Assembly (NCBI RefSeq): GCF_010015585.1
Contig: NW_022985091.1
Span: 14,138 to 78,137, forward strand
From: Eremomyces bilateralis CBS 781.70
Taxonomy: Eukaryota; Ascomycota; Dothideomycetes; Eremomycetales; Eremomycetaceae
Length of the DNA: 64,000 nucleotides
Reading direction: 5' to 3'
Part shown: positions 1-64,000 of the stretch, in pieces
How positions within the stretch are numbered: the stretch's first letter is position 1
Layout: every line of letters begins with the position of its first letter
The notes under the pieces: generated by a model
Told to the model about the DNA's origin: nothing
The model's database searches: none
Seen by the model: the letters and a program-made list of their open reading frames with translations, nothing else
Program-made: the position numbers and the translations under genes

Positions 1-2177
1 TGACCGTCCCGTCGTGCGAGCCCGACGCCAGCGTCTTGCCGTCCGGCGAGAAGGCCACGGCCGAGACCCCGCTCGAATGGCCCTCGAGCGTCTGCAGCAC
101 CGCATTCCATTTCTCTTCGACCTGTAGTAACCTCCGTATCCATCTAGGTATGCAATTTGCGAATTGCTTTCTTATTATGCTCATTGTCGGTGCGAATGCG
201 AGGGCACTGCAGTACGTCTGAAGGGGAGCTAACCCGATAGCGTATCGATTGTAGACCACGAACCGCTTCGCCTCATAGATGATATCTGAGAGGCTAGGAC
301 AGTCACTTATCTAGTCGAAGTCTTAGCGAGATTATATACTATGCCGGAGGTATAACTAACGGAAGCAAGCGACTCTAAAGACGCGATGGTATGAATTCCT
401 TCCGATACCTGCCCCATCCATCCGAGAGTTTCGAGCCAGTGGAGGAAATGCTCTTGTAGGAAACGGTGTACTTGGTCGCCATCTTGAAGCTTGGCCTCGC
501 TTCTCTGGAGATGCTGGATCCAATATAGACATGCATACCGAACCTCAGGAGGGAGATGCTGCGCTGTAAGACTAGTTTCAATATCAGTCACTAATGCTCC
601 TGGTCGGTCCACACTAAGAATATCTTGCTTAAGAGCACCAGACATAAGCTTAATGCAGCTTGTAGCGAGTGATTTATGTGCTTGCTTCTCGTCAATCCCA
701 ATTTTCAAATCTGTACATCTCTTTGGGTCAAGGAGGAAGTCGCGGAACGATGGATGATGTAAACGCAGCGGCTGAGTCGAATTCTTTGGAACGTCCAGAA
801 TCGCATGAAGATCGTTCAGTGTTTGGTCTAGTTGTTGTAGCGTACTGTCGAGCGTAGTATCAAGCGTAGCGTGGAGTAGTTTCCCCAATGAGTCGGTGGA
901 TAGAGGAGAATAGAGGACAGCAATGGTCCCCATGGTTGTTCCAAGTCGCTCGCGCCATTTCTTGCTTTCTCGCCCCCTGTATTTTCGGATAGACTTCTTG
1001 AGAATTGTGATGTAGATGTTGTCCAGGTGCTGTTGTGGAGCTACTACAGGATCGCCATTCTTGTTATCTGTCGCGGAACTATCTGAAGACGACCCGTCTC
1101 CCGAGTCATCCGCAGAGTCAGGCTTGAGGATTATAGATATTCGATCTGCAGCAAAGTATTCGCCCTCCTCGATAAAGCGACATGCAGTTGCCGCCCAGAT
1201 GAATAGCTCATTTGCACTGTCAACGAGTTGACCAATGATATGCTCGTCAGGCCAACCAGCAGGGAGACAGTACCTACGAGCAATGTCTTCAAGCTTGTGC
1301 CGTAAGAAAATGCGGATATCATGATCGACAATCGACGACGATATTTCGTGGAGTATAAAATCCCGGTGTACAACATTTGGGATTTGGATGAAGCCGTTTC
1401 GGATCGGAACGTCAGGTCGGCTGGTTAAGAATACTCGAAGCTGGACCGTCTCTAAGGACCGAACCTCCGCTAGCAATTGTAAAATAGTCTGGATGTCGTT
1501 CTCGTCCTCGCACTCATCAAGCGCATCAACGACAAGAATATATCGGGGTTGGCTGCTGCTGCCCGCCAGCTGCGACAATGGATTAAGGACCAGATGGCGC
1601 CATTGTTCACTTAGATCCCGGTTGGCAATGTCGCTCTGGGCGGAAATCGCGTTGCAAATGATTCGTTTCAGATCCGGTACTTTGTTTGCCAGTTGTACTG
1701 CAACGCTTGTAACAAAATTACCGGCATGGCCGACATCTCCGCCGCCTCTTGAGAAGAAGAAACTAGCACCAAGGGTTTCCTTCGCCGGGTTCGCCCAATA
1801 CCTAGACACTGTTCGCGCCACCGTGGACTTGCCCGTGCCAGCCAAACCGCTTAGCCAAAAGATGCTCGGCGAATTTTCTCCCTTTACCCAGTTGTCTATA
1901 TCTTCACGGAGGCCGACGCGGGTATTGTCAAGGCAGGTCGGGTCATGTCGTCGCTGGTGTGCGTAGAACGGTGCGTCCTTCGCGGTAGGGAGGGAGCCGA
2001 GTATATCGTTCAAGTCTAGACTTGCCATTTAGCTTCCTGATGCTTCGAGCCCACAGCCAGTTAAGTACACTCACCTTTACTGGCCCCGACGTTCACAGAT
2101 CCGTGGAATTCATTATTACCAGCGATAACCAGCGAACCGTCCTTGGCGGTCGCATCGCTGATACGTTGCTGAGCCAT
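1..2177 (-). CDS. NLR: N-terminal amyloid-like motif, NACHT, WD40 (partial)
   Basis: STAND/NLR-type signalling ATPase, cut by the window edge. I read three exons: 2177-2075, 2015-361 and 310-<1, with introns of 59 nt (GTGAGT...CTAG) and 50 nt (GTTAGT...GCTAAGA...CTAG); phases close (103+1655 nt = 586 codons). Exon 1 alone encodes 34 residues starting MAQQRISDATAKDG and holds a HET-s-like amyloid motif candidate (residues about 6-31). The NACHT ATPase follows, with Walker A GLAGTGKST at about 91-99 and Walker B ILVVDALDECED near 195. Exon 3 continues through an AKRFVVYNR stretch, usual in this family just before the repeats, and enters a WD40 repeat (EGHSSGVSAVAFSPDG). Fungal NLRs of this type sense non-self through the repeats and trigger cell death. 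The ATG at 2177 is chosen because the in-frame TAA just before the exon-2 ATG shows that the downstream ATG is not needed and that splicing joins the exons. C-terminal repeats lie outside the window. Confidence 0.85.
2118..2162 (-). other. amyloid-motif candidate of the NLR (exon 1)
   Basis: Encodes ISDATAKDGSLVIAG, residues 6-20 of the NLR, followed by NNEFHGSVNVG. The spacing of hydrophobic, Gly and Asn residues resembles the HET-s-related amyloid motifs (for example the SRVLIGNEYGG stretch of HET-s). The same ungapped 15-residue window in the neighbouring Helo-like protein is ISDVTADGHSVVIAG: 10 identical residues. That it forms amyloid is inference. Confidence 0.6.
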
Positions 2178-3321
2178 GAGCTTGGAGTAACGATGCTAAA
2201 TCTTTCGCCCTGCTAGTAGTTATTGATCTCTCGTTGCGAAATGCGAATACTGCGGCGTACGTGCGCAAGGAAACATTCTGGAGTGAGTCCATATCTACAT
2301 AGTATACCTACCCCCAGGTCACATGTGAGGTTCATTCTCAGCTGGCGAATGCATTCCGCCAGCCTCGCCAATGAACGAGCTTGCCTTGCCGCTGTCGGCT
2401 GCTGGAGAAATGCATCGGTTGCAGCCTGTAGAGTGCAGACCAAGTTGGATGCCAAGATCATTTCGTGAATACGCCGACACGGAGAAGGAGAAGGGTGGCT
2501 AGTGGCTACCCACTTTTTCGGTGTAGATCCCTTTATCTGACCAATGGAACTGAGCAAAGAGAAGGCTCTGGCGGGCTGGCCCCAATTGTTGAATCTGTAG
2601 ATTCTGTACGGAGGTGTTACCGACTTACCATACTGGCGGACGGGCTGTACCGCAGCTAGCCCAATCCATGTGGATCAGTCATTCCTCTCAGCCTTGAGCC
2701 TTGCAAAAAATAAAAGTCGGTCCCTACTCCCTGCAAGTTCCATAGCCAAATCATCTCATCCACACCGAGATACTTACTCGAGAGCCGAGTTATTCTCGCA
2801 TTGGCATAGTATATGATTCCATGGTTGATGGCAGCAAAGGTCTGGCCATTGTTGCGGACGTTTTGCTGATACTGCCTTGCTGGACGCAGTAAGGCGTAGT
2901 AGGTAAGGCATAACTGAAGCTGCTCTGGTGGGGCAAGGGTCCGCTGGACATTGGGTGCTAGTGCTGCCATTGCTACCATTGCTACTATTGCTTTATTAAT
3001 TATAACCAATTATTGAAAAAGTCTGGGACGCTCAGCAATACAATCTCATATTCGCCTTGATAAGTACTCTCGAGGTACTGTACTGCGTGGTAATTATATC
3101 AACGAACAAATTCAGGGTTTGGCAAATGGCATCTTCAAGTGGTCACGCCAATATGCGCGATGATTTGTCACAACACACGAATTGCGCCTCACTGAACCGC
3201 AGTCTTTTACTGCCCCGCATATATGGTTCATTGTTTCCTTTGTGTTTTAACCACTACCTCCTCTCCTTTCCCTTGGTTGAACCCATTAACTAGTCGATTC
3301 CTTTCCAGTGTTCGTTTAGTC
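2178..3321. promoter_or_regulatory. divergent intergenic region between NLR and Helo-like gene
   Basis: About 1.1 kb separating two divergently transcribed genes. Short minus-strand reading frames (2213-2557, 2656-3009) show no domain or splice support. It presumably carries both promoters; a pyrimidine-rich stretch lies at about 3224-3310, just upstream of the ATG at 3322. No repeat or RNA gene seen. Confidence 0.5.
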
Positions 3322-4275
3322 ATGCCGGAACCTCTTAGCATCACTGCGGCTGTTGTAGGCATTACAGCCACAGCTCTCCAGAGCGTTCAATTTCTCGCCA
3401 AGACCATCGACAACATTAAAGACGCCCCAAGAACCGTCAAATTCATCAGCGCCGACCTTCGCGCAGTTGAGAGTGTGTTGCAGGATCTGGAAGTACAAGC
3501 CGATTCACCGCAACCCATTCAGAGTAAGCAAATCGGGCCTGCTGTCGAGAACTGTGACAGAGCATGCAAAGCATTTCAGTTGCAAGTCGAGCATTGGATG
3601 AACCGTTCCAAAGACGACAAGATGTTTTGGGTCTCTCGGTGGAGGGTTGGACTATTTGGGCAGGAGAGGATCAAGACATTCAAAGGGCAGCTTAGCGACT
3701 GCAAAAGCACTCTTAGCGTCGCACTGGCTACGGCAACTCTGTTTGTTTACCGACAGCCTTTCAGCCTGCCAATAGCTGACTGATTGAGTAGCTTAGCTGT
3801 AACTAGCCAAAAGGACCTGGCGAAAGAGCAGAGAGACAGCATGCTAAGGGTAAACGAAGCAGACCTTGCGCAAGAGCTTATTAGTGCAGGCAATGAAGGG
3901 GTGGAAATTGAGCGCAATCTGCAACAACTCATAGTTAGAGGAAGCACCGAGCCGGACGAGGAATCCGAGCAGAGCAAACAGGAGCTTCTCCAAGAGCTTC
4001 GGAGACAGCAAGCCGGCAACAATACCTTCAGAGAGATGTGTGAGGAAGCCCTTTCCAAAACAGTGTATGAGCGTACAGGGCAGAAGATCAAAGGTGTCAA
4101 GGCAACAAACAATAGTTCAGCTGTGACGGGATTCATCAACACTTCTGGGGAAGAGTCAAAGATCGATCAGGATATCTCTGATGTTACTGCTGATGGCCAC
4201 AGCGTGGTCATTGCTGGGGTCGTGAAGGGCTTCGATTTCAAGGACTTGCGTCTAGGTAAGCCTGGGGGTTCTTAA
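3322..4275 (+). CDS. Helo-like N-domain protein with C-terminal amyloid-like motif; putative NLR effector partner
   Basis: Starts MPEPLSITAAVVGITATA, the typical opening of the fungal Helo_like_N / STAND N-terminal family (PF17111, also named for azaphilone cluster protein L). An intron at 3741-3791 (GTTTGT...GCTGAC...GTAG, 51 nt) joins exon 3322-3740 to 3792 onward in phase. The middle is a charged, probably coiled-coil region (residues about 155-235). The C-terminus has two motif-like stretches: VKATNNSSAVTGFINTS, then ISDVTADGHSVVIAG (residues 268-282), which matches the NLR's first exon. Read without a second intron it ends at 4275 (300 aa). A good donor at 4256 (GTAAGC) and acceptor at 4327 would instead give a 355-aa form ending at 4512 with a low-complexity hydrophobic tail. 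By analogy with HET-s/NLR pairs it would be a membrane-targeting cell-death executor; that function is inferred. Confidence 0.75.
4174..4218 (+). other. matching amyloid-motif candidate of the Helo-like protein
   Basis: Encodes ISDVTADGHSVVIAG near the C-terminus, followed by VVKGFDFKDL. Identical to the NLR exon-1 motif at I, S, D, T, A, S, V, I, A and G (10 of 15, no gaps). Synonymous codons differ, so this is protein-level similarity rather than a recent DNA copy. Confidence 0.6.
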
Positions 4276-4512
4276 GGAGATGTCGGCAGAGGATATGGGG
4301 TTAGCAATTTTGACTTACTGTATCTAGTGGACCGGCGTAACGCAGACATCGACGTGGACTATGTCGATCTAGGATTCCCCTTTTCCATCATGATCATCCT
4401 CTCTTCAAAGTTCGAACAAATGCTATTAAGACTTATGACGCATTCGCAGAGTCTGTCCAGTGTTGATGTCTTTCTGTTTGAGTTCAACCATTCAAAGTGC
4501 CGCCGACAATAA

Positions 4513-5623
4513 TAATGCTTCGAGCACGACTTCCAAGTCTCCTATCGCCAGATTGAATCGTGAACTCGGAACTAGGAAATCCCGAACGTCTCAAACTGTC
4601 AATTTCCCCGTTTCACTCATCGCGCATTCTTCGAAACATTTCTTTTGAGTTGTGGCCCACCGCAACGTTTCAGTACGCATTTCAGGCCACTTCGCGTGAT
4701 TAACATGCCAGCAACCGATGACTTCAGGAGATAGGGATGATCAGATGATGAAGCGATGTCAATCCGAGGTGAAGAGTTCGCAGTTGCAATGATGGCGCGA
4801 GTTGGCACAGTCCATATCTATCCGATCATCACGTTCGAGTTGATCATGAGAATTGGACACGCGACGTCTACTCCTGCGGGATAGAAGAGGATGCTCAAAG
4901 CTACCATAGGTACGGTAGGCTGTGTGTCCATGGTCATTCGCGTCCGATGAATGTGACGGGAATGAGGTTTGTTGTGCCAGATCTTCTTAAGTAAATCGAT
5001 GTGTGTTATTAAGGTTGTAATTATAGTCGTAAAGAAGGTTAAATGAATGAATGTAGTTGATACTCGGAAGGTACATATAACTTAATCAAGTCAATTGTAG
5101 TAACGTGGTCACGCATGGCTAATTATTGTGGCTCGGGGTGGGTACCGGATAGAGCTACATTCATAAACCCCCCCGATTGTTCTCTGCCTGTGTGTGCCAC
5201 TCTTTTTTTGCAGGTTCCAGTTTGAATCTGGTTTACGTAGTTCTTTCTTTTTGTTAACAGCTTAATTATGTCTCTAATCCTCTGGTTGGAGTTAATGCGC
5301 CTTATTGAATGCAGGCGGTTTCGTCGCTCCGATTGTGGTAGGTGGACATTAGATCCTTTCCTTCTATTGGCTCACATTTTTTTATAGTCGAGTCTTTAGG
5401 TCTGTTTCTCTACACCACTTAGTCCATGGTGGTTCCCTTCGAGTCCATCGTACAATCTGTCATATTGACTACATAACACAAGCTATCGAAGAGCGTCATC
5501 ACTCGTAACCAACAAGTCTGCAAGGAGATATAAGAAAAGCGTTCCCAATTGCTCCATCGAATGCCAGCCGATCAAAAGACACGGCGTAACCTTCCAAAGT
5601 CGCTTATCCAAGAACGCGATCCA
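4513..5623. other. intergenic, no gene seen
   Basis: About 1.1 kb, AT-richer than its surroundings, between the Helo-like gene and the 3' end of the zinc-finger gene. Reading frames are short and lack family features. No RNA gene or clear repeat was recognised. Confidence 0.5.
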
Positions 5624-7817
5624 TCACCATCCCCAGTTCTCCTCACTCCACTCCCCCGGCGCTGCATTCCCCATCCCGACGTCGCAGAACAAGTCGACAT
5701 CGCAAAACACCCCCGACGGCCCCATATTGACCCCGAGACTGGACCCCATCCCCTCCATGTCCTGCCCGATCATCTTCAGATCCTCTGCTAACTTCAATTC
5801 CTCCTCCCGCGACTCCAGGTCCTGCGCTCCGCCCATCATCTGCGAGTCCATGGGGCTGGTCGGCGGTGTTTCTCCCGCGCTACTGACGCGACTTCGCGCG
5901 AGGCCGAAGTGGATTTTCTCGTCCGCGTCGAAGCTTTGGAGGCTTTTGGTCGGGGAGCCCAGTTGTGCGGGGCTGATAGTACCCAGCGGAGGCGACGCGG
6001 GCGGGGTTTTCGGATCCAATCCATGCGGCAGGCTGTTCCATTTAACGATACCGGGGAGTTCGACGTCTGCCTGGACGAGCGAGGGCGGGAGGGGAAATTC
6101 CTCCGTTAAACTTGCTGGCCCATCGCGATTGGCGCCGCCGGTGGCCGATGGGGACGAGGTGAACGATTCGGATTCGATTTCGTCGATGCTGAACTTGAGG
6201 TCGCTGCGAGGGTCAGTAGGCTGAACTAAGGGGAACCGTCCGATCCACGTACCTGAATGACACATCCTCCTGAGTGTCACCACCCAAAGTGGTGAACTGC
6301 GTGGCATCGAAGGGAGGCGGGCTGGTGGCCGGGCTAATTGGATATGAACCCTCCGATGCCCCCGACAAGGACGATGCATACGGGCCGCTGGAGTGGATCT
6401 CCAGGCCCGTTTCCTCCTCCTTATCCATGATCCTCGCTCGGAGCGCTTTCTCCACCCGCTGCTCCAACTCGGGTCTCTTCTTCTTCGGTCGCCCTCTCCT
6501 CGCCGTCTTCCGCACCGCATTTGGAAACGCTCCCGAGCACATGCCGCGCTGTCGATGCCGCGTCAACGCATCCTGGCGCTGAAACGCGGTCCCGCAGAGA
6601 CACTTGTGCGGCTTGTCGCCGAAATGGATCTTGGCGTGGCGCTTGAGGTCGTGCTGGCGGACGAAGCACTTGTTGCAGTCGTTGCAGCGGAACTGCCGGT
6701 CGCCGAGATGGGTCTGCACATGGGCTTTGATGTTTTCCTTGCGCCCGAAGGTCTTGCGGCACTGCGGGAACAGGCAGGTCCATTTGTGGCTGACGGGGTC
6801 TTGCTCGCCGATAAATGCTTGCACTTCGGCGGAGGAGATCCCCGTGTCTTCGATGGATGCGTTGAGGTACATGCCGGCAACCTGCACTCCGGCGGAAGGA
6901 GATCCAGGGTGAAATTGGGGTGACGAGAGGAGTGCATCAAGATCATCGCCTGCTTGGGACGAAGGCATGTACGGTGTGGTAGAGGGTGAGAATGAGATTG
7001 GTGGTGCGGGAGTGACGGGGAATCCGCCAAACGTGGCTGTTGATCGTAGTTGGGGCGAAACAGTCGGCGATCGCTCTGGAGAGAAAGCATCGGACGAATA
7101 ATACGACGACTCATTCTCTCGGTCGCTCTCCGGATTGTCCACGTTCATGGAGAAGACCTGCTCCATCCCTGGTGGGTCGAGATTGATCTCCGTCACGTCA
7201 CCAAAACTTGATGGCATGGGCGCCACATCTAAGTTGTCACCGTGTGGCGCCGTGTTCGTTTGTTTCTGCGGTGTTGCCATGGGCGTCGGGAGAATATTGA
7301 CTTGGATGATCCCCAGATCGCTGAACTCGTTGATGCGCTCACGGAATTCGCGGAGCCGCTCCTCCGGCGATTTCAGTGGCGATCGGGGGGTGGCTGGTTG
7401 TGAGTGCGTCGTCAACGACGCATTGTACTGAGTTGGGTCCGGGGAATAGGCCGCCCGCGGTCCTAGGGATTGATGGTGCTGGTTCTGTTGCCCCAGCTGA
7501 GGCATGTTTTGCAACTGCGCTACCTGCGTCGGATGTTGTTGAGGGTCCTGTCCTGTGTGGGGGTTAGCTATACTTACCGTCGACTCCAGCTCCTGGGTCG
7601 GCGTCGTGATCATCGAAGACAACGGCGGCGACCTCGTCCGCTTGTAGGGGTTCCGGGGGATGTCGAGACTCATCCCTCGTCGGTGACCCTGGTTGGTTTG
7701 ACGCTGGACGATGGCTGGAAGGGGTCGAACGTTGGCCGACTCAAGTTGAGGCGTGGAGTTTTGCCGACGGTGGGTCGTGCGGCGACGCTCAATGCTTGAG
7801 TTTGGCGTGGACAACAT
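5624..7817 (-). CDS. ace2: C2H2 zinc-finger transcription factor, Ace2/Swi5 type
   Basis: Nuclear transcription factor. Exons 7817-6253 and 6203-5624, joined across a 49-nt intron (GTACGT...CTACTGACC...CGCAG), give 714 aa. Three zinc-finger units begin near residue 348: CLFPQCRKTFGRKENIKAH, then CNDCNKCFVRQHDLKRH, then a shorter CLCGTAFQRQDALTRH unit, the arrangement of the Ace2/Swi5 family. A basic KTARRGRPKKKRPELEQR stretch follows. The N-terminal half is Gln/Pro/Ser-rich with many SP/TP sites, and the C-terminus is acidic. In yeast Ace2/Swi5 drive late-mitotic and cell-separation genes; in Aspergillus fumigatus Ace2 affects conidiation and wall genes. Oddity: a 25-nt sequence near 7558-7588 looks like a perfect tiny intron but is read through in frame. 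The family call is firm; the exact orthologue is likely. Confidence 0.88.
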
Positions 7818-9170
<1,353 letters not shown>

Positions 9171-9818
9171 ACGTCTCGCTGCACACCAGTCAGAGTGATC
9201 TGAAAATGCCGTCGAAAGGCAACACTCGAGAGAAGATTGAAGTGTATGAATAGTCTCTAGATAAGAACCAAAACAGACCATTCTCGACATCATATGAGCT
9301 CCTTGGGCCATCTGTCCAAGCCTCCAAGGCCTTAAAGTGCGTGTAGCGTAGGGTAGAATATCTTCGACGCCCGTGATATCAGCCTATTTCGCACTGGGAA
9401 TATCAAATAGAATCCGGTAGTTGCAGCACATGCAGAAGGGAGACGGTCATAACTGTAAAAAATCCCATGTCTTCAAGCGATCATCGCCCATACTCAGTCC
9501 AATATCTACGTTCATTCCAGCCAATTGGCGATCAGATGTTCAGACGACTTGACAGGGGGCATCAACCTCAACTTACAACAATGAAATAAGTAAGACCAAG
9601 AAGTCAACAGGACATCGCAGCTCAAATAACATCCACATCTTTCCGAGAAATCGGTTGCTTTCCAGTCGCTTTATAGATACGTGATCTACAGCTTCCCCAA
9701 TGCAGTTCTCTGTGGAGGCCTATGCCTAGGCGCTCCCGGACTCGACCCTACTTCGAACGAGACCACCGTTCCCTTTCGACAACGCGCATAGATTCGTCGA
9801 CCCTTCACACTATCCAGC
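9171..9818. other. intergenic, ubiquitin 3' end to SEC24 promoter
   Basis: 648 bp holding the ubiquitin-fusion 3' UTR and the SEC24 upstream region. No open reading frame with coding features and no repeat recognised. Confidence 0.5.
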
Positions 9819-12800
9819 ATGTCGGACTTCTCCATGTTCCATGCCCTCGGGCAGCATTCCATAAACCCAAACGACCCAAAAGTCGAGCCCGAAGCGCCCC
9901 AGTTCCGACCGCCAATTGCACCAGCACCCTCGGGGTATCATCAATCAGGTTCATATCAGAGCGCTCCTCCGCAACAGCAACAATATGACCCTTCTGTCGC
10001 CCACACACAGCCGGGAACGCAAGCTGGGAACCCGCCATACCAGGAGCAGGGATACTTCGCGCCACCAGGATCAACGCCAGGAGCCGCACCACCCGCCGGA
10101 ATGGAGGGATTGACACAACAGATGAGCCACGTCGGTTTAGGGACCGAAGGCGCGGCTCCGGCAAGGACACATAAAAAGCGAGATCGGCATGCCTACCACA
10201 ATATCGAGACGCCGGGAGGCAGCTCGCAAGCGTTCAATGGGATGCCCCAAGGGCAGGTTGCGCCCTCTCAATATCTTAACCAACAGATCACTCCTGCGAT
10301 GAACCAATTCCCTGCCGCTGCGAACCCGATATTCACCCCTCAAGACCAAGCGACGGCACCGCAGCATGCCGCGCGGAGCAATACCCCTCTCCAAGGCAGT
10401 GCCGTCACATCCGCGCAGGGACGAGTCGATCCGGAGCAGATCCCAAGCGTCCCTCGAGCCCGGGACTTTGCAACCCAATACTATCTGGACCATGCGTATG
10501 CGACTGTGGAGCGACATTTACCACCTCCTGCGGCGGTCCCGTACATTGCCTTCGATCAAGGCAATGCCTCGCCGAAATTCACCCGATTGACGCTCAATTG
10601 CATCCCCTCGACACAAGAAGCGCTTGCGGCTACCAGCCTTCCTCTCGGCCTCATAGTGCAACCATTGGCGCGGTTGCAAGATGGAGAGCAACCCATACCG
10701 GTGTTGGATTTCGGCGACATGGGCCCTCCCCGCTGTCGACGATGTCGAGCTTACATCAATCCTTTCATGACCTTCCTTTCAGGAGGGAGCAAGTTCGTGT
10801 GCAACATGTGTACATTCCCGAATGACGTTCCGCCAGAATATTTCTCGCCGACCGACCCCTCCGGTGTACGGGTCGATCGACCGCAACGGCCGGAGCTAAT
10901 GCTGGGAACGGTCGAGTTTATGGTTCCGAAGGAATACTGGGGGAAGGAGCCGGTGCCATTACGATGGCTGTTTTTGATCGATGTGTGTGAAGAGTCGGTG
11001 AACAAGGGGTTCGTGGATGCTTTCTGCGAGGGAATCATGAGCGCCCTATACGGCCCATTTGACTCGGACAATGACAATGAGGAGGCTGGACGGCTGCCAC
11101 CGGGGTCACAAATTGGCATCGTCACGTTCGACAAGGAGATTCATTTCTATAATTTGAGCGCGGGGTTGGAAAAGGCGCAAATGATGGTCATGACCGATAT
11201 TGAGGACCCGTTCGTTCCGTTTAGTGAAGGCATGTTCGTCGATCCCGAGGAGTCGCGGACCGTCATCACCGCATTGCTTACGCAGTTGCCGAACATGTTC
11301 TCCGGGCTCAAGAACCCCGAACCGGCGCTGCTCTCGACACTCAATGCCGCACTGGAAGCGTTATCTACGACTGGAGGGAAGATTGTTTGCTCAATAGGCG
11401 AGCTGCCAACATGGGGACCAGGACGGCTCTTTTTCCGCGATGATACCAAGATGCACGGGACCGATGCAGAGAAGAAGCTGCTCACCACCGAGCATCCTCT
11501 GTGGACGAAAGCGGCCACGAAAATGGTGGAACATGGCATCGGAGTGGATTTCTTCATGGCGGCTCCCAGTGGCGGCTTTCTTGATATCGCGACTTTAGGT
11601 AAGTCTTGGAGGCTTTGGGCTTTGGCCTTTTTTAACGCATCGTAGGTCTCGTCTCGTCGAAATCCGGAGGTGAAATCTACTACTATCCCAACTTCCATGC
11701 CCCTCGCGATTCCCTTCGATTGGCACGGGAGATCAAACATACCGTGACACGGGAAACCGGATACCAAGCCCTCATGAAAGTTCGCTGTTCGAACGGCTTG
11801 CAAGTATCCGCGTACCATGGCAATTTCACCCACCATACGTTCGGAGCGGATCTAGAGTTCGGCGCCATCGACTCGGATAAGGCGCTCGCCGTCATGTTCA
11901 GCTACGACGGCAAGCTGGACCCGAAACTCGATGCGCATTTCCAAAGCGCGTTGCTTTATACGACGGCCAGCGGCCAGCGACGGGTACGATGCAGCAACAT
12001 TGTCGCGAGCGTGTCAGAGGGGTCGATCGAGGCGATGAAGCTCGTCGATCAAGAAGCCGTCGTGGACGTGATCGCCAAGGAGGCCGCCTCACGAGTACCC
12101 GAGAAGTCGCTCAAGGACGTTCGAAGCGCGTTGAACGAGAAGACCGTCGATATCCTGGCGAGCTACCGAAAGCTATCCTCGGGATCCCATCCACCCGGCC
12201 AATTGATCCTGCCCGAACTGATGAAAGAGTTCAGCATGTACATGCTCGGCCTGATCAAGTCTCGCGCTCTGAAAGGCGGACGCGAACCCACCGATCGTCG
12301 CGTTCACGATCTGAAATTGCTGAAGCAGATGGGCGCCATGGAGATGTCCCTGTACCTGTACCCCCGCGTCATCTCCCTCCACGACCTCGACGAGAAAGAC
12401 GGCTTCCCCAACGAAAACGGCCACCTCCGCATGCCCGCCACCGTACGCGCGAGCTTCTCCCGCGTCGAAGAGGGCGGCGTCTACATCGTCGACAATGGCC
12501 AAATTTGCCTCCTCTGGCTGCACGCGCAGGTATCCCCGAACCTCCTCGAAGACCTGTTCGGACCGGGAAATACCACACTCAAATCGCTGGACGCGTTCCT
12601 TGCTGCCCTGCCGGTCCTGGATACCCACCTCAACGCGCAGGTGCGCAACATCCTGCAGTACCTGGAGACGACGCGCGGGTCCAAGGCGTTGACGCTGCAG
12701 CTCGCGCGACAGGGGCTGGACGGCGCGGAATACGAGTACGCGCGGCTGCTGTACGAGGACCGGAACAACGAGGCGCAGAACTATGTGGACTGGCTGGTTC

Positions 12801-12969
12801 ACCTGCATCGACAGATCACCATGGAAGTAAGTGGACATCGAAATCGCAAGTGTTGAACTCTGACTGACGATGATAGCTTTCCGGCCAGCGGAAGAAAGAA
12901 GAGTCGACGAGCGATCCGTTGGCGGCGATAGGCACGGGATTTTCGGGCTTTCGGCCGTACTGGGGTTGA
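9819..12969 (+). CDS. sec24: COPII coat cargo-adaptor subunit Sec24
   Basis: Exons 9819-11598, 11646-12826 and 12877-12969 (introns of 47 and 50 nt, both starting GTAAGT) encode 1017 aa. Sec24 pairs with Sec23 on ER exit sites, binds cargo sorting signals and builds the inner COPII coat. An N-terminal Pro/Gln-rich region of about 220 residues precedes the zinc finger, PPRCRRCRAYINPF...FVCNMCTFPND (about residue 305). The trunk domain follows (LRWLFLIDVCEESVNKG, GSQIGIVTFDKEIHFY), then the beta-sandwich, helical and gelsolin-like domains; the last includes the stretch ending LEDLFGPGN. The final exon supplies the conserved end GQRKKEE...GFRPYWG. Length is slightly above the yeast protein because of the N-terminal tail. 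The reading frame continuing past the second donor is intron read-through, not used. Confidence 0.96.
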
Positions 12970-13379
12970 ATTTCAGAGCATGGGCCAATTCCGTTGGGGC
13001 GGGGGACGTCAAAATCAGTCACGCGGAGGAGATGGAGCTTGGGCTCCCGTATATATTCCCATTGGAGAGGTTGCAGCGTATCCAGGAGCATCGTCGGATC
13101 CTCGGCGTATCATCACACTTGGTAACACTAGGACGCGCGCAGCAAAATCAGATGTTTGGCTTGCTTGCGGCAAAGGACGTCTACCTTTCATCGCCTGTTG
13201 ATTATATGAATTCTGAAGTAACCTTCCTGACATCACTGGGCGATCCTACATTCAACCCGCCTGACACCGAATTGCAACCATAACGCCAGCATCGTGGTAA
13301 CGTTCATAGCACAATATACCCAAGGCTTCGCCGCGCCTGAAAAGGTAGTTCCCCATATGTTCACATCATCTTTCCGCGA
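12970..13379. other. convergent 3' intergenic region, SEC24 / MCM2
   Basis: 410 bp between two genes that converge. A 137-codon frame over 12870-13283 is only the antisense/offset continuation of the SEC24 tail and is not supported. No terminator-like structure or repeat recognised. Confidence 0.5.
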
Positions 13380-16016
13380 TTATGCACTAGCCGTGACACC
13401 GGACCGCTGGGGCTGGTGTTGCGAGTTGGGTTTTAAGGTATACTTCGCAAACGCCCGCGCCAACGCGCGCTTGCAGCTGACTTTCTGCGAGTTGACGAAG
13501 CTGTCGACGGCGACGGCGATGGCGCGGTCCATGTCGTGCGAGTTGCAGTACTCCGACAGCCGCATCTTGCAGAACGCTTCGCAGGTTCGCATGATCGCTT
13601 CCAAATGCCGGATCTATCGAGTTTACTTAGCACGATATAATTGAAGGAAAATGACTGAGACTTACGGTGATGGGATATGCTCCTGTCGCCAGGGACTCGC
13701 GTCGCATGTCAGCGAACAGTCGGGCGATCTTGTCCCGGTCGATCTGGTACAACTTCGGCCGGCACCTTTCCCGGGCGTAGAGGATGTATTTCCGCAACAG
13801 TTCCTGCGGTATCTGTCCTTCGGTGTGCGCGGGGGGGGATTCCACGTCCATGCCGTCGGGGTTCGTCATGGAGGCATGTGCGCGTCCATGGCTGTTCACC
13901 ACGAAATTCGCCAGTCGCTCGTCCTCCTCGGGCTCGACGGTGTCCCGCACCACGCAGAGGATATCGAAACGACTCAGGATGGGCTCTGTCAGCTCGACGT
14001 TCTGGCTGAAAGGAATGGTGCTGTTGTAGCGACCTCCGATTGGATTGGCGGCAGCGACGATTGCGCACCGCGCTTGCAGGGTCGTGACGATGCCAGCTTT
14101 GCTGATGGAGATGGTCTGCTGCTCCATCGCCTCGTGGATACTGGTCCGATCTTGGTCGTTCATCTTGTCGAACTCGTCGATCAGGCAGGTGCCCTTGTCC
14201 GCTAGAACCAAGGCGCCACCCTCGAGCGTCCATTCGGAGGTCAGGGGATCGCGTCGTACCGAAGCCGTCAAACCCACTGCGGAGGCTCCTTGGCCCGTAG
14301 CGAAGACGGCTCGATGTGCGGTCTTCTCGACATATTTCAGCACCTGCGACTTCGCGGTCCCCGGATCGCCCAAGAGAAGCACGTTGATGTCACCTCGAAT
14401 GATATGTTTTCCCTGGGCTTCCTTGCTGACCCCACCAAACAGACTGAGAGCCACGGCGGTCTTGATGTCCGTGTGCCCGTAGATGCTGGGTGCAATGGAA
14501 TTGATGAGCTTGTCGATGATATTCGGGTCTTTGGACAAGGCGCGAATTTGCCGCTCATCTTCTTCCGTCAATCGGAATCCTGCGAGCTGGTCGTGCGACT
14601 TCACGACGTGATTGGCTTCCAAAATCGTTGCGAAGACAGGGAACCCGTTTTTGTTGTTCAGCGAGGCATCGTAGTTGTTCCGATAGGTGCCGGTGACCTC
14701 GATTTCCTCTCCAGGTTTGGCACTATCAATTAAGTCCCAGAGGAGGATGATCTCGCGGTGTCGAGGCAGCCGACCGGCCGGGACAGTCCCAGGAGACTCC
14801 TGGAGAGTCAGTTTCTGATAGTTCCGATACACGGTCTTCTCCGAGTTCAGAGTGAAGGGCCCTCTCTTTTGGCAGTATTGACAAAAGGAGATCTTCACTT
14901 CGATATTGGATTCTTGCGGGAAGGGGCCTAACACCGCACCGCAGTTGACACAGTCGAACTTGATGTATTTCAGCTGTGGGAACACTCCACTGCGACGGGT
15001 CACCACGCCGCTGACACGGACTAGGCAGTTTAGGTGCGTTTGACGCAGTTGACGAAGGGTATATCGCACCGGCAAGTCCGTGATTCGAACGTGAATTTCC
15101 GTGTGAATCCGCTCGTAGTCGGGATAATGCAGAAGCGTGACGTCCATGGCCACCTGATCGAAGATCTTCAGGATTTCAGCCGGGGTGTTGGCAAGGAAAT
15201 ATGCAAGAGTCGCCTTGGATTCCGCCAAGTGGTCGAAAGAGACCTCCAGGGACTCGGCGTTGACTTCACCGAGTGTCCGAATGCGGGTGCCGTATACTGA
15301 GCTCCCGGTTTCGTCGGTGTATTCGGTCAAGAACGACTTGAACTCTCGGGCAATCGTGCGGTGTACGGCAGGTTGAGCCACCCAATCGGTGACGCTTGCA
15401 GCCTTTACGTCTTGAAGAGCCTCGAGGGTCAGCTCTTCATTCATGATATCTTCGCCCATATCCACATCATCTTCGTCTTCGTCATAGCGGTGGCGCCGTC
15501 TTCTAGGTCCCCGAGCCGGGTCAAATATGGCATCGCCTTCCTCATGGTCGAGGAAGCCGGCTGGGATGTTCCGGGAGCGGGCTAGCTCTCTGTCGCGCCG
15601 ATTCAAACGCGCTTCCAGTTGTCGACGGGCGCCGAGGTCCATATCGCCGTAGTCGCCCAGGTCGTCGATATCTTTGGCATTGTACGCTTCGTCGTCTCGA
15701 CGGGTGCGGTAGTCGCGCTCGAAGGTGTCCGCAAACAGATCGATACCCGCCTCATCCTCGGCCATCTCATCCATGTCGTCAATGTCGCCGATGAGATCTT
15801 CATCGTCATCAATCAGATTATCATCGTCATCGTCGGCCGGGAGCATTGGTGGGGATGATGCAGGGGCTACACGGTCAGCTATATCACATCCGAGGGTTCA
15901 AACCACTTACGACTTGACGGTGGAAGTCCCGGAGAAGACATCATATTATCGTCATCCTCGCGGGCCCGTTTCCCTCGAGCGGCCGATGGAGACAGGCCAC
16001 GGTTCGCCGAGGACAT
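13380..16016 (-). CDS. mcm2: DNA replication licensing helicase subunit MCM2
   Basis: Three exons: 16016-15911, 15866-13666, 13613-13380 (introns 44 and 52 nt, both GTAAGT), 846 aa. It is one subunit of the MCM2-7 hexamer that unwinds origins in S phase. The N-terminus is strongly acidic (runs of Asp/Glu around residues 45-75), as expected for MCM2's histone-binding tail. A C4 zinc finger (CVNCGAVLG...FCQYCQKRG) lies near residue 339. The AAA+ core has Walker A GDPGTAKSQ near 534, Walker B CLIDEFDKM and the arginine finger SRFD. The last exon gives the C-terminal winged-helix region (IRHLEAIMRTCEAFCKMRL). The upstream ATG (MSSANRGLSPSAARGKRARED) is used because exon 1 splices in phase. It diverges from the UBR-box gene over a promoter containing an MCB site. 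Confidence 0.96.
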
Positions 16017-16225
16017 GTTTGGCCGTAAAGGGGAGCTTAAACATTGTTAGCTATGGTTTCGAATGACCCTAAAACTTCCTATTATACCTCATTGAACTTG
16101 ATTCATCAACAAGGGGTTTTAATGGTTCAGTATCGACCGTTTTAGTTTGTTGACGATAAGAGTTAAGGGATGAGGTGGAGTGTTCAAGCAAAATCCCAAA
16201 TAGAGGGGGCCGCTCTTCGCGAAGG

Positions 16226-16257
16226 CTAAAGTGACTTCAAAACTCTAAAGTGACTTC
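16226..16257. repeat. 13-bp direct repeat CTAAAGTGACTTC x2
   Basis: Two identical 13-mers separated by 6 bp in the MCM2/UBR promoter. Contains TGAC half-sites; a regulatory role is inference. Confidence 0.6.
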
Positions 16258-16305
16258 CTCGCGTTTCATTCGCGCTTTCCTTGGGTTTCGCGAGACGCGC
16301 CTAAC

Positions 16306-16311
16306 ACGCGT
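16306..16311. promoter_or_regulatory. MCB (MluI cell-cycle box) ACGCGT
   Basis: Exact ACGCGT palindrome 290 bp upstream of the MCM2 start. In yeasts this is the MBF site that turns on replication genes at G1/S; placement before MCM2 fits. Binding here is not shown. Confidence 0.5.
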
Positions 16312-16446
16312 TATCCCTGAATGCAACCACGTGATATGAGCACTTTATCCAAGTATCCAACTGCATCAGCTTCCAGTCTCCAACTGAATTTCGAGTGCAT
16401 CAACAAACTGCGATTCATTCAACTCGTCTATATCCGATTTACACTA

Positions 16447-16500
16447 GATTCACTGGATTCACCGATTCACTAAACTCACTGGACTCACCGGATTCACCTG
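16447..16500. repeat. degenerate ATTCAC/ACTCAC repeat in 5' leader
   Basis: Imperfect tandem units of the form GGATTCACC / GACTCACCG just upstream of the UBR-box gene start. Short and low-complexity. Confidence 0.5.
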
Positions 16501-16536
16501 GAACTGTTTGCTGAAGCTTTCCGCCACTCGTGCGCC

Positions 16537-18275
16537 ATGGCAACATCCGGCTCAGTCGCCGCCCATCAATTGAGGGAACGACAGAATAGCTTCTCCCAGG
16601 TGTCGGAGAGCTCGCAAACTGCTCAAGAGTATGTTCAAATCCATAGCTTTGGTCTGTTCTTTGGCTAACAATCAGTCAAGATTCATCAATAGCCAGCTGC
16701 AACTCGAAGAAGAGGCACGTGAGGCGTTGCCTTATCAGTTCGATACCTGCACCAAACCATTGGGCCCGTTGCGACAGCTCGTCTTCTCCTGCTTGACATG
16801 CAATCCTCCTCCGTCTTCTTCATCCGATCCATACAATGCGGCCGGAGTCTGCTATTCCTGCTCGATATCGTGTCATGGCGACCACACCCTCGTCGAATTG
16901 TTCAATAAGCGCGACTTCGTCTGTGACTGCGGAACGTCTCGCTTACCCGAGTCCACACCTTGTACGCTGCGAATCAATCCGGTGACCGGGACGAAAGGAG
17001 ACGTGCGCTCGGAGCCACCGCGCGAAGGCAACTCGTATAACCGCAATTTTCGGAACCAGTTCTGCGGCTGCGGCGAAGAATATGACCCACATCAAGAGAA
17101 AGGGACCATGTTCCAGTGTCTGGGCCTGGGATCCGAGGCGTCTGGCGGATGTGGGGAGGATTGGTGGCACCCGGAATGTCTGGTTGGGCTACCTCGAAAC
17201 TGGGCGGAAACACATAAAGAGCAGCAAGATAAGCTCTTAGCGCCTACTACAGAAGGAAATGCACCGGCCCCTGAAGGGCGGGTGGATGGTGCTACAGTCA
17301 ATGAGGAGGAACCCCCACTACCACCGGGCTTCCCCGCAGAAGAAGATTTCGAATCGTTCATTTGCTACAAATGTGTCGAGTCAAACCCCTGGGTCAAACA
17401 GTATGCGGGTTCTCCAGGCTTTCTCCCGGCCGTTTACTTCAGGGGTTCTGCAGTTAAATTCAAAGAAGGCGATCAAGAGTCTTCAGCAAATGGTCAACCA
17501 TCATCTCAGGGATCGGCCCAGAAGCGAAAAGCACATGATTATGATGGAGACGAAACTGGAACCGCCTCCAAGCGGTTTAGGTCGGTGGACAAGGATGAGA
17601 ACGACAAGAGTGAGACCAACGGGAGTGACGCAGTGGCTGAAGCGGACATTCAACAAGACAACAAAACCGATTCCCACCCTTGCAGAATAAACAGCCTTCC
17701 TCCCGCACCATCTGGGAAGGTGTCCCTTTTCCTACAAGCCGATTTCCGGGAACGATGGTGCAAGTGCCCGCGGTGCTTTCCTTTATTGGCGAAGCATCCA
17801 TGGCTGTTGGAGGAGGAAGATACGTACGAACCTCCCATTTCCGAAGATGGTGAACATGAAGACGGTGGGCAAAGTGCGGGGACTCGAAGCATGCTCGACA
17901 TGGGCGAGGCTGCATTGAGTAACGTTGATCGGGTCAGAGCGATTGGTGAGTTTCCATCGGGTCTTCAGCTGGTGTATGCAGCATTTGACTAACACCCGGC
18001 AGAGGGCGTCATGGTGTACAACAAACTCAAGGAGCAGGTCAAATCATTCCTGCAGCCGTTCGCCGAGAGCGGCCAGGCTGTGAGTGCGGAGGATGTCAAG
18101 CAGTATTTTGAGCGGTTGCGTGGTGATCAAGATGGAATCCAAGCGGCTGCGGCTCAAAGTGCAGAAGCGAATGCAAACGGAGATAACCATCGTAGAGACG
18201 AGGGCAAAGGTAGGAATTCTTATGTTTTATGGTGTCCTGCTAGTTGCTAATCGGTGTATTCATAACAGGTTATTG
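16537..18275 (+). CDS. UBR-box / PHD-like E3 ligase family protein (UBR7/Mlo2 type)
   Basis: Four exons: 16537-16628, 16681-17945, 18003-18209, 18268-18275, encoding 523 aa. The last exon supplies only two residues and the stop (ends DEGKGY). The UBR zinc-binding box covers about residues 45-125: FSCLTC, VCYSCSISCHGDH and FVCDCGTSRLP. It is followed by a PHD-like Cys/His domain, FCGCGEEYDP...CGEDWWHPECL, about 145-190. A Cys pair (FICYKC) and a basic, acidic-flanked linker (QKRKAHDYDGDE) follow, then a C-terminal conserved KCPRCFPLLAKHPWLLEEE block. UBR7/Mlo2 proteins are putative ubiquitin ligases linked to chromatin and N-degron-like recognition. The first intron's acceptor is an unusual CAAG; the alternative TAG 12 nt downstream also keeps frame but drops the EFINSQ residues I judge conserved. 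Confidence 0.9.
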
Positions 18276-18966
18276 ATATCTTCCTGGATCGATTCTGTCG
18301 GGAGGGTTGAGCACCGGGTATGGTGTTTGGGCGAGTTATCTGATGACTGGCACGAGTGCCATCAAATCCGACGGAGGACTATTGGTGAATTATTCCATTG
18401 CTACCGATGGATTGGCAGATACCCAACCTGTAATATGAGTTATGAATCGGCTGTGCTGTATGAACCACGCACTCAACGAAAGCAGGGCTATTAATAAATA
18501 ATACATCAATAGTTTAATACCGAAGTGTAACATGCACGGACGTCATCCGTGATCAGACGGTGCATGCAAAACAGGCGCTGGTTGCCTGGTTCATGTGGAG
18601 GAATACTGGAGCCTTCAGCCCCCCAGGGCCCAGTTCTTCTCACCAGACTGACCAGACAATAAAGACAAAGATATTCTTCGGTTGTGTCCATCCATACGGT
18701 ACCCGATATTTATTCAATTCAATACATTTTCACGTCGCTAGATTTTACCTACCTACGGAGTACTTCCCAGTGTCTTCCCGCTTCAGAAGGACTGCTGGCC
18801 TGAATGTATGTCTGACACTTCCCGCCGGCGGGCCTTGCTCTTGTATCGCCACTTTCCCCCTTCGCCCTGACGTCCGACACACCACACAACCAGTCCACCG
18901 AACAAGCACCGTGGCCGTATCGCCAACGCCCATCCTTTCTGTTCCACGCGGGGACTTCTCGCCGCC
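18276..18966. other. intergenic, no gene seen
   Basis: 691 bp between the UBR-box gene and the FKBP fusion gene. Overlapping frames on both strands at 18506-18966 look like shadows with no conserved motif. The ATG context of the next gene (GCCGCCATGC) is strong. Confidence 0.5.
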
Positions 18967-20527
18967 ATGCGGCTCTTCCCTTCATATTCCCTTCTCGCGA
19001 TCCTCAGCGCTCCCCTTCTCCACGCCGAGAAACTCGCCTCGGGCCTCGAAATCGATGTTACCGACCGAATCACCTGCTCCCGACCGACCGTCCTGGGCGA
19101 TCAGATCGAAGTACACTATCGGGGGACGATATGGGGCACCAAAGTGCAGTTCGATAGCAGCTACGAACGCGGCACGCCCTTCGGATTCCGGCTCGGTCAA
19201 GGGCAGGTCATCCAAGGATGGGACGAAGGGCTCGTGGGAATGTGTATCGGCGAGGGACGACGGCTGACGATTCCCCCGTCCATGGCGTATGGTGATCGAG
19301 CCGTGGGTGCGATACCGGGAGGGAGCACGCTGGTCTTCGACACGGTACTGGTGTCGATCGACGGGGTGGAACCTCCGCAAAGTGAATCGCCGTCGCCGAC
19401 CCCGACGTCCACCGACCCCGCGACTTCGATATCACCGGATACCGCGTCGACGACGACAGGAATAGCGATTCCCTCGTCGGATGCCTCTCTTCCCGGATCG
19501 CATGGCCCTGGTAGACCAGGCGACCACGAATGTGACCTTCTCGGCGACTTCTCCCTTCTGGTTCAAAGCTCCCTGGGCCTTCTGGCGCTTACCTCGTTAG
19601 TCTACAAACGATGGCGGGAGACGCCACGACGCCCGTTGAAGATCTGGGCGTTCGACGCGTCGAAGCAGGTGGTAGGCTCGATGATGCTGCACGTCCTCAA
19701 CGTGCTGATGAGCATGTTGAGCTCAGGCAAGTTCGATATCAAGGACGCGGCCACTGCGGCGGCGACGCCAGGGCCCGACATCACGCCGCGGTTGATGCGG
19801 AGAGACGATGGGTTTGCGCAATATGATGGGAGCGGCGACGCGCCGAATCCATGCTCATACTACCTCCTCAACCTTGGGATTGACGTGAGTTTTGCTTCAT
19901 TGGTCGACGCGACGAGATGCTAACTTCAATCAGACGACCATCGGCATCCCTATCCTTCTTCTATGGCTGAAGGTCTTCCACTACGCCTTCTCCCTGACGC
20001 CTCTCGCCCGACCACTGATCTCCATCGAATCCGGCGTCTACTCCCCCCTTCCAAACCGCTCCAACCCCAACCCCCAGCCGCGCACGACCTGGTGGCTCAA
20101 GCAATGCCTCATCTACTTCCTCGGCCTCCTCGGCATGAAGCTTTGCGTCCTCGGCATCTTCCTCCTCTGCCCCTGGATCGCCTGGGTCGGCGACTGGGCC
20201 CTCCGCTGGACCGAAGGCAGCGCCGCGCTGCAGATCACGTTCGTCATGCTGATCTTCCCCACCGTGATGAACGTGATGCAGTATTGGATTATTGATTCCT
20301 TCATCAAGGAGAGGAAGGACCCCGGCGCGCGTTCGTCCGCGGAGGCGGAGCGGGCGGAGGCGGCGCGGGCCGAACAGGCGCACGATCGGGATGAGATGGG
20401 CATCCAGATGACGGAGGAAGACGAGGATGACGCGAATGAAAACGAGAGATTGTTGAAAGGAGCAGATCCGACTCATATATCTGGCAGACCGAGCGCCGGG
20501 AGTAGTGTGGGTGGAGGCAGCAAGTAA
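18967..20527 (+). CDS. FKBP-type prolyl isomerase fused to STIMATE/vacuolar-type membrane protein
   Basis: Two exons, 18967-19884 and 19934-20527 (49-nt intron GTGAGT...GCTAACTTCAATCAG), 503 aa. Residues 1-20 look like a signal peptide ([20 protein letters not shown]). Residues about 25-137 are a secretory FKBP2-like domain with [16 protein letters not shown] and [12 protein letters not shown] Ser/Thr/Pro-rich linker (about 140-180) leads to a multi-helix membrane region: [49 protein letters not shown] and [13 protein letters not shown]. This is the STIMATE/TMEM110 family (PF12400, yeast YPL162C-like). The tail is acidic and cytosolic in type. No stop or splice signal separates the halves, so it reads as one protein; these families are normally separate proteins. 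A merged pair through assembly error cannot be excluded. Confidence 0.85.
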
Positions 20528-20770
20528 CGCCGACTGCGGAAAGAGGCGGGACATACATGTTCATTGGTTTAATTGATAGCATATCTGGCATCTCGAATTC
20601 ATTGTTTGTACAACAGCGGCTGCTATAGCTTCAAATGGGAAGGAGACCCAGTCTCACATACGGAAATGACTTTTGTCTACTGGGATCAATATTGATTATC
20701 CGTACACGCCAAGCTGCTCGCTATTCACAACTGACAAGCTTCTTTCACGTAGGTATCTCGAACAGGCGTC

Positions 20771-22141
20771 CTAAGCTTTGCCCCTCGGGTTTCCTTTTGG
20801 AACCGCAGCTGATCGTACCGCCTCACTCTTCGACATCATTTTCGACTGGCTCGCCACGGTCGGGGCATTATAGGTTCTCGTCTTCTTCTTTGCCGGGACA
20901 TTCGTATCGGTTTCGTGGCGAGAAGTCGGGTCCTGCTGAACAGAATCAGAGGGGTAGCTGTCAACCGCCTTGCGTTTTCGTGTCCCAATCGCTGATGGTG
21001 TCACTCCTGCCCGCGTCTCTCCAGGGGCTAGACGTGTATTGTGCTCCTCCCGTTCTTCCTCTGTCGTAGATTTCTCCCCGCGTGTAGGTGGTGAAGGTCT
21101 AGCACGTACAGCATCTTCCGGCCCACTCTCTTCGACTCCCTCCATATCCTCATCCTCCTCGCCTTCCATCGCTTTCGGCCCGATCTGTTGCTGGATCCAC
21201 TCCGAAAGTCCGGTAGCCGCACCTTCCTTTTCAGATTGCGTGCCGTCGCCGAGCAGGGTCGTGGCCAGCTCGCCGGCCAACTCCTCGCTCGATGCTTCGC
21301 CATTCAGCATCCGCGTGGCCAGTTCCAGGAGCATTTGTTGGTCGTCCTGGTTAGCGCCGACGTTCAACCGGGAGAGGTTCTGGGATAGTGCTGCCTTCAA
21401 GGATTCCTGGTCGATGGCGGTTCCGCGTATGCCTTCCTCATCATCATCATCGTCCTCCTCCTCCTCTCTCTCTTCCCCATCCTCATCTCCGGAGTCATCC
21501 TCCCCGGCTACCGCATGTATATCGTCCTGTCCTCCAGGCCTAGCGACAACCGGCGTCACATTCTCCTGGAGCGGATCGGATGGAGGCAGTTGGATCTTGA
21601 ATCCATCAACGTGCTTGAAACGGACCCGATAGTCCTTCAACAGTGCGAACGGGGCGGACTCCTCTTCTGAAAACCGGCGAATGTCCGGCAATGCCAGTTG
21701 TTCCCTCTGTGATACCCAGCAAATCGGCGCGATTCGTGGACCGGATTCGTCCACGGATGCCTGTATACTCCCATCGCGACCCTTCCGCCTTTTCTGCGCA
21801 GACAGACCCGCCTCAGCCGCTTTCCTCTTCGGCCGGGTCGTCGCGCTCTTCGATTTCTGGGAGGGCGTGTCGTGATACCCGTCGGTGTCGTACTCGATGT
21901 CGACGAAGTATTCGAAGCGATCTAATTCATCCCAGGAATCATAGCCATCGTATGGCACCGGAGATGCGATCGCATGCTCGGCCAAGTCGTCCTGTTGCGA
22001 TTCATTCCCTGTCAGCTTGATGATGGACAGGCGCATGACATGCGGTTCGCCAGGGGAAGAAATTGGGAGAAATAGAATGCTACTCACTGCATCGAAATAT
22101 GCATCCTCTACCCAAACGTAATTGCAATCATCGTCTTCCAT
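20771..22141 (-). CDS. acidic nuclear-type hypothetical protein
   Basis: Two exons, 22141-22088 and 21991-20771, joined by a 96-nt intron (GTGAGT...CAACAG); 424 aa. I do not recognise a domain. The N-terminus (MEDDDCNYVWVEDAYFDA) is acidic and aromatic. A basic patch RPKRKAAEAGLSAQKRRKGRD near residue 85 resembles a nuclear localisation signal. A long Asp/Glu run (GEEREEEEDDDDDEE) lies near 205, followed by a probably helical stretch rich in Leu and Gln (ALSQNLSRLNVG...LLELATRML), and then a disordered basic tail. The unspliced reading is also open through the intron, but splicing gives a smoother conserved-looking sequence (FDADDLAEHAIAS). It ends 243 bp from the converging FKBP-fusion gene. 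Role unknown; nuclear location is inferred from composition. Confidence 0.75.
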   Translation of the reverse strand: MEDDDCNYVWVEDAYFDAVSSILFLPISSPGEPHVMRLSIIKLTGNESQQDDLAEHAIASPVPYDGYDSWDELDRFEYFVDIEYDTDGYHDTPSQKSKSATTRPKRKAAEAGLSAQKRRKGRDGSIQASVDESGPRIAPICWVSQREQLALPDIRRFSEEESAPFALLKDYRVRFKHVDGFKIQLPPSDPLQENVTPVVARPGGQDDIHAVAGEDDSGDEDGEEREEEEDDDDDEEGIRGTAIDQESLKAALSQNLSRLNVGANQDDQQMLLELATRMLNGEASSEELAGELATTLLGDGTQSEKEGAATGLSEWIQQQIGPKAMEGEEDEDMEGVEESGPEDAVRARPSPPTRGEKSTTEEEREEHNTRLAPGETRAGVTPSAIGTRKRKAVDSYPSDSVQQDPTSRHETDTNVPAKKKTRTYNAPTVASQSKMMSKSEAVRSAAVPKGNPRGKA

Positions 22142-22726
22142 TGCGCTAGTGGAGAATCCGTGTTGGGATTGCCTGATGTGGTTGTCGACGCGATGGAGTC
22201 GTGGACGCGTTGGGTTGTTGATCGCATGCCGGGGAGACCACTGGATTGCTCACTTGCAGCATGGGCAGGCCAAAAGGTGCATTTGGATGGTCTAGGAGAT
22301 AAATAAGGAGGAAGAAAGAGTAAGTCAAGCATCAAGGGACGTCCGAAAGAGAGAATGAGGGGAATCACAACTGTGAACAGTCAACCAACGGTGACGACTT
22401 CCGTCAGGGGCCTGGACGCTAAATGGCGGGGACGATGACAGGGACGATGACCGCACAAAGACTAGGCACACCACATTGATGGATTGTTTACCTTAATTAC
22501 TTACTTCGCCGTCCATGTCCTTCCGTTATCCATATCACAACGCTTGTGTCTATCCTGAGTGGGAAACACGTGCCTGGACTTGAATATCACATGGTTGGAT
22601 GTGCACTTTGTAGTGATCGATCGCCGGCAAATCAGCTCCCTCGTTCAGTCGTTCTAACATCGCCGACTAAGCGTAACGACTTCCCTTCTTAGCATTGATC
22701 GCGCCGAGGAATTCGAGATCGGCATT
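22142..22726. promoter_or_regulatory. divergent promoter region, acidic hypothetical / AIP1
   Basis: 585 bp between two divergent starts. It contains CACGTG-type core sequence around 22567-22572 (acacgtgcc) and no reading frame of note. Confidence 0.4.
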
Positions 22727-24720
22727 ATGTCCATAGTCTCAGGTAAGTGCTTCCATCCATTGCTACATATAGGCACTTACACGTCTGCAGAGTCAATCTG
22801 GGCCGCCGCACCCACCACCACTCGAGGCCAGCCCACTCAACTCTCCACCGATTCCAAAGGAGAACGGCTAGCATATGCTGTACGTTTGTTGCGCTCTATT
22901 ATAAGTCACCGGTCGAATAACAACGGAGCAGTCGGGTAAATCGGTATTCGTCAGGAACATCGACAATCCTGGCGTCAGCAAGCAATATACCTCGCACGTT
23001 GCGCAAACGACCGTCGCCCGGTTTGCGCCTTCGGGCTTTTATGTTGCCAGCGGCGATGTGTCCGGCACCGTAAGGGTGTGGGACTGTGTTGGCGAGGGGG
23101 CTACCAAAGGTTGTTTCCGTTCTGCAGCACTGAACCTCCTGTTAACGTCATCCAGGGGAGTATCATATCATCGCCGGCCCGATCAACGACATCGCATGGG
23201 ATGGCGATTCCCAGCGGATTATCGCCGTCGGGAATGGCAAGGAGCGATACGGTCATTGCATCACTGCAGACAGCGGAAACAGCGTGGGCGAGATCTCCGG
23301 CCATTCATCCTCGATCAATTCCGTCTCGATTCGACAACAGCGACCGCTCCGCGCAATGACGGGCAGCGACGATACCAATCTAGTGTTTTATCATGGCGCA
23401 CCGTTCAAGTTCCAGACCAGCTTGCGGAACCAGCACAACAAGTTCGTCTTAGGCTGCGGATTCAGTCCTGACGGTGCCAATATCGTCACCGTCGGCGCAG
23501 ACCGTCGCATATGGCTTTATGACGGCAAGTCCGGCGAATCGAAGACCCAGATCGGAGAGGGGGTCCACACTGGAAGTATTTTTGCTGTTTCGTGGGCGCA
23601 AGACTCCAAGAGGTTGGTTACCGCTAGCGCCGATCAAACCATCCGAATATGGGACGTCGAAGCAGGAAAAGCGGTCCAAACCTGGCGAATGGGCGAGGAA
23701 GGCATTCCGAACGTGCCCGACCAGCAGGTCGGAGTCGCTTGGCCGCATGGGCGCAGTGACGGTCTGATTATTAGCTGTGACTTGGATGGGAACCTCAACT
23801 ACCTCGTGGAAGGTAATCCCAAGCCGTCGAAGGTGGTGACGGGCCACCAGAAGAACATCACCTCATCGGTCCTCAGCGACCAAACCTTCTACACCGGAAG
23901 TTTCGACGGTCGCGTGCGTGCATGGGACATCGCGACAGGCCTGGCGGAGAAGATCGACGGCAATGGACCGAGTAACTATATTGCCGGGATGTCGGCGGTA
24001 CCGCTAGACGCATCTAAGGAGCCGGGATCGATCTACGTCGCTAGCTGGGACGACACCCTTCGTTCCATATCCGCCAAAACATTCACCGGCAGCACGTCGT
24101 CTCTCGGATCGCAACCCAAAGCACTAAGCGTCACCATCGCCGCGCCATCAGGGCCGATCGTCCTCGTCGCCACCTCCGATTCCCTGGATCTCTACTCTTC
24201 CGGCCAGAAGATCGCCTCGCATTCCGTCCCGTTCACCCCCACCGCCCTCGCCGCCCACGCCTCCACCATCGCCATCGGCGCGGACGACAAGTCCCTTCGA
24301 CTCTACACTCTCGCGTCGACGGACCTGACCCCCATCTCCGCCGAACCGCGGAAGCCCACCGCCCCCATCTCCACCCTCTCGTTCTCTCCCTCCGGATCCC
24401 TCCTTGCCGCGGGGACGACGGGCGGGAAGATCATGGTGTATGACACGAGCAACTGGTCGGTGAAGACGGACCGGTGGAGCGCGCATACCGCGCGGATCAC
24501 GTCGATTGCTTGGAATTCGGATAGTAGCTGTGCTGTGAGCGGGAGTCTCGATACTAATGTCATGGTCTGGAGTTTGCAGGACCCGGGGAAGAGGATCAAG
24601 GCGTTGAATGCGCATAAGGATGGGGTCAATGGGGTGGCGTGGGTTGAGGGGACGAGCAAGGTCCTTAGTACGGGCGGCGATGCTACGGTGAAGGCTTGGA
24701 CTGTGGATGGGGTTTCCTGA
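22727..24720 (+). CDS. aip1: actin-interacting protein 1 (WD40)
   Basis: Four exons: 22727-22742 (only 16 nt), 22791-22879, 22932-23109 and 23156-24720; 615 aa, a normal length for Aip1. It works with cofilin to sever and disassemble actin filaments, in the cytosol at actin patches. The start [20 protein letters not shown] is the usual Aip1 opening. WD40 repeats run through the whole protein as two beta-propellers, for example [57 protein letters not shown] and [15 protein letters not shown]. Intron donors are GTAAGT, GTACGT and the unusual GTTGTT; all phases close. The C-terminal third is markedly GC-rich. The call is secure. Confidence 0.95.
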
Positions 24721-25115
24721 GTCGTAGCTCCATGCGCATATTTCGCGAGCAACAATGTCCAAAGCTCTCACAGATATTGAGCGAAGGCTAGATTCAGTCA
24801 TGTTTCCTGGGCCAACCTAGAAGCATTTCGTATGATAGAACCTTTCGGGGTCCCATCCTAAATGAAAGTTCCCTGTGAATGATTAATGAAGCCAGTTGTT
24901 CATGCATTCGGACTGGTCAGGTTTCATTCGATTCGAATGTGAATAGATATCGTTCCCGGAATAGGGATTCAATTTTAGTCCGGTGCGCCCATTAGCGCCC
25001 GCTATATCCATGCTATGCTCATGCTATGCTCGTGCTAACTTAGGTAACTAGGTATTACAAATCTAGGTGCGTTGGAAGACCCATGATATCAGCGAACGCC
25101 GTATCCATCCACTCA
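24721..25115. other. convergent 3' intergenic region
   Basis: 395 bp between AIP1 and the UPF0643 gene, which converge. It includes a small imperfect repeat, ATGCTATGCTC x2, at about 25010-25032. No gene seen. Confidence 0.5.
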
Positions 25116-25748
25116 TCAGCTGATTTTCTCCAAGCTCCACTCCTCCCCTGCCCTCTTCACGTCCAGCTTCCACGTCTCGAATGTGATCGTCTTATAGAAG
25201 TTCTTCGCCTCCGCCCGCGCCATCCGATGCAACGGGCCTTTCCCTCCCTCCCTCGCATCCTCCGCGCTCCTCCACAAGCAGGTAGCCAGGTTCCGCGACT
25301 CGGCATTCGGGCTCCCGTACCAATACTTGAGCAACCCGCCGCTCTCCGAGGCTTCGCGATGGGACTCTTTGTCGAGGAGGAACATGAGGTCGCGGTCGAC
25401 AGTGGGGGAAATGATGGAGCGGAACACGACGACGTAGAAGGACCAATCCCACAGGTTCTTCTCAGCTGCGGTGGATTCGTTGAGCGTCTCTTGCTGGACG
25501 CGCTGGAACACGGCGGGCCAGTTGAACGCTTCGAGGTAGGGGGTGGTCGCGTAGCTCTCACTGGTTGCCTCCATGGATTGAAGTGCGAGCGCCAGTGCGC
25601 GGGAAGGAAGCTCTAGGCGGTCGAGATCCAAGAGATGGGCTTCGTCGGTGTATGGGGAGCTGGCGATCAATCGTTTCGGCAAACTCGTGGAGCTCAGCAC
25701 GATGTGATAGCTTTGGGAATCCGCTCCCTCACTGGTCCAGTCAGCCAT
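25116..25748 (-). CDS. UPF0643 family protein
   Basis: Single exon of 210 aa from the ATG at 25748, whose context (ACAATGG) is better than that of an in-frame ATG at 25844. The sequence matches the fungal UPF0643 family (fission yeast PB2B2.08 type): LDLDRLELPSRALALALQSM, YLEAFNWPAVFQRV, WSFYVVVFRSIISP, GLLKYWYGSPNAESRNLATC and LWRSAEDAREGGKGPLH. Function is unknown; there is no signal peptide or membrane segment, so it is probably soluble and cytosolic. The family assignment comes from my memory of its conserved blocks. Confidence 0.85.
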   Translation of the reverse strand: MADWTSEGADSQSYHIVLSSTSLPKRLIASSPYTDEAHLLDLDRLELPSRALALALQSMEATSESYATTPYLEAFNWPAVFQRVQQETLNESTAAEKNLWDWSFYVVVFRSIISPTVDRDLMFLLDKESHREASESGGLLKYWYGSPNAESRNLATCLWRSAEDAREGGKGPLHRMARAEAKNFYKTITFETWKLDVKRAGEEWSLEKIS

Positions 25749-26856
25749 TGTCCATCTATACCATGTATACAAATGAACTCCCTGTCCGTACTCTTGGGAT
25801 TCTTTTGGGCGACTTAGCGCGATATCCGCTTCCACCAGTGCCATTGACGGTGCGTCCTTTGTTTTCTCCCCCTTCAGTAGATCGGAATGTAGAGCGAGGA
25901 TTCAAATTTGACGTATGTACTATGAGTTGGACGAAGAGAACGATGAGGAAATAAAAATGTACAGGAATGACTCAAAGGAGGATGGCAAACTTCATATATG
26001 TCCATGGTGCAATTTACTGGCAGTTGAGCCTTCACTAAACAAAGTATTTCATGCTTACTGACTGTGAGCACGCAATGCCTCATGCAAATTATGTGGGAGA
26101 GCGAACGGACACCGACTCTTTGTTCTTCCCCAAGGTTCCCTGGGACTTGGGCGTGCATCCTTCATAGGTACACACGACCATCGATTGCAATTGCCAGCTC
26201 CTTTTATACTCAAATAGAAGTTCCGAGTATTTATGCGTTATCCGGTTAGTTTGGTTGCTCTCTCGAGCCACACGAATCGAGAAAATGATGGTGTTCCGTC
26301 CGATTCGCGTGATGACAACGGCATTGTCCGAGCCGACGACCTGGTGAAGTAAAGGGACCCCGTAGACCTACAGAAAGTCGACAGCTGCAGTTCTCCCATC
26401 CGCTGCAGATAAATATTGACATTGCTGGCGCCATACGATATGGAGAATGCACCGGTTTGGAAGGACCATCCGGCCACGTCGAGTCATTGAGTGCAGGTCC
26501 GACTTATTTTTAAGGGTTTGAAGGCGGTGACGTTGAGCATGTTGGTGAGGGTCCAAGGGAGCTCCTTACTAAAATGAAGGCTCAACACATGCATGATGCA
26601 CAAAGCACGTGATTATCATATGCGCTAAACCCAAAGGGGCTGGTACTCTGTCTTGTTAATGAATCTGTTTGCATCTGGACGTAATACCCGGTATCGGATA
26701 GACCCGTTACGATGCCTCTCTAGACACAAGACGTGTAATACGGAGGAATCGAGCGTTTTCGATATCCGCGAATATGGTCCATTGTGCAACGAACAGTCCA
26801 TCCTAAGGCGCGAATAGAAAGTTTCGCGAGTATAGTATGGGATATCGCATAAGAAT
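25749..26856. other. intergenic, possible gene remnant
   Basis: 1.1 kb upstream of the UPF0643 gene. On the minus strand 26245-26477 holds protein-like stretches in two frames (SYGASNVNIYLQRMGELQL, then SDNAVVITRIGRNTIIFS) that could be a decayed gene or chance. Nothing recognised. Confidence 0.3.
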
Positions 26857-28338
26857 TCATTTTGGTTTTTGACTAGAGCTAGAGCTACTTGACAGACTGA
26901 TCCTGTTGACAGCAGCCTCCGATATCGCGGTGACGCGCTCTTTTGAACGTTTCTGCCGTCCTTCTTCGAGATCGATGTGGTCCCCCGCACCTTCAACATC
27001 GATACGAACTTGAGAAGCAACCTCGGCGGTCGTCTGGGGGCTCCGTCCCACCGTATCTCGCATTACGGAACTTGCCAAAGTGCTCCGAAGCCAATCCGGA
27101 ACCTTCCTCCTTGACGCCATTGCAGCAGCTCCTGGGATTCCACGTCGTCTTTCTTCAACGTTCGCCTGAACGTGTCCTCCAATGGTCGGTGGAGCGTTCT
27201 GCCCAGCCGAGCGCCGATTCGACTCGACGGACGGTTCAGAGGATTCCACGGCGTGTCTGAAGGGTCCCATCATGTTCGGCCAACTTCTGGCAATCAATCC
27301 CCGTAGATCAGGGAGACTACTTGCGACTAACCCCAAGGCGAGCTCGATGGCGATGAACAAACTCACTTCCGAACCGAACCACTGCTGTCCTTCCGCATCG
27401 GTCCTATAGTTCGCGATGATGAATGGGATCTGCAGCAACGCGAAAACGCATGCAATCAGACCAATCCCAAAAATAATGGCCAAACCAACGCGTTGCCCGA
27501 GACGGATTTGTCGTAACCCCCAGATATAAGGGATGGGGAGGGCGTAGATCAACGCATCGAGAACTGCGTCGACCAGTGCCCCTGAGTATGTGAACTCTCG
27601 CGCATTGCTACAACGAGGATTGTGGTATTCGTTCAGAGCGCCTCGATATAAGTCGTCAATATCACTAAAGCATCGGGTCAGTGTGTCTTTTGACTGCGCC
27701 GGGATGAAATACACACCTGCACAGTATCGCTAGTGTCAAGACAAGTTGGAGACACTGCATGAAAGTCCCAATAATGAGCACCCATGATCCTATACGAAGG
27801 CCTCGCAGGGCAGTGGGAAATAACCGAAGATAATATGTGAGGACTCCCAAGCGGGTGAACATTGCGCTGAGAGCGTACCACAATCGCCGTTCGAAGTACC
27901 GCTGCATCGATGAGCTTGCTTCCTGAAATGCTTAGGTATGGTGTACGTACCTGATAGAAGGCCACCTGGTACTGCTCTTGGGGTCCCATCCGCGACGCCC
28001 ATCCAATCTGGGAGCTCAACGATGCTGCCACAGCTCGTCCAATGGCCAAACCCTTCCATCCGTCAGAATCTACTTTTCCCACTGAAGACGGGTGCTGGGC
28101 TTACCAGACCAAGGACTATGAAAATGTCATCTGCAGCGATGCGCTTTTTCAGACTGATTCTCGCATACATTCGCCAACAGACAAAGCAGGTCGCCAGAGC
28201 GACGAGGATGCTTTGTATTGCTATCACCCATTTCGTGGGAGGGGTAAGATGCCCGTTTTTAAACACCTGCGGTTCCTGGGGGTGTAGCATCGCAAGAATG
28301 GGTCCAGGGTGGTACGACGACCAGATATGCGAGTTCAC
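26857..28338 (-). CDS. fungal rhodopsin-like integral membrane protein (seven helices)
   Basis: Four exons: 28338-28105, 28052-27951, 27901-27717 and 27664-26857; introns of 52, 49, 52 nt; 442 aa. This belongs to the large fungal family of seven-helix 'integral membrane / rhodopsin domain' proteins (PF20684, PTH11-like relatives), which sit in the plasma membrane and are suspected receptors. Seen here: an N-terminal helix (WVIAIQSILVALATCFVCW), RMYARISLKKRIAADDIFIV with the family's basic-then-DD pattern, LWYALSAMFTRLGVLTYYLRLFP, VLIIGTFMQCLQLVLTLAILC, ALIYALPIPYIWGLRQI, VGLAIIFGIGLIACVFAL and an ELALGLVASSLPDLRGL final helix. The cytosolic tail is long, charged and ends in a Ser run. Ligand unknown. 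Confidence 0.85.
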
Positions 28339-29529
28339 CCACCGTCCATAAAGGACTCGAGTTCTCGAAGTGAAGTCTTAGAAGGACTGCGGTGCGTTCA
28401 TCGGTAGGCGGCGCAGCGCGAGTTTTAACGGCATTCGCATTGATGTGTCATCTCTCACAAGGCTCAGTAGAGTGCGTAGGGCTGGCACATTAGAATCACT
28501 GGTACTCGACAACGCCATACTATAACCATAGCGGAGCGCCTCTATAAAGTAAGTGTTGCCTACGCCATATTTCATCCTCGGGCGCTTCTTAGGCTAAACC
28601 TTTTCGGCGTCGCACCTTGCAGAGCATTTTGTTCTCTCAATAGTCACAAGGGATCAGTCTAGGTAACCGACGTATCAAATCATTCGTGGAACAGATGCAG
28701 ATATGTGCCGAGTTAGACTAACGATGCACCACGGCTTACTCAGTCGCAAGACATCAAATCAGAACTTCAACCAAGATTGATCACTTAATTGCTAGCTTGA
28801 ATGAACCGAACGGATTCATCCTTATACATTATGGCGCGTTCAGCTTTGCTGAATCATTTTCTCTTCCCTGCCACCTTTGCAGTGACAGATCACATCCCGA
28901 GGGACGGAAGATATTCCTTCTTCTGTTCGGTCCGACACCCGCCACAATCGGGACAATATTATGGACCCAGATTCCAGATCCATGCACGGAGTATCCGTGC
29001 CCTCCTTTAATACAACGTAAAAGAAAGAAATCCATTTGCCGGGTCTGCGATTGGCTTTGCAATTACCGTCCTACTACGAGATCTGAGTCTATGTTAGATT
29101 CCCTGAACTGATGGCCCGTCACCATCAGTAAAAGTCTCTCAGCGCTTGAATTGACTGGCAACAGGGGAAGAGGTCAACCTACCTTAATGACTATGTTTTG
29201 TTAAATTGTTGAACCTTATGAGTCTTCCTACATTCATTTATTAGTCACGAAAACAACGTTCAAGAGCTGGTGATGTCAGCGGCATTAAAGGAGCCGCGAA
29301 ACACCGACGCCAACCTTCGAAGTAAAATTTCCTCCTATTCGGCAGTTGTGAGAAAATCTTTCTCCTATCGATATCGGTATCAGGGGGTTCTGTCAGCATG
29401 GCTAGGAGTGGTTCTCAATGTTTTCCGTAGTGTTTTCATGATCATTCCTTGTCACAACTCATATCCGCTCATCGACGACATCCTCCATTTAATTGATCGT
29501 TCCAGTATCCGCGATTTTGAATTCCAACC
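28339..29529. promoter_or_regulatory. divergent intergenic region, membrane protein / MFS transporter
   Basis: 1.2 kb between divergent starts; short frames only, none with recognisable features. The last 100 bp before the transporter ATG look like a normal leader. Confidence 0.4.
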
Positions 29530-31348
29530 ATGCTTACGACGACGTCCATTGCTGAAAACCCTCCGGCCTCCGGGATGTCTCGGCCATCGATCGAACTCGT
29601 GCCGATAACGTATCCCTCCAGCGCGGTAACCAATCCGTCTCTGAGGTCCACGACAACGTTGGCTCATGTGCCGTCCAACGCATCCCGATATGAGAACTGC
29701 CACGAGTCGAGGTCATTGAATGAGGAAGATGTGTCCAAAGGAGTAACAGCGGCTGTGATTACTTCCGTGACCTGTATTACCGGCATCTCGAGTCTTTTGG
29801 CGGGAATCGTCACGGTGGCCATGCCTATGATAGCCAAAGATTTGGCCATCCCGTCGAATTTGCTGCTCTGGTAAGCATATTGAAGTTCCTGTTCGAACGA
29901 CGACTTATTCAGATAGGCCTGCCTCTGTGTATGCACTGACATGCGGTTGCACTCTGCTCGTCCTGGGGTCCATTGCAGACGTGGTTGGGAGCCGAGTGAT
30001 GTATCTCACAGGCTGTGTCCTCCAAAGCATTTTTACCATGGCGTGTGGGCTGGCGCGGGATGGCCCAGAACTGATCGGCTTTCGTGCCTTGGCCGGAATT
30101 GCCATCTCATTCTGCCTGCCATCCGCCGTCAGCATTATCACGAACACCTTTCCCCCGGGTCGAAGGCGGAACATCTCGTTCGCCTCCATGGGCGCTGGTC
30201 AACCCGTAGGATTTTCTATTGGGCTGGCTTTAGGTGGTGTCTTCAGTGACTCCATCGGATGGTAAGAGCCTTCTTTCTAGTACCATCAGTACTCTGAGAT
30301 TTCGGTTCCCAGCAGCTGATCAAAGCCTCCTAGGCGATGGTGCTTTTACATTGCTGCCATCCTCAATACTGCGATCGTAGCCATCGCTATTTTCACCTTG
30401 CCGAAACCCCCAAACGAAAATGAATCGGTAACTTGGAGCCGCCTAAAATCAGAGATTGATTGGGTCGGTGCTCTTATCGCCAGTACTTCTCTGGCTTTGA
30501 TAAGTTACATATTTGCGTGAGTGCATCCCCAGTCCGTAGAGAATGCTGGCTGACGTATTTGTAGTGCAATAACCGGAAGCGCTTCAAGCATCCGAGATCC
30601 AGTCATAATCACACTCTTTTGCATTTCTTTGGCGTTGGTTCCAACATTTATCATATGGATGTCACGCCAAGAACGTCTGGGACGTCCGGCCATTATCCCG
30701 AATTCTCTCTGGCGCAACAAGCATTTCACTTCTATATGTATCGACGTCTTCCTCATCTGGGGCGTCTTCAACGCGATTGAGAACCTCCTAGCTTTCTTCT
30801 TCGAGTATGTTCAACACCTCTCGGGAAGCCAGGCTTCGTTGCGATTCCTTCCCGCTCCGATAGGCGGAGCGTTGGCGAACATTCTCATCGGACTCATTGT
30901 TCATCGAGTACGCGCCGACTGGCTCGTGATTGTGGCGTTGGCCATCTCCAGCGTGACACCGTTGCTTCTCGCCATCCAGGATCCCTCATGGTCGTATTGG
31001 GCAGCTGTGGCTCCAGCTGTCTTTTTGAATGCAGTTGGTGCCGATACGCTATTTACCATATCAAACCTCGTTATTTCTTCCGCCTTCCCGTCGAAAACGC
31101 AAGCCCTTGCTGGAGGGGTTTTCAACACCATTGCCCAGGTCGGAAAATCCGTGGGACTGGCTACATCGGCTGTGATTGCCGGGAGTGTGACAGCCAAATC
31201 TTCCTTTCCGGATAAGAATGGCGACAAGGCATTGATGGAAGGTTACCGGGCGACATTTTGGTATACTCTTGGACTATCCCTTCTGTGTGTTGCCATCAGC
31301 TTGTGGGGATTGCGGAATATAGGGAAAGTGGGCCTCAAACGAGAGTAA
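29530..31348 (+). CDS. MFS transporter, DHA2 (14-helix drug:H+ antiporter) type
   Basis: Four exons: 29530-29870, 29917-30261, 30334-30516 and 30565-31348; introns 46, 72 and 48 nt; 550 aa. A plasma-membrane proton antiporter, probably exporting small toxic compounds. A 75-residue Ser/Thr-rich cytosolic N-tail precedes the first helix (VITSVTCITGISSLLAGIV). Motif A-like LGSIADVVGSRVMYL follows helix 2, and FRALAGIAISFCLPSAVS fits the DHA2 central helices. GQPVGFSIGLALGGVFSD has the antiporter motif C glycines (G-x8-G-x3-G spacing). The total helix count looks near 14. No adjacent biosynthetic enzymes, so no cluster is implied; the substrate is unknown. Three in-phase splices at TG|G or GC|T codons support the model. 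Confidence 0.9.
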
Positions 31349-31747
31349 TATAGACATGTTTGTTTTCCATGCCATGCATCCCGAAAGTCCTCCAAAATTG
31401 GTGTCAAGCGCAATCGTATCCGAGAGAATGAATGTATAGTCAACCGGTATCGCCTTTCAAATACCTTATGCAACATCGAGGAGGGAAAGCTTTGTTCCTT
31501 GGAATGCAACATCAATGGGAGAAGAGCTGATTCGGAATGACGGTGATGTCAGTCATCGTTCCAATGGTCGCAACCGGAAGTTTACAACGGGTCAAGGCCT
31601 CTCAATCTACATTCCGACGTGGTTTGACATTAGATGGATGTTCTGACAACTGAACGAGTCGAAGGAACGGTACAAAAATCAATTAAGCGACGAAACCTAA
31701 CTCCGAACGAGTTTCATCATTTTGTTACTGGTATTACAAAGAAACCG

Positions 31748-31995
31748 CCCCCTCCGGGGGGGGAAGAAATTGAGTTACCTTTCTTGGCATTCCCCTAAGC
31801 ACAGTTCCCACGATCGTAACCAGAACGCGGCGGAGAATTCACCAAAACAGGCCTCTAGTAGTTGCTTAATTAGGAAAAGAGTATACTTTTTGGTATTATG
31901 TTGTTTTTGAGCGAATTGGGCCTGCCTGTAATGGTGGTGGTGGTTGCGGGAATGCCAAGAAAAGGTAACTCAATTTCTTCCCCCCCGGAGGCCCC
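31748..31995. mobile_element. short inverted-repeat (MITE/foldback-like) element
   Basis: Two arms of about 45 bp in opposite orientation: left 31751-31794 and right 31948-31992. They share the core GAAGAAATTGAGTTACC, then CTTGGCATTCCC, with only one- or two-base length differences in homopolymers. The spacer is about 153 bp and AT-rich. Both outer ends carry CCTCCGG with G/C runs, and CAAAG just outside. No coding capacity. A non-autonomous DNA transposon remnant is the best guess; no clear target-site duplication was found. Confidence 0.55.
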
Positions 31996-32040
31996 TTTGA
32001 CCCCCGCCCCCCCATCTTGGTTTTATGAGTATTACGCTAA

Positions 32041-32080
32041 GTCCGTTACCTCCGTACCAAGTCCGTTACCTCCGTACCAA
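32041..32080. repeat. 20-bp perfect tandem repeat x2
   Basis: Two exact copies of GTCCGTTACCTCCGTACCAA, followed by GTACGTAG. It lies about 200 bp before the aldo-keto reductase start. Confidence 0.75.
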
Positions 32081-32277
32081 GTACGTAGTGAGGGGTACGT
32101 ACTACTATGTACGCAATGAAATAAATACGTAATGTACTGTACATTATCATGCCATAGCATGAGGTCAGGCCTGATGAATCTTGCAGTCCCGAATATAAGT
32201 AATACTTCATACTCCATTTGGCTTGACCAGGAATGAGTGTCATTCTTCGTCAATCAAAACGAATAGCCAGTCGAAAA

Positions 32278-33297
32278 ATGGCGAACCTCAACATTAGCTC
32301 GAAATATACCATGAACTCGGGATATGAGATCCCGGCTCTTGGATATGGAGTAAGAGTACAATGATCCCCGTCAATATTACTCGATGCTCACCCGCGATGT
32401 TTTTAGGTCTACAAAACGTAAGATATGAAGAAGTCACGCCTGGCCAATATAACTGAAAGTTATAGCCCTGCCGCTGAGGCTGAAGAAGTTACCGACCATG
32501 CTATCGGAGTCGGTTATCGTCATGTTGATTCTGCAGTCGCATACCGCAACGAAGGTCCAACCGCGATAGGAATGTTAAAGTCGAAGGTTCCTAGAGAACA
32601 GCTCTTCTTTACCTCGAAAGTGCCGCCTAAGGACTTGAGCTACAAGACAACAAAGGCATGCATCGACGAGACTTTGGTCGAGACGGGGTTGAGCTATGTC
32701 GACCTCTACCTCATCCACTCGCCGTATGGAGGGAAAGAGGCAAGGTTGGGTGCTTGGCGAGCGCTCGTGGAAGCTGTTGAGGCTGGGAAAGTGCGCTCGA
32801 TCGGCGTCTCTAATTACGGAGTTCACCATCTCGAGGAGCTGGATGAGTACATCAGACAGACCGAGGCCGCAGAAGGAAAAGGCAAGGGCGGTGTGTTGAG
32901 TGTCAACCAAGTCGAACTCCATCCGTGGCTCGCGCGACCGGATATTGTTGAGTGGTGCAAGAAACGAGGGGTGATAATGGAGGTCAGCAATCATCACGAT
33001 TGACCTTGGGACAGCATTGACCATCGATAGGCATACTCACCCGTAGTCCGTATGGAGAGGGAGAAAGAGCCAGTCCTTATTCAGCTGGCTAAGAAACACG
33101 GGAAGACACCGGCACAGATCTTACTTCGATGGAGTCTCCAGATGGGGTTCGTGCCACTCCCGAAGTCGGTAACGAAGTCTCGAATTGAGGAAAATATTAA
33201 GTTGTATGACTTCCAGTTGTCTGCGGAAGACATGGAGTCACTGGACACGGGAGAATATTCGCCCTGCGCATGGGATCCAACGGTATCGAAAGACTAA
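32278..33297 (+). CDS. aldo-keto reductase (AKR superfamily)
   Basis: Four exons: 32278-32349, 32407-32417 (11 nt), 32466-32982 and 33031-33297; introns 57, 48 and 48 nt; 288 aa. NADPH-dependent cytosolic reductase of carbonyl compounds. The catalytic tetrad is visible: Asp and Tyr in HVDSAVAYRNE, Lys in LFFTSKVPP, His in VDLYLIHSPY. The family signatures VRSIGVSNYGVHHLEEL, VNQVELHPW and LLRWSLQMGFVPLPKSV (ending in the NADPH-binding KS) follow in order. The tiny second exon encodes VYKT across the splice and is needed to restore the standard GYGVYKTPAAEAEE sequence. Substrate not predictable; the closest relatives are the xylose/glycerol/prostaglandin-like reductases. Confidence 0.93.
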
Positions 33298-33330
33298 ATG
33301 AAAGGATGGATTGTAAATAGCTATCCATAT

Positions 33331-34441
33331 CTAATCATCCCGCCATTCATCACCATCTTCCAGTCTCTCCGGGCGATGTTTTGCATTCGGAGGCGGCGCC
33401 TCGTCATCACTGTCGTCCTCAAATGCGCTTGGGTCTGTAAGTGGCATCCGAGCGCCGTCGTCGCTCCCTCTTTCGATGTCTCGTACGGTATCATCAGCGG
33501 AAATGGAGATCCCTCGGCCGCCCCAACGAGTGTTTTTCTGGGCGGGTCGTGCATGGTCGGCCTCTCCATCATCTGCATCGTTATCATCCAAGTGCTTTCT
33601 ACCCAGAATACCCCCAACCAGCCACCCACGGCTGAAATCGTCCGAGTCGACCACGCCGCCTCCTCGGAGCTTGACCCGTTGCCGGCTGTAGTATACCCAT
33701 GCAAAATCCACGTAAAACGCGGTTTGTATCACGCCGAATATTGCGGCGACAGGATCGAAAACATGTTCGGTCGCGCCGCGATATATCCAGTTCAGAATGT
33801 AGAAGGCTCGGTATGAGCCAAGTGTTAGGAGGTACAAGGAATCGATGACAGTCGGTACCGTCGTCTCGCGAAGGAGGAGGAGTTGGGGAAGAATACACAA
33901 CGACTCGAGGATGATACTGAACACCCAAAGAACCTGTGGCGAGTTAGTCTTGACGGGTGCGGTGCAGCTGCCTGCAGATAGTCCACTCACTTCCAGAGGA
34001 GACAAAGCCCCTATATTTTCAAAAATGATAAGGACAGGGACGCAGCCGATCAGGGCGGCGCCTAGTCCATAAGCTCCGAACCTCCATGCCTTTTCCCGCT
34101 CTCTCGTCCGTGGAAAGATCGACCACATCAGAAACACGATGTATGCCGAGGACACGATGTAGGCGACCTTGAAGACGAAGAGATAGATGAGCATCCCATC
34201 ATTTACCGGAGTCCAAAATATGTCAAGATATCGCGTGCAGAACACGAGGAGGTATAGCAGTTGTGTGATCAAGGAAACACCTGTTGGTCTGTTAGAGCCG
34301 AGTGGAGCATTGGATTGTTGCGCTGGACACGGTACCTTCAGCGCTTCGATTCCAGTGGATGGTCCCTATCAAGATGATCTTGGACAATGCGTGGGCGATG
34401 TCTCCCAGGATCCGAAAGGAGTTCACATGGTATTCAGCCAT
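33331..34441 (-). CDS. Erd2-like ER retention receptor family protein with long tail
   Basis: Two exons, 34441-34336 and 34280-33331 (55-nt intron GTACCG...CTCTAACAGACCAACAG), 351 aa. The N-terminal 210 residues follow the KDEL/HDEL receptor family, which cycles between Golgi and ER and retrieves escaped ER proteins: FRILGDIAHALSKIILIG, LITQLLYLLVFCTRYLDIF, FKVAYIVSSAYIVFLMW, ILESLCILPQLLLL, YRAFYILNWIYRG and YVDFAWVYY. Unlike classic Erd2 (about 210 aa), it has an insertion of about 45 residues before the Pro-Gln region and a 110-residue C-terminal tail that is Asp/Glu/Arg-rich (DDNDADDGEADH). It is probably a divergent paralogue rather than the main receptor. Confidence 0.88.
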
Positions 34442-36461
34442 GATGTGATATGGAATGGCTGGGGATGTCTAAGATGATTGTGTCAGGTCATTCAATCCTG
34501 TATCGCGCCGATGGTCGGACCAAGCTCGATCGATTTGAGGTACGCTACCAAGCACGGAGCGATAACGAATGCCTGTAATCTAGAAGGTAGGAGTTTATAT
34601 CAATTTCCAAAGGACACATTTAGTAATACTAGCAGGCAGAGTTGTGGACTCGACTGCCGCCTCATAACTATACGTGGAGTGGTTCAGTTAGACCCTGGAC
34701 TCCTGCTGGTTCACTACAGTTGAGGCTCCAACTTCCAAGTCACGTGGAAAGTGGCATTTTTCCCACGTGACTCTATTGGCCTTGTTGCCTTAGCCTAGAT
34801 GCTGACATGGATGGATGCAGTCATGCAGATGCCCTCACTCCATGTCAGCTCACTCCTGCAGTCCTGCTGATGGACGACTCGCCCTGCACGTGATCGATTG
34901 ACCGTCTCTCTCCACCTGCTGCAATCTGCATCGATGTTTCGTTCACTCATTCCATCATCTGTCTCGTCCGCTACGGTGTAGATCTATAGTTCATGGTCCA
35001 TATAAGTGCATGGACAATTTTAATCCAATGCACAAAGTACCTACCTATCCCGGCTTACCGTTTACCCCATTGTACACTTGCATGTGGTGTGTGGACCCTG
35101 TAAACAAGCGGAATAGCCCACCTGCATCACTAAATTTAGTCTCCTACAGTGCGCCGGCGGGCCACGGCACCCGGGGGATGCATGATCGGCTATCAAGTCA
35201 CGACCCTTGCCTTCTTTGGGACCACGGAGATATGCTAAACAGCCTAAGCTCCCTCGGTATATATCTGCTACACTTTACAGCCTACTGGAGACATCGAAAT
35301 TCGAATAGAGTTGGTCGGGCCTTTTTTGGGTTCTTCTGGTCACAGCTGCGGGACATGTGAAAGGAAAGGGTGAATACTGAACACTCAGAACAGACTCCAT
35401 AAGCAATATGAGCAACGATCCTCGACACCAGCTTAAGTCCGTTTCATTCAAACCGGTTGGGGGATCTTGAGTGCCGCGCTGTCACTTACCTACCTAGTCT
35501 TTCACAAACAGTTATTCCTTCACGTCAGAGTACTCGTCACGTCTCAACCCGCTCTCAACCTGCTCCCTACTATACTATTTATTAAAGTCATGTCTCCTTC
35601 ATGTTTCACCTATAGCCTATCCACTATACGATATATAAAGGTGGAAACGGGGGAAAGAAGTCTTGCAAGGTTTGGGGGCAAAGGCCGTTTATATTTCTTC
35701 CAGCAGCACATTGGTAATATTCTAGCCTTGTCAAAACTGTTGCGGCTTGTCTGCGGGATTCAGTCTTCCGCCCTGCCTGCGCCCGCGACACCCAAACTTA
35801 GTACCCTGCGCGCTGCGGACGTCGTTCCTCATTCCTGGGATCGTAGTTCGCACACCTTTGGTTCTAAATGCTCACGCTAAGGCTGTGTGGAGGATGCTCT
35901 ACCCGGTCCGAAGAACGTCGAGAATGAAGGGGAATATTCAAATATGTCAACCATTGGTCCGGTTGCTCCCGACGACTTGCATAAGACGATGAGGAGCACA
36001 GAAATCACACGTCCAAGCGCCCAACGATGCCATTTTCAGACAAGTTCGCGGACCAGGGGGTATATGAATATAGCTTAGCGCCCGCTGATGGCCGGGGAAT
36101 TAATTGGTGGATGCGCAACGGTGCGGGAGCTAAGGCAGATTGGGATCGTCACCTCGAAGCTCATTCGTCCGACTCTACCGCGATGCTATTATTAGGTCTT
36201 GATCTGTTTCTATTCTCAGAACCGTCACAAACTGCGCAGACATGCTCCAAATTTGGCTTTCATTCTGTGGGGAATGGTCGCGATCGCGTGTTTCAACAAA
36301 CATTCAACATATACTTATTATTCGGTTCGATCCACGACTTGTTGCTGTGCTATGTTGGAAATCACATCACGGCTTTCGTTCAAAACTCCGACTCTGACAA
36401 TTGCCAAGGCTCCTTGGTTCCTCATCTCGGTACGCCTTAACTTTGCAACAGGTCAATCAAT
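34442..36461. promoter_or_regulatory. long intergenic region between divergent Erd2-like and Myb-like genes
   Basis: 2.0 kb without a convincing gene. It includes a palindromic pair of CACGTG boxes (34738-34773), and short frames (35467-35880, 36027-36440) with no family features that may be upstream reading frames in a long leader of the Myb-like gene. Confidence 0.45.
34738..34773. promoter_or_regulatory. paired E-boxes in an inverted repeat
   Basis: AGTCACGTGG (34738-34747) and CCCACGTGACT (34762-34772) form an inverted repeat around a 14-bp centre; each contains CACGTG, a bHLH-type binding site. About 300 bp upstream of the Erd2-like start. Confidence 0.5.
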
Positions 36462-37722
36462 ATGGCTGAAGGTCCTTACCTCCCCAGCTCAGCGCACACC
36501 ACTATGGAGGCTATGCATTCTGGCCTACCGACGCCAGGATTGGCTACCTCCCACTCCTCTGACCTACAATATGGTGTTTCAGGCTTGGTGGATGTGTACA
36601 GTGGCGGGCTGCAAACCGTAGGCAGCGATGTAAGTGGGCCTTACGGTGACACCCAAGGTGCTCCCCCACAACCATATACAATGCTGATTGGTTTAGCAGG
36701 ATGGATATTCCCACATCACCTACACAAGCTCCATGTCCATGTTTCCACCACATACTTCGACGACAGCTGAGTTCGCGCCACCTGCATACGTTTTCAAAGG
36801 CGTAGAACCGCCGCTGCAGCCGTTGAACGCGATCGGAGCGTATGAATCGCTTCTACCGGCCCGACCCCATAGCAGCCCCAGCACTTTCGGACCAAGTCAA
36901 GAAGAAATTGTATGGCAAGGCGACCCCTCCAAGTCTCCGTATTCGAAGACTCCCCTCACTCGTGTGCCAACATTTCCAACCGGCGAAGGATCCGCCTTTG
37001 GATTTACCTTACCGGTGTCACGCGAATCATCTCCTATGAGCCGAGAACATCGGCATTCGGGTTCAATCTCATCCGTTACCGAACTCTACAACCCACAACC
37101 GCGTCGCGCATATGCTCATATCGCACCCAACCCGAACGGTCTGCAGCAGCTCCATGCACGCAAGCGAAAAGCCAGTGTCGACGAGTACGATTCCCCGCCG
37201 GTGAAGCGCAAGCGGCAAACTCCTCCCCCACTGGCCGGAGACATGACCGAGGAGGATAGGTTGCTTGTGAAGCTCAAAGACGAGGATGGGCTCGCATGGA
37301 AAGACATCGCGGCTCGGTTTCATAGCGAATTCGGCAAGCTGTACCAAGTTCCGGCTCTACAAATGCGGTTGAAACGACTCCGTGAAAAGATGCGGTTATG
37401 GACTGACGTGGACCTTCATGCTTTACGCATGGCATATGAGTACTGGGAGAGGAACAAGTTTGAGATCATCAGCGCCAAGGTATGTTTGGATTCATTCCTT
37501 CCTTCTTTACTTTTTCTAAGTCTTCTTTCTTTTCAGATGGCGGAATTCGGTGCGATGGAGAAATGGACGCCAAAGCAGTGCAGCCGAAAATGGCATTCGA
37601 TCCAGACCGGTTCTGACTATCCAAGTGCCATACAAACCCCGGCTTTCTCGTACACTTCTAGCCCCACGGACGGGCAACCACCGGCCGTTTTCGCGCCTTT
37701 TATCGGCATGACGCCTGCGTGA
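36462..37722 (+). CDS. Myb/SANT-like DNA-binding protein
   Basis: Three exons: 36462-36629, 36700-37479 and 37537-37722; 377 aa. Probably a nuclear transcription factor. The N-terminal 200 residues are Ser/Pro-rich and disordered, with a basic patch (HARKRKASVDEYDSPPVKRKRQ, split at about residues 205-225) that serves as a likely nuclear signal. The conserved part begins TEEDRLLVKLKDEDGLAWKD and continues through MRLKRLREKMRLW, LRMAYEYWERNKFEIISAK and WTPKQCSRKW: two tryptophan-spaced, helix-rich units typical of Myb/SANT-like fungal proteins. The first acceptor is a TAGCAG tandem (36696 or 36699), adding or removing one Gln. The second intron (57 nt) is a multiple of three without a stop, so its retention would insert 19 residues. 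Targets unknown. Confidence 0.8.
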
Positions 37723-40700
37723 GAGCGGTGATCTGCCGAGCCAGAGAAGCTTCATCTGGCTTTCAATTTCATGAAACGAACCTTTATCACGCCGAACACC
37801 ATGGCGATGAATCACGACTATTCTACACACGGGGAACGCGACTCTACCAAACATTACCGACGAAGGAATGTCGATGCGGCGAACGTATCTGCAGTACGGA
37901 TCTGTGAGAATATTCTTCTGCAGAAGGGCTACAGCGACCCTTTGTCCAATTGCCTCTTTTGCTCGATATCCAGTGGTATTTTTAACCTCGCTGTTCACTT
38001 CTCTTCCTCCTCAAGTTTCTGTTCGATTCTTCTTTTGAGACTCTTGTGTTCAAGCGCACTATTCATTGCATTGGCGGCTTTCCGTCCCGTTACGAGTCAC
38101 GTATGAAATTAGCGATTTAATTCTTTTGGGAGGTTTCAAGGGTCATCAAAGGCCTGGGTTCCCTATGGACAGAGTTCTTCTTATTCGTCCGAGCCTCAAT
38201 TTTAGAGTTTTTTCGCGGCCACTTCAGGTCAACTGTCAATAGTTACTCTTCGTCCCGGGTCATCACACCCGAAGTGTATTATTCTTCCACGTCAATATCA
38301 TCTTTCATAAGTGCTACGGTCAAGAACAGTCGGATCTCCTTGTGATAAATCGAACAAAATTCTAATTTGACTCTAGATGATAGCCCCTAGCATGACGACT
38401 AGCGCATCTTCGATATGGGTTCAGAGACTCTTTGGAGTGCCCGGCATAAATGTACCTTCAGGAACGCAACAGAATACTCTCGCGTGTTGGAAAGTCCGAA
38501 GAAGGCAGGTTGTCTGAGCATCATAGGTACCTCAAGCCTCTCCATCCACCAACGGAACTGATCCAGGAGGCTGGATATCGATGCCAACAACCATTCGTTG
38601 GGAATTGAATGAAAGCTAGGGCTAATCATCAAATGTCCAGATATTACAAGGCATGCAAGTCAGAAACAGTTGGGGAAAGAGGTCGGTTTGCCCCATGCAA
38701 ACTCTCTCGTCTGACTTTGTAGGGTCCCGTTACGAGAACGAGGAGAACGGGTGTTGAAGGCCGCTGAGTAAGTTTGATTGTGTCGTTATCGCACTTTCAT
38801 GTGCGTGCTACGTGGGAATCGAACCGCCGAGTCTGGCTTTGGGTTTGAATAAAGATCACTTCCCTAGCACTTCGTAGGTAAGTGAACAGATCCCAGCCGG
38901 ATGAGTTTCAACTACCAATATCCACGGCACGTACCAGTACGAACTATGGTACCGGACATTGGGCTCCAAGAAAGGTTAAACACAGAAGCACTGCCAAGTG
39001 TCAGCCATCCGCCTCTCGGTGGTATGAAGGATTCCATCACGCTTCGCGCCGTACTACGAACTACAATGGTGTTCGAGCCGTAGGGCCTTGTTGCGGTACC
39101 ACACCAGGCAGAACAATTTGCCTTCCCTGAGAGCACGACTTTTTAAAATGCAGTATTGAGTAGTGGGGTCCTTCAAAATCCGGATGTACAGACTACAGAG
39201 GAGTACACCGTTGACGCCTGACGGTAGGTATTATGGTGTCACCAAGCCGATGCATCGTATCATTTCAGGATATGTACAGGATAAGATCGTTTGCTTGGAT
39301 TCGGCCAATCGCTGGTGTCACATTGCGACCTGGGTACAAATTTGTGACAACCGTGAATCATGATGTGAACGATTTGCGAGCAACATGGATTCTCCCCAAC
39401 CGGCAAACCAGATGGAATTGCAATGGCGCATACAACATTCAGCATCTTCCAGTCAATCCTGTGCTGGCTACGATTCCATTAAATGCAGGGTGCAAGGGCA
39501 AGAGCCGTAGCCTGTATTCCGGATTAACGTTGTCCGGAATCCCCTACCGACACTTGTGCAGTCGTGCTACATCACATGAAAACGCCTCGGCCGCTCCATT
39601 GCATCACATTCTCAGTTCTCTCATCTCACTCTTTACCTCTCGTCCTCGACAATGATGCGACACAAGTGCACCAATTCGACGATTCTCCTTTCTTCTGGCC
39701 GTTCTTGTTCTCCCCAGTGACCAGTCCTCGCATTGCGCTATTGTCTTACCGCATTTAACCCTGTAAATCCGGGGTAAAAGGCATTTCGCTTGGTGGAGAT
39801 CGGGAACGGCCGCACTTGGTATCTTACACTGCCAATCCTGCTCCATCTGGTCTCCTTCCGCTTCAACGTTTTCTCGTCGTCTTCTTTGGGCGCCTAGATC
39901 GTCGTTTGTTGTCTTTTTTCCTAGTATGTTTTCTTCGTCTTTCCTTGGCTTTTGCGTTTCTTCTGGCCCAACCCCATTCCTGTTCAGTCTTAGAATGATA
40001 TATCGCATCACCGTTAGGTATCCATGACAAAGTCAGCCTAGCAGTAACGCTGGCATTCATCAATCCCACCCTCATTGGTGTGATGACGGTATTCAGTTTC
40101 ATGCCTAGTGCCTGAGAAAACTACTACCAGCCTACCCTACGTCCATGCTATTCTCCATCTCAGTGGTTTACCCCAGCACGTCGGCAGTGCACCCGTCCCC
40201 GGACTTGATACTATTGCCTAGTATCCATGCCGTGATGCCCTCATGGCTCACATGTGCCCTCGAATCTCTCCGGTTTGGCTAGAACCGGTTGCGAGTTTGC
40301 GACGTCCCATCTCGCAAACAGGGCAATTCACCCATCACCTATCGGAGACTTGCCCTCTCATCCTTCATACACTTTGGAGCTAGACACGGTCGTCCAGGGA
40401 ATATTCCTGTTCACCCCGGCCATCCAAAGGTCCTGAAATGCATCATGACCCCCAAGTGGCGAGAAACAGTTCCTGGCACCAACTGTGGTGTCGATCTCAT
40501 GCTGATTTAGCTCGCCCTCCCAAGCATGTGAAGTACAGTTTACTTGGATAGCGGATAGGTGGTATAAAGGTGCGATGTCTTCAACGCCTTCTTAGAGTCC
40601 ATCCTGAACTTAAGCCCCTTATAATCGCGTTCACTCCATTTCCTCGCTAGTTGCATCACAGTTCACACCTTCCACTCGTTTATAGCTGCGAGTGAATTCA

Positions 40701-40749
40701 GACAGCTCCCTATTCAAGCCTTTAATCATCCGAGTACATATCAATCAAG
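37723..40749. other. 3-kb gene-poor region upstream of HsbA-type gene
   Basis: No reading frame here has convincing codon use or splice structure. A minus-strand 77-codon frame at 38399-38632 is not recognised. TATA-like TATAAAG lies at 40563. No tRNA: a GGTTCGATTCC-like sequence near 38813 lacks the rest of a cloverleaf. Confidence 0.45.
40563..40569 (+). promoter_or_regulatory. TATA box candidate
   Basis: TATAAAG 187 bp before the HsbA-type ATG, followed by a C/T-rich leader; plausible core promoter of a highly expressed secreted protein. Confidence 0.45.
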
Positions 40750-41586
40750 ATGAAGTTCACCACTCTTCCTGTGGCCGCTTTGGCCCTGGGTGCCATGGCC
40801 GCAACCCCTTCGCGGGTTCAGTACAAGCCAACGCTCGTTGATCGTGACGTTGCTACTATCAGCAGCATCATCTCTACCATCGACGGCCTCGCCGCTGACC
40901 TGGGCTCCACTGTCGAAGCCTTCTCCGGCGACATCGGCCCTGTTGGAGCTGCCGCCTCCGCACTCCTAAGCGGAATTGCGGATGGCGTCAGCACTATTAA
41001 GGAATCCGACGAGCTTGTTCTCACCGATGCCCTTCAGCTCCAACCGCCTGTTCAAAAACTCACCGCCACCGCGAACGACGTGGTTGACGCCGTCATCGCC
41101 AAGAAGCCCGATTTCGTCGCCGCCGACGCCGGTGGCATCGTCTACCAACAGCTCAAGGATCAGCAGACCGGCGCCCAGCAACTCACCGAAGCCATCACTT
41201 CCAAGGTTCCGGAAAGCGTCCGAGACATTGCCGCCACCCTCGCCGCCGGCATCAACGAAGCTTTCCAGCGCGGCGTCGATGCCTATTCTGATCAGGAGGG
41301 TCAGACCCCTGGCAAGGGCGGCAGCAGCTCTTCTGCCCCCCAAAGCTCCTCAGCGGCTCCGACCAAGACCTCCAGTGCCTCCTCGGGCGGTAGGACCTCT
41401 CCCACCGGCACCGGCAGCCCTAGCGGTCATCCATCCGGCAGTGGAGGCGCGAAGCCTCCCAAACCAACCGGGTCCTCTCCCCCTAAGCCCACCGGCCCCT
41501 CTCCGCCAATATACACTGGCGCAGCTTCCGCCAATAAGGTCGGTGGCCTCGTTGCTGCCATGGCCGTCGCCGTCGCCGTCTTTTAA
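40750..41586 (+). CDS. HsbA-type secreted, GPI-anchored cell-wall protein
   Basis: Single exon, 278 aa. A signal peptide (MKFTTLPVAALALGAMAATP) leads to an HsbA-like domain (PF12296; hydrophobic-surface-binding protein A and the Mp1-type cell-wall mannoproteins), about residues 30-185. That domain is mostly alpha-helical with no cysteines: VDRDVATISSIISTIDGLAA, LLSGIADGVSTIKESDEL, QLTEAITSKVPESVRDI. Next comes a Ser/Thr/Pro/Gly-rich, probably heavily O-glycosylated stalk (SSSSAPQSSSAAPTKTSS, PPKPTGSSPPKPTGPSPP), then a C-terminal hydrophobic tail (VGGLVAAMAVAVAVF) after small residues, the pattern of a GPI-anchor signal. Codon use is strongly biased to C-ending codons, suggesting high expression. 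Family members bind hydrophobic surfaces or lipids at the cell surface. Confidence 0.88.
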   Translation: MKFTTLPVAALALGAMAATPSRVQYKPTLVDRDVATISSIISTIDGLAADLGSTVEAFSGDIGPVGAAASALLSGIADGVSTIKESDELVLTDALQLQPPVQKLTATANDVVDAVIAKKPDFVAADAGGIVYQQLKDQQTGAQQLTEAITSKVPESVRDIAATLAAGINEAFQRGVDAYSDQEGQTPGKGGSSSSAPQSSSAAPTKTSSASSGGRTSPTGTGSPSGHPSGSGGAKPPKPTGSSPPKPTGPSPPIYTGAASANKVGGLVAAMAVAVAVF

Positions 41587-42340
41587 GCAACATGATCTGC
41601 ATTGCCGGCCTGTCGCCCTAGAGGCTATAGGGTTGATGCGTCCGGATAGTGCTGCACTCGTGTAGCGAGTCGGTCGGAAGCAGTTTAATAGACGGGGAAC
41701 GTCGACATGAGGGGAGGTGGTCAATGATCGAGTCCAGCAGATAAGCAAATCGAGTCTCGGCTCTTGTTATTAGTCGCCCTTCCATACATATATCGGCAGG
41801 AACGTCCTGTACTTGTAAATCTAATAATACCTTCCTTGTTGCAGCAATTCACGGCAGGCTCACATAATTTTGTCACACTGCGACCAGGTAGAAGCATGTA
41901 CAATCATTCGGCCTGTTGACAATTACTCCTGCGATTTGCATCGATCTCCCGTAGCAATCGTCCACTCGGACTACTCACGGGTCGTCTGAGGGTTGGCAGT
42001 TTGGATCTTTCTCGAACCCCAATGGAGGACATGTTCGCGCCCCTTGGCTGACACCATTCATCGATCCCATCCACGTATAATTATAGCTCATCATTCGCCA
42101 GCCGCATGGAGGGCACTTGACTTGAAAGGAAATGACCCTTCACTGCCGCATTATCTGAACCTCGATTAGAGGTGAATCATCATATAGGTACAATTGTCCA
42201 GGATATCATTGACCACGCATGATCCAGACCACCTGAACGCCAACTCCGTTCCTTTGAACACTCACAGAACCCAAATGGATATCGCCCTTCGAACCCAATA
42301 GAAAACATGGTGTTGGCCGTTGCTAGCCTTATCTCCTGGT
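41587..42340. other. convergent 3' intergenic region
   Basis: 754 bp between the HsbA-type gene and the converging DOMON-b561 gene. Nothing recognised. Confidence 0.5.
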
Positions 42341-44008
42341 TCAAACCATCGGTCTTGGCTGAGTCGGCTGCATGTCTTCCTCTCGTACACTCGCATGGCT
42401 CGGCATATTACCCAACTGTATGTCACTTCTCGTAGCGTTGAAGCTGGTATAACCGCCGCCGTATGGCGAAGCCCCCGCCGCCAACCCCGCCCCCGACCCT
42501 CCGTAGATCCCCTGTTCTTGGGGCGGCCGTCCGTGGCCCTCTCCATTGCCCGTCTCATAGGGAGGTGGCTGTGGTCCGGAGGGGTACGGACCCGGTCTGG
42601 CGCCCTTGGGTCCTCGTTTTCCGCGGAAGAACTTCCACCCCGTCGTGGCTGCGAAGACGAGCGCGACGAGCACCAGGATGACGATGTACGGGATGAGGTA
42701 GAAGGAATTTTGCGCGAAGGCGAAGCCGAGACCGGCGTTGGCGAGGCCAAGGAGGAGGGTGACCGGACCGAGAGCCAGCTTGTGGATCTTGATGAGGGGC
42801 GTGGTCTGTTCGGTGCGCATGAATTTGCGGTGATGGAGGAATCCAATGGCGAACTGGGTGAAGAGAAAAGCCATGACTATCACGCCGATGATTTGGTGGG
42901 CTGAGAAATGTTTGCTCTAAAGACACGTCAGTCCGGGTCGTCTATCGTGGGCCAAGGTTTATCTACCCGATTGAACAATGGGGTCAAGTAGATGCCAACG
43001 CTCATTCCGCAGAGGGAGAGGAATAAACCAAAGCCCTGCAGCCACATGTGCAGCTTCACCCGCTCCATGATCCGCACAGCAATAATCCCCATCGGGAACA
43101 CAATGAGAAAAGCGACACACATGATCGAACCATGCGCCCAGCTCGCTTGGTTAAAATCCTCATGCAGAGAGCCAACCATTTGAGCCCCTTGTGGCGCGGT
43201 CCCTAACGGGGGGATATCGACGTCGTCGTCGCTCTGCGTGGAGGCAGCGACCATGTCCATGGTGAAACTACCAAACGAATCATGCCGGCGAAGGGGCGCG
43301 GATTTATCGTCCGTATTCATCGCATATCGGGATCCAGGAACTCCTAAAGCAAAGATCCAGCTCTGGTCCTTCTTCGTCAAGTCAATCCATGGATCGGGGA
43401 CTCGCAGGCACGATTTACAGTGCGCCGTAAGGAAATATTGGTCCCCGGATATGCCGTTCGCATGCGCTTGCCCTGGATCGGGGTGAATGATGTCGAGCTG
43501 TATCGAGCTGTCATAGATAGGCTCACTATTGCCGTAGGCTCGTCGTGGTGAGACGGTGATTCCTATACCCAAATGTCAATATAACGTTTGCCCATTCCAA
43601 GGTTTACATACCCGTCTTATTGGCACTGGAATAGATGATGAACATCAGGCTGCCCTTCATCCGGCTTCCCGTGCCGATTGCAAACCAACTGTATACGGCC
43701 GGGGCGGACAGACGGAAATAGAGGTCGCCAGACTCTTGGATCGCGGCGACTGTGAATGCGATATACCCGTCATCGTGGGCTTGGGAGTAGTAGAAAGTCG
43801 ACGAAGGGTTGCCTGCGGAGGTCGAATTGTTTTGGCGCGCAACTAACTCCTGGTCGAGGTCGGTGGAGGGTGATGTGCCGGCTGCCCATGCTGCCGGTCT
43901 TGTTAGCGAAATGGACTATCAGAAGAGGAATCGCAAATTGTATCACATACACACGAGGAGGAGCAACACAGCGACAAAGTACAAACGCAATGAATGTGCG
44001 ATAGCCAT
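42341..44008 (-). CDS. DOMON-cytochrome b561 membrane protein
   Basis: Four exons: 44008-43951, 43890-43612, 43562-42967 and 42916-42341; introns 60, 49 and 50 nt; 502 aa. A secreted-facing haem domain joined to a membrane electron carrier. Residues 1-20 are a signal peptide (MAIAHSLRLYFVAVLLLLV). The DOMON / cellobiose-dehydrogenase-type cytochrome domain covers about 50-230 (YIAFTVAAIQESGDLYFRLS, WFAIGTGSRMKGSLMFI). The b561 part has the expected histidines in successive helices: AHGSIMCVAFLIVFP, KLHMWLQGF, FSAHQIIGVIVMAFLF, PLIKIHKLALGPVTLLLG. The tail is Gly/Pro/Tyr-rich and cytosolic. Such proteins are thought to move electrons across the plasma membrane to reduce metals or oxidases outside; that role is inferred from the family. 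Confidence 0.9.
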
Positions 44009-44635
44009 GGCTACGATTATGGATGTCCTTGAAGCAGAGGTGCACCGTCAGAGAAGATGCGGTCGATAGGGTGGGGATAGACAAAGGAGGGATCAGGGAA
44101 AGGAGCAAGCATTAGAATTAAGTATCTGCAGTTCAAAAAAGAGGGCCAAGTACTTTGCTGCTGGAGGAATGATGCAAGGTAATATAGAAAGCCATCACCA
44201 GACCCGACAGCATATGGAGCTTCACAGCTTTCAGGTTGCACCAGCTGAGATTGTCGTGAGGGATGGGGATTGTTGTCGTTCACAGTTCACAGTTCACAGT
44301 TCACCACACATGCAGCTATTCAATTCTTTCGATCAATCATCAAGGCTTGCAGCACCTAAGGGAATTAGCGGCGCCTCCATTCCACTGCACTCCACCCAAT
44401 CAGTGGATCAGATGGAATTATTACTTATTAGCGGGGTCATTAGCTACAGCCTACAGGATCATTAGTTCATCCCTCCTGACAGTCAGGGGTGAATATAAAA
44501 CATGCATCCCGATGACGTTGACTCATTGACACATTGACAACGTCTGCCACGGGTATATTTCTTCAAATTTCACGTATATATCAACAGATGCTGGTCCTAG
44601 AAAGGAACCAAAGCGCCTTCATAATCGCCATAACT
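44009..44635. promoter_or_regulatory. intergenic with 7-bp tandem repeat
   Basis: 627 bp upstream of the DOMON-b561 gene and 3' of the pyroglutamyl peptidase gene. Contains TTCACAG repeated 3.7 times at 44279-44304. No gene. Confidence 0.5.
44279..44304. repeat. 7-bp tandem repeat TTCACAG x3.7
   Basis: Perfect short tandem array; a simple-sequence repeat. Confidence 0.8.
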
Positions 44636-45410
44636 TCAGAGTCGAGCTCCACTAGACTTCCCGGTCTTCTTATCCCTTCGCTCCAATCTAACCATCTCCT
44701 CGATTACCTGCAGGAGCAAATCTTGACCTTGACGGATCAAGTCTGCTGAGCAACCCGACGGGACATGGAAAAATATGCCTTTGACATGCCTTCCGTCTCT
44801 GCTCAGCCTCTGTGAATGTACCAAGGAATTGTAGAAGATGAACTCGCACAAATAGAGGCCCGCATCGTCCGATACATAGATCTTGAGATTCCTATGACTG
44901 GAATCAGCATGTGAACATCTCGAACGTCGAGCCTGCTTACTTTTGATGCTGCAATGCCTTCACAATTCGATCAACATTGATACTTGTATGGACCTCCTTG
45001 GGCAATTCCGCCCACTCCTTTGTCTGAGGAGGCTTGAAATACCGTCCATCGACGTCTTTGGCCTCGTATGGGCCTTTTCTTGCCCGGGTTTCCACACGAT
45101 ACTCGACGTCCTCGCCGGCGACGCCCACATGAACGAAGTATTCCACCTTGGGATACATTCGGTAGAGCCGCGGAACGAGCGGGAGAACCGCACTATACGC
45201 CACCGGGATCGGGCTCTGATATTTCCTGAGCCGGATGCGCTCGCCATATCTTTCGATCCTGTCGGGCAACCCGGAGACGATCTTGAACGACGCGTTCTCC
45301 TGGAGGTCGCGAAATGGCTGGCACTAGCAATCAGCTGTGTTTTTATGCAAGGAGATGGTTGAACCCCGCACGCCGTAGCCCGTCACCACAACTTCCACAT
45401 CTTCCATCAT
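44636..45410 (-). CDS. pyroglutamyl-peptidase I (peptidase C15)
   Basis: Three exons: 45410-45372, 45317-44941 and 44891-44636; introns of 54 nt (weak donor GTGCGG) and 49 nt; 223 aa, the usual size. Cytosolic cysteine peptidase that removes N-terminal pyroglutamate. Seen: the N-terminal VVVTGYGPF motif created by splicing (family consensus TGFGPF), YPKVEYFVHVGVAG, a catalytic-cysteine segment SDDAGLYLCEFIFYNSL (Cys in the LCEF/NY context), and the histidine segment GIFFHVPSG. The catalytic Glu should lie in the VEYRVET-RARKGPYEAKD region. The first ATG of a tandem pair (MMED) was chosen; the second is equally possible. Confidence 0.9.
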
Positions 45411-45930
45411 TTATGAATTTGAACCAGCAACAGGTAGGTAAATATAGGAATAGTACGCTCGAGGCAAAGATGGAGAGTGGATGTACACCTCACCCTTTGT
45501 CCATTCACGTCACGATTGGGAGCACCTGATCCTATGGACATGTAGATGCTATTCCAAAATACTATCCCTATTTTGAAGGAGAACAAGCATCATGGAAGAG
45601 GAAAATTCCTTATTTATGTAACTGAATATTAGAAAAATGACCGTCCCTCGTAGAACAACCAGGCCATCACATTTACGCGAGTCTCGATCCCATCTGATTG
45701 TTTCCACCCCGCTCCATCTCATATTACTAGGAACCCCCTGCTTCCCACCATTCAAGCACATGTCTAGCCGATGGGAAGTGGATCGTCGACATCATCTTGC
45801 AAGTGTCATCGTCCGAGAAATGGCCTCATCATCATCTTGATGATCAAGCATACCAACTGATCTCTCCAAGTCCTTTTATAACATGTAACGCCAGCTATAC
45901 GAATTGCAGAAAGAGATCCCTACACTCACC
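45411..45930. promoter_or_regulatory. divergent promoter region, pyroglutamyl peptidase / Ant1-type carrier
   Basis: 520 bp between divergent starts, AT-rich, no gene recognised. Confidence 0.45.
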
Positions 45931-47274
45931 ATGACCGACTATACTCCTGAGCTCGTATGGTCCCTCCCATTCAGCTTATAAAGTCCATCTAACCAACTGT
46001 AGGATGCCTTTACCCTCTACCATCTCGAACAAGAGGAAGAGGCTATAGATTCGATTCCCGATGCTGGAGGCGCGCTTCCAGCTTTAGGCCATGCCGTTTC
46101 CGGCTCCATCGGTGCCGCCCTTTCTCGCGTCATCATCTACCCCCTCGAACTCATCATTACTAGGCTACAAGCCAAACGCCGGAAATCCAGCCCGGACGGA
46201 GACAACGGCGACACGGACGATGTAGAAGACGGTTCGATTGTAGCCGAGGCCGTTAAAATATACAAAGATGGAGGCTTCTCAGCGTTCTATGTCAGTCTGT
46301 TGCCAGATACCGCGAAAACCGTCCTTGATTCGTTTCTTTTCTTCCTCGCCTACAATTTCCTCCAACAATCCCGCCAAAGAGCGCATGTAGCGCAGGGCGT
46401 GAGCTCGAACCCCAAGCGGCTCTCCGTCGCCGAGCAGCTCCTCATCGGCATGGGGGCTGGGGCTTTCTCCCGCCTCTTCACCACCCCTCTGCAGACCGTG
46501 GTCACACGACAACAAGCGACGAAGAATTCGAATTCTATAGCTGCGAACATGTCCACGTTGCAGACCGCAAAGCAGATACGGCAAGACTCGGGATTATCCG
46601 CATTCTGGGCCGGATATCCCTACAGTCTAATCCTTACTCTCAATCCTTCTCTTACGTTCATTCTTCACAATTTCCTGCTTCGCGTAACCGTCCCGAGGTC
46701 AAAACGTGAGAATCCACCTGCCAGGGCCACATTCCTGATCGCAGCGGTTGCCAAGGCTCTCGCATCGCTGGTGACGTACCCCGTCGCCCTCGCGAAGACT
46801 CGAGCGCAGCTCGGGCTATCTCGTGACTCAAAACGGGCCGACCCCAAGAAAGAGAAGTCGCCAGAGTTGACCACGCGGTACAACCAATTGCTCCGCGTCC
46901 TCTCGTACCCTGGACTCAACGTCTTCGCGGCCATATACGAGATCATCATCGAAGAGGGTCCCTCCGGCCTTTACAAAGGTGTTTCAGGAGAACTGCTCAA
47001 AAGCTTCCTTGGCCACGGCCTGACCATGGCGACCAAAGCGCGAATTCACTCCCTGGTGATTCAGTCGTACTTCTTCCTCTTGCGAATCTTTCGGAGACTC
47101 CCCGTGGAAAAGGCCGGAGAAAAATTGAAGGATGACGCGGTCGATGTGGCTAAGCGAGTCGTCGATGTTGGCAAAACTGCTGTTGATAAAGTGAAACCGG
47201 GGACTGAAGTGCTCTCAGACAAAATTGAGGAGTTAGGAGATATCCTCGAAGAAGTGTTGAGAGGGAAAGAGTAA
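45931..47274 (+). CDS. ant1: peroxisomal adenine-nucleotide carrier (Ant1/PMP47/SLC25A17 type)
   Basis: Two exons, 45931-45954 (24 nt) and 46003-47274, 431 aa. A mitochondrial-carrier-family protein of the peroxisomal branch, importing ATP (or CoA/NAD-type cofactors) needed for beta-oxidation. Three repeats are seen, each with a Pro-containing signature at the end of its first helix: YPLELIITRLQAKRR, TPLQTVVTRQQATK and YPVALAKTRAQLGL. The second and third lack the acidic residue of the classic PxD/ExxK/R signature, as in PMP47/Ant1 relatives. Gly-rich GLSAFWAGYPYSLI and GPSGLYKGVSGELLKS match the even helices. The C-terminus adds a 70-residue amphipathic tail (KLKDDAVDVAKRVVDVGKTA). Location and substrate are inferred from the family. 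Confidence 0.87.
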
Positions 47275-47903
47275 TGAGCCGCCAGGGCATGTCGTTATTG
47301 GTTTCGGCAGCGTTTCGGCGTCTATCATTTGAATTGCATTGGTCCGCAGTCCAGAATCTTCTGGGGGTAAAATTCTTTTTGCGGAAAAGGATCGAGATGA
47401 CTGATAACACTGCGGTTATGATGGCAAGGTGTAACCCGCAAGTTCAGTGACGGCTACCACTGCCCTGAGTGCACTTGTCGAGCCCCGTCTTTGAGGTGAA
47501 AGGAGCTGGGAGATGGCAATTTAGGATATTATCTCTCGCGGCCCAAGTGCTGTCTTAGCGGGGCCCGATGGGCATTATGATGAATATTCTGGTCACGTTC
47601 ACACGACCGCTTCGAATCCATTCACAAGATTGTTTCGAGTCGTAAAAACAAACAGTACATTTCCTGTTTCATACAACACCCATGAACAATGCACAATTCC
47701 TGGGGATAACCGCAATTTCTCTTTGGATACAGGACAGCCAAACCATGACAAGTTAATTCACCATGACACGAACCAAGAAATCACTAGGATTGGGCAGTCC
47801 GTCCCGCACGAAGCGTCCATAACCTGGTACGTTTCTCAACTTCCCAAAGACCCAAGACGTACGCCGATACATTACCTTAGAGACCAGTCACTACTACTCC
47901 ATC
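47275..47903. other. intergenic, no gene seen
   Basis: 629 bp after the Ant1-type gene; short frames only. Confidence 0.45.
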
Positions 47904-48419
47904 ATGGGCTTAGTGTCGAATACCACCTTGTCTAATCATGTCCTCCCTCCCCCCTGCGACGAGTCGATGACGAGCATTTACCTGTACTCGGAAACCGCCC
48001 GATTCCTCCAGTCGTGGACCGTCAACGAGCTCCAACGACGTGGAGTGAACAGCATCCTTAAGATCTCTAACATCGACGGCGCCTCTCTCGTTGACTGATG
48101 TCGGGTTGCGAGCGGACTTGAGACGTGGAGGGGACGGGCATTGAAAGTCTGCGTCCCCGCACCCAGCGATATCGACGCTTCGGAATTCTACATGGAGGAA
48201 GTCCCTCTCATCGATGCGTCCGGAACGGTGCGAATATCCCACTTGGTGAACGCGTTCGTCCGAGGCCATTCGCCGGTCAACTTGATTATCCGAACGGCCG
48301 CGGTGGCCGGGAGGCCGAGGAAGAATGCGGTCTCGAAGAAACAAAAGTTGGACGCGGCACAGGATAACTTTCGCAGTGACGAATACCGGTGGGACGGGGA
48401 GCCAGTGGAGGTGGAGTAG
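47904..48419 (+). pseudogene. hypothetical reading frame interrupted by one in-frame TGA
   Basis: Two plus-strand frames, 47904-48098 (64 aa, MGLVSNTTLSNHVL) and 48099-48419, are in the same frame and separated by a single TGA (48096-48098). Both sides have the C/G-ending codon bias of neighbouring genes: upstream TARFLQSWTVNELQRRGVNS, downstream FYMEEVPLIDASGTVRISHL and a basic AT-hook-like AGRPRKNAVSKKQK. I do not recognise the protein. Either it is a recently broken small gene, or a splice I could not identify removes the TGA (no good GT...AG pair in phase), or the TGA is a sequence error. The minus-strand frame over the same interval shows no coding signal. Confidence 0.4.
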
Positions 48420-48625
48420 GTGGATGTGGATGAGTCGCACAATGGGACCTTTGGCTAGAGGGGATATCTCACAGGCGCCGTTGTTATTGAGAGGAAGAGA
48501 GGAAACCCGACAATAGTATATTCAAATTAAAGCCATGTCTCAAGCATGATAAAGCTCTCAGCCCTATCTGGCCACGAAATTGCCCTTCGGTGAGAGTGTA
48601 AGAAAAGACGGATACATCTCAGACA

Positions 48626-50777
48626 TTATGCCGCGGAGGTGTACGTAATGTACATCTTTGTGAAATCATTCTGCACACTCCATTCTCCCGTTGCCGTATC
48701 TTTTGAAAAATTCGTCGACACCGCTTCACCACCTCGAAGCACGCCGCTTTCCACTCTTCCACCTCCAACCGGTCGCTCCAGATGATTGACTCCCGCCTGG
48801 ACGGTGAAATTCGCAAGGCTCAGTTCATATGGGTTTCTAGTCGCCACACTCAGCGAACCCCAGAACTTGGCGTTGACTTTCTCATGACTGATTTGGAGCT
48901 CCACGTATCCACGGTAGTATCCCTCCGTCCACCACAATTCCGGATTGTCGCGGATCAGTGTGCTTGCCTGCCGAGTGGACTCCCCTATGGAACTGCCGTA
49001 TCCGGTCGATGAAATGGCCGTGACAGCGAATTCGACGCCAATGGCACCCTCGCCACTGGCCTGGTCATAAGGCTTCTCGTCCAACCACACGATATCACTG
49101 ACCCAGTTGGCATGGCTGTCCCCGGCAAGAAACACATTGTTGCCGATGTTATTAGAATAGAGGTGATGGAGAGTTCGGTTGCGGTTGGCTTGGTAGCCCT
49201 TGAGCGTTGTCAGTGACAGGGGCGGCTTGGCAAAGAACGGACGGGATACTCACATCCCATTGATCGCCGTTATATGGATTTTCGAGGGTACCAAACGAGG
49301 ACGAGATATTCACACGCGAGAAGATGATCTGATCACCGATGATACGCCACGTCGCACCCCGCTCGCTGGAGTTTGAAAGCTGTTTATAAAACCAGTTCTC
49401 TTGTGCCGAACCCATCAAACTTCTCCCAGCATCGTTGCTGATGGCATGAATATAGTCGTCGTTCCCATCTGTTAGGAGGGTTAGAGATAGTACACCTCAC
49501 TATGGAAGCAGCATACCCAGCGTCGTGATGCTTCGATCGTAGTTGCGGGTGTCGAGCATAATCAGATCGAAGAGGTCTCCTCCAGCGAAATTTCGCCAGA
49601 TCCTCAGGTTATCATCCATATCGACCTGGCTGGAATGCTGTCAATGAATGCTGGGCGCGTTATTTCTATTCATCGGCCATGCTAACAGCTCCTGGAAAAT
49701 ATACAGATAGCTTCCAAGACCCAAGCAGACTCACCGAATTGGCATCCACTCAAAGTAGGCTCGGACAGCATTCATCTTTCGTTGGTCGACGCTAACACCA
49801 CCGGCCTTCACAAACGAGTCCTCGATGTTATCCATGCGGGAAAAACCGTCCCGGTAACCATTGTTCGCCACCTCATGATCGTCCCATGTCGTAATCCATG
49901 CAGTGCTCTGATGCAGAAGCAACAGGTCCGGATCCGTTCGGTATTGTCCGATCCGCTGTCGATAATCATACAGGGAGAAGAGCTCCTTGGGGGGATCGGT
50001 CGCTCGAGGATCACGACCAAGCACTCCCTGGCGATATTCGTAGATGTAATCGCCGAGGTGGACCAAGAGATCAAGGCGATTGTTTCGTGCTGCTGTCCCA
50101 TATGGGTTGAAGTAACCGTTCGGATAGTTGCTGCAGGAGAAGACGCCGATGTTGATCGAGTGCAGTCGCTCATCGGGACGAGGCAGCGTCTTTGCTTTTC
50201 CGATGGGACTCTTCTTTTCCGAATTGCAGATTGCAAACTGGTAGTAGTATGTGGTCCATGACTGAAGCTGTTTTGCTTCGACCTTATATCATCCAAATTA
50301 GGAACCCCTTCTATTGGAGAAACGGGTGGTACCAACTTTCACCGTGTAATCAATATCTGAGGATGTATATGCTCTTCCTCGGTCAACAACTGGTCTCATG
50401 TCCTTGCTTTGCGAGACTTCGTACTCGACGCAGATTGGATACGCGGAAGCTTTCACATACTCCTCGGTGTCGTGATTATACATCGGAGCATAGCCCGATA
50501 CGGCCACATTGGACCTGTCACTTTCCATCCCCGGCGCAACGCGAGTCCACAGAATGAGCGAGTCCGCGTACGGATCGCCCGAGGCGACCCCGTGAGTGAA
50601 GGTAAGAGCACTGAGACCCCATGAGCTCGTCGTGCTGTCGAGGCTGCGCTTATGGAGTTTTGGAATATCGATTCCAAGGTCAGCGTGGCGCTTGGACGGG
50701 CTTAGATAGTTAAGATTGCCACTATAACTTGCGGCCGCACAAGCTGCAATGGCGGCGAGCGTAGCAAATCGAGTCAT
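48626..50777 (-). CDS. PhoD-type alkaline phosphatase / phosphodiesterase
   Basis: Five exons: 50777-50337, 50282-49735, 49629-49517, 49468-49254 and 49198-48626; introns 54, 105, 48 and 55 nt; 629 aa. A secreted metallophosphoesterase of the PhoD family (PF09423 with N-terminal PF16655). The signal peptide is MTRFATLAAIAACAAASYSG. The N-domain has FTHGVASGDPYADSLILWTR; the catalytic core has FSCSNYPNGYFNPYGTAARN, VHLGDYIYEY, ITTWDDHEVANNGYRDG, FDLIMLDTRNYDRS and VFLAGDSHANWVSD, which hold the metal-binding Cys/Asp/His positions of the family. The C-terminal domain contains IRDNPELWWTEGYYRGYVEL. The first donor is an unusual GTTGGT, chosen because it restores TVKVEAKQLQSWTTYYYQF. Likely used to scavenge phosphate outside the cell. 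Confidence 0.92.
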
Positions 50778-51680
50778 GGTCAGAAGAGAGAGAGTGGCAC
50801 AAGGTGATAAAAGGAAAGGAGCTGAACGAGAAGGAAATCAACTTCATGCAACAGAATCCGAAGGACTTCAACTCAGAACATCAAATTTCGCCCCGTACTT
50901 TCCGATCGAGCTCCAGACGTGAAGGAAATTGCGATACGCTCTCCAAAAAACTCACATTCAATCCACCCGAGACTTAAGAAGCAGAGTTCAGGTTAGATCA
51001 TCAGGACGACAGGACATCGCTTTCAGCTCCTCGTCCAGAGAACTTCGATTTTAGTTCTAGAAAGAGCAGGGCAGCTGGGAAGAGCAAAGCATCGGACAAT
51101 TGAGAGTAACAAGGAGCACTTGCCGAGCAATACGTAAAGTGAAGAGCTACAGGACAGAATGAAAGGATTCATATGAAGATAGGGCACTGGTGAATCTACT
51201 GAATCTGCTAGTAAATAAGTCAGAAATTCGACACTGCCGAACTGCTGAATGATGACATACCGTATACAGGCGCTGGGCCCTTAGCTGCTATGCCCGATCG
51301 TGACGTGTCTCGCGCAATTGTTCTTAAGTAAGTAGTAAATGAATGGAACCGTCTAATCATTATGCATGGCTAAGGATACCATACAAATCGAAGTCCCGCC
51401 TAAACGAAGCCGGGCCCCGACAGAATGAAATGAACCAACCGCTTTGCCCAACCGGAAGATCGTTTCGGGCAGCGAACAGATCGCAAAGGAAGTAACAAAT
51501 ACTCGGTCAAGTGGTATACGAGCGCAGCCATGCCTCTCACGACCTTCAAACCCAACGAAGAAATAAATGACCCCGTTCTCCTCGACCCTTTCCCAGGTCT
51601 TTTCCAGAAACGCTCATAATCCATTCTTTAACCTCCTCCAAAGACGCCGGGTATCCGAAACCAAACCGCCGTCCTCAGAT
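50778..51680. promoter_or_regulatory. promoter region of the PhoD-type gene
   Basis: 903 bp between the PhoD-type start and the 3' end of the Rad21 gene (both minus strand). No gene recognised. Confidence 0.45.
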
Positions 51681-53518
51681 TCACGCGACCGCCTCGCCCT
51701 CCTGCTGGCCCTGCGCGTCCATCTCCCCACCCGCGCCCTTCTCCGCCCAGTCGCCCCACAGCCCGCGCTTACTACGGATGCGAATGGGACCGTCGAGCAC
51801 ATCGTGGACCTGCTCGACCTTGATCGCATCTTTCGTCGCCAGGACCAGCACCTCGAAGAACATCTTCGTGGCCTCTGCGGCAGTGGCGCGGTTTTCGGGG
51901 GCCAGCTCGTTGAAGAGGATGGATTGCTTCTTCTGGCTGGAGGGGGAGGCGGATTGGTCGTAGGATCCGAAGCGGTCGCGTAGGAGATGGACGGCGTGGG
52001 TCGTGCTCAAGGCGAGAGGGCCGGCATCGGCCGGGTGGAGAATGGGCATGGTGGTGTCATCGAACGTGTCTTCTTGACCGCCGAATGCTGCCAGGCCTTG
52101 ATCCTCCTCGTCGTACGGTCGCACACCATCCGAGTCAAGACGAAGGGTCGGGTCGGCATGCTCCAGCCCAAATGGGTCTTCGTTACCTTCCGAAGGAATT
52201 TCAAGCTGCGGCATGTCTTCCAGATCGGCGACGCCGGAATCCCGCTTCCGCTTCAGGTCACCACTTTTGCGGATCGCATCGGCGGAGAAAAGATCGCGGA
52301 GTTCCGGCGCCCAACCCTTCATCCGACCATCGCCAAGCACGGTGGACACAAACGCGCCTTGCTGCTGCATCTGCATGAGCGCTAGAAGATACGGATCGCG
52401 TGGCAGGAATGACGCGGGTTTCAGGATCCGGGTGCGATCATTTTGTAGCTCCTTGATATATTTGCTTGAAAGCTCAGTGGTGGCATCGGCAGGCAACACG
52501 CGTCGCTTCTTCGCGCGATTCGGGGCGAAAAGCGCAGTTTCGTCCGGGTCGAAGGAGAGGCGGGTGGCATCGTCAAACGGTCTGAACGAGGCCTCGAGTT
52601 CGCGTTCCATGGATGCTCCAATGGAAGAAAGCGGAGAGTGAGAATCTCGACGGTGGCCGGGCAGGGTCATATGTGTAGCATCGTCGGATGGCAATTGCAT
52701 CGGAACATCGTCCAGGCCGCCCATTGCAATATCGCCGTCATCGCCAGGAAGCAATGACATATCGCCGCCCAGTTTCGAAGGTCCGTCTCCAATATCCAAA
52801 TCAAGGTCGTCGTCGTACAGTCTTGGTGCGTCGTTGTCACCAAACTCGTCCGAAAGGTCACGCTCGGGAGCAGCCCGTCGACCCCGTTCAATGCTGAAAG
52901 CGGTATCATCCGGACCATCCCCAATATCCAGAATAAGTCCGTCGTCGTCGAGGGGTAGAGGTTCCAAAGCCATTTGCGATCGGTCCAAACTTTCGGTGAG
53001 CACTTGGCTCGCGCCCCAATCTAGTAGTGTCGGATCGCGCTGTGCTCCAGTTATTGTTGGGAGGGGGTCAGCAAAAAGGAGATCTGGATCTGGCATAGGA
53101 GCGAGGAGATCTAATTCTGTGATGACATCTGGTAATGTCAGGGTGGCCGGATTGACGGCGTGAGATTGATCGACCGGGAGGTCGACATTTCCTGGTTTGA
53201 ATGCCTATGATCCTCAATCAGTAAGAGTTTTACCAGCTTCATGATCAAAGTTACCATCTTGATTTTGGTAATGGCCTCATTGCAGTCATCGAAAAGGTAA
53301 TTGGTTTTCCGGCTGTATATCCGAACCACGCCAAGTAATAACTGACCGCTCAGTCGAAGGGCCATAGGAGCCTGGCCTTGGTCTACGATCGCGTCGACGC
53401 TTCGCTCAATCCCGGCGCTCAAAACATCCTTCTTGTTGAGCTTTCGTTCGATGTTGGCAGCCAACCACACTCTCGCCAAAGGTCCAGTTTTGGACAGCAA
53501 GGTCTCGGAGTAGAACAT
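51681..53518 (-). CDS. rad21: cohesin kleisin subunit Rad21/Scc1/Mcd1
   Basis: Two exons, 53518-53255 and 53204-51681 (50-nt intron GTAACT...TACTGATT...ATAG), 595 aa. It closes the cohesin ring that holds sister chromatids together; separase cuts it at anaphase. The N-terminal Rad21_Rec8 domain opens MFYSETLLSKTGPLARVWLA and includes LRLSGQLLLGVVRIYSRKT and YLFDDCNEAITKIKMAFKPG, the SMC3-binding part. The middle is acidic and disordered with repeats of DLDIGDGP-type sequence; no clear separase site was fixed. The C-terminal winged helix (SMC1-binding) is KKQSILFNELAPENRATAA followed by FFEVLVLATKDAIKVEQ. The mitotic form Rad21 is preferred over meiotic Rec8 because of the N-terminal match. 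Confidence 0.94.
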
Positions 53519-54455
53519 GTTGGCGGTCGGTTTCCCGTGGTACTAGACGCGTATGTGTCTTCCTGGGGTGGTCTTGCGCGGGAAACGCCCTCGCATGCGG
53601 TGCTGTACCCGGTGGACGACTCGGCGCAGTTGTTTTGATTCCTGACGCGCCGAGCTAGGTGGGCCTAGTTGGGAGGACGCGCAGAAAGTGGATGGAGTTT
53701 TGTAGCTCTCAAGATCGGATCAGTGTGGATCGCAGAGCATGGCCAGGGGGTTTAATATGCAAAAATGGTGATAGAGGGGTGGAAATGGAGGAAGAAGTTC
53801 GATACCAGAGATGGGGTGGACAATGTGAAGGGTGGGAGGATGTCGCGGATGAATTGGATGATCAATGGTGGATTCATCTATTGGAGAGGTTGGGCCGTGT
53901 CACGTGAACTGCATGACTGCATCAACTTTGCTGACATAATCACGATATCTATATTGGTGCCTTAATGCCTTAAGCCTTCATGCCGCGACAGCTGAACCGA
54001 CGTAACGCAGTAAAAAAACTCGGCTTCTCTATCGATTGGATTCATTCCGATAGTCGTCAAGATTCAAGATGCGTGAGGCCGAGCAATTCCATACAGTATT
54101 CTGTATTTTCCAGGTGTTTCAATCGTACTAGTTTAAACTTGTCCCCTTTTCCAATACCGGTGCTGTTCTAGGTCTAGCTGTGGAATTCATAGCTCACTCC
54201 AGCTTTGCCCTTGAACCTAACAGGGATGTCTCAATACAACTACTGCTGTAGGTGGACTGTGGAGAGACGTCGAGTTTAAAGTCTAAACAACTGTCCATAA
54301 CCCTACTTTTCTCGCTGTAAATAACCCACGTCCGTCATGATCGATCGCACGTACCATTGGATGTTAATACTACCGTCCTTTTGAATCTACCATCGATTGT
54401 CTACGAACTTCACACCTGAAGGGCTTGTCTGGTCCTTCATCGTTCCAGGCGCGGG
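53519..54455. promoter_or_regulatory. divergent promoter region, RAD21 / PMR1
   Basis: 937 bp between divergent starts. A few short frames near 53659-53907 have no support. No repeat recognised. Confidence 0.45.
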
Positions 54456-57400
54456 TTGAATGATGCCACCATGTCAGCGACGGCGACTCCGGGAATCGCC
54501 TTGCAGCATCTCTCCCTTGCTAATGGGCGAGTCGCAACTCCGAAGATAGACTCTACGACTTCGTCGAGATCGGGTTCGCGTGCTGAAAGGCTAAGAAGGC
54601 CGTCGGTAGGAGCCTCATCAAGAGCATCCGCACAACCGACACGGCTAACAGATTGCCAGACTGCTACCTCATCCTACTCAATACTCACACCATCAGAGAC
54701 AGCCCTACGTCTTCGAACCTCACTTACGCATGGGCTTTCCCCGTCCGAAATCGTCTCTCGCCTCCATGTATATGGCTCGAATGAGCTTCCTCGAGAAGAG
54801 CCGGAGCCACTATGGCTTCGATTCCTCAAGCAATTCAAGGAGACCCTCATATTGCTACTCCTTGGATCTGCCGCCATCAGCTTCTTGATGGGAAACTATG
54901 ATGATGCCATCAGCATAGCCGTCGCAGTTACAATCGTCGTCTCGGTCGGTTTCGTGCAGGAATATCGAAGCGAGAAGAGTCTCGAGGCGTTGAACCAGTT
55001 GGTCCCGCACTTCGCACACGTTATTCGTGCGGATGGCGCGATTCGTCCTGACCGATCAGCGAGAACCACTCCAGGCGTGCCAAAAGGAAGAGAAGGAGAA
55101 GACGATGAAATTCAGGACACTGCCAAATCGCTCGAAGCCGCCGAGGCCACCTCCACCACGCTTACCGGCTCTCAACTCGTGCCAGGCGACCTCGTCCTGT
55201 TCCATACCGGCGATCGGATCCCTGCCGACATTCGCATTACACACAGTGCCGACCTCTCCATCGACGAGTCGAATCTGACCGGAGAAAACGAGCCGGTTTC
55301 GAAATCACCCGCCACTCTTGTAAGCCACGCATCATCTACCGTATCCCGGGAACCTTCGCCAAACGGTACTGCCTCCATATATGCCTCGCCAGCTGCCGGG
55401 ACGGTCGGCGCCGATATTCGCTTAAACGATCAAACGAACATCGCATTCATGGGGACCTTGGTACGGAGTGGGCATGGGTCAGGTATTGTGATCGCCACGG
55501 GCGGGTCGACCGAGTTCGGTGCCATCTCTGCCAGTTTACAGGAGATTGAGTCTCCTCGGACCCCTCTGCAGCTCTCCATGGACCGGCTCGGCAAAGAACT
55601 GAGTTATCTGTCCTTCGCCGTCATCGCCTTCATCATGCTCCTGGGGGTGTGGCGAGGGTGGGAATTTCTTGAGATGTTCACCATCGGCGTGAGCTTGGCC
55701 GTCGCCGCTATTCCAGAAGGCCTTCCCATCATCGTGACGGTCACGCTCGCGCTTGGGGTCCTCCGAATGTCGAAACGCGGGGCCATTGTCCGTCGTTTGC
55801 CCAGCGTCGAGACGCTCGGGAGCGTGAATGTCGTGTGCAGCGATAAGACGGGGACGTTGACCACGAACCATATGACCGTCACCAAAATTTGGCATTTCAC
55901 GCCTGGTGCGACGTCCGAACCGATTTCCATCAGCGCCAAGCAGCAATCCCTCTCCACGTCCGACCTCGACTTTGCCACGCGAACCATCCTTCGCATCGGA
56001 AATATTGTTAATAATGGGCGACTCATGTCCGGATCGTCCAGCACGCCGGCCTCTGCGGCCTCCGCTGCGATCCTGTCGTCTTCTGCAAGTGATCCATCCT
56101 CTGCCAAGAGTCGCTGGGTCGGACAGCCCACCGACGTTGCGCTTTTAGATCTCCTCGACGCGTTCGGGGAGGCAGACGTGCGAGACCGGATCGGCCCACG
56201 TCGGGACGAGACCCCGTTTAGTTCTGAGCGGAAATGGATGGGTTGTGTGATCCACCCTGGCCCCGACAATCCCAACGGCTACGATGTTGCGTATGCGAAA
56301 GGGGCCCTCGAACAAGTCCTCTTACGATGCGATACCTACATCACTACGGACGGAAAGGAAGTGATACTAGATGAAGCAAGGCGAGAGGAAGCGATCAAGG
56401 CAGCCGAGAAGATGGCGCAAGAAGGCCTAAGGGTTTTAGGATTTGCCAGCGGCCCCAAGAAGAGCGGGAAGCTCTCACCTTCTAGTGCTCAAAGACCCAA
56501 CCTAAGCGGGTATTCCACGCCGCAATTATTGCCCGACCCCAGGGATAAGACACAGGCGAGCCATAGCGACGAAGACCTGTATAAGGGTCTCGCTTTTTCC
56601 GGGCTTGTTGGTATGAATGATCCTCCGCGCCCCAACGTTGACCGATCCATTCGGCGACTTCTCGCAGGAGGAGTCCGAGTCATCATGATCACCGGTGATG
56701 CAGAGCATACCGCCGTAGCCATTGCCAAGAAACTGGGCATACCGTTAAACTTCAACTCGGCCATTGGTCCGTCCGTGCTTCGAGGCGACCAACTGGATCA
56801 GATGAGCGAAGAAGAGCTCAGCCAGGCTATCGGCACGACCACGATCTTCGCCCGCACGAGCCCGGAGCACAAGATGAAGATCGTCCGGGCGCTCCAGGCT
56901 CGAGGAGACGTCGTTGCCATGACCGGCGATGGCGTGAATGACGCTCCGGCGCTGAAAAAGGCGGACATCGGCGTGAGCATGGGCCGTCTAGGCACCGACG
57001 TGGCCAAGGAGGCCGCGGACATGATATTGACGGATGACGATTTCTCTACGATCTTGAACGCCATAGAGGAGGGCAAAGGGATCTTCTACAACATTCAAAA
57101 TTTCCTCACATTCCAGCTGAGCACCAGCGCGGCGGCCCTTGGCCTGGTCATGGTTAGCACGGTCGCGGGCTTCAAAAATCCGTTGAACGCCATGCAAATC
57201 CTATGGATAAGTACGTCTCGCTGACGTCTTTGTTGGAGACGTCCACTAACCACGACTGTAGACATCCTAATGGACGGTCCCCCAGCGCAATCTCTCGGCG
57301 TCGAACCCGTAGACCCCGCCGTCATGAAACTCCCCCCCCGCTCCCGACACGCGCGCGTCCTTACCCCCCAACTCCTCCGCCGCGTGATTCAGTCCTCCCT

Positions 57401-57815
57401 CATCATTATGCTCGGCACACTCTCCACCTACATCCTCGAGATGGCCGACGGACAGGTCGTCACCGCGCGGGACACCACCATGACCTTCACTTGTTTCGTG
57501 CTCTTCGACATGTTCAACGCGCTGACGTGCCGCTCCGAGGCGAAGAGCGTGCTGCGCGGTGAGCTGCCGATCGTTGGGAAGGGGAGCAACAAGATGTTTA
57601 ACTACGCGGTGACGGGCTCGTTGGTGGGGCAGTGCGCAGTCATCTATTTCCCGCCGCTGCAGAGCATTTTTCAGACGGAGGCCATTGGGATCCTGGATTG
57701 GATCCGGCTGCTCCTCGTTGCTAGCCTGGTTTTCTGGGCGGACGAGGGCCGCAAGGCTTATAAACGTTGGAACGCGGCGAGTCGGACGGCCAGTGGTTAT
57801 AGCCTCAACGTATAA
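54456..57815 (+). CDS. pmr1: P-type Ca2+/Mn2+-ATPase, Golgi Pmr1 (SPCA) type
   Basis: Two exons, 54456-57210 and 57262-57815 (51-nt intron GTACGT...CACTAACCACGACTGTAG), 1102 aa. Pumps Ca2+ and Mn2+ into the Golgi for glycosylation and secretion. An N-terminal disordered region of about 80 residues precedes the actuator. Marker motifs: [12 protein letters not shown] in the A-domain, [19 protein letters not shown] (helix M4, cation site), the phosphorylation motif [25 protein letters not shown] in the N-domain, [14 protein letters not shown], and [19 protein letters not shown]. After the splice, [18 protein letters not shown] gives M6 with the site Asn/Asp. An unusual low-complexity insert ([19 protein letters not shown]-type, about residues 195-225) expands the actuator. 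An alternative start at 54471 (MSATATPG) is possible. Confidence 0.95.
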
Positions 57816-57990
57816 GCATTTAGGTGTACTTATAGAAAATGCAACCTTGACACATAGATCTGGGTCCAGTCGCACCGTTTATGACCAGTGAATTGAGGCC
57901 TTGGTTTTAAATTGGGTTAAAGAAAAGGTATAGGAGTGCCGGAATATGTCATCGTTGACCCTGAACGGTTGAAGCTACGGGTGCTGAATC

Positions 57991-60138
57991 TTATAGCTCT
58001 TTCGTGTCCTGTACACTGGATCGACGTCCGTATCTGAACTCGAACCCCTCCTCATCATGATACTTGGGTCTCTTTCGCAGTGGTGACTGAATATCGTCTG
58101 CTGCTTTGAAGTCATGGACGCTACCACGGCGAGCGCGACCGAGACCTGGAATTGGTCGACTTAGCCCTATATCTGACGGTTTGGGCGAAATTGGGGCTGG
58201 CTCTTGCTGCTCTGGGGGGGGTTCTCTGGTAGTCTTCGTGGAAGCATCTTTCCTCGAACGGGTCGGAGTCGATGCGACCCATTCATCAACGCCCGACTCC
58301 CACCGATAACTGAGGAATTCCATTCGTCTCCTCTCCAGAGTGCTTGGGGTCGCGATATGTGTCTCGCTGGTGTCCATGTTTGTCCAAAGCTCCGTTGCAA
58401 TGGTTGGGTGCATTTGTATGGATCGTTTCATGACATCCAGAAGGACTTGGTCATCCCCCTTGTTTGAACGTATGACTGAACGCGCGAGTATGAGATCAAG
58501 CGCAAGTCTGCAGAGGAAAACGGATTGCGCAATGGTACACCCGGAGTCACCACTGTCCGTAACTCCATCGCTGTTCTTGCCGTGCTCAATCAATTGGATC
58601 CCGGCAATGTGCAGCAGCCCTGTTGCAAGGTGCCTGTGACCGGGAATCCGCCATCGAGGTGAGGTAAATAGGTCGATATCGTAAGCGATCCCATTGATGA
58701 ATGATGGCAGGAAATTCATTGGTACACCGTTCCTATTACTGAGCTGATGGAGTAAGCCCACAAGTTCCACTATGGGGAGAGGGAAGAGATGCGGTGGCGG
58801 CCGCCGCGTAAGTATTCGGAGAATGAGACCTGCACAAAACACAGCAAGGACCATGCAGCATTCAGGAACGCATAGGCTATCCCATTCCACTCCAGCGAAG
58901 TCTAAGATAGTTATCTCGAGGTTCTGTTGGGTTTCCTGGAGTCGCTCCTTTTCGCAATTGACGTGGAAGAGCATCGAATCAGCTACTAGGGTCGACATGC
59001 GGTGCTTAACCACAGCCAGGAACGATCCCACAAGCTCGTCTCTCTCATGGGCATATAGCTTATACTCCCCCGACGAACTTGGGATATCCCAAGAGAATCT
59101 CAATATTGCCCGTAATGCGGTCCATGCCTCAAACGGCTCGTGTGACTTCCAGAGAAGAGGTTTAAGGAATGTCTTCCAATACACGACGCACATGGGACCT
59201 GTGAAGGATTCCAAAGCTCCCAGCGAAATCTGGGCTAGAAGCCCTTTCACTGGACACCAATTGTTCGTGGGAAAGACACAGCGTTGAAAAGTGTCCATGC
59301 CCACGTCATGGAGGCCGGCTCGATGGGAGGCCCTAAGCAGTTCCAAGCTGATTCCCGGACTTTCATACTCATTGAGTAATGAGTTTTTATTTGGATCACC
59401 AAGCACCGAAGAAAGACTCGATATGGCAGTGGCCGGGGGAAAATCATACCGAATCGCCTCTTCGATCAATTTGATGGAGTGAGCTCGCAAAACCGCCTTC
59501 AGACCGGGCCATCCGTGGGAAGAGCTGAACTGGTCCTCCAGGAAGTAGTACATTCCACAGGGGCCATCGAATCCTTCATATTCATGGTCGTCGTAAGGGA
59601 TTCGGTTAAGAGCAATCGCGAACAATGACCTGGCGCCCGTCTTGGGGGTTTCGTTCGTCCTTCCGGATTGATTATTTTGGCCCTGGCCGATAGTGTCATC
59701 GTTGCCATGATGTTCGGATGTTTCGCGAAGGATGGCCGCGAATGCAACGATCACTGCTTGCGAGTTGTGTTGTTCAGGTCCCTTTAGTGTCCCATTCTTG
59801 CCACAGCAAGGCTCAAGACGAGGGCGCTGAATAGAACGCCGAGGAGGAGGTAATACTTTGGGGCCAGCGGCGCTGCCACGAATCGATCGTTTGCCGTTCC
59901 CATATCCTCGTTTCAAATGTCGGGGTTCTACCCAATCCGGCTCTTCAAGTTTCGCGTCCAAGGTGTCCGCTGCTCTCGTATCCTTTTTCAGCATCAATTT
60001 AGAAGAATTTATATCGCTGTTCGACTTCTCTGCTCGTAGGGTCTTGAGCCGGCTTAAGAGCCGTAGAAGGAGAGCCTCGCATCGTTCTGCCGTCCATACA
60101 TCGACCTTTTCATCACTTGCTGAACTCGAGGATAACAT
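57991..60138 (-). CDS. large conserved-looking hypothetical protein
   Basis: One long exon, 715 aa from the ATG at 60138 (MLSSSSASDEKVDVWTAERC). The frame stays open upstream to a possible acceptor (ATTCCACAG, ending at about 60171). A small 5' exon such as MCAEISRR with a weak GTCTTT donor could therefore precede it; this is unproven. Helical, Leu-rich segments dominate the middle (VWTAERCEALLLRLLSRL, GLKAVLRAHSIKLIEEAIR, CCMVLAVFCAGLILRILT), flanked by a basic N-terminal linker and a disordered, Ser/Pro/Arg-rich C-terminal tail (KRPKYHDEEGFEFRYGRRS). I recognise no domain. The repeated-helix look suggests a scaffold or HEAT-like fold, which is only a guess. It converges with PMR1, leaving 175 bp between stops. 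Confidence 0.75.
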   Translation of the reverse strand: MLSSSSASDEKVDVWTAERCEALLLRLLSRLKTLRAEKSNSDINSSKLMLKKDTRAADTLDAKLEEPDWVEPRHLKRGYGNGKRSIRGSAAGPKVLPPPRRSIQRPRLEPCCGKNGTLKGPEQHNSQAVIVAFAAILRETSEHHGNDDTIGQGQNNQSGRTNETPKTGARSLFAIALNRIPYDDHEYEGFDGPCGMYYFLEDQFSSSHGWPGLKAVLRAHSIKLIEEAIRYDFPPATAISSLSSVLGDPNKNSLLNEYESPGISLELLRASHRAGLHDVGMDTFQRCVFPTNNWCPVKGLLAQISLGALESFTGPMCVVYWKTFLKPLLWKSHEPFEAWTALRAILRFSWDIPSSSGEYKLYAHERDELVGSFLAVVKHRMSTLVADSMLFHVNCEKERLQETQQNLEITILDFAGVEWDSLCVPECCMVLAVFCAGLILRILTRRPPPHLFPLPIVELVGLLHQLSNRNGVPMNFLPSFINGIAYDIDLFTSPRWRIPGHRHLATGLLHIAGIQLIEHGKNSDGVTDSGDSGCTIAQSVFLCRLALDLILARSVIRSNKGDDQVLLDVMKRSIQMHPTIATELWTNMDTSETHIATPSTLERRRMEFLSYRWESGVDEWVASTPTRSRKDASTKTTREPPPEQQEPAPISPKPSDIGLSRPIPGLGRARRGSVHDFKAADDIQSPLRKRPKYHDEEGFEFRYGRRSSVQDTKEL

Positions 60139-61026
60139 GGGATTCAAGAGTGCATTATGGTCAAATAACTGTGGAATTCAGTATCCAACGCATCGAATCA
60201 TGTTGTAATAAAAGACGCGACGGCTGATCTCCGCGCACATGCCGGTAGGTAGATATGATTGAGTCTTGGGCGGCTGGCAAGTCAATATTGAGGAATCACC
60301 TTGGCCAATCAACTGACGCCAATCTCGACGTCAACTCAATACCGCAAGACCTGCCGATATCCAGAAACTGGTTAAACTTAATCTGTTGAAATAGCACCAA
60401 TTAAAGAAGGATTCTAACTCTCTTGGCAACCATCTTTTCGTTAACCAAAGGAGGGCAATTCGAGATATCAAGTCTTGCAGTAACCCATAAAGCCCGAATG
60501 TGACTGGTAAATGGTACGGGACCGGAAGCATCATCACCGTCCGAACTTCGAAATCTCGCAGGATGAAGACGACTTATTGATGGGATTAATAAGAACACGC
60601 GGCGCAGGAATCAGTAATCACACAACCACGGCAAAGTTAACATGGTAGATTGATCTTCTTGGTATCTTATGTCCAGCAGAGAAGGATGCGACCGCGACCC
60701 AAATGACGCGACCCGCGTAAAATCAAGGAGCTTGCTCCACAGACCACAACAACTGAGGAAATCAGAAAGCCAAACGCCATTGTACGCCTCCGCTCCGCGA
60801 CACCGGGTGCCAATAAACCCGCTCGGAAGGCATGGCTGCAACATGAATGAAAGTCGCAGTTGGGAATCATAAAAATGAAAATTCGATGGCGTGCATCGAT
60901 GGGGGGGAGCGAAAATAGCCTCTCGTCGTCGAGAAGGTTCGGTTGGGAAACGGAGACCGGATCCGCGTGGTGAGGGACCGCGCCATATCGCGTATGGACA
61001 AATCGGACGTACGGCGCCCCAAGTCT
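60139..61026. other. intergenic, promoter of the hypothetical gene and 3' end of TeaR-like gene
   Basis: About 0.9 kb with no supported gene; may contain a small first exon of the hypothetical gene around 60220-60241. Confidence 0.4.
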
Positions 61027-62990
61027 TTACATCACCACGCAGCACGTACAGCCCTTTTTCTTCCCGGCTTTCTCATCGTCCACCGGCTCCTGAACTCGCA
61101 CGGGTCTTTGGTTAAGATCCAATCCTTGTGGCTGTCCTGCACTCAGTTTCGACCCCCCAATAGAAGGACTGGTAGCCGCCACTCCTCGGAGGCTGGGCGT
61201 GATTTTATACCCGCCATGGCTCTCGCTCGTGCCGGGCCGCGGGCTGCCGTTGGCTTCTTTTGGCAACGTAGGCGACGGCAACGGCCACTCCAGGTCGATA
61301 TTCCTCCCGTCATCATCGGCCTCGGCACCCCGGTGAGCGCCTTTGATCTCGGCGGCGCTGCCCGCGCTGCTGCGCACCGGAGGAGCGTAGTCGGCGGCAT
61401 TGAGTAGGCGGAAATCCCGGTCGTACGCGGACCCGGTCTTCCCTTCGCTTTCCCAGCGCTCCTGCGCCATGCGTTTGGCGTGCGTCGGAAGCATTTGCTG
61501 ATCGGGGGGAAGACGGGGGTCGGGCTTGTACATGGACGCGAGCCACGGGGGGTCGCCTTCGGGGGCCGCGTGCGAGGTGGACGGACGGCCGGACGAGGTG
61601 CCGGGGCGTTTTTCGGGGGATTTGGCGCCGCGGTTCGTGTTCGAGACGACGCGGGGTTTGGATGCGGAAGGAATTCCCCGTTTAGTCACGGACCCTTTCT
61701 TATTGGCTCGTGGTGGGCTGGAGGAAGGGGATTGGCCAGGAGAAACGGTCGTCTTCCTCCGCGGGGGAGAGTCCGTAGGCGTCTGCAATTCAGCATCGTC
61801 CAGGAGAACTTGACTTCCGGCACTCCGGCTCCGAGCACGGCTATGGCCGTTCCTAGGGAATGCGACGCCGCCGTCCATCGATCCCCAGGCTCCGGATCCA
61901 TTGCGACTGCGCGAAAGCGGAGAGTCTCGATCGACCATATCCGAAGACACTGGGACGGGAGACATCTTTGCAATGGGGATTCTAGATGTGCTTGGTCGGA
62001 GGATTCGGCTCGGATAGGGAGAACTTCCCCAGGATTCCGGTTCGACCATATCGGCAGCTACCTCTTCTGGCGTGCGTAGTTCGAAGTCGATTGCCCCATC
62101 TTCCGCTTCGTCTTCCGCAGGGATGGGTGAGATCCTTCTTTGCTTCTTTTCCTCCCGTTCACGACCATGCCCTGGCTCTCCGTTTATCTCATCCCCATGG
62201 TCATGAAATCGGTTCCGCGAACTGCTTGCCGACCGGCTTCCAGAGCGGCTCGCCGGCAAGCGGAATCCCGCCTCCTCCAGCTCCCGGCTTTCAATCTGGG
62301 CCAACTTATCCCGATGGATCCAGAAGTCGTGATCAAAGGCGGCTCCGAGCCCGCCAGGGATCGGGGCAGAGCTGGATTGCGATAAATTCGGCGACATGCC
62401 TTTTGAGCTGCTCGATAGCTTTCGTTTCCCTCCATGATCGGCCGAGTGCGGAAGGTTTCGTGCCTCCGCCGAGGGAGCCTTATAAAGATCCCCAAAACCG
62501 TCGGGGTCACTTCCCATGCTTGATTTGCTGTGTTTCTTGGAAACGGGGTTCGATCGAGGGGCGTGTTGAGCGAGGTGCTTTCCGTTTGTCGTACTTGTAG
62601 AGAGATTTGATTCGAGGGTATCGGACCTGTTTGGCCTTTGTTCGTTGGTTCCGGTGTGTTGCATGAGAGGTTGACGCGGTGCACCATTCGCTATGGGTGT
62701 TTCGGACGGGTTGGTATCACCCGAATCGATGTTCTACTTGTAGCGTTAGCAATGTCAAATGGGGCTGGCTATGTGACCTAGTGCGGCCCAAAATGCCAAA
62801 TGTTTAGACGCGATGCAGTGCAGCAACAATTGCACCGTGACAGGATTGAGCGCTCTGGGTAGGAATTGCCCTGGTGAAGATAATATGTCCCACTGCTTAC
62901 CTCACGTTCCACGGGAACAGCGTAATCCCAGGATGATTGACTCGAAATAGTAGTGTGAACAGGAATCGGTTGCGCAGAAACGGTCGTCAT
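61027..62990 (-). CDS. teaR: prenylated cell-end (polarity) protein, TeaR/Mod5-like
   Basis: Two exons, 62990-62901 and 62733-61027, joined over a 167-nt intron (GTAAGC...TTGCTAACGCTACAAGTAG), 598 aa. The protein is largely disordered and ends GCTCCVVM, a CaaX box for prenylation (CVVM), after a lysine cluster (AGKKKG) that would help plasma-membrane binding. Conserved-looking blocks are WIHRDKLAQIESRELEEAGF and, in the second half, PPWLASMYKPDPRLPPDQQM and LPTHAKRMAQERWESEGKT, followed by YDRDFRLLN. In Aspergillus nidulans TeaR, the Mod5 relative, anchors the kelch protein TeaA at hyphal tips and marks growth sites. The identification rests on domain order, CaaX end and remembered motifs, so it is likely but not certain. 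The intron is the longest clear one in the window. Confidence 0.72.
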
Positions 62991-64000
62991 CGCGTGTTTC
63001 TCGCGAGCAAAAGACCCAGTACCGGAAGGTCTGATATGAATTAGAGAGGGAGCGCGTCCACTCTCATATTAATTCAGATCGGCGGCGCGGACGGGTCGAA
63101 AAGAAGGACCAGGACGGTTTGGTTCAGGGAATCTTCGCTCTTCAATGCCCTGATCCTGGAATAATTCTTATGACAACAGCATGGAGAGCGACTGGGTCCA
63201 GAAAGGGTAAAGTTGCTCGTGCTCAGGTCATAAGTGGTCGAAATGGATTGTGTAACGGCGAAGAAGGACAAAGGAAGTCAGGGACCAAAAAAGTGGTGGA
63301 GCGCGGTGTTTGGCGGTTGGAGGGTGAGACGACGAGGATGAAGAGGATTTTTGTGGTGGAAGACACGCTCACAATTGCATATGGTATAAACAGATGAAAG
63401 CCAGGAGGCAATGAGTGACAGTGGTCGGGGCAATGACAGCGATGTGAGGAGAAACGAACAATCACGGAGAGGAGACGATGAAGGAAGGATGAAGCACGAG
63501 GATGCTGAGACGGCTGTCAACTTGTCAAGTGAGGAGCAATGGTTGGGGCGAGTGATTGGCTAGATGGTCGGAGCCAGGGACACCCCCTTATTGCTTTTAG
63601 CTGCAATATTTGCTATCGCCAACCACGGCCAATGATCACCGTGCAGGAATCATCAGAAATGCATTGCTATGTACGTAGTACGACGGTATTGATTTAATGC
63701 TCGCGGGAACGGGTGGTTTGTTTGGATCCCACGCCTTACTTAATTACATTGGACGCGTCTGGCGTTTGTTGGAGAGCGGTTCTCTTACCATACCGGTCCC
63801 AAACAATTGCAACCCATCTAGAAACCAACCTGGAAATCGACTGCCCGACTGTCTAAATTGCAAAAGTCGACCAGCAGCCTCACGAGTCACGACTCTGGCA
63901 CACGCTCCCCACTCCCCAGGTGCTGAATTAAAGCTGAAATGAACCAGGAGGACAAGGATGGGCTAACGGTGGGCGATGGGGGCATCTGGCACGCACAAGC
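62991..64000. other. upstream region of TeaR-like gene to window end
   Basis: About 1 kb; purine-rich strand around 63260-63500 suggests a long pyrimidine-rich leader for the TeaR-like gene. Short frames only; no other gene recognised. Confidence 0.45.

What the first reader, a model, noticed from the sequence alone, without database searches (positions are those of the whole stretch)
1..4512. Candidate NLR/effector prion-signalling pair
Seen: a NACHT-WD40 gene and a Helo-like-domain gene lie head to head. The NLR's first 34 residues and the neighbour's C-terminus share ISD-x-TA...S-x-VIAG (10/15 identical, no gaps). Known: in fungi, NLRs with an N-terminal amyloid motif often sit beside a HeLo/HELL/lipase effector carrying the same motif at its C-terminus; the motif passes the activated fold and triggers cell death (HET-s/NWD2 model). 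Inference: this is such a pair, with a motif of the HET-s-related class and a PF17111-type effector domain, a less studied combination.
Basis: partly seen in the sequence, partly recalled or inferred. Interest (0 to 1): 0.88.

Follow-up and report, generated by a model that had tools for sequence, protein, structure and literature searches.

The report
Fungal sensor–killer pair sharing amyloid motif
Two neighbouring fungal genes, an immune-type sensor and a probable cell-killing protein, carry matching short amyloid motifs, so the sensor can probably switch the killer on by prion-like templating; this is a well-made new example of a known kind of system.

Summary
The finding holds up. The window is from Eremomyces bilateralis CBS 781.70 (exact protein match). 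A NACHT-WD40 NLR gene (-, from 2177 past the window start) and a 300-aa HeLo-like (PF17111) gene (+, 3322-4275) lie head to head. A profile of effector C-termini has one significant PDB hit, 6EKA, the amyloid domain of Podospora HELLF (E 1.9e-4; 0.26 without the lead-in to R1). AlphaFold2 draws R1 and R2 as matching beta rungs. The genome also holds a second, paralogous pair, a third effector, two effector remnants and, in all, 13 R0 exons, each 256-280 bp before a NACHT exon. At strand 3 the motifs fall into two matching classes; full-length scores are mixed. Best reading: an HRAM signalosome of the NWD2/HET-S and FNT1/HELLF kind, in which NLR activation folds R0 and templates R1/R2. Amyloid formation and cell death are inferred. 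HRAM with PF17111 is already described: a new member, not a new kind. Most notable are the 13 R0 exons against three intact-looking effectors.

The parts
1..2177 (-). NLR gene A (R0 - NACHT - WD40), 5' part; continues past the window start
   Evidence: Spliced model; same N-terminal 689 residues in database model P0113
2075..2177 (-). NLR exon 1 (34 codons + 1 nt), encodes MAQQRISDATAKDGSLVIAGNNEF...
   Evidence: P0113 has the same exon
2112..2174 (-). R0, HET-s-related amyloid motif (residues 2-22 of the NLR)
   Evidence: coordinates; Q at motif position 3, I at 5, G at 19
2016..2074 (-). intron 1, 59 nt, GTGAGT...TAG
   Evidence: agrees with P0113
361..2015 (-). NLR exon 2; NACHT/NPHP3_N (PF24883) at 1417-1905
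311..360 (-). intron 2, 50 nt
   Evidence: agrees with P0113
1..310 (-). NLR exon 3, start; first WD40 repeat at about 1-100
2178..3321 (.). divergent intergenic region
3322..4275 (+). HeLo-like effector gene A, 300 aa, equals P0001 (P152DRAFT_403517)
3741..3791 (+). effector intron, 51 nt
   Evidence: the resulting protein equals P0001
3328..3996 (+). HeLo-like (PF17111, PigL_N) domain, residues 3-208, with the intron inside
   Evidence: E 2.3e-26; helical in AlphaFold2
4075..4137 (+). R1, first HET-s-related motif (residues 235-255)
4138..4161 (+). 8-residue loop between R1 and R2
4162..4224 (+).
4225..4272 (+). C-terminal tail with aromatics and glycines (KGFDFKDLRLGKPGGS)
   Evidence: sequence; less conserved (0.39 against 0.63-0.73 for R2 and R1)

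Best explanation
This is an HRAM-type amyloid NLR signalosome. The WD40-NACHT receptor senses an unknown trigger through its WD40 repeats and oligomerises. That brings its N-terminal R0 motifs together, and they stack into a beta-solenoid amyloid. This template converts the R1-R2 tail of the neighbouring HeLo-like protein, whose helical domain (HELLF/MLKL type) then goes to the membrane and kills the cell. Shown here: the gene pair, the three motif copies, their family kinship, a paralogous pair, and two motif classes that match at strand 3. Inferred: oligomerisation, amyloid folding, templating, membrane attack, and a role in immunity or allorecognition.
For: R0/R1/R2 fit the published HRAM layout (G19, hydrophobic core, Q3; two repeats with an 8-residue loop in a HeLo-like protein of at most 310 aa, one at the NLR N-terminus). 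The profile of 28 effector C-termini (69 positions) hits the HELLF amyloid 6EKA at E 1.9e-4, next hit 0.84, with R1 and R2 both in register; the 49-row full-length profile has the same top hit at 0.03. AlphaFold2 of the tail gives R1 strands 10-12, 15-17, 22-25 and R2 strands 39-41, 44-46, 51-54, i.e. motif positions 3-5, 8-10, 15-18 in both. Mean identity to the query over 62 rows is 0.73 in R1, 0.63 in R2, 0.60 in the effector domain. Motif position 14 is S in both repeats in 37 and G in both in 21 of 58 rows, never mixed, by two joint changes on a tree. Of 11 residues shared by R0 and R2, 3 use the same codon, so it is no recent DNA copy. Among 62 R2s the window R0 scores best (tied) with its own neighbour's. 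A second pair and 11 further R0 exons before NACHT matches lie in the genome. Effectors B and C: dN/dS 0.25 over 305 codons.
Confidence: 0.85

Rival explanations
1. A true HRAM pair by descent, but the window's NLR is decayed, so that effector A is no longer driven by its neighbour and instead answers to other R0-bearing NLRs of the genome.
For: The database model P0113 is only 721 aa and ends in an arginine-rich stretch that reads like WD40 codons out of frame (by eye), against 1,295-1,296 aa for NLR B. R0 exons of unlinked NLRs resemble R1_A (the commonest type: score 42, 10 identities) more than the window's own R0 does (16, 5).
Against: The 689 residues readable in the window are open, with clean introns. 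The break lies where the sequence could not be read and may be an assembly or repeat-collapse artefact.
Confidence: 0.2
2. The shared peptide is a chance or compositional resemblance.
For: Short peptides; 18 of 20,000 shuffles reach the score against the whole effector.
Against: A third copy (R1), the HELLF hit, a paralogous pair, and 13 of 13 R0 exons in the same place before NACHT matches. An HRAM pattern finds exactly R0, R1 and R2 in the six frames of the 64-kb window, and 1 hit in all in 60 Markov controls; the pattern was written after seeing the motifs.
Confidence: 0.01
3. R0, R1 and R2 are homologous but act as an ordinary, non-amyloid beta docking tag between receptor and effector.
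For: No experiment here shows amyloid.
Against: Sequence kinship with HELLF, whose tail is a solved amyloid and forms a prion in vivo (PMC7885112 passages); joint change of R1 and R2 at position 14.
Confidence: 0.07
4. The HeLo-like domain has another output (for example scaffolding or enzyme regulation) rather than membrane killing.
For: Pfam now names PF17111 after a pigment-cluster protein, PigL; no toxicity was tested.
Confidence: 0.08

Closest known systems
FNT1/HELLF of Podospora anserina (HRAM5)
   Same: HeLo-like effector with C-terminal R1-R2, adjacent NLR with N-terminal R0; significant profile match of the C-termini to the HELLF amyloid 6EKA
   Different: FNT1 is NB-ARC/TPR (PMC7885112 passages), here NACHT/WD40; the 6EKA row has Q at motif position 18, the window motifs R0, R1, R2 have A, T, A
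NWD2/HET-S of Podospora anserina (HRAM1)
   Same: NACHT-WD40 NLR with N-terminal R0 beside an effector with two C-terminal repeats
   Different: HET-S has a HeLo (PF14479), not a HeLo-like domain; no PF11558 match here
HRAM2 subfamily (Daskalov 2015, PMC4518210)
   Same: Q at motif position 3 (60 of 62 R2 and 58 of 62 R1); double motif in HeLo-related proteins
   Different: Not compared with the published HRAM2 sequences, which were not available; in the window pair R0 is nearer R2 (11 identities) than R1 (5), whereas the paper reports the opposite trend for HRAM2

Membership tests
HRAM amyloid signalosome (NWD2/HET-S type) | effector of at most 310 aa with HeLo, HeLo-like or SesA domain | tested here: met
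   300 aa; PF17111 E 2.3e-26
HRAM amyloid signalosome (NWD2/HET-S type) | two imperfect 21-residue repeats at the effector C-terminus, loop of 6-18 residues | tested here: met
   R1 235-255, R2 264-284, loop 8
HRAM amyloid signalosome (NWD2/HET-S type) | G at position 19, hydrophobic 5, 8, 10, 16, 18 | tested here: met
   G19 in 62 of 62 R1 and 61 of 62 R2; window R0 I,A,A,V,A; R1 I,V,A,A,T; R2 I,V,A,V,A (T at 18 of R1 is the one exception)
HRAM amyloid signalosome (NWD2/HET-S type) | preferred R or K at position 15 | tested here: not met
   L, S, V in R0, R1, R2; in the paper a preference, not a defining rule
HRAM amyloid signalosome (NWD2/HET-S type) | adjacent NLR with one copy of the motif at its N-terminus | tested here: met
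   R0 in exon 1 of the divergent NACHT-WD40 gene; in the paper 98 of 155 have it
HRAM amyloid signalosome (NWD2/HET-S type) | R0 resembles the repeats of its neighbour | tested here: met
   11 of 21 identical to R2; own R2 ties for best of 62
HRAM amyloid signalosome (NWD2/HET-S type) | R0 changes together with its cognate R1/R2 (co-variation) | tested here: inconclusive
   Positions 15-18 of R0 and R2 match by class in 9 of 9 R0s compared. Full-length R2 scores of NLR B and of C20:293k, and R1 scores of two of three B-type R0s, do not follow the class. Not testable across species
HRAM amyloid signalosome (NWD2/HET-S type) | homology to a solved HRAM amyloid | tested here: met
   6EKA E 1.9e-4 with the lead-in to R1, E 0.26 with the two motifs and loop alone
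HRAM amyloid signalosome (NWD2/HET-S type) | fold of the R1-R2 model matches the solved beta-solenoid | tested here: inconclusive
   matching rungs in AlphaFold2, no Foldseek or VIA match
HRAM amyloid signalosome (NWD2/HET-S type) | peptides form self-seeding amyloid; R0 triggers effector killing | not testable with these tools
   needs bench work
HRAM1 (canonical HET-s, PF11558) | match to PF11558 | tested here: not met
   not among the families matched by any of 28 C-termini; no match over cut-off in the genome
HRAM2 | Q at position 3 and clustering with published HRAM2 repeats | tested here: inconclusive
   Q3 met; clustering not tested, published sequences not at hand
MLKL-type four-helix executioner domain | fold of the N-terminal domain | tested here: inconclusive

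The most novel reading that the evidence does not exclude
The genome runs a branched amyloid network with two channels: executioner A, with a V-V-I-A-G strand 3, may be fed by the window NLR and up to nine unlinked NLRs, while executioners B and C, with A-A-V-G-x-F, are fed by up to three NLRs. Many sensors would converge on a single killer through near-identical R0 motifs, with strand 3 of the motif acting as the channel code.
Probability: 0.3. Interest if true: 0.6.

Novelty: new member of a known kind. Interest (0 to 1): 0.38.

Why it matters
It adds a clean pair to the HRAM signalosomes and places a widespread HeLo-like family in that class: one search lists homologs from Lophium, Cadophora, Alternaria, Apiospora, Aspergillus, Talaromyces and others. 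The value lies in the genome: two paralogous pairs plus 11 further R0 exons before NACHT genes give natural sequence variation with which to ask which residues decide whether two HRAM motifs cross-seed, and whether many receptors can share one executioner.

Tried and rejected
Rejected: chance resemblance; a recent DNA copy (3 of 11 shared residues use the same codon); effector end at 4512. Tried without gain: charge complementarity as a register test (not register-specific); a PDB search with the single-motif profile A1 (one hit, E 1.2, unrelated); Foldseek on both models and VIA on the tail model; protein searches for NLR relatives (4 hits including the window's own, of 107 candidates; 2 hits including the query's own gene, of 38 candidates). 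By eye none of the other-species hits shows an R0 (P0114, P0116, P0118 have other N-termini, P0115 is a fragment). Candidates were limited by length and by shared words, so this does not show that other species lack R0. R0/R2 co-variation across species and gene neighbourhoods in other fungi could not be tested. Dropped rows: of 112 effector hits all 62 of at least 250 aa were aligned (the window's own protein is one of them); 58 of 62 had both repeats ungapped; 49 of 112 went into A2, 41 of 112 into A4 and 26 of 112, plus effectors B and C, into A5 and A6. The motif pattern was written after seeing the motifs; together it missed 4 of the 13 R0 exons (C3:1110k, C3:182k, C1:520k, C4:690k), which were read by tblastn. 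That 11 R0 exons lack an adjacent effector rests on the genome list of PF17111 (11 rows, six frames, lower bound); 3.8-4.2 kb on the upstream side was read for 6 of these 11 and showed no paired effector repeats (one lone pattern hit in L059 taken as chance).
Full report
WHERE IT IS. The effector translated from the window equals, over all 300 residues, a deposited hypothetical protein of Eremomyces bilateralis CBS 781.70 (P0001, P152DRAFT_403517). The window is part of contig C25 of a 26.6-Mb assembly, G000. The first-stage coordinates are right apart from the end: the effector stops at 4275.

ANATOMY. On the minus strand, exon 1 (2177-2075) encodes MAQQRISDATAKDGSLVIAGNNEFHGSVNVGASK; after a 59-nt intron comes exon 2 (2015-361) with NPHP3_N/NACHT (PF24883 E 3.8e-31, PF05729 E 3.8e-9), a 50-nt intron (360-311) and exon 3, where a WD40 repeat begins before the window ends. 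The database model P0113 uses the same splice sites. On the plus strand, 1,144 bp away, the effector has two exons (3322-3740, 3792-4275), a HeLo-like domain (PF17111 E 2.3e-26; SesA E 1.1e-4, below its cut-off) and a C-terminal tail with two motif copies, R1 TGQKIKGVKATNNSSAVTGFI and R2 IDQDISDVTADGHSVVIAGVV, 8 residues apart. R0 against R2: 11 of 21 identical; R0 against R1: 5; R1 against R2: 6.

CHANCE AND ORIGIN. Shuffling both peptides reaches the observed local score in 4 of 20,000 trials; shuffling R0 against the whole effector in 18 of 20,000. Of the 11 shared residues of R0 and R2, 3 use the same codon, and the two shared serines use different codon families, so the likeness is kept at protein level and is not a recent DNA copy.

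FAMILY OF THE MOTIF. I read the paper that defines HET-s-related amyloid motifs (PMC4518210; parts 1-4 of 5). It lists G at position 19, hydrophobic residues in general at 5, 8, 10, 16 and 18, a class-specific residue at 3 (Q in HRAM2), two repeats in the effector with a loop of 6-18 (154 of 155 cases), and one copy in the adjacent NLR (98 of 155). The window fits these points; the preference for R/K at 15 is not met. A profile of 28 C-termini of the effector family, 69 positions, hits one PDB chain significantly, 6EKA (E 1.9e-4, next hit 0.84), with R1 on R1 and R2 on R2. About ten bits of this come from the lead-in before R1: cut to R1-loop-R2 the profile still has 6EKA on top, at E 0.26. 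So the tail as a whole is kin to 6EKA, while the motifs alone do not prove it. That 6EKA is the ssNMR amyloid of HELLF is recalled; the entry's molecule name gives Podospora anserina chromosome 3, and the HELLF amyloid structure is described in PMC7885112 and PMC7889193 (passages). PF11558 does not match (28 C-termini). By Q at position 3 without Q at 16 or 18 I place it nearest HRAM2, untested against the published repeats. The papers label the Podospora HeLo-like motif HRAM4 (2015 text) or HRAM5, so class numbers should be used with care.

CONSERVATION. In the 62 hits of at least 250 aa (of 112; the query's own protein included), mean identity to the query is 0.73 in R1, 0.63 in R2, 0.60 in the HeLo-like domain and 0.39 in the tail. 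Among 58 rows with both repeats ungapped, position 14 is S/S in 37 and G/G in 21, never mixed; on a tree of the first 220 residues this is two joint changes, too few for a sign test. Charges at equal positions of R1 and R2 are mostly opposite (80 against 1), but shifted registers can be as lopsided, so this is no evidence for the register.

THE REST OF THE GENOME. A genome scan for PF17111 gave 11 rows. Three intact-looking effectors carry R1-R2: A (window), B (C2, start 1043601, minus) and C (C15:715-1692, plus). B lies head to head, 415 bp away, with NLR B (C2:1044017, plus), annotated as P152DRAFT_454640 with the R0 exon (P0117, 1,295 aa), NACHT and 13 WD40 stretches. Two effector remnants lie at C15:73.3k (frame broken inside the tail) and C3:977k. 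Effectors B and C differ with dN/dS 0.25 over 305 codons, 0.5 over the last 66 (two or three codons at the exon-2 start may be intronic). R0 exons: 12 matches plus the window's make 13. Aligned on G19, 11 of 13 have Q at position 3; C24:287k has P, and C3:1110k has an extra residue that moves Q by one. All 13 lie 256-280 bp upstream of a PF24883 match on the same strand. The weakest is C4:690k (E 0.054). Two of the 13 have an adjacent PF17111 effector in the list; 11 do not. At least two of the 11 (C24:287k, C15:440k) look broken: their NACHT-WD40 matches change frame more often than the introns of NLR B explain.

CO-VARIATION. R0 exons fall into a V-V/I-A-G group (window A; C16:550k, C32:20k, C2:438k, C20:293k, C1:2228k; C3:1110k), looser variants (C3:182k, C1:520k, C4:690k) and an A-A-V-G-T-F group (NLR B, C24:287k, C15:440k). 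Effector A has V-V-I-A-G-V-V, effectors B and C have A-A-V-G-V-F. In the four residues at positions 15-18, the six V-type R0s compared share 2-3 with effector A's R2 and 0 with B's and C's; the three B-type R0s share 3 with B and C and 0 with A (9 of 9). Other comparisons are mixed. Over 21 residues the R0 of NLR B scores 33 with R2 of A, 32 with B and 38 with C, and C20:293k scores 35, 30 and 36. Against R1, NLR B (28 with A; 20 and 19 with B and C) and C15:440k (34; 17 and 20) prefer effector A; C24:287k prefers B and C (18; 30 and 25). B-type copies are paralogs, and so are the V-type ones: this is two classes, not nine independent cases. Co-variation across species could not be tested.

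HOW IT MOST LIKELY WORKS. By analogy with NWD2/HET-S and FNT1/HELLF (PMC7885112, PMC7889193, PMC5485727; passages): receptor oligomerisation, R0 stacking, templating of R1-R2, activation of the HeLo-like domain, cell death. The sequence evidence supports the wiring; the physics is inferred. The confidence for the best explanation is 0.85, down from 0.87 in the draft, because the motif-only profile match is not significant.

NOVELTY. PMC9815663 (outline, passages, sections 6 and 27) states that HRAMs occur in NLR N-termini and in HeLo and HeLo-like (PF17111) C-termini of adjacent genes, and notes suspected signalling between non-adjacent genes, with a mean receptor-to-effector ratio of 5.7:1 for another HRAM class; PMC7889193 mentions predicted branched pathways (passage). 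So this is a new member of a known kind. I found no description of it for Eremomyces: 7 held papers contain the word (search listing only), none on this subject by title.

Noticed in passing
G000 genome; R0 exons at C16:550k, C32:20k, C2:438k, C3:1110k, C3:182k, C20:293k, C1:2228k, C1:520k, C4:690k, C15:440k, C24:287k, C2:1044k, C25 (window): Thirteen R0 exons before NACHT genes against three intact-looking HRAM effectors: an expanded sensor set, 11 of 13 without a PF17111 effector beside them in the list.
   Followed up: partly
L025 (C2:1041225-1041872, +) beside pair B; L061 (C1:521797-522864, -) beside an R0-NLR; L026 (C15:3772-4653, -) near effector C: Open frames that look like Tc1/mariner or DDE transposases lie near HRAM effector or NLR copies, which may explain their spread (judged by eye, no family search).
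   Followed up: no
L027 (C15:73347-73748, -) and L044 (C3:977299-977385, -): Remnants of two further HRAM effectors, the first with its frame broken inside the tail.
   Followed up: no
L001/L002 (C23:64113-67125): Two PF17111 genes in inverted orientation within 3.1 kb; no HRAM pattern in their loci.
   Followed up: no
L043 (C15:440.4k): The R0 exon there starts with a partial tandem repeat (VSGVSTN...IRGVSTNN), as if the motif had begun to duplicate.
   Followed up: no
effector tree: E. bilateralis effector A falls in a 24-row group (SH-aLRT 100, quick tree) with Cadophora, Mollisia, Lophium and Apiospora proteins and apart from Alternaria, Pyrenophora and Phaeosphaeriaceae ones, although Eremomyces is a Dothideomycete (recalled): perhaps old polymorphism or transfer.
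   Followed up: no
C2:1279808-1279945 (L057): Sub-threshold PF11558 match (E 0.09), not examined.
   Followed up: no
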